Positions 1 through 20,856 of a stretch of DNA of 20,856 nucleotides are shown one piece after another. Location of the stretch: IMG/VR virus record IMGVR_UViG_3300035698_027037, positions 1 through 20,856 of that record. The stretch is one strand, 5' to 3'. A model generated the notes under the pieces. It had not been told where the DNA came from and did not search any database. It saw nothing but the letters and a program-made list of their open reading frames with translations. Every line of letters starts with the position of its first letter. The stretch's first letter is position 1. A program made the translations under genes and the position numbers. The DNA comes from a virus.

Positions 1-107
1 ACCACGTGGTCTTCAGACCATTCGTCCGCGCCGATGGCTGAGAGAAGTTCCTTGGCTCGCGCAGAATTGTTGGGGCAAATGGCAATTTGTTCGATCATGA
101 ATTTCAT
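1..107 (-). CDS. partial hypothetical phage protein (N-terminus only)
   Basis: An ATG at 105-107 on the minus strand has an AGGAG ribosome site (116-120) eight bases upstream and opens a frame that stays open to the left edge. The visible residues begin MKFMIEQIAICPNNSARAK and continue to about residue 35 without a stop. I do not recognise the family from so short a piece, and no motif is visible. It starts 20 bases after the short-chain dehydrogenase stop, so it is probably the next gene of the same minus-strand operon. The start is well supported by the ribosome site; the function is unknown. Confidence 0.6.
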   Translation of the reverse strand, partial: MKFMIEQIAICPNNSARAKELLSAIGADEWSEDHV

Positions 108-127
108 TTTTGAATCTCCTAGAAGGG

Positions 128-811
128 TTAAGCGCCGTAAGGCAAAATGCAGCCGGTCAAGTACTTGTGGTGTTCCTTGTCCTGCAATAAGTAAGCAACG
201 AAGTCCGCCACGGCGCGTGGGGGAGTTTCCTCGCCGGTCAACAACCCAGCCAGTTGATACTGTTGGGCGTATTCTTTTGTCCAGCCACGAGTGGCGACAA
301 CCTGATCGTCGATCGAGCCGCTCATGCCGGTGTTGGACATCTTGTTGGGTGCGATCCCGAAGACGGTGATGCCGTGCTTCTTGGTGAGCTCACGCGCCAG
401 TTGCAGCGTCATGATGTGAGCGGCGCCCTTGGAGGCGTTGTAAGCCAAAGAACACGTCATCGGCATGTGCGCCGCGTTGGAAACGATGTTGATCACTGTG
501 CCTTTGGATTGAATGAGCTTGGGCAACAAAGCGCGGGTCATCATGTAGATGCCCTTGGCGTTCACGTCCATGACCTCGTCCCATTGACGCTCTTCGAAGT
601 TCTCCAGCCAATCGATCAGGTTCACACCGGCGTTGTTGATCAACACGTCCAGCGTTTCCATCTCGGCGAGCTTGCCCACGAAGTGCGGGTCTCGAACGTC
701 GTTGCCGTCAGCGATGTCGTACTCGAAAACGGTGTGACCTTCGTTGATGAGTTTCACGACCAAAGCCGCGCCCAGCCCGTTGCCGGAGCCGGTGATAAGA
801 ATGTTGCTCAT
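128..811 (-). CDS. short-chain dehydrogenase/reductase (SDR), classical type
   Basis: A 227-residue protein with every hallmark of a classical NAD(P)-dependent SDR. TGSGNGLG (residues 7-14) is the Rossmann TGxxxGxG loop and NNAG (59-62) is the structural motif. Asn84 (in VNAKG), Ser111, Tyr124 and Lys128 (YNASK) form the catalytic tetrad with the expected 13-residue Ser-Tyr spacing. Asp32 at the end of the second beta strand suggests NAD(H) rather than NADP(H) preference; that is inference. Length is normal for a compact SDR. The substrate cannot be read from sequence. The start has an AAGGAG site and overlaps the upstream gene by four bases (ATGA), so it belongs to the phage minus-strand operon. 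An intact SDR is unusual phage cargo; a role in sugar, fatty-acid or cofactor chemistry is possible but unsupported. Confidence 0.93.
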   Translation of the reverse strand: MSNILITGSGNGLGAALVVKLINEGHTVFEYDIADGNDVRDPHFVGKLAEMETLDVLINNAGVNLIDWLENFEERQWDEVMDVNAKGIYMMTRALLPKLIQSKGTVINIVSNAAHMPMTCSLAYNASKGAAHIMTLQLARELTKKHGITVFGIAPNKMSNTGMSGSIDDQVVATRGWTKEYAQQYQLAGLLTGEETPPRAVADFVAYLLQDKEHHKYLTGCILPYGA

Positions 812-1113
812 TGTTGTTCTCCTTCTAAAATAATCTGTTCAATCATGGCGCTGTAAACGCCGTCGTCGTGGATCGAGTCTTGGTGCTGCAAGCCGCTGAT
901 GGCGAACCGCGAGAGCTTCACCAGCTTCAACTCGAACAAGTGGAACTGCGAGCTGTGCAGGATCTCGGGCGGCACGCCGTTGGGGAAGAGCACAGCCATG
1001 AGTTTGCCGACCATGCGGAAGTTGTCTCCGTAAACGGCATTGCGGGCGCGGTAAGTCTCGGCCATTTCGACGAGGATGTCAGATGCGTTTTTTGGCTTTG
1101 GTTGCTTGGCCAT
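808..1113 (-). CDS. small MazG/DUF1599-like phage protein (tentative)
   Basis: A 101-residue protein beginning MAKQPKPKNASD. I chose the ATG at 1111-1113 because AAGGA lies just upstream and a basic start followed by the conserved-looking block fits. An in-frame ATG at 1176 would add 21 poorly constrained residues and overlap the upstream gene much further. The block YRARNAVYGDNF (about 22-33), a central LFELKLVKLSRF helix and DSIHDDGVYSAM near the C-terminus resemble the all-alpha MazG-like/DUF1599 or DUF6378 proteins common in phages, where paired acidic residues bind metal and nucleotide. If so, it would hydrolyse or sense a nucleotide. The assignment is by pattern only. It overlaps the HAD phosphatase by 35 bases and the SDR by four, so translation is coupled. 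Confidence 0.72.
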   Translation of the reverse strand: MAKQPKPKNASDILVEMAETYRARNAVYGDNFRMVGKLMAVLFPNGVPPEILHSSQFHLFELKLVKLSRFAISGLQHQDSIHDDGVYSAMIEQIILEGEQQ

Positions 1114-1591
1114 TTTGGTTCCTTGGGTTGGGGTTGGTGTAAGCGCATTCGTGGTGGATGAATCGAACCTCAGCATTCACGCCCAAGCCGCGATACATGT
1201 CGACCACGTCTGACCGGTCGTCGTAGGCGCAAGCGATGTCCTGAATGGTCAAGTTGCTTTTGTCCAAAACGCTGAGCAATTGCTGGCGCTTCAAGTCTCG
1301 TGAATGTTGATGGTCGTTGTTGTCCCGCATCATCAACACTGCAGGCACGATCCCACGGCGGCGCAACCACTCTTCGGTGGTGGCTTGGTACATGATCGGG
1401 CGAGCCGTGAAAACAATCACGGCGTGCTGCGTGTTGATGAACAACTCTTGATTGCCCACGCGGTCGAAGCCTGCAAGCAAGTGGTAGTTGTGGTAACGGT
1501 TCAACGGGTCTTCGAACGACCAGTCGATGTGCTTGATGCGCCAAGCGTCGTCAGCGATGCAGTTGTCCAAGTCGAGGATGATCGCGCTCAT
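1079..1591 (-). CDS. HAD-family phosphatase, polynucleotide kinase 3'-phosphatase (PNKP)-like
   Basis: A 170-residue protein starting MSAIILDLDNC. Asp7 and Asp9 form HAD motif I (nucleophile and general acid). FTARP (61-65) gives motif II with Thr62, Lys101 in the RDLKRQQLL stretch is the likely motif III lysine, and AYDDRSDVVDMYRGLG (122-137) is motif IV. The FTARP plus AYDDR..VVDMYR combination is typical of the phosphatase half of T4-type polynucleotide kinase/phosphatase and related phage proteins. The expected reaction is therefore removal of 3'-phosphates from nucleic-acid ends, or of a nucleotide phosphate. No kinase domain or P-loop is present. The start at 1591 has AAAGGA upstream and overlaps the DenV stop as ATGA; an ATG at 1654 would reach 60 bases into denV and has no clear ribosome site. 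A repair role fits the DenV neighbour. Confidence 0.87.
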   Translation of the reverse strand: MSAIILDLDNCIADDAWRIKHIDWSFEDPLNRYHNYHLLAGFDRVGNQELFINTQHAVIVFTARPIMYQATTEEWLRRRGIVPAVLMMRDNNDHQHSRDLKRQQLLSVLDKSNLTIQDIACAYDDRSDVVDMYRGLGVNAEVRFIHHECAYTNPNPRNQNGQATKAKKRI

Positions 1592-1950
1592 GATGCGTTC
1601 CTTTGCGCGATGCGTGCGCGATTGATTGTGAGAGCTTGCTCGTCCGGTGTCCATTCATTGCACCACTCCGTGCAGACGTCGACCTCCGGCGGCGCGTCGA
1701 ATCCAGGAGTGTAACCACGGCGCAACATCTCCGTGCGCAACTCCTGCCAACGCCTCCGAACGAAGCCGAGCCGCGTGTAAAAGAACTTCACGTGGCCGGT
1801 GCCGAGCGTGTAATGCGCTGGAGCCTTCAAAGGTCGGCCAACCGAACAAGCGTTGGCGGCGAGCCGGAACACGCGAGGCAACTCGCGCCACTCGGCCACA
1901 AGGTGTTGCCTAGACAACTCCTCGGCTGGAACACAATTGATGCGGGTCAT
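1588..1950 (-). CDS. denV: pyrimidine-dimer DNA glycosylase, T4 endonuclease V (DenV) family
   Basis: A 120-residue homologue of T4 endonuclease V, which removes UV-induced cyclobutane pyrimidine dimers and nicks the abasic site. The N-terminus MTRIN keeps Thr2, whose free amino group forms the Schiff base after Met removal. WRELPR (21-26) keeps Arg22, the catalytic Glu23 and Arg26 at the same numbers as in T4, with Gln15 and His16 also kept. GTGHVKFFY (50-58) matches the T4 GAGHVTFFY block. T4 DenV has 138 residues and ends in an aromatic WYKYYG segment that contacts the lesion; this protein stops at ...NRARIAQRNAS and lacks it. The start is fixed by AAGGAGG upstream and an ATGA overlap with thyX. 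Family assignment is very strong; full dimer specificity is uncertain without the tail. Confidence 0.95.
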   Translation of the reverse strand: MTRINCVPAEELSRQHLVAEWRELPRVFRLAANACSVGRPLKAPAHYTLGTGHVKFFYTRLGFVRRRWQELRTEMLRRGYTPGFDAPPEVDVCTEWCNEWTPDEQALTINRARIAQRNAS

Positions 1951-2672
1951 TTGCCTGCCTCCTTGCGCATCTTGTCGACGATCTTGAGCAGTTGACCTTT
2001 CTTGAGCAAGTCGCCGCCGTACTCGCGCTGGGCGAACGCTTCAATCTCGGCGAAGTAATCACGACCTTGTTGGAACAAGAACTTCTCAGCCCAAGGGTGC
2101 ACGCGCAGGACTTCGTCGACCATGCCGTTGATGACATTCTGGTACTCAGACTGGGTGCGTCCACCGGTGCGAGCCTTGGCCAAGTCCACAAAGGTGCGCA
2201 AGTTGAACTTGGCCACAATGTTGGTGGATATGTTCGTAGGCAAGATGCCGCGTGCGTCCTCAGCCGCTTGTCCTAGTTCGAGCAGCCGTGCGTAGGCGAG
2301 CTTGATCTCGTTGAGGCAGGCGTTGATCACGTTCATTGCCATCGGGTCGGCGAGGTTGCGGTCGGTGTAGATGTAATCGAAGTCGTTCATGTTCAGCACG
2401 CGCATGGTTTGCTGAGCGTAAGACGCGGCGCGGGTGCGGACTTGTTGGTGAGTGTATGCGCGAGAAACGCCTTCGACGAGGAACGTGTAGTCCACAAACT
2501 CCCAGCTGGACGGAATCGTGTTGGCCATGTATTCCAACTCGGCGAGTTTGTCCTCTTGCGAGCGGTTGCGGATCTCGTCCAACAATCCTGGGTTCATCGT
2601 CAGGCGCGTGGCCTTGGTGAACATGAGCAGGTTTTCGGCGTCCTGCGTGTGGTTGATTAAGGTGACTTTCAT
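1947..2672 (-). CDS. thyX: FAD-dependent thymidylate synthase ThyX (variant motif)
   Basis: A 241-residue ThyX-type flavoprotein, expected to methylate dUMP to dTMP using methylene-tetrahydrofolate, FAD and NADPH. The segment FLVEGVSRAYTHQQVRTRAASYAQQTMR (quoted by position: residues 64-91) aligns with the ThyX signature RHRx7S, but the central His is Thr80 (RTR, 79-81) and the second Ser is Thr89; Ser84 is kept. NLR (157-159) and the ARTGGRTQSEYQ stretch (167-178) match the C-terminal nucleotide-binding region. The His usually preceding the signature (in H..xxEH) is also not obvious. The start has GGAG eight bases upstream. It is translationally coupled to denV. The likely role is thymidine supply for phage DNA; altered chemistry, such as a modified pyrimidine, cannot be excluded. 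Confidence 0.88.
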   Translation of the reverse strand: MKVTLINHTQDAENLLMFTKATRLTMNPGLLDEIRNRSQEDKLAELEYMANTIPSSWEFVDYTFLVEGVSRAYTHQQVRTRAASYAQQTMRVLNMNDFDYIYTDRNLADPMAMNVINACLNEIKLAYARLLELGQAAEDARGILPTNISTNIVAKFNLRTFVDLAKARTGGRTQSEYQNVINGMVDEVLRVHPWAEKFLFQQGRDYFAEIEAFAQREYGGDLLKKGQLLKIVDKMRKEAGK

Positions 2673-2704
2673 ATCGTGCTCCAGTTCTGAGTTAAAAAGT
2701 TATC

Positions 2705-2723
2705 GGGGAGGATCCGCCTCCCC
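2705..2723 (-). terminator. GC-rich hairpin, possible terminator or attenuator between zinc-ribbon gene and thyX
   Basis: A perfect 7-bp stem (GGGGAGG at 2705-2711, CCTCCCC at 2717-2723) with a five-base loop lies in the 59-base gap after the zinc-ribbon gene. In minus-strand sense the stem is followed by CGATAAC and then five Ts, so the U-run is offset by seven bases. That makes a partial terminator or processing hairpin more likely than a strong intrinsic terminator, and downstream thyX would still receive some read-through. Confidence 0.45.
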
Positions 2724-2731
2724 TTTCGGTT

Positions 2732-3310
2732 TCACTCGCCTTTGCTGGCGAGAGTGAATTCGTGCTCCTTGTCGCCGTGCTCGTAAACGCCAACGCCAGA
2801 CTCTTTGAGCGCCATGCGGAACTTGATGTGTTGTTCCAAGGGCAACTTCAAAGCAACAAAGGCGGCGCGCACTGAACGGTACAAGTTGCCGTCGGCCATG
2901 ACTTGGTCGCGGCGTGAGCGCTTGGCGGCGACAGCTTCGTCAGCCCAAGACTCGCTGATGGCGGCGGAGCGCTTGACGCTACGACCCTTGATCAATGGAC
3001 CGAACTCTCCTCCGCAACCGAGGCACAAGTATTCGTGCTTGTCGAGCAAGGGCAAGTCGTTCTCGCGCTGGTCGGTGTTGGTGGTGTAGCCGTTGCTCAA
3101 GTGGGTGCCGCAGCAAGGGCAGTGGCTAATGCCGAGTTCTTTGACGAAGTGTTCTTCCACTTTTAATTCCTGTTGGGGTTGGACAGCACGCAAGGCGGCG
3201 AGTTGCTTCTCACCGGCGGCGCGTGAAGAGAATTTCTTGACGGACTTGCCGGTCAAGGCGTTGTACTCGGCTACCATGTCGGCGGTTTTCATTTCGGTGA
3301 TGTTGTTCAT
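2732..3310 (-). CDS. zinc-ribbon phage protein of unknown function
   Basis: A 192-residue protein. The N-terminal block MKTADMVAEYNALTGKSV, then KKFSSRAAGEKQ (about 7-36), is a motif I know from phage and mobile-element proteins of unknown function. CPCC (64-67) and CLGCGG (96-101) give two CxxC pairs (64/67 and 96/99), a plausible zinc ribbon. The C-terminal third (about 120-192) is mixed basic and acidic with no recognised domain. A nucleic-acid-binding or regulatory role is an inference from the zinc ribbon and basic N-terminus. The start at 3310 has AGGAA seven bases upstream. The gene has its own good promoter at 3371-3399 and a hairpin after its stop, so it may be expressed at a different level from the thyX operon. 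No frameshift or truncation is seen. Confidence 0.85.
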   Translation of the reverse strand: MNNITEMKTADMVAEYNALTGKSVKKFSSRAAGEKQLAALRAVQPQQELKVEEHFVKELGISHCPCCGTHLSNGYTTNTDQRENDLPLLDKHEYLCLGCGGEFGPLIKGRSVKRSAAISESWADEAVAAKRSRRDQVMADGNLYRSVRAAFVALKLPLEQHIKFRMALKESGVGVYEHGDKEHEFTLASKGE

Positions 3311-3335
3311 GTGGATTCCTATTTCTAATTTAGTC

Positions 3336-3350
3336 CGGTCAAGCCGACCG
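3336..3350 (-). promoter_or_regulatory. inverted repeat in the 5' leader of the zinc-ribbon gene
   Basis: CGGTC (3336-3340) and GACCG (3346-3350) form a 5-bp dyad with a five-base centre. It lies between the promoter at 3371-3399 and the start codon at 3310. It could be an operator half-site pair or a small leader hairpin. The dyad is short, so chance is possible. Confidence 0.3.
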
Positions 3351-3370
3351 TACAGATATTATGCAACATT

Positions 3371-3399
3371 ATTTTAGATCCGGCAACAACTATTTTCAA
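3371..3399 (-). promoter_or_regulatory. sigma70-type promoter for the zinc-ribbon gene and probably the thyX operon
   Basis: On the minus strand TTGAAA (3394-3399) is followed by exactly 17 bases and TAAAAT (3371-3376). Each hexamer matches the sigma70 consensus at five of six positions. It sits immediately after the FAD oxidoreductase stop and about 60 bases before the zinc-ribbon start, in an AT-rich gap. This is the best-matching promoter in the window. Confidence 0.65.
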
Positions 3400-3400
3400 T

Positions 3401-4318
3401 TTATTTTACGTTTGCTCGCATTCTGTCGTAAGTCGTTGTGTTAACAAGTCTTTTTATGACAGAAATGTCCTTGATGACGTCGTCCAAAAGCAAGTTGCGC
3501 CAAGTGCCGAAGCGCCCAAGGCTGAAAATTGAGTAGCTGTGCGTGAGCTCGAAGATGAATTGCTTGCGCCATGCGTCGTCGACTTTGGCAATTTTGCCGT
3601 AGCGCTGAGAGACTTTCTCGATCGGCTCGCAATCACTGGCCGCCAACCCGAACGCCTCGAACATCATGTCGGCGCTGTTGTCGGCTTCGCCAGCGTATTC
3701 CGCGATGAGCAAGTCACCTGTGATGGACGCACGGTAGAGGCTTGTTTCCAACGAGGGAAAATAGATGCTCTGGAACACGTCCGCTCCAGGAACGCGCCAA
3801 CGTTGCACCGTGATCGGTTCGTATTGAAACTTGGGGGCGTGCTGCGGAGCGCCGGTGGGGTCGAGTTGTTGAACGAGCTTGAGCATGACGTTCATCGGGA
3901 GCGTAGAAATAATAGGGTCAGTTTCTTTCTCGACTTCTTCAGCCGTGACCGGATGGTTCCACTCGATGCGCCCACGGCAACGGTCGACGAGTTGACCGAT
4001 GAAGTCTTCCGGCGCGATGAACCGTTCAGACGGAGCCAAGTTCCAAATGCTCCGGTCGGCGAGCTTGCCGATCACTTTGAGGGAGTACCAGTTGGCGAGT
4101 TGGATAGAAGGGGCAACGCTTTTGCCGTCGAGCCACAAGCCCTTGTGCACCTTCACTTTGCGGAACTCGACGCCCACCGCGTCGCCCACAGCTGAAGACC
4201 GGAACCGCAAAACGGCTTTGTGTTGTTGAGTGTTTTCGGGGGAAGCTTCGAAGATGCGAGCTTGCTGAAGAACACTGCCTGCCAAGAGACCCGCGATCCC
4301 TGCGCCGTAGATTTTCAT
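3401..4318 (-). CDS. FAD-binding oxidoreductase (amine oxidase / UDP-galactopyranose mutase-like fold)
   Basis: A 305-residue protein. YGAGIAGLLAG (4-14) is an N-terminal dinucleotide-binding GxGxxG motif, and Glu24 in IFEAS is the expected ribose-binding acid. Near the C-terminus SLGRFGTWR (266-274) then LLLDDVIKDI (276-285) resembles the second FAD-contacting motif of amine-oxidase and UDP-galactopyranose-mutase type flavoproteins, where the Gly-Arg pair contacts the cofactor. Overall size is short for those families (usually above 350), so the substrate domain is probably reduced. No signal peptide or membrane segment is seen. The substrate is unknown. It starts after AAGGAA and is the first gene read leftward from the divergent control region, so it is probably expressed early. 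This is unusual phage cargo. Confidence 0.82.
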   Translation of the reverse strand: MKIYGAGIAGLLAGSVLQQARIFEASPENTQQHKAVLRFRSSAVGDAVGVEFRKVKVHKGLWLDGKSVAPSIQLANWYSLKVIGKLADRSIWNLAPSERFIAPEDFIGQLVDRCRGRIEWNHPVTAEEVEKETDPIISTLPMNVMLKLVQQLDPTGAPQHAPKFQYEPITVQRWRVPGADVFQSIYFPSLETSLYRASITGDLLIAEYAGEADNSADMMFEAFGLAASDCEPIEKVSQRYGKIAKVDDAWRKQFIFELTHSYSIFSLGRFGTWRNLLLDDVIKDISVIKRLVNTTTYDRMRANVK

Positions 4319-4357
4319 TGCCGTTCCTTTTTCTGAGTTAGTAAGTTCTTGTCGCTT

Positions 4358-4386
4358 ATTATGCCTCAGAAAGTACGTGTGAGCAA
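4358..4386 (-). promoter_or_regulatory. leftward promoter for the minus-strand arm
   Basis: On the minus strand TTGCTC (4381-4386) is followed by 17 bases and CATAAT (4358-4363). The -10 is a five-of-six match and the -35 only three of six. It lies 40 bases before the FAD oxidoreductase start. The -35 overlaps one arm of the inverted repeat at 4383-4419, so it may be regulated. Confidence 0.5.
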
Positions 4387-4419
4387 ACTTTTTTTGCGTT
4401 AATTTAAAAAATAGTTTGC
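4383..4419. promoter_or_regulatory. inverted repeat spanning both -35 boxes of the divergent promoters
   Basis: GCAAACT plus a T-run (4383-4395) is matched by an A-run plus AGTTTGC (4406-4419): a perfect 7-bp outer dyad extended by an imperfect A/T stem. Each arm overlaps the -35 region of one of the two divergent promoters. The symmetry suggests a shared operator or a fixed bidirectional promoter core. Binding by a regulator is inference. Confidence 0.5.
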
Positions 4420-4445
4420 CTTCTCCTCCAAAAGCAAGGGATAAT
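4416..4445 (+). promoter_or_regulatory. rightward promoter for the replication arm
   Basis: TTGCCT (4416-4421), an 18-base spacer and GATAAT (4440-4445), ending 41 bases before the first plus-strand start. Upstream of the -10 is CCAAAAGCAAGG, resembling the corresponding stretch at the other two plus-strand promoter candidates (8599-8627 and 12836-12864). Confidence 0.5.
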
Positions 4446-4486
4446 AATCGGGCAACCTTGCAAAACTAGATAAAAGAGAACTCCGA

Positions 4487-4831
4487 ATGAAAGCACCTAC
4501 GGTTTACATAACCCAGATTCCGCACAAGCGCGACCCTGAAACGAGGGCGTTCGTTCCGTCGATCAATATTGCGCCAGCCGCCGAACACGGCGAGTTGGTG
4601 GTGATGATGCCTCCGCGTGCGCCGTTCCATGCCACCCAAGACTTGGTGCGGCAAATGCGCGAGCATCTCAAGAACTATGACTATGAGGCGGGTGACTGCC
4701 TGATAGCTATGGGAGATCCTTCCGTCATCGCTGTGGCCTGCGCCATTCTCGGTAAAGAGATTGGGCGGTTCACGATTTTGAAATGGGATCGAAACGTGGG
4801 GCGCTATTTGCCGAGCCACGTTCAAGTGTAA
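4487..4831 (+). CDS. conserved phage protein of unknown function
   Basis: A 114-residue protein beginning MKAPTVYITQIPHKRDPE. I recognise the pattern from many tailed phages: a 'VYITQIP' start, a central EHGELVVMMPPRAPF block (about 34-48), NYDYEAGDCLIAMGDPS (about 63-79), and a C-terminal FTILKWDRNVGRYLP (about 95-109). No function is established for it to my knowledge. Its conserved place at the head of replication operons suggests an early role, which is inference. There is no signal peptide or membrane segment. The ribosome site is weak (AGAGA), unlike the strong sites of its neighbours. It is the first gene after the rightward promoter. Confidence 0.85.
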   Translation: MKAPTVYITQIPHKRDPETRAFVPSINIAPAAEHGELVVMMPPRAPFHATQDLVRQMREHLKNYDYEAGDCLIAMGDPSVIAVACAILGKEIGRFTILKWDRNVGRYLPSHVQV

Positions 4832-4861
4832 TTCTCACAACTTAGAAAGGAGTACGTCATC

Positions 4862-5368
4862 ATGACAATCAGTTTAGACTCAATGGCCGCGTTGGCTAGA
4901 GCTTTGGTGGATGCGGATGCTGCGGTGGAGCGAGCCGAAGTCAATCTGAAAGAAACCAAAGAGCGTGCACGCGTCTTGCGGGAAGAAACCATTCCCAGTG
5001 CTATGCAGGAATTGGGGTTAGAAGAGTTGAAGCTCGACACAGGCCAAAAGCTCAGTGTCAAGCAAGACGTCTACGCCTCCATCCCCGCCGACCAAAAGGA
5101 AGCCGCTTACGCTTGGTTGGACGACAATGGGTTCGGTGGTCTGATAAAGGTCGAGGTCAAAACCGACTACCCGAAAGGCGAAGCCGCCGCCGCGTTGGAG
5201 CTTTTCCAAGAGCTGCAACTGCGTGGGCTCAGTTCCCAGTTTGGACAAAGCGTCCATGCGCAAACGCTTAAGGCTTTCTTGCGAGAGCAAATCGCCTCCG
5301 GCACGAACGTGCCCTTAGACTTGTTTGGTGCCCGTCCAGTTTGGACAGCCAAGCTCAGCAACCGTTAA
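4862..5368 (+). CDS. conserved phage early protein with N-terminal coiled coil, unknown function
   Basis: A 168-residue protein. Residues 10-45 are rich in Ala, Glu, Lys and Arg with heptad-like spacing, a likely coiled coil. A globular part follows with the blocks AYAWLDDNGFGGLIK (about 82-96) and VHAQTLKAFLREQ (about 121-133). It ends in a Pro-Leu-Asp-Leu-Phe-Gly segment. I know similar proteins in phage replication regions but no demonstrated activity; it sits next to the probable ssDNA-binding protein. AAAGGAG stands ten bases before the ATG. The gaps to its neighbours are about 30 and 21 bases, so it is co-transcribed with them. Confidence 0.85.
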   Translation: MTISLDSMAALARALVDADAAVERAEVNLKETKERARVLREETIPSAMQELGLEELKLDTGQKLSVKQDVYASIPADQKEAAYAWLDDNGFGGLIKVEVKTDYPKGEAAAALELFQELQLRGLSSQFGQSVHAQTLKAFLREQIASGTNVPLDLFGARPVWTAKLSNR

Positions 5369-5389
5369 CTCATAAAAGGAATACTCATC

Positions 5390-6175
5390 ATGGCTACAAA
5401 GAAAACATCAACCGCTCTCGTCCAAAACGCAACCTCAACCGCCGTCGCATTGCCGATGGAGGACTTTGCCGCCGATGCGGGCATGGGCATGGAAGGCGCG
5501 GACAAGGCGTCGTTCGCGATTCCCTTCATCACCGTGTTGCAAGGCTTGTCTCCGCAGTTGGAAACCGTCGACGGCGCGAAGCCTGGATTGTTGATCAACA
5601 CCATCACCAACGAACTGTTCAAAGAGGTCTTGGTGGTGCCTTGCGCTTACCAACGGCGCTTCTTGCGCTGGGCACCACGCGACGCGGGTGGCGGTTACAA
5701 GGGCGAGTACAACCCTGTGGACGTCGAAACCGGCAAGATCCAAACCGTGCCCAACGACAAAGGTCAACCGACCTTGGAAGGCGACTTGCTCAAGGACACG
5801 CGCAACCACTTTGTGATGGTGCAAACGGCGTCGGGCGCTTGGCAACCGGCGTTGCTCTCGCTGAGCAGCACCCAGATCAAGAAGTCCAAGCGTTGGATGA
5901 GTTTGATTCAAGGGCTGGAGATGCGCGCCGCCAACGGCAAAGCGTTCAACCCGCCGAGCTTCAGCCACGTTTACCGCCTGAAGTCCGTCAAGGAAGAGAA
6001 CTCACAAGGTTCTTGGTGGGGGCTGGAGATCAGCATCGACTCACCCGTGGGCGACTCTGAACTCTACGCCAAGGCCAAATCCTTCCACGCTTCCGTGGCC
6101 GCAGGCGACATCGAAGTCGCCCCACCACAACCTGATGCGGAGAACGGTGCCAGCGGCGGTGACGAGCGCTTTTAA
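5390..6175 (+). CDS. probable single-stranded DNA-binding protein of the replication operon
   Basis: A 261-residue protein. After a low-complexity Ala/Thr start (1-30), residues 40-220 form a beta-rich block with conserved-looking phage motifs: IPFITVLQGLSPQL (about 44-57), PGLLINTITNELF (about 65-77), and WQPALLSLSSTQIKKSKRW (about 151-169). The C-terminus is acidic and flexible and ends in DERF. Acidic tails with a terminal aromatic residue are typical of phage and bacterial ssDNA-binding proteins, where they recruit partners. Position directly before the primase-helicase supports an ssDNA-binding role, but the family is not proven from sequence alone. AAAAGGAA precedes the start. A terminator-like hairpin follows at 6201-6229. 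Confidence 0.7.
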   Translation: MATKKTSTALVQNATSTAVALPMEDFAADAGMGMEGADKASFAIPFITVLQGLSPQLETVDGAKPGLLINTITNELFKEVLVVPCAYQRRFLRWAPRDAGGGYKGEYNPVDVETGKIQTVPNDKGQPTLEGDLLKDTRNHFVMVQTASGAWQPALLSLSSTQIKKSKRWMSLIQGLEMRAANGKAFNPPSFSHVYRLKSVKEENSQGSWWGLEISIDSPVGDSELYAKAKSFHASVAAGDIEVAPPQPDAENGASGGDERF

Positions 6176-6200
6176 ACAGCGCTACGCAACTCCGTGAAAC

Positions 6201-6229
6201 AAAGGGGGTGCGACTGTGCTCCCTTTTTT
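6201..6229 (+). terminator. probable intrinsic terminator after the ssDNA-binding protein gene
   Basis: AAAGGGG (6201-6207) pairs with TCCCTTT (6220-6226), including one G-T pair, across a 12-base loop, and runs directly into six Ts (6224-6229). It lies in the 86-base gap before the primase. It may only reduce read-through, since no clear promoter precedes the primase. Confidence 0.5.
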
Positions 6230-6261
6230 CTTGCAACGTGTTCCCCACAGGAAAATAGAAG

Positions 6262-6876
6262 ATGATAGACAAACAAGAAGTATTGAAAGCCGCGTTGGAA
6301 TACGCAGCGCAGGGGTGGTTGGTTTTCCCGCTCCACACCGTCGACGACGCAGGCAAATGCTCTTGCGGCAAAGACCCATGCACCGACGCAGGCAAACATC
6401 CCCGCGTAGCGCGTGGACTCAAGGAAGCCTCCAAAGACCCAGAGCAAATTGAACGTTGGTTCGGTGCAAACTCCGAGCCAAGCAACATCGCCATCGTCAC
6501 CGGCGAAGTCTCCGGCATCACCGTCCTCGACATCGACATCGGTGAAGGCAAATTCGGCGCTGAAAGTTGGGCTGAGGTCATCAAAGATCACGGCGAACCG
6601 CAAACCCTCATCGCGCAAACCGGCTCGGGTGGATCACACGTCGTGTTCCAATACAACTCCGCGCTGAAAACCGCCGGCAACGTCCTCGGCCAAGGCATCG
6701 ACAGCCGCAACGACGGCGGTTACATCGTGGCCGCGCCCAGCCACCACCGCTCTGGGGGCGTTTACACTTGGTTGAACTGGGGCGACAAACTCGCCACGCT
6801 CCCCGCGCATTTGTCGCGGCGCAAAGAAACGCGAGGGCGTCCGAAGAAGGACGACATGTATCGCGGCAAGTATTAA
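6262..6876 (+). CDS. Prim-Pol type DNA primase/polymerase domain (N-terminal part of a split primase-helicase)
   Basis: A 204-residue product with a bifunctional primase/polymerase (Prim-Pol, AEP superfamily) domain. AALEYAAQGWLVFPLH (10-25) is the typical opening. Cys33, Cys35, Cys40 and His46 in CSCGKDPCTDAGKHP look like the family's metal-binding insert. LDIDIG (89-94) carries the catalytic DxD pair, and TGSGGSH (120-126) gives the conserved His. It would synthesise primers at the phage fork. The frame closes at TAA 6874-6876 just after the basic linker RGRPKKDDMYRGKY, whereas related proteins continue directly into the helicase. The continuation is present in the -1 frame from 6873, so this is the front half of one 723-residue protein. 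The ribosome site (AGGA) is weak and distant. Confidence 0.9.
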   Translation: MIDKQEVLKAALEYAAQGWLVFPLHTVDDAGKCSCGKDPCTDAGKHPRVARGLKEASKDPEQIERWFGANSEPSNIAIVTGEVSGITVLDIDIGEGKFGAESWAEVIKDHGEPQTLIAQTGSGGSHVVFQYNSALKTAGNVLGQGIDSRNDGGYIVAAPSHHRSGGVYTWLNWGDKLATLPAHLSRRKETRGRPKKDDMYRGKY

Positions 6877-6880
6877 TCGA
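6862..6880 (+). other. frameshift point joining primase and helicase frames
   Basis: The primase frame ends ...AAG TAT TAA. Stepping back one base after TAT, or restoring one T beside 6873-6874, gives K-Y-L-I-E-Q-V-S and runs into the helicase with no other change. The helicase frame has no ATG before 6894 and no ribosome site there. No canonical X-XXY-YYZ slippery heptamer is visible, so an indel or sequencing error is at least as likely as programmed slippage. Confidence 0.75.
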
Positions 6881-8432
6881 ACAAGTCTCCAACATGCTGA
6901 GCTGCGTGCCCAGCGACGACCGAGACCTGTGGCGCAAGATTGGAATAATCCTCGGGCGCGAGTTTCAACGCTTGGACGAGGCTTGGGAAGTGTACCAGCA
7001 ATGGTCGTCCAAAGGTTCGACCAAAAAGGGCAGAAACCACGACGGGATTATGCACGAAGCGTTTTACGAACTCAGCCAACAAGACGCGGAAAGCCGCCTG
7101 AGCATCGGCACCATCGTCAAGAGCGCCATCGACAACGGCTGGGCACCCCAAGCCGGTGAAGTGCCCATTGGGAACTTCGTCTACTATGGTCCAGGGAACA
7201 ACTTCATCTACCGTCCCACGATCAGCTATTGGATCGCAGGCGCGGTCGACGCCGCCGTGAGCCCAGTGAACGAAGACGGCAAAATCATGAAGGCCAGCGA
7301 CTGGCTCAAGCTCAACCAACTCGTCACCTCCATGACCTCTGACCCCGCGTTGGAGGAGGATTACATAAAAGGCCACGACTGCCGTGAAGGGGAAATCGTG
7401 CCCATTGCGGGAGCTTCGTTGTTCAACAGTTACCGCCGACCGACAATTGAATTGGGCGACGGGCGCTTGGCGCAACCGTTTCTCGAACACGTGCACCGCA
7501 TCTTCAACAAGAACGGCGACGCCGACCAGTTCTTGAACTACATGGCGCATCGGGTGCAAAAGCCTTGGGAAAAACCAAGGTTCGCGTTGATGATCGCCGG
7601 AGGGCAAGGCGTGGGCAAGGACACCGCTGTGGAGATGTGTTGCCCGTCGATCGGGGTTTGGAACGTGGCCAACATCGACCCCGCCGCCTTCGAGAGCAAC
7701 TTCAACGAGTTCGCCGCCTCGACCCTCGTGCGCATCTCGGAAGCCGCCAACTTGCACGAAATGTCCAAGTGGGCATTCAACGAACGCACCAAGGTGTTGA
7801 TAGCCGGTTCGCCGGACACTTGCCAAATCAACCCCAAGTACGGACAGAAATACTCGGTGCGCATGTATTGCGGCGTGATCATCACCACCAACCACCTCGC
7901 GAGCGGCATCTACATCCCCGAAGACGATCGCCGGTACGACGTGATCGAAGCATCCACCATGGGCGAAATGGGTCTAACCGACGAGACGACCCGAAGAGCT
8001 TACTTCACCGAGTTGTGGGACTGGTTCCTCGCCGGTGGAGCGAGCCACATTGCCGCGCACTTGCATGAACGCGACCTCAGCGGCTTTTCCGCCAACAACG
8101 GTCAACGCAAGACGGACGCCCACCGTACGGTAGTGGCAGCAGGGCTCACAGGAGACCAATGGCTGGACGATATACTGGACAACCTAGGTTACCCTACAGG
8201 GGTCAGAGCGGATTGGGTTATAACCAAGGCGGCTGCAGCCGGAGAAAAAGACGCCGACGTGAAGCGCAAGCTCAGCAACTCGATCGGACGGTTGGGGTAT
8301 ACGATCTACCGCAAGCCCACAACAAAAGACGGGCGCTGGAAGTTGAACGGGAAGAACGTGACCGTTTACGTGAAGGTGGGCACGCCTGCGACGTTCAACC
8401 CTGAAAAGGAATTGGATCAGGAGCCGTTTTGA
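6873..8432 (+). CDS. PriCT plus SF3/D5-like helicase (C-terminal part of a split primase-helicase)
   Basis: The second half of the replicative primase-helicase, in the -1 frame relative to 6262-6876. The start given is where the frame is picked up, not a start codon; the first in-frame ATG is 6894. The opening LIEQVSNMLSCVPSDDRDLW with a WSS motif is a primase C-terminal (PriCT-like) domain. GGQGVGKD at 7599-7622 is Walker A (Asp replacing the usual Ser/Thr), and LVRISEAANL holds the Walker B acid. IITTNH is the sensor Asn, and PEDDRRYDVIE carries the arginine motif of D5/SF3-like viral helicases (DUF5906 type). The C-terminus ends DQEPF. It unwinds DNA at the fork while Prim-Pol primes. Joined, the protein would be about 723 residues. 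Confidence 0.88.
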   Translation, partial: LIEQVSNMLSCVPSDDRDLWRKIGIILGREFQRLDEAWEVYQQWSSKGSTKKGRNHDGIMHEAFYELSQQDAESRLSIGTIVKSAIDNGWAPQAGEVPIGNFVYYGPGNNFIYRPTISYWIAGAVDAAVSPVNEDGKIMKASDWLKLNQLVTSMTSDPALEEDYIKGHDCREGEIVPIAGASLFNSYRRPTIELGDGRLAQPFLEHVHRIFNKNGDADQFLNYMAHRVQKPWEKPRFALMIAGGQGVGKDTAVEMCCPSIGVWNVANIDPAAFESNFNEFAASTLVRISEAANLHEMSKWAFNERTKVLIAGSPDTCQINPKYGQKYSVRMYCGVIITTNHLASGIYIPEDDRRYDVIEASTMGEMGLTDETTRRAYFTELWDWFLAGGASHIAAHLHERDLSGFSANNGQRKTDAHRTVVAAGLTGDQWLDDILDNLGYPTGVRADWVITKAAAAGEKDADVKRKLSNSIGRLGYTIYRKPTTKDGRWKLNGKNVTVYVKVGTPATFNPEKELDQEPF

Positions 8433-8626
8433 TGAGAATGCACGCCATCAGCCTTGAACCAGTCCTGGTGAATACGTGTGCCTATCTCTACCAAAAGATT
8501 ATTAAATATAGTAAAAGGGAAAGGGTATTATTAATAAATAGAAGAGCGTGTATAGCACACGTATTCACCAGGACTGGAATGGAGGGGGTGCTTTCTCCTT
8601 GCTTTGTAGGCCAAAAAGAAAGATAA
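8432..8626 (+). CDS. possible small ORF running through the palindrome (doubtful)
   Basis: The frame beginning MRMHAISLEPV overlaps the helicase stop as TGATG and has AGGAG (8419-8423) eight bases upstream, an arrangement that would give coupled translation. Against it, the 64 codons cross both arms of the large inverted repeat, the product is basic and resembles nothing I know, and the AT-rich centre looks non-coding. I list it because the start signals are good. Confidence 0.22.
   Translation: MRMHAISLEPVLVNTCAYLYQKIIKYSKRERVLLINRRACIAHVFTRTGMEGVLSPCFVGQKER
8459..8577. repeat. large inverted repeat with AT-rich core at the replication/packaging junction
   Basis: The 23 bases at 8459-8481 (starting CCAGTCCTGG) are repeated perfectly in reverse complement at 8555-8577. 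After a one-base bulge (C8482), TAT (8483-8485) pairs with ATA (8552-8554). Inside, CTCT (8486-8489) can pair with AGAG (8543-8546), and TTATTAA with TTAATAA, so most of the 119 bases can fold into one long hairpin. A smaller competing hairpin (CGTGT 8547-8551 with ACACG 8557-8561) is also possible. The right arm is not followed by a T-run. Candidates are a replication origin, a packaging-site element or a processing/attenuator RNA. Confidence 0.9.
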
Positions 8627-8627
8627 T
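8599..8627 (+). promoter_or_regulatory. promoter candidate upstream of the terminase genes
   Basis: TTGCTT (8599-8604), 17 bases, GATAAT (8622-8627), 28 bases before the small terminase ATG. CCAAAAAGAAA precedes the -10, like the candidates at 4416-4445 and 12836-12864. The -35 is weak (three of six). The rest of the 8433-8655 gap is filled by the palindrome and a short GGAG/CTCC dyad at 8581-8598. Confidence 0.45.
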
Positions 8628-8655
8628 TTAACAGACAACATCGGAGATTCAAAAC

Positions 8656-9174
8656 ATGACTGACAAAAAACCGGTTGCCAAGAAACCAAAAAGCACTCGT
8701 GGCGAAATAAAAATGCGCATGAGCAGCTCAGAGGTTCGACCCGTAGGCAGACCGAGAACAACCGTGAAGGACTTGCCCGTCGATTGGAAAGCCTTGATGC
8801 TGGACGAAGCCACCAAAGGCGGTGGACCAACTGCATTCATGGTGCGGCTCAAGATCGGGACACACGCTCTCGAAACATTGCTCACTGACGATACAGACTT
8901 TCGCAACACTTATGAAGACGGATTGCTGTTGTGCAAGTATTGGTGGGAAACAACCGGTCGCGAGCTTGCCTCCGGCGAGCGTGAAAAAGGGAATGCAACA
9001 GTATGGTCGTTGAACATGACCAACCGTTTCAACTGGCGCTCTGGCCGCAACGAAGTCGTCGGAGACAAAGATGCTCCACTGAGTGTTGAACACGCCAACC
9101 GCGAGCTGACCAAGGAAGAGTTGTTCGAGGAACTCAAGAAGCGCAACCTGCCCACAAGTGTTTTCGAAAAATGA
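8656..9174 (+). CDS. terS: terminase small subunit
   Basis: A 172-residue protein directly before the large terminase. The basic start (MTDKKPVAKKPKS) is followed by a GRP motif (VGRPRTT, about 30-36), an Ala/Leu helical region with a helix-turn-helix-like arrangement (about 50-95), WWETTGRELASGER and NMTNRFNWR blocks, and an acidic, helical C-terminus (TKEELFEELKKRN). These fit the small terminase subunits that recognise phage DNA and assemble as a ring to start packaging. The start has GGAG ten bases upstream. It overlaps terL by four bases (ATGA). The cognate DNA site is unknown; the palindrome just upstream is an obvious candidate. Confidence 0.88.
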   Translation: MTDKKPVAKKPKSTRGEIKMRMSSSEVRPVGRPRTTVKDLPVDWKALMLDEATKGGGPTAFMVRLKIGTHALETLLTDDTDFRNTYEDGLLLCKYWWETTGRELASGEREKGNATVWSLNMTNRFNWRSGRNEVVGDKDAPLSVEHANRELTKEELFEELKKRNLPTSVFEK

Positions 9175-10631
9175 ATTCACCTTTGGAAGCCGTTGAATGG
9201 ATGGACAAACTCGCCGTGCATGAAGCGCGAGATTCGTTCTGGGCTTACCGACAGTACATTCACCCCAAGATGAAGTTGGGCTGGTGGCAACGGGAAATGG
9301 CGCATGAGTTGCAGCAATTCTACGAGCGGCTCGTCGCCAAGGAACGTCCCAAGCTCGTCATCGAGGCACCGCCTCAACACGGCAAAAGCCAAATGATCGT
9401 GGACTTCATCACGTGGGTGGCAGGCAAGAACCCAGACCTGAAGACCATTTACACTTCGTTCAGTGAACGCTTGGGGGTGCGAGCCAACTTGATGTCGCAA
9501 CGGATCTATGATTCCACGACGTTCAAAAAGGTGTTCCCAGAGACCCGAATCAATTCTGTGGGCACACCTGCAGGCGACGCCAAGCAAGCCACACGCAACC
9601 GCGAGCTGTTAGAGTACATCGGCGGCGAAGGCTTCTTCCGCAACACCACCGTGCGCGGCTCGATCACGGGTGAGTCTTTGGACTTGGGCGTGGTGGACGA
9701 CCCGATCAAGGGGCGCGAGGAAGCCGGTTCAGAGAACGTGCGCGACAAAACATGGGACTGGTTCACAGACGACTTTTTCACTCGCTTCAGCGATGACGCG
9801 GGTCTGTTGGCGATTTTGACTCGCTGGCACATTGACGATCCGATCGGAAGGCTGCGTGCTCAGATGCCCGAAGAGGTTCGCGTGGTGAGCTACCCAGCCA
9901 TCGCCGTGCGCGACGAACGCCATCGCAAGAGCGGTGAGCCGTTGTTCCCTGAGCTGAAGTCGTTGGGCTTCCTGCAAGAGCGCAAAGCCACCATGGCCAG
10001 CGTCAACTGGGAAGCTCTCTACCAGCAAAACCCGCAAATCGTCGGCGGCGAGATAATCAAGGGCGAATGGTTCGGCATGTACAAGCAACCTCCCATCATC
10101 AAGCAACGCTACATCTACGCCGACACAGCTCAGAAAACCGCCGAGCGCAACGACTATTCTGTGTTCGAATGTTGGGGCAAAGGCGACGACGGCAAAATCT
10201 ACCTGCTGGACATGATCCGAGGCAAATGGGAAGCGCCTGAACTGGAGCGTCGAGCCACGGCGTTTTGGGCAAAGCACTCCAGCGTCGACTTGGCCAAGCT
10301 CGGTCAACTCCGACAAATGAAAGTCGAAGACAAGGCGTCCGGCACTGGACTGATTCAAGGTCTCAAGAACAAAGCTCGCATACCGGTGGTCGGCATCGAA
10401 CGCACCAAAGACAAGTACACACGCTTGCTGGACGTGTTGGGCTACATCGAGAGCGGCTACGTGATGTTGCCGGAAGACGCGCCTTTCACCAACGACTTCA
10501 TCGCTGAGTGCGAAGCGTTCACAGCCGACGACAGCCACTTGCACGACGACCAAGTAGACCCAATGATGGACGCCATCAACGATCTGCTTTCCACGACCAA
10601 CACAATTAACCTATGGGAACGACAAATATGA
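9171..10631 (+). CDS. terL: terminase large subunit (ATPase and nuclease)
   Basis: A 486-residue packaging motor. APPQHGKS (66-73) is the Walker A loop, LGVVDDP (172-178) is Walker B with its catalytic acid, and TRWH (217-220) is the coupling motif of this terminase branch. The C-terminal RNase H-like nuclease begins at YIYADTAQKTAERNDYSVF, with acidic residues at 318 and 328. A further acidic cluster, HLHDDQVDPMMDA, near residue 450-462 likely completes the metal site. It pumps DNA into the prohead through the portal and cuts the concatemer. Length is normal. The start is coupled to the small subunit; the stop overlaps the portal start as ATGA. Confidence 0.97.
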   Translation: MNSPLEAVEWMDKLAVHEARDSFWAYRQYIHPKMKLGWWQREMAHELQQFYERLVAKERPKLVIEAPPQHGKSQMIVDFITWVAGKNPDLKTIYTSFSERLGVRANLMSQRIYDSTTFKKVFPETRINSVGTPAGDAKQATRNRELLEYIGGEGFFRNTTVRGSITGESLDLGVVDDPIKGREEAGSENVRDKTWDWFTDDFFTRFSDDAGLLAILTRWHIDDPIGRLRAQMPEEVRVVSYPAIAVRDERHRKSGEPLFPELKSLGFLQERKATMASVNWEALYQQNPQIVGGEIIKGEWFGMYKQPPIIKQRYIYADTAQKTAERNDYSVFECWGKGDDGKIYLLDMIRGKWEAPELERRATAFWAKHSSVDLAKLGQLRQMKVEDKASGTGLIQGLKNKARIPVVGIERTKDKYTRLLDVLGYIESGYVMLPEDAPFTNDFIAECEAFTADDSHLHDDQVDPMMDAINDLLSTTNTINLWERQI

Positions 10632-12115
10632 GCAAGCCACGCCGCAACAACCGCGCCAATCCGAGCGCACAACCCGCGCCAATTTCCACCAACGACGGCT
10701 TTGCCAACTTCAACGCTCGTATGGGGCTGGGCACGCAAAACGTCCTGAGCGAGGGCACTTACATTTTCGACCTGCTCACGCGCAACCGCGTCAAGCTCGA
10801 AGCAATGTACCGTGGCTCTTGGATTGTCGGCGCGGCGGTGGACTCGGTCGCAGAAGACATGACGCGTGCAGGGGTCAACATCACTGGCACGACGGAACCC
10901 GAACAGATCAAGCAAATGCAATCCTCGATGACGCGGCTCGGCGTTTGGGACTCGTTGCTCGACACGATCAAGTGGGGCAGGCTTTACGGCGGCTCGATTG
11001 CAATGCTCGTGATCGATGGGCAAGACTCGTCGACGCCGTTGCGCTTGAGCTCGGTCGGGAAAGACCAGTTCCGAGGGTTGCGAGTTTATGACCGGTGGCG
11101 CGTTCAGCCGTCTTTAGACGACATCATTGAGGACGGGTTCGACGCAGGCTTGCCGAAGTTTTACACGGTCATCTCCGACGTCAACACCGGCGCTCTTTCC
11201 AACTTGAAGATTCACCACTCACGCGTGATCCGGTTCATCGGCATCCAGCTGCCTTCGATGCAGGCGATCACCGAGCAGCTTTGGGGCGAGTCGATCATCG
11301 AGCGCTTGTACGACCGGCTTGTTTCGTTCGACACGGCCACGAGCGGCGCGGCCAACTTGGTCAACAAAGCTCACTTGCGCACGGTTCAGATCGACAAGCT
11401 CAGGGAAGTGTTGGCGGCTGGCGGTCAGGCGGAAGAGAATCTGCTCAAGATGTTCCACCACATGCGCATGCTGCAAACCAACGAAGGGTTAACCCTGCTC
11501 GACAAGGAAGACACCTTCACCGCGCACAGTTACTCGTTCAGCGGCTTGAGCGACATGATCTTGCAGTTCGGTCAACAGATCTCGGGCGCTACGGGAATAC
11601 CCTTGGTGCGGTTGTTCGGCCAGTCGCCTGCCGGTCTGAACTCCACGGGCGAGAGCGACATGCGTATGTACTACGACAACATATCGGCTCAACAGGAAAG
11701 CCGTATGCGCGAAGGCACACTCAAGATTCTGCGCGTATTGCACCGCTCGATGTTTGCCGCCGACGCGCCGGACTCGTTCGACTTCGACTTTGTGCCGTTG
11801 TGGCAGACCTCCACCAAGGAGAAATCCGAGATCGCAACTCAGATCACCAACATGGTTTCTTCGCTGTTCGAGCGCGGCATCATTGACCAAGCCACCGCGC
11901 TGCAAGAGCTCAAGCAATCCAGCGAACAAACCGACATTTTCAGCAACATCACGGAAGAACAAATTGAGGAGGCCAAGTTCGCTCCGCCTCCGATGCCAGT
12001 GGAAACCGTGCCCGTGGAAACCCTGCCCGAAGGTGGCGAAGAGCAACCGGTTCCGCTCGACTCTGAACCAGAAGGCGGCGTGTTCAAGAAGCTGAGGGCT
12101 TGGATCAATGGCTAA
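10628..12115 (+). CDS. portal protein (DUF1073-type)
   Basis: A 495-residue portal, expected to form the dodecameric ring at the head vertex that admits DNA and binds terminase and neck. I chose the ATG at 10628 (MSKPRRNNR) because it overlaps the terL stop as ATGA; an ATG 15 bases upstream is possible. The core shows WIVGAAVDSVAEDMTRAG (about 67-84), WGRLYGGSIAMLVIDG, a VIRFIG strand, and TGIPLVRLFGQSPAGLNSTG followed by MRMYYD (about 320-350), which is the typical DUF1073 portal crown region. The C-terminal 50 residues are Pro/Glu/Val-rich and acidic, probably flexible. It overlaps the next gene by eight bases. Confidence 0.93.
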   Translation: MSKPRRNNRANPSAQPAPISTNDGFANFNARMGLGTQNVLSEGTYIFDLLTRNRVKLEAMYRGSWIVGAAVDSVAEDMTRAGVNITGTTEPEQIKQMQSSMTRLGVWDSLLDTIKWGRLYGGSIAMLVIDGQDSSTPLRLSSVGKDQFRGLRVYDRWRVQPSLDDIIEDGFDAGLPKFYTVISDVNTGALSNLKIHHSRVIRFIGIQLPSMQAITEQLWGESIIERLYDRLVSFDTATSGAANLVNKAHLRTVQIDKLREVLAAGGQAEENLLKMFHHMRMLQTNEGLTLLDKEDTFTAHSYSFSGLSDMILQFGQQISGATGIPLVRLFGQSPAGLNSTGESDMRMYYDNISAQQESRMREGTLKILRVLHRSMFAADAPDSFDFDFVPLWQTSTKEKSEIATQITNMVSSLFERGIIDQATALQELKQSSEQTDIFSNITEEQIEEAKFAPPPMPVETVPVETLPEGGEEQPVPLDSEPEGGVFKKLRAWING

Positions 12116-12827
12116 GTTCTCCGCCACTGCCGCCGCTGAACGCCAACTGGCCGCTCAGTTGCGCAGGGTCGCACGTATCATTGGCGGCATCGTAGAAGCC
12201 TACACAAACGGAGATTCCATCCGCGACAAGACGGCAATGAACAAGGCGCTGGACGACTACAGCAAAGCGCTCGGTCCATGGGCTGAAGTCGTCACGGGTC
12301 GGATCCTGCAAAGTGTTTCCAACAACAACGAACGCGCATGGACGCAAGCCACCAAAGCAATCGGCAAAGAGTTGCGCACGTTCTTGACTCAAACACCCAT
12401 TGGTGCGGTGGCTCGTCAGCTGCAAGCCGAACAGGTCGAGTTGATCAAGTCCCTGCCGCTCGAAGCCGGTCTGCGCGCTCAGAACATAGCGCAGGAAGCC
12501 GCCATCGGCTCCAAACGCGCCGACGTCGCCGCGCAAGAGATCGCCAAGACAGGCAAAGTCACGGAAAGCCGCGCCACGCTCATCGCTCGCACCGAGATCG
12601 CCAAAGCCAACGCCGTCATGACCCAAGCTCGCGCTCAAGGCGCGGGGATCACGCATTACGTTTGGCGCACGGCTGAGGACGGAGACGTACGAGCCTCGCA
12701 CGCAATGATGAACGGCAAGATATTCCGGTTCGACGATCCGCCCATGGTCGAGGGCGAAGGGCGTCATGGTCCAGGAGAGATTTACAACTGCCGTTGCTTC
12801 GCGGAACCAGTGATTCCGGAAGAATAA
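12108..12827 (+). CDS. phage head morphogenesis protein (Mu gpF / SPP1 gp7-like)
   Basis: A 239-residue minor head protein. The N-terminal 150 residues are Ala/Gln/Glu-rich and helical. The C-terminal domain carries the family signature: LIARTEIAKANAV (about 158-170), THYVWRTAEDGDVRASHAMMNG (by position, about 180-202), and HGPGEIYNCRCFAEPV (about 219-234). The His and Cys-Arg-Cys residues are characteristic of the gpF-like fold. Such proteins associate with the portal during head assembly and may be ejected with DNA. It overlaps the portal gene by eight bases. A non-coding 64-base AT-rich stretch with a promoter candidate follows. Confidence 0.92.
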   Translation: MAKFSATAAAERQLAAQLRRVARIIGGIVEAYTNGDSIRDKTAMNKALDDYSKALGPWAEVVTGRILQSVSNNNERAWTQATKAIGKELRTFLTQTPIGAVARQLQAEQVELIKSLPLEAGLRAQNIAQEAAIGSKRADVAAQEIAKTGKVTESRATLIARTEIAKANAVMTQARAQGAGITHYVWRTAEDGDVRASHAMMNGKIFRFDDPPMVEGEGRHGPGEIYNCRCFAEPVIPEE

Positions 12828-12835
12828 TAATTTTG

Positions 12836-12864
12836 TTGTCTTTTATTACAAAATGAAGGATAAT
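12836..12864 (+). promoter_or_regulatory. internal promoter candidate before the protease/scaffold gene
   Basis: TTGTCT (12836-12841, four of six), a 17-base spacer and GATAAT (12859-12864, five of six), preceded by ACAAAATGAAG. It sits in the only AT-rich gap inside the head operon and would place a transcript start near 12871, just before the ATG at 12892. It shares its -10 and upstream box with the candidates at 4416-4445 and 8599-8627. Confidence 0.42.
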
Positions 12865-12891
12865 GTACTCAACACACAAGCAGGCTGGCTA

Positions 12892-14226
12892 ATGCAGACA
12901 AAGACTCCAACACTGAGCAAAACACGCGATTTCGCCAAGAGTGAACCCAAGAGGTTTTATTCTGTTGCCAAGCTGTCTTCCAAGATCTCTGAAACGCCTG
13001 AAGGATTCCTCATCTGCGAAGGCGTGCCGATCACCCGCGCCGGAGACCTTGTTTACGCATCCTCTGAAACGCCGTTGGACTTAGGCTCTTCAGAGCAAAC
13101 AATCATCAGCCGCTCGATTGAAGACATTCACGACGCGCAAACCATTGCTAGTTTCGAGGGTAAACCCGTGACTATCAATCACCCTGACGACTTTGTCACG
13201 CCGGAGAACTGGCGCGAGTTTGCCGTTGGGGTTGTTCAAAACGTTCGTCCTGGAACTGGCGAAGACAAGAACATGTTGTTGGCCGACCTGCTCATCACCG
13301 ACGCGGAAGCTATTTCCGCCGTCAAGAGCAAGCGCCTGCGGGAAGTTTCTTGCGGCTACGAAGCGGAGTACGTTCAAACGGCTCCAGGACGCGGCAGACA
13401 AGAAAACATTTTAGGCAATCACGTAGCATTGGTGACATCTGGGCGGTGCGGTTCAGAATGTGCCATTTTCGATCACGCACCACAAAAGGAGAAGACTCCC
13501 ATGACCATGAAAGAGAAACTCATGGGGATCTTTGGGAAGGCTCTAGATGAAGCCATGCCCGAAGACACCCCAAAGGCAAAGGCTGGCGATCAGCCCGATA
13601 TGGCAGAGATGCTTGCCGCCATCATGGCTCGCCTTGAAAGCATTGAAGCAGGCATGAACGCTTCAACTGACGAGGAAAAAGAGCCGATGTCTGACGAAGA
13701 CATGGAAAAAGAACCGATGTCTGACGAAGACATGGAAGGCGAACCCAAAGCCGACCACACCCCAGAAGAAGTGGCAACGTTGGAAGAGCGCTTGAGCGCG
13801 ATGGAAACAAACATCGCAACCATCGCCGAAGCCGTTTCCAAGATGGTTGGGGATGAGGAAGAGGAAATGATGGACGAGGAAAAAGAACCCATGTCCGACA
13901 AGTCCTACGACTCAGACACAAGAATGCGCGCAGAAATTCTAGCTCCTGGAATGGGCAAGTGCAAGGACATCAAGTCCAAAGCACTCAAGCAAGCTTACTC
14001 AACCGAAGACGGCAAAGCCGTGATCGACAGTTTGCTTTCAGGCAAGACGCTAGACTCTGCCGACAAGAACATGTTGTTTGTTGCAGCTTCTGAACTACTG
14101 AAAGGTGTTCGTCGCTCGCATTTGAACGCACGTGTTGCTCTGGATTCATTGCCAGCCATGAAGCTCGGCGCAATGACCCCAGAAAAGATTAACGAACTCA
14201 ACGCCGCTCGCTTCGGCAAACATTAA
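12892..14226 (+). CDS. prohead protease/scaffold fusion (DUF2213)
   Basis: A 444-residue protein, counting from the ATG at 12892. The N-terminal half matches the DUF2213 head-maturation protease: TPEGFLICEGVPITRAGDL, GKPVTINHPDDF with a candidate catalytic His, and REVSCGYEAEY with a candidate catalytic Ser. The C-terminal half is a very acidic, Met/Glu-rich helical scaffold with a duplicated ten-residue unit (13681-13740), ending in a conserved helical tail (from about 13920). It would guide capsid assembly and then process the prohead. An in-frame ATG at 12853 would give 457 residues; I prefer 12892 because 12853 has no ribosome site and lies inside the promoter candidate, but neither site is strong. 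An internal start at 13501 probably yields free scaffold. Confidence 0.9.
   Translation: MQTKTPTLSKTRDFAKSEPKRFYSVAKLSSKISETPEGFLICEGVPITRAGDLVYASSETPLDLGSSEQTIISRSIEDIHDAQTIASFEGKPVTINHPDDFVTPENWREFAVGVVQNVRPGTGEDKNMLLADLLITDAEAISAVKSKRLREVSCGYEAEYVQTAPGRGRQENILGNHVALVTSGRCGSECAIFDHAPQKEKTPMTMKEKLMGIFGKALDEAMPEDTPKAKAGDQPDMAEMLAAIMARLESIEAGMNASTDEEKEPMSDEDMEKEPMSDEDMEGEPKADHTPEEVATLEERLSAMETNIATIAEAVSKMVGDEEEEMMDEEKEPMSDKSYDSDTRMRAEILAPGMGKCKDIKSKALKQAYSTEDGKAVIDSLLSGKTLDSADKNMLFVAASELLKGVRRSHLNARVALDSLPAMKLGAMTPEKINELNAARFGKH
13486..13503 (+). promoter_or_regulatory. strong internal ribosome site and start codon inside the protease/scaffold gene
   Basis: AAGGAG (13486-13491), nine bases, then ATG (13501-13503) in the protease frame. 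It is a better ribosome site than the one at the gene's own start and lies exactly at the protease/scaffold boundary, followed by MTMKEKLMGIFGK. Confidence 0.65.
13501..14226 (+). CDS. nested in-frame scaffold protein
   Basis: Initiation at the internal ATG would produce a 241-residue protein identical to the C-terminal part of the DUF2213 protein, without the protease. It is acidic, with long Glu/Asp/Met-rich helices and the tandem repeat EPMSDEDME. It would act as free scaffold in excess over the protease-bearing form, as in the lambda C/Nu3 pair, where Nu3 is translated from an internal start of the protease gene. The sequence shows the ribosome site and the domain boundary; production of the short form is inferred. 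Confidence 0.58.
   Translation: MTMKEKLMGIFGKALDEAMPEDTPKAKAGDQPDMAEMLAAIMARLESIEAGMNASTDEEKEPMSDEDMEKEPMSDEDMEGEPKADHTPEEVATLEERLSAMETNIATIAEAVSKMVGDEEEEMMDEEKEPMSDKSYDSDTRMRAEILAPGMGKCKDIKSKALKQAYSTEDGKAVIDSLLSGKTLDSADKNMLFVAASELLKGVRRSHLNARVALDSLPAMKLGAMTPEKINELNAARFGKH
13681..13740 (+). repeat. 30-bp tandem duplication in the scaffold region
   Basis: The 30-base units at 13681-13710 and 13711-13740 differ at four positions, with an identical 24-base core, and each encodes EPMSDEDME plus one residue. A related EKEPMSDKS follows near 13876. The change is in frame, lengthening the acidic scaffold linker by about ten residues. Confidence 0.9.
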
Positions 14227-14236
14227 GGAGAAAACC

Positions 14237-14725
14237 ATGACTGCTTTCCTATATCGCGCTCCGTCTGGTGTTGCCGGCGACATTACTCGTCAACAGGACA
14301 CCATTGTAGAATCAGGCTTGCTCAACGCAGCCAGCGCACCGGCTTCGTTCGGCGCACCAGTGAAAATCGTTAGCGGCAAATTCGAGAAGATCGAAGCTGC
14401 TGACACTGCAGCCGACTTTTTCGGCATCTTGTCTCGTTCGGTTCCTAGCATCGCTGGCGACACCGGTCAGAGCTTCGGCACGGGCACGCCCAACGCTGAG
14501 GCCATCAACGGCATCGTCGTGCAAGGCTACATCAACGCCGTTTGCGCTGTGGGCACGCCAGTACGCGGCTCTTCAGTGTTTATGCGTATCGCCGTTGACA
14601 CAGGCAAAGCTGTTGGCGACTTTGAAACCGCGCTCGTCACTGACGAAACCGTTGCGCTGACAGGCGTGACTTGGGCTGTTGACGGCAAAGATGCCAGCAA
14701 CGTTGCTGAAATCCGTATCGCTTAA
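14237..14725 (+). CDS. capsid decoration/cement protein (DUF2190-like)
   Basis: A 162-residue beta-rich protein between scaffold and major capsid, the usual place for the head decoration (cement) protein. The start MTAFLYRAPSGVAGDITRQQ and the sections FGAPVKIVSGKFEKIEAADTA (by position, about 38-58), FFGILSRSVPS, and NGIVVQGYINAV match the gp24-type structural cement/DUF2190-like pattern I know from similar phages. It probably binds the outside of the capsid lattice and stabilises it after expansion. No signal peptide. AAGGAG is six bases upstream of the ATG, and its stop is immediately followed by the ribosome site of the capsid gene. Confidence 0.82.
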   Translation: MTAFLYRAPSGVAGDITRQQDTIVESGLLNAASAPASFGAPVKIVSGKFEKIEAADTAADFFGILSRSVPSIAGDTGQSFGTGTPNAEAINGIVVQGYINAVCAVGTPVRGSSVFMRIAVDTGKAVGDFETALVTDETVALTGVTWAVDGKDASNVAEIRIA

Positions 14726-14735
14726 GGAGCACAAG

Positions 14736-15677
14736 ATGAAAACATTCGATTCAACTCTGGCGTACTACGTCAACCAGCTAGACAATTTAGACCGTACATT
14801 GTACGAACCTTTGACCAACGTGACTTGGGGTCGTGACATCAAGTTGCGCACCGGCATCTCGATGGCCAACGAGTCAACCTCGTTCATCCGTTCAACGCTC
14901 GGCGGCGTCGGTTCGCAAAGCGCTTCCGGCAAGCCTTGGTTGTCTCCCAACTCAACAACCCTCCCTGGAGTGTCGGTCGACGGCGAACGCATCGTTTTGC
15001 CTTTGCGCTTGTTGGGTCAAGAAATCAGCTACACGTCTGTTGAGCTAGAACGCAGCCAGTTGCTCGGTCAGCCGATCGACACGCAAAAGTTCAACGCAAT
15101 GAACTTGATGTACCAGATGCACACAGACGAGATGGTTTACATCGGTGACACAGACGTTGGTGCAACCGGCTTGCTGAACAGCTCGTTGGTGACTTCTGGC
15201 TCTGTGACCAACGGCGCTGCTGGCACGCCTGCTTGGACGACCAAAACACCGACCGAAATCCTCAAGGACGTCAACGACCTGATCCAAACCACTTGGGAAG
15301 CTTCTGGTTACGCTGTTTGCCCTGACAAGCTGTTGTTGCCGCCTGCGCAGTTCGCTTACATCAGCTCACAGCTGATCTCAGCAGCCGGTAGCGCTTCGAT
15401 CTTGACTTTCTTGGAAGACAACTCGATCAGCCTGCGCGTGAATGGTCGCAAGCTCGACATCCAGCCTTTGAAGTGGTTGACCGACCGAGGAGCTGCTGGT
15501 GCTGACCGTATGATCGCTTACACCAACGACGAAAACCGCGTGCGCTTCCCAATGGTGCCCGTGCGTCGTGAAACGCCTTATTACCTCGGCATCAAGTTCA
15601 ATGCCCCTTACATCTGGGCATTCGGCGAAACCGAGTTTGTGTATCCTGAAACTCTACGATACGCAGACGGCATCTAA
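14736..15677 (+). CDS. major capsid protein (DUF2184-type, HK97 fold)
   Basis: A 313-residue protein beginning MKTFDSTLAYYVNQLD. I chose this ATG because AAGGAG (14724-14729) is six bases upstream; an in-frame ATG at 14679 lies inside the decoration gene. The sequence has an N-terminal arm, a central block with TDEMVYIGDTDVGATGLLN (about 128-146), and a C-terminal P-domain-like segment with FPMVPVRRETPYYLGIKF and AFGETEFVYPETLRY (about 270-310). These match DUF2184 major capsid proteins. It forms the icosahedral head. Length is typical for those without a cleaved prodomain. Codon choice is strongly regular (few rare codons), as expected for high expression. Confidence 0.93.
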   Translation: MKTFDSTLAYYVNQLDNLDRTLYEPLTNVTWGRDIKLRTGISMANESTSFIRSTLGGVGSQSASGKPWLSPNSTTLPGVSVDGERIVLPLRLLGQEISYTSVELERSQLLGQPIDTQKFNAMNLMYQMHTDEMVYIGDTDVGATGLLNSSLVTSGSVTNGAAGTPAWTTKTPTEILKDVNDLIQTTWEASGYAVCPDKLLLPPAQFAYISSQLISAAGSASILTFLEDNSISLRVNGRKLDIQPLKWLTDRGAAGADRMIAYTNDENRVRFPMVPVRRETPYYLGIKFNAPYIWAFGETEFVYPETLRYADGI

Positions 15678-15689
15678 AAGGAGAACGGC

Positions 15690-16064
15690 ATGCAAGTCCA
15701 ATTCAATCGTCCGGTGACCATATCTGGTGTTACGTACGGAAAAGGACAGCATGCCGTTCCTGACGAAGTTAAAGGAGACTGGTTCTTTGAGGCTCTCGTT
15801 AAGGACGGTGATGTTGTGGTTCTTCGTGCAGAAAAAGTTCATTCTGTTCCAACTCCGGCTGTTTCGGCTCCGGCTGTTGTGGCAGAGCAGGTTCAGAACG
15901 CTGCAAAGGCACCTGACGTTCTCGACGGAACGACCAAACAGATCGCTGCGGCGATTCAAGGGTTGGAAGTCGAGCAACTGATGGAGTTGATGGAACGCGA
16001 ACAAGCAGGCAAAACCCGCAAGGGCGTTGTTCGGTTGCTCGAAGAAGCGCTCGGAGCTGAATGA
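15690..16064 (+). CDS. small head-region protein, likely head-tail connector accessory
   Basis: A 124-residue protein directly after the capsid gene. The N-terminal part (MQVQFNRPVTISGVTYGKGQH) is a short beta module. A Pro/Ala/Val linker follows (about 50-75), then a C-terminal helical block GLEVEQLMELMEREQAGKTRKGVVRLLEEAL (by position, about 91-121). Such HeH/LEM-like C-terminal helices are common in small phage proteins between capsid and adaptor genes, but no activity is established. AAAAGGAG precedes the start. It overlaps the next gene by four bases. A role in head completion is inferred from position. Confidence 0.75.
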   Translation: MQVQFNRPVTISGVTYGKGQHAVPDEVKGDWFFEALVKDGDVVVLRAEKVHSVPTPAVSAPAVVAEQVQNAAKAPDVLDGTTKQIAAAIQGLEVEQLMELMEREQAGKTRKGVVRLLEEALGAE

Positions 16065-16447
16065 TGGACGTGGCGAAATTCCGCACAGACTTTCCCGAGT
16101 TTGCGGAAGCCGCTCGTTACACGAACAACGCTGTAACGTTCTGGTCAGGCATCGGCGAAAAGCTCGTGTCGCAAGATCGTTTCGGCAACTTGTACACTGA
16201 GGCTGTTGAACTCTTCACGGCGCACAATCTGGTTTTGGCGACAGGCAACAAGTCTGCGGCTGCATCGGGAGCGCTTCCTGGAGGGGCTGGCGGCGCGGTG
16301 GCGAGCAAGGCGGTGGGCTCTGTGAACGTGTCTTACGACAACGCTTCATCGGCAGAGTTGAACGCAGGCCATTGGAACCAAACGACCTATGGTCGGCAGT
16401 ACATTCGCTTGGCAAGACTAATAGGACAAGGGTGCGTGCAGTTATGA
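16061..16447 (+). CDS. head-tail adaptor protein (DUF4054)
   Basis: A 128-residue protein matching DUF4054. FRTDFPEFAEAARYTNNAVTF (by position, about 7-27) is the usual start of these small helical adaptors. It continues with NLYTEAVELFTAHNLVLA (about 43-60) and ends NQTTYGRQYIRLARLIGQG. A Gly/Ala-rich loop (about 65-80) is typical. It would sit on the portal and connect it to the neck. Two ATGs (16061 and 16064) are adjacent; the first overlaps the previous stop as ATGA. Confidence 0.87.
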   Translation: MMDVAKFRTDFPEFAEAARYTNNAVTFWSGIGEKLVSQDRFGNLYTEAVELFTAHNLVLATGNKSAAASGALPGGAGGAVASKAVGSVNVSYDNASSAELNAGHWNQTTYGRQYIRLARLIGQGCVQL

Positions 16448-16917
16448 TGAGAGTTACCATAGACAACGTCGAAAACATGTTGAAAGCCGTCAAAGCGATG
16501 GCCAATCAACGCGTGCTCGTCGGCGTGCCGTCTGAGGAATCTCCCCGTCGTGGCGAACCCGTGAACAACGCGACGTTGGCTTACATTCATGAAAATGGAT
16601 CGCCAGCTCGCAACATTCCAGCTCGACCCTTTTTGGTTCCAGGAGTGGAAAGCGCAAAAGACAAATTGGTCAAGACCCTCAAGGTCTACGCCACGCGTGC
16701 TCTGAACGACGAAAACGCGATCGAACAAGGTTTGAACGCCGCCGGTTTGGTGGCACAAAGCGCAGTCAAGAATCGCATTCGCTCTGGCGAGGGGTTTGCT
16801 CCGCTCAAGCCTTCAACGCTCGCGGCGCGTCGTCGCAAAGGCGCTCAAGGCACCAAGCCTCTGATCCGCACAGGCCAGTTGCTTAACAGCATCACTTATG
16901 TTGTGAGGGACAAGTAA
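16444..16917 (+). CDS. HK97 gp10-like neck / tail completion protein
   Basis: A 157-residue protein. I start it at 16444 (MMRVTIDNVENML) since this ATG overlaps the previous stop as ATGA; an earlier in-frame start would lie inside the adaptor gene. NNATLAYIHENGSPARNIPARPF (by position, about 40-62), followed by FLVPGV, is the signature of tail-completion/virion-morphogenesis proteins of the HK97 gp10 and Mu type. FAPLKPSTLAARRRKG and PLIRTGQLLNSITYVV complete it at the C-terminus. It likely caps the tail or joins tail to neck. Confidence 0.87.
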   Translation: MMRVTIDNVENMLKAVKAMANQRVLVGVPSEESPRRGEPVNNATLAYIHENGSPARNIPARPFLVPGVESAKDKLVKTLKVYATRALNDENAIEQGLNAAGLVAQSAVKNRIRSGEGFAPLKPSTLAARRRKGAQGTKPLIRTGQLLNSITYVVRDK

Positions 16918-17288
16918 TGGCTCTGCTCGACGTTTCTGATTTGTTGGTCGACCCAGATTTTACCAATGTGGTGACTTTGATCAAGCGCTCCGCAACGGTC
17001 AACGAGCACGGGGAAACGGTTTTGACGGAAGCGTCTTGCCTAATCTCCGCCGTGGTGCAAGGGGACAACCCTGAAGTCTTAGAGCGGCTCCCACAAGGAG
17101 CGCGGTTGTCGGACATCATCACGGTTTACACTCGTGCTGAGTTGGAAGTTGAAAGCAACAGCGGATACGCAGACGTTGTTGTTTGGCGCGGTCGCAGGTT
17201 CCAAGTGCAAGATGTTGCAGAAGACTTCATGAACTACGGCGCTGGCTTCACCAAGGCGTTTTGCATGTTGGAGCCTGCTCATGTCTAA
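16917..17288 (+). CDS. probable head-closure / stopper protein
   Basis: A 123-residue small beta-rich protein in the fixed position between the gp10-like completion protein and the neck terminator, where tailed phages encode the head-closure (stopper) protein. Visible features are TVNEHGETVLTEASCLISAVVQG (by position, about 27-49), SDIITVYTRAELEV and VVWRGRRFQVQDVAEDFMNYG. No stronger family signature is seen, so the role is inferred mainly from synteny. The start overlaps the previous stop (TAATG) and the end overlaps the next gene by eight bases, so expression is tightly coupled. Confidence 0.7.
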   Translation: MALLDVSDLLVDPDFTNVVTLIKRSATVNEHGETVLTEASCLISAVVQGDNPEVLERLPQGARLSDIITVYTRAELEVESNSGYADVVVWRGRRFQVQDVAEDFMNYGAGFTKAFCMLEPAHV

Positions 17289-17865
17289 CACGAGCGCCAC
17301 CGGCGGGTACTTGCTTGAGGGTTCGCCCAAGCCGTCTGAAGGGCAGGCGTTGCGCCGGTTCCTGCATGGCGTTTTGGTGGGTGTGACTGGGTTGTCTAAC
17401 AGCCTCGTTCGCCAGTCTTGGGAGGCCAATCCGGCTCCCGTGCCGAGCATTGAAACAGATTGGTTGGCGTTCGGCATTGAGTCACAACGGGCGGAAGCCG
17501 GTGACCCTTACCATCGACAAAGAGAAGACGGCTCCGCGTTGCTTATTCGGCACGAGGAGTTGGACGTTGCTTGCATTTTCTATGGACCAAACGCTCAAGG
17601 CAATGCAAATTTGTTGCGCGACAGCATGTATTTGGCGCAAAATAGGGAAAGCATGTACGCGGTCAATATGGGGCTGGTCGGTTTTTCAGAAACTTTTCAC
17701 GTCCCAGAGTTGATCAACGACAGGTTCTTTGACAGGGCAGACATAACAATGACGCTGCGCAGAGAAATTCGACGCGAGTATCCCGTGCTCAACTTTGTTG
17801 GTGCTGACGGAGCTATTTTAGCAAACAGAGATGTAACCACGCTGTCCAGAGAATGGTCAGTTTAA
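17281..17865 (+). CDS. phage neck terminator protein (gp12-like / LIC_12616 family)
   Basis: A 194-residue protein placed directly before the tail sheath. DWLAFGIESQRAEAGDPYHRQ (by position, about 60-80) and HEELDVACIFYGPNAQGNANLLRD (about 97-120) match the neck/tail terminator proteins of contractile phages. So do QNRESMYAVNMGLVG (about 120-134), VPELINDRFFDRADITMTLRR and YPVLNFVGADG. It should form the ring that caps the sheath and tube and docks to the head. It overlaps the upstream gene by eight bases. A clear gap with AGGAG precedes the sheath gene. Confidence 0.83.
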   Translation: MSNTSATGGYLLEGSPKPSEGQALRRFLHGVLVGVTGLSNSLVRQSWEANPAPVPSIETDWLAFGIESQRAEAGDPYHRQREDGSALLIRHEELDVACIFYGPNAQGNANLLRDSMYLAQNRESMYAVNMGLVGFSETFHVPELINDRFFDRADITMTLRREIRREYPVLNFVGADGAILANRDVTTLSREWSV

Positions 17866-17880
17866 TTTAGGAGAAATGAC

Positions 17881-19359
17881 ATGGCTCAAGGTTTGAATGT
17901 TGGACGGCTCGTTCGAGTTTCAGTCAACCTAGCACCGCTCGCGGCGGCTCGTCGCGGCTTCGGCACGCTACTTATTGCAGGCGACTCCAACGTCATCGAC
18001 GGATCCGAGCGCATGCGCTCTTACGTGGATCTTGAGTCGGTGGCTGGGGACTTCGGCACGTCTGCACCAGAATATCTGGCAGCGTCGCTTTACTTCGGTC
18101 AGTCGCCACGACCCAACAACTTGATGGTTGGTCGTTGGTTGCGCACGGCAACAGCCGCGCTGCTCAAGGGCGGCATCTTGACCGCGACCGAACAACTAAT
18201 GAGCGCTTGGACAGGCATCACAGACGGCTCGTTCCAAATCACTGTAGACGGCGGCACGGCTCAAAGCGTGACCGGCTTAGACTTCAGCGGCGAAACGAAC
18301 CTCAACGGCGTGGCCAGCGAGATCAACACCGTCCTGACCGGCGCAACAGCTTCTTGGGACGGCTCGCGATTCATCGTGACCAGCTCAACAACCGGCACGT
18401 CTTCAGAACTCGGCTACGCTTCGGCGGCTGCTTCTGGCAACGACATCAGCGGCTTGCTCAAGCTCACTTCTGACTTGGCTCTGGCTCCGGTGAACGGCTT
18501 CGGTGCGGAAACGCCTGTGGAAGCCTCCGCCGAGTTCGCAAACATGTCGGGTGCTTGGTACGGTTTGTCGTTCGCGGCGAGCGTAATGCCAGACGACAAC
18601 GCGCTGGTCGCAGTTGCTCAGTTCATTGAAGGCGCGAGCGTCAACCGAATATTCGGCGTCACTGAGACCGACACACGCGTGTTGGACGCAACCTTCACCA
18701 CGGACTTGGCTAGTCGGTTCAAGGACTTGAACTACAAGCGCACATGCGTGGCCTACTCGGCAAACCCCTACGCGATCACATCGTTCATGGGGCGTGCGTT
18801 CTCGGTGAACTTTTCCGCGAACCGTTCGACCATCACATTGATGTACAAGCAGTCTCCTGGAGTTGTGGCCGAACGCTTGACGGAAACGCAAGCGCAAACC
18901 TTGAAGGCCAAGCGCTGCAACGTGTTCGTTCAATACCAAAACGACACAGCCATCATCCAATACGGCGTCATGTCTGGTCAAGCCTACTTCGACGAGATTC
19001 ACGGGCTGGACTGGTTTGCTGATTCGTTGCAAACGAGCTTGTACAACTTGCTTTACCAAAGCAAAACCAAGATCCCACAAACCGACGCCGGTCAAAATCA
19101 ATTAGTCAACGGCGCGGCCAGCGTTTGCTTGGAAGCGATCAACAACGGCTTGGTTGCTCCAGGACAATGGAACGCCGACGGCTTCGGCCAGATCGAGCGT
19201 GGCGACTTCTTGGAAGAGGGCTTTTACATCTACACACCGCCCATGGCAGCACAAGATCAATCTATTCGTGAACAGCGCATCGCGCCTCCGATTCAGATCG
19301 CTCTCAAGCTCGCCGGTGCGATCCACGAAATCGACGCCATTGTCGACGTCAACCGCTAA
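17881..19359 (+). CDS. tail sheath protein (DUF3383)
   Basis: A 492-residue contractile sheath protein, showing that the phage is a myovirus. The N-terminus has VRVSVNLAPLAAARRGFGTLLIAGDSNVID (by position, about 11-41), then ESVAGDFGTSAPEYLAASLYF and PNNLMVGRW, all typical of DUF3383. The central variable domain is Ser/Thr/Gly-rich. The C-terminal core has KRCNVFVQYQND, GLDWFADSLQTSLYNLLY (about 370-390), NADGFGQIERGDFLEEGFY and a final PIQIALKLAGAIHEID strand that would join neighbouring subunits. Length is normal for the family. AGGAG precedes the ATG. Confidence 0.95.
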   Translation: MAQGLNVGRLVRVSVNLAPLAAARRGFGTLLIAGDSNVIDGSERMRSYVDLESVAGDFGTSAPEYLAASLYFGQSPRPNNLMVGRWLRTATAALLKGGILTATEQLMSAWTGITDGSFQITVDGGTAQSVTGLDFSGETNLNGVASEINTVLTGATASWDGSRFIVTSSTTGTSSELGYASAAASGNDISGLLKLTSDLALAPVNGFGAETPVEASAEFANMSGAWYGLSFAASVMPDDNALVAVAQFIEGASVNRIFGVTETDTRVLDATFTTDLASRFKDLNYKRTCVAYSANPYAITSFMGRAFSVNFSANRSTITLMYKQSPGVVAERLTETQAQTLKAKRCNVFVQYQNDTAIIQYGVMSGQAYFDEIHGLDWFADSLQTSLYNLLYQSKTKIPQTDAGQNQLVNGAASVCLEAINNGLVAPGQWNADGFGQIERGDFLEEGFYIYTPPMAAQDQSIREQRIAPPIQIALKLAGAIHEIDAIVDVNR

Positions 19360-19376
19360 TTAAGGAGAATTGAATC

Positions 19377-19829
19377 ATGAGCACTTATTCTTTCCAAGAC
19401 GTCGCCGCCGCAATTGTGGGCGTTGGAGGCTCGATCAACCTCGCGAGTGGCGCTTCAGTCGCTCAGGAAGGCTTGACGATCGAAGCCGTTGAAGACAAAA
19501 ACATCATGACCATTGGTGCAGACGGTTCAGGCATGCACTCTTTGTCTGCCAACGAATCCAGCACGGTCACCGTTCGGTTGTTGAAAACCTCGCCTGTGAA
19601 CGCGCAGTTGCAACTGATGTACAACCTGCAAACCAAGTCATCGCTCACTCACGGCAAGAACGTGATCACTGTGCGCGACGTGGTGCGCGGCGACGCCATC
19701 ATCTTGACCAATGCAGCGTTTGCTCGTCGTCCTTCAGTGACTTACGCCAACGAAGGCGGCATGAACGACTGGACTTTCCACGCAACCAAAACCACCCAGA
19801 TCTTGGGCGTTGGAACACCGGAGATTTAA
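19377..19829 (+). CDS. tail tube protein (DUF3277)
   Basis: A 150-residue inner tube protein directly after the sheath. YSFQDVAAAIVGVGGSINLA (4-23), EGLTIEAVEDKNIMTIGADG (30-49), GMHSLSANESSTVTVRLLKTSP (by position, about 52-73) and a conserved final block with DWTFHATKTTQILGVGTPEI match DUF3277. It stacks as hexameric rings inside the sheath. AAGGAG is upstream of the ATG. The next gene follows after three bases. Confidence 0.94.
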   Translation: MSTYSFQDVAAAIVGVGGSINLASGASVAQEGLTIEAVEDKNIMTIGADGSGMHSLSANESSTVTVRLLKTSPVNAQLQLMYNLQTKSSLTHGKNVITVRDVVRGDAIILTNAAFARRPSVTYANEGGMNDWTFHATKTTQILGVGTPEI

Positions 19830-19832
19830 GCC

Positions 19833-20243
19833 ATGGAATTTGAAATGGACGGCCAGACGTATCGTGTGAACAAGATCGACGCTCGATCGCAATTCCACAT
19901 CGTCCGGAGACTGGCTCCCGTGATCGGTGAGCTGCTTCCAGCTTTGAAAGGCGGCAAAGGGGGCGAAGACGCCATCCCGCCGCTGGCCAATGCTGTTGCT
20001 CAACTTTCAGACGCTGACGCAGACTATTGTTTGTTCGGTTTGCTGAAAGCTCTTTCCCGCAAACAACCGCAGGGCACGGGTTGGGGACCAGTCACAACCG
20101 GCCAACAATTGATGTATGAAGACATCACGATGCCTGTTATGCTTCAATTGGCTTGGAAGGCTTTGGCAGAGAACATGTCAGGTTTTTTCGCCGCTCTCCC
20201 CTCGGATTTACAAGAAGTAGCCCAGAGAGCAAAAGGCCAGTAA
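19833..20243 (+). CDS. tail assembly chaperone, short form (gpG analogue)
   Basis: A 136-residue helical protein between the tail tube and tape measure, the usual place of the phage tail assembly chaperone. Blocks YRVNKIDARSQFHIVRRLAP, DAIPPLANAVAQLSDADADYCLFGLL and YEDITMPVMLQLAWKALAENMSGFF (by position, to about 125) fit the chaperone family. It would coat the tape measure during tail assembly and not remain in the virion. GGAG lies upstream. The frame ends at TAA 20241-20243, but ribosomes that slip back at 20231-20234 would extend it into the following frame. Confidence 0.87.
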   Translation: MEFEMDGQTYRVNKIDARSQFHIVRRLAPVIGELLPALKGGKGGEDAIPPLANAVAQLSDADADYCLFGLLKALSRKQPQGTGWGPVTTGQQLMYEDITMPVMLQLAWKALAENMSGFFAALPSDLQEVAQRAKGQ

Positions 20244-20419
20244 AATGGGTCTCTCTGCCGGAAGGGGAGGATTGGCTGCTGCGACCAGTGCTCAAGGGGT
20301 TGTGCAAGTATGAAAGTCTAATTGATTGCACGCTGGCTTTGTCTGACGTCGCTTTGATGAACGAGGCGCTAGACGTGCAAGAGGAAAATGAAATGCGATA
20401 TCGAGAGGCCAACAAATGA
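19833..20419 (+). CDS. tail assembly chaperone, -1 frameshifted long form (gpGT analogue)
   Basis: The chaperone frame enters the -1 frame near its end. From 20234 that frame reads RPVKWVSLPEGEDWLLRPVL and continues to TGA 20417-20419 with no stop. The tail has no convincing start of its own: the only ATG before it in frame is an antecedent inside the short form at 20153, without a ribosome site. The fusion would be about 195 residues: 134 from the first frame plus 61. This G/GT design is conserved across tailed phages, where a minority of ribosomes slip. The C-terminal tail is expected to bind the tube protein, while the common part binds the tape measure. Confidence 0.8.
20229..20236 (+). 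other. probable -1 slippage site of the tail chaperone
   Basis: The codons GCA AAA GGC contain a four-A run (20231-20234). Lys tRNA on AAA can re-pair one base back on AAA, after which the -1 codons AGG CCA GTA follow. It is three codons before the stop. It is not a full X-XXY-YYZ heptamer, since the preceding GCA cannot re-pair fully, so low efficiency is expected. Confidence 0.55.
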
Positions 20420-20856
20420 GCGGTGAAACCATCAAGGAGTTCCTCGTTGGTCTCGGATTCGAAGTCGACCAAAGCTCCTTAAACAACTTCAGCGCAGGCT
20501 TGAAAAAGGCGACAATTGCTGTCACAGCGATCGGCGCTGCTGCAACCGCTGCAGCCGGATTAGTGACCAAGTTCGTTACAGACGTTGCCAGAGATTTTGA
20601 CGCCATTTCAGACCTCGGACTGCGCGTCAACGCCACCGCGCACGAGATCATGGAACTGGGCTACGTTGCCTCGCTCACTGACTCAAGCATGGAGGCTGTG
20701 GCAAGCTCCCTAGACAGGTTCAACCGCATCGCCGGTGAAGCCGTAATGGGCACAGGCGAAGGCGCGGAAATATTCAAGCGCCTCGGCTTGAGCTTGCGCG
20801 ACGCCAACGGCGAAGTGAAGAACACGGCATCGCTGATGCAGGAAGTCGGCGACGCG
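20416..20856 (+). CDS. tail tape measure protein (N-terminal part)
   Basis: The frame opens at ATG 20416, overlapping the long chaperone stop as ATGA, and stays open to the right edge (147 codons). The start MSGETIKEFLVGLGFEVDQS and a Gly/Ala-rich helical segment (about residues 33-52, TIAVTAIGAAATAAAGLV) fit tape measure proteins of contractile-tailed phages. So does FDAISDLGLRVNATAHEIMEL followed by LDRFNRIAGEAVMG (by position, about 60-115). The hydrophobic segment could later cross the host membrane during DNA ejection. The gene position after the G/GT chaperone is diagnostic. Length cannot be given because the gene is cut at the window end. Confidence 0.9.
   Translation, partial: MSGETIKEFLVGLGFEVDQSSLNNFSAGLKKATIAVTAIGAAATAAAGLVTKFVTDVARDFDAISDLGLRVNATAHEIMELGYVASLTDSSMEAVASSLDRFNRIAGEAVMGTGEGAEIFKRLGLSLRDANGEVKNTASLMQEVGDA

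Follow-up and report, generated by a model that had tools for sequence, protein, structure and literature searches.

What is the function of a long inverted repeat that lies between the helicase gene and the small terminase gene of an uncultured virus? The stretch of DNA analysed here (the window, 20,856 bases) had been described in an earlier note as carrying a 119-base near-perfect palindrome at this place, for which a replication origin with an unwinding core, a terminase recognition element, or an RNA structure was suggested. Here, by comparing sequences and known replication systems, we propose that the element is probably a phage replication origin, bound by the C-terminal domain of the neighboring helicase.

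The inverted repeat and its gene neighborhood

The left arm (8459–8481, plus strand) and the right arm (8555–8577, minus strand) are exact reverse complements (23/23), separated by a spacer of 73 nt. C8482 is unpaired, after which TAT (8483–8485) pairs with ATA (8552–8554), and CTCT (8486–8489) with AGAG (8543–8546) prolongs the pairing inward. The letters thus confirm the arms, the one-base bulge, and both extensions, as well as the absence of a T-run after the repeat in the window. The term palindrome has to be corrected, because the element is a 23-bp inverted repeat around a non-palindromic spacer, namely a hyphenated inverted repeat. The core (8482–8554, assigned to neither strand) is AT-rich and purine-biased, with 26% GC over its 73 nt, and is a putative DNA unwinding element. 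It holds two conserved boxes on the plus strand, CCAAAAGATTATTAAATATAG at 8491–8511, which reads ACAAAAGATTTAATAATATAG and similar in relatives, and GAGCGTGTATA at 8544–8554, adjoining the right arm.

The repeat is far beyond chance, as had been claimed. Perfect inverted repeats reached at most 15 nt in 100 dinucleotide shuffles of the window, with a mean of 11.3 for the longest, while a perfect repeat of 23 nt has an analytic expectation of about 1e-7. No other inverted repeat in the window has arms of at least 13 nt and a spacer of up to 300 nt. Comparing its folding with random sequence, which the earlier note had suggested, placed its energy 8 standard deviations below shuffles, both as RNA (z = -8.2) and as DNA.

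The element begins 26 nt past the helicase stop (8432) and ends 78 nt ahead of the terS start (8656). Upstream are two Pam3-like genes (DUF7307 and gp34), a PrimPol (archaeo-eukaryotic primase-polymerase) domain (6262–6876, plus strand; Pfam PF09250, E=6e-35), and an SF3/D5-type helicase (DUF5906; 6768–8432, plus strand; Pfam PF19263), which is the proposed origin-binding initiator. Among solved helicases, the closest in sequence profile is 6k9c/6k9e (PDB profile match, E~6e-12), which we take to be the helicase part of the NrS-1 phage primase. Downstream, outside the element, are a putative small terminase (8656–9174, plus strand), a large terminase, a Phage_portal_3 portal, and a Mu-F-like head gene. 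The small terminase has relatives and was named by its place ahead of terL, as Pfam and PHROG searches with it returned no match.

PrimPol and helicase lie in separate frames in the window (6768–6880, PrimPol stop at 6874–6876), and the homology of the helicase ORF to its relatives starts near 6876. In nearly all relatives, including the nearest one, L027, the two form one ORF of about 730 aa; the split in the window could be real, a frameshift, or a sequencing error.

Relatives of the element and their linkage to the helicase

The terS and helicase of L027 are 95% and 86% identical to those of the window, and L027 carries the element in the same position; its arms have changed and remain mostly complementary, and its core is conserved. 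Homologous elements are at the same place in L004 and L005, again with a conserved core and with compensating arm changes. The earlier note had regarded relatives that lack a palindrome, with arms diverging freely, as grounds for giving up its reading; we found that the relatives carry the element and that their arms co-vary. An assembly artefact was ruled out by these homologous, non-identical elements in independent contigs. A mobile element was also ruled out, since the arm sequence varies among phages and the position tracks the replication module. A GGGGTGC / CCTTGCTTT-like stretch directly after the right arm (8583–8608 in the window) is also present in L027 and, in part, in L004, L021, and L117.

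A covariance model was built from the elements of the window, L027, L004, and L005, and further members were found with it. Extra loci came from alignment-based helicase scans followed by an inverted-repeat scan, giving 34 listed elements, of which 33 are in contigs bearing the PrimPol-helicase module and one is in L035. Of 45 non-redundant contigs with a PrimPol-SF3 helicase gene, from uncultured phages or MAGs, about 33 have a related element beside this gene, where membership of the family was decided partly by eye. In a separate, unsupervised count, 22 of the 45 non-redundant loci had their top inverted repeat in the first 1.5 kb 3' of the helicase, as compared to 6.8 expected, and inverted repeats scoring at least 13 occurred in 40% of these 1.5-kb stretches vs 6% elsewhere. 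The repeat is therefore unique within the window, as had been stated, while the family to which it belongs is widespread.

The commonest placement is directly 3' of the helicase gene. Some elements are instead upstream, inverted, and between divergent genes (L095, L138, L137, L128, and L133), and in L107 and L116 the element is kilobases away from the module. About a quarter of the module-bearing loci have no convincing element (e.g., L056, L092, L099, L112, L126, L127, L134, L135, and L140), and in more distant PrimPol/VapE phages a repeat of this kind is absent right beside the gene; both observations count against an origin. In the viral contigs searched, the exact left arm had no match, and blastn of the region against named phages gave none. 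The helicase had only weak relatives among named phages and two weak, partial ones among plasmids, and no named phage isolate in the searched collections was found with the element.

The position 78 nt ahead of terS in the window would suit a pac site recognised by the adjoining small terminase, but comparison of the two gene modules makes this reading extremely improbable. In seven loci (L093, L094, L100–L102, L104, and L111), the helicase is ~72–75% identical to that of the window and the terminase only 25–28%, and the element or a covariance-model match is kept. Since the element persists where the terminase has been swapped for an unrelated one of 25–29% identity, it tracks the replication gene and not terS, and the terminase recognition element that had been suggested is not borne out. 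Conversely, the 2 kb ahead of terL lack a strong repeat in 40 of 45 TerL loci without the PrimPol-helicase module, and the element is absent from Erwinia phage RF1, a TerL relative without the module. The elements that are kilobases from the module in L107 and L116 also speak against a pac site. Linkage thus follows the helicase rather than the terminase genes.

L035 is one of the five module-less TerL loci with a strong repeat, and its member element is beside a stand-alone copy of the helicase C-terminal domain. Linkage is therefore to the helicase, and perhaps more narrowly to its C-terminal domain. No PrimPol-helicase was found when it was looked for in L035; the 270-aa protein with the same C-terminal domain (L035:2381–3193), directly beside the element with 34-bp arms, is perhaps a different initiator on the same kind of origin.

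Co-variation, iteron-like repeats, and a predicted winged helix

The letters of the arms diverge among relatives and their pairing is retained. For the elements at the same place in L027, L004, and L005, the covariation score is 0.333, as compared to 0.02–0.07 when slid. RNA stems are expected to show an excess of G-U pairs. Over the 34 elements, arm mismatches comprise 29 G-T and 33 A-C, and in the outer stem (outer 22 columns) 14 and 18, respectively. Because the two kinds are equally frequent, selection acts on DNA rather than RNA.

These counts bear on whether the element is a structured RNA or a transcription terminator that ends the replication transcript, which we regard as very improbable. 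The stable RNA fold and a T-run past the stem in L035 are consistent with it, and the compensatory changes of a structured RNA are present, but the excess of G-U over A-C that should accompany them is absent. The window, having no T-run, does not show the GC-rich stem and following T-run at a transcript end that mark an intrinsic terminator, and several phages have the element between divergent genes, a placement that fits neither a terminator nor a 3' UTR. Rfam gave no match at gathering score, and only generic miRNA-hairpin matches below it. The RNA structure that had been suggested is thus disfavored.

Within the arms of the family, a motif of about 8 bp recurs at 9–10 bp (z=6.8 at lag 10 and 3.5 at lag 9, by a shuffle null that ignores relatedness, although the motifs differ between groups), with nothing comparable at other lags. 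A distance of 9–10 bp is about one helical turn. Eleven of 29 arms score at least 7/8, every one at lag 9 or 10, and the motifs vary (CCGTGT, CCGCGCT, CCGAGCT, TCTAGCT, and GGCCGTG). In the family, the left arm is the position of two tandem iterons of ~8 bp; in the window the tandem repeat within each arm is degenerate (left arm AGTCCTGGTG / AATACGTGTG, 6/10 alike at lag 10), so that the iteron repeat is a family-level inference, and this degeneracy weighs against an origin in the window. The center of the element at family level has 25% GC and 61% purine.

Perfect pairing, which reaches 34 bp in L035, extends well past two 8-bp sites and is more than an origin with binding sites alone would need. 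It would be accounted for by a single-strand hairpin initiation site, in which the arms must form DNA hairpins by extrusion or folding, and the exposed loop is where PrimPol primes, in the way that other primases use ssi sites. The pairing kept despite sequence drift, the stable DNA fold, and the conserved, asymmetric boxes AAAAGATT and CGTGTATA agree with such a site. However, the repeats at lag 9–10 indicate binding sites in duplex DNA, and quasipalindrome correction is able to preserve perfect arms as well. We consider a hairpin site of this kind unlikely as the main function, and it could be a part of the same origin.

The candidate binding partner is the C-terminal domain of the helicase (8151–8375, plus strand), which is predicted to be a winged helix from its model, its structural neighbors, and HMM placement. 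The full-length helicase model had low confidence (pLDDT 54), and the domain was therefore modelled alone, giving, with good confidence, an alpha-beta-alpha-alpha-beta-beta topology (AlphaFold2, pLDDT 81). A fold search with this model gave no Foldseek match at E ≤0.001, and its fold neighbors, each with a weak score (VIA-align Z ≤5.9), are mostly winged helices (MarR/PadR, Fur, ORC, MCM, and Cdt1), which supports the predicted fold class and nothing finer. We propose that this is the iteron-binding domain.

By HMM placement, many genomes encode further copies of the domain in small ORFs, one or two per genome, between helicase and element. Stand-alone winged-helix ORFs near the element are at L102:7541–7927, L093:7758–7982, L096:7739–8259, L091:7431–7664, and L022:4947–5156, and are possibly origin regulators. 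The arms might alternatively be an operator, with inverted sites for such proteins or for the helicase that regulate transcription of the replication module or of a neighbor. The L035 element, upstream of a winged-helix ORF, and the five elements between divergent genes would fit, but the element is 3' of the module in most genomes, and an AT-rich spacer of about 75 bp and arms of 20–35 bp are atypical of operators. We judge this reading improbable.

A candidate origin and its known counterparts

The replication origin with an unwinding core has good support from conservation, linkage to the helicase gene, the iteron-like repeats, and published precedents. The SF3 helicase linked to PrimPol would recognise sites in each arm through its winged-helix C-terminal domain. 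Helicase assemblies would load on both inverted arms and melt the AT-rich core between them, so that two forks start, and PrimPol would lay the first primers on the opened strands. We infer these steps of binding, melting, and priming, as well as the origin activity, from the comparisons made here. A clean GC-skew signal of an origin is missing, which stands against this; skew minima were at the element in two records only, both of which also switch gene direction there.

The origins of the phage satellites called PICIs lie 3' of pri-rep and consist of an AT-rich region flanked by two iteron sets, a layout that the authors state is shared with no other known bacterial replicon (PMC6092414). 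SaPI Rep and SCCmec Cch2 each use their C-terminal domain to recognise DNA just past the end of the gene that encodes them (PMC7581432). The element resembles PICI and SaPI origins in its position directly 3' of a primase and initiator helicase (26 nt past the stop in the window, 3' in most relatives, and upstream in some), in two iteron sets around an AT-rich proposed melting site (lag 9–10 and the 25% GC center at family level, degenerate in the arms of the window), and in the proposed binding by the C-terminal domain of the initiator. It differs in that the iterons are merged into long, often perfect inverted arms, that the element is sometimes upstream and inverted, and that the carriers are tailed-phage contigs with their own terminase and portal, rather than helper-dependent satellites without a full structural module. 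Since terL, a portal gene, and a Mu-F-like head gene are all present in the window, the element would work like a PICI origin, but the window is not a PICI.

The crr/ori and alpha system of P4 (NC_001609) is similar in its 8-bp iterons at lag 9 (TGTTCACA/TGTTCACC in crr), with inverted copies beyond a pyrimidine/purine-skewed spacer of 69% AT, and in the place of crr just 3' of the primase-helicase gene alpha. In contrast, P4 has one fixed iteron, TGTTCACC, both crr and a distant ori, and no long palindrome. SCCmec Cch2, likewise a D5-type helicase, contacts the intergenic region that follows its own gene with its C-terminal domain, but this binding needs direct repeats (AAGTG) and not the inverted repeat, which counts against the origin proposed here (PMC7581432). 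NrS-1 also has a phage PrimPol with a C-terminal helicase; its priming is described as needing an 8-nt recognition sequence that occurs twice in the genome, and a palindromic origin is not among the features described in that text (PMC7102993).

The layout of the element is thus of a type already known, while the setting and the palindromic form are new. If the origin is real, a layout called unique to phage satellites occurs in ordinary tailed phages of uncultured bacteria, and the replication modules of satellites and phages are linked. The analysis provides a predicted initiator, binding domain, and origin of about 120 bp for one PrimPol-helicase family, and we know of no mapped origin in phages of this family.

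Arms that drift yet stay complementary raise the question of whether iteron identity alone matters, or a DNA cruciform too. That pairing continues outside the binding sites may mean that extruded hairpins are required or that the repeats are homogenised. More speculatively, and with rather low confidence, the arms could be hypervariable yet obligately complementary because iterons do not suffice for the initiator, which would require the actual cruciform or hairpin as well, with two SF3 helicase rings loading on the extruded structure and PrimPol starting at the conserved AAAAGATT box. If so, the arms would be fast-changing, phage-specific tags of origin identity.

Two further elements differ in form from that of the window. 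At L115:6943–7203, on a MAG contig labelled Bacteroidetes, nearly perfect arms of about 65 bp are beside the PrimPol-helicase. At L106:9858–10273, the same arm is present in four copies of alternating orientation, as though an origin unit had been duplicated.
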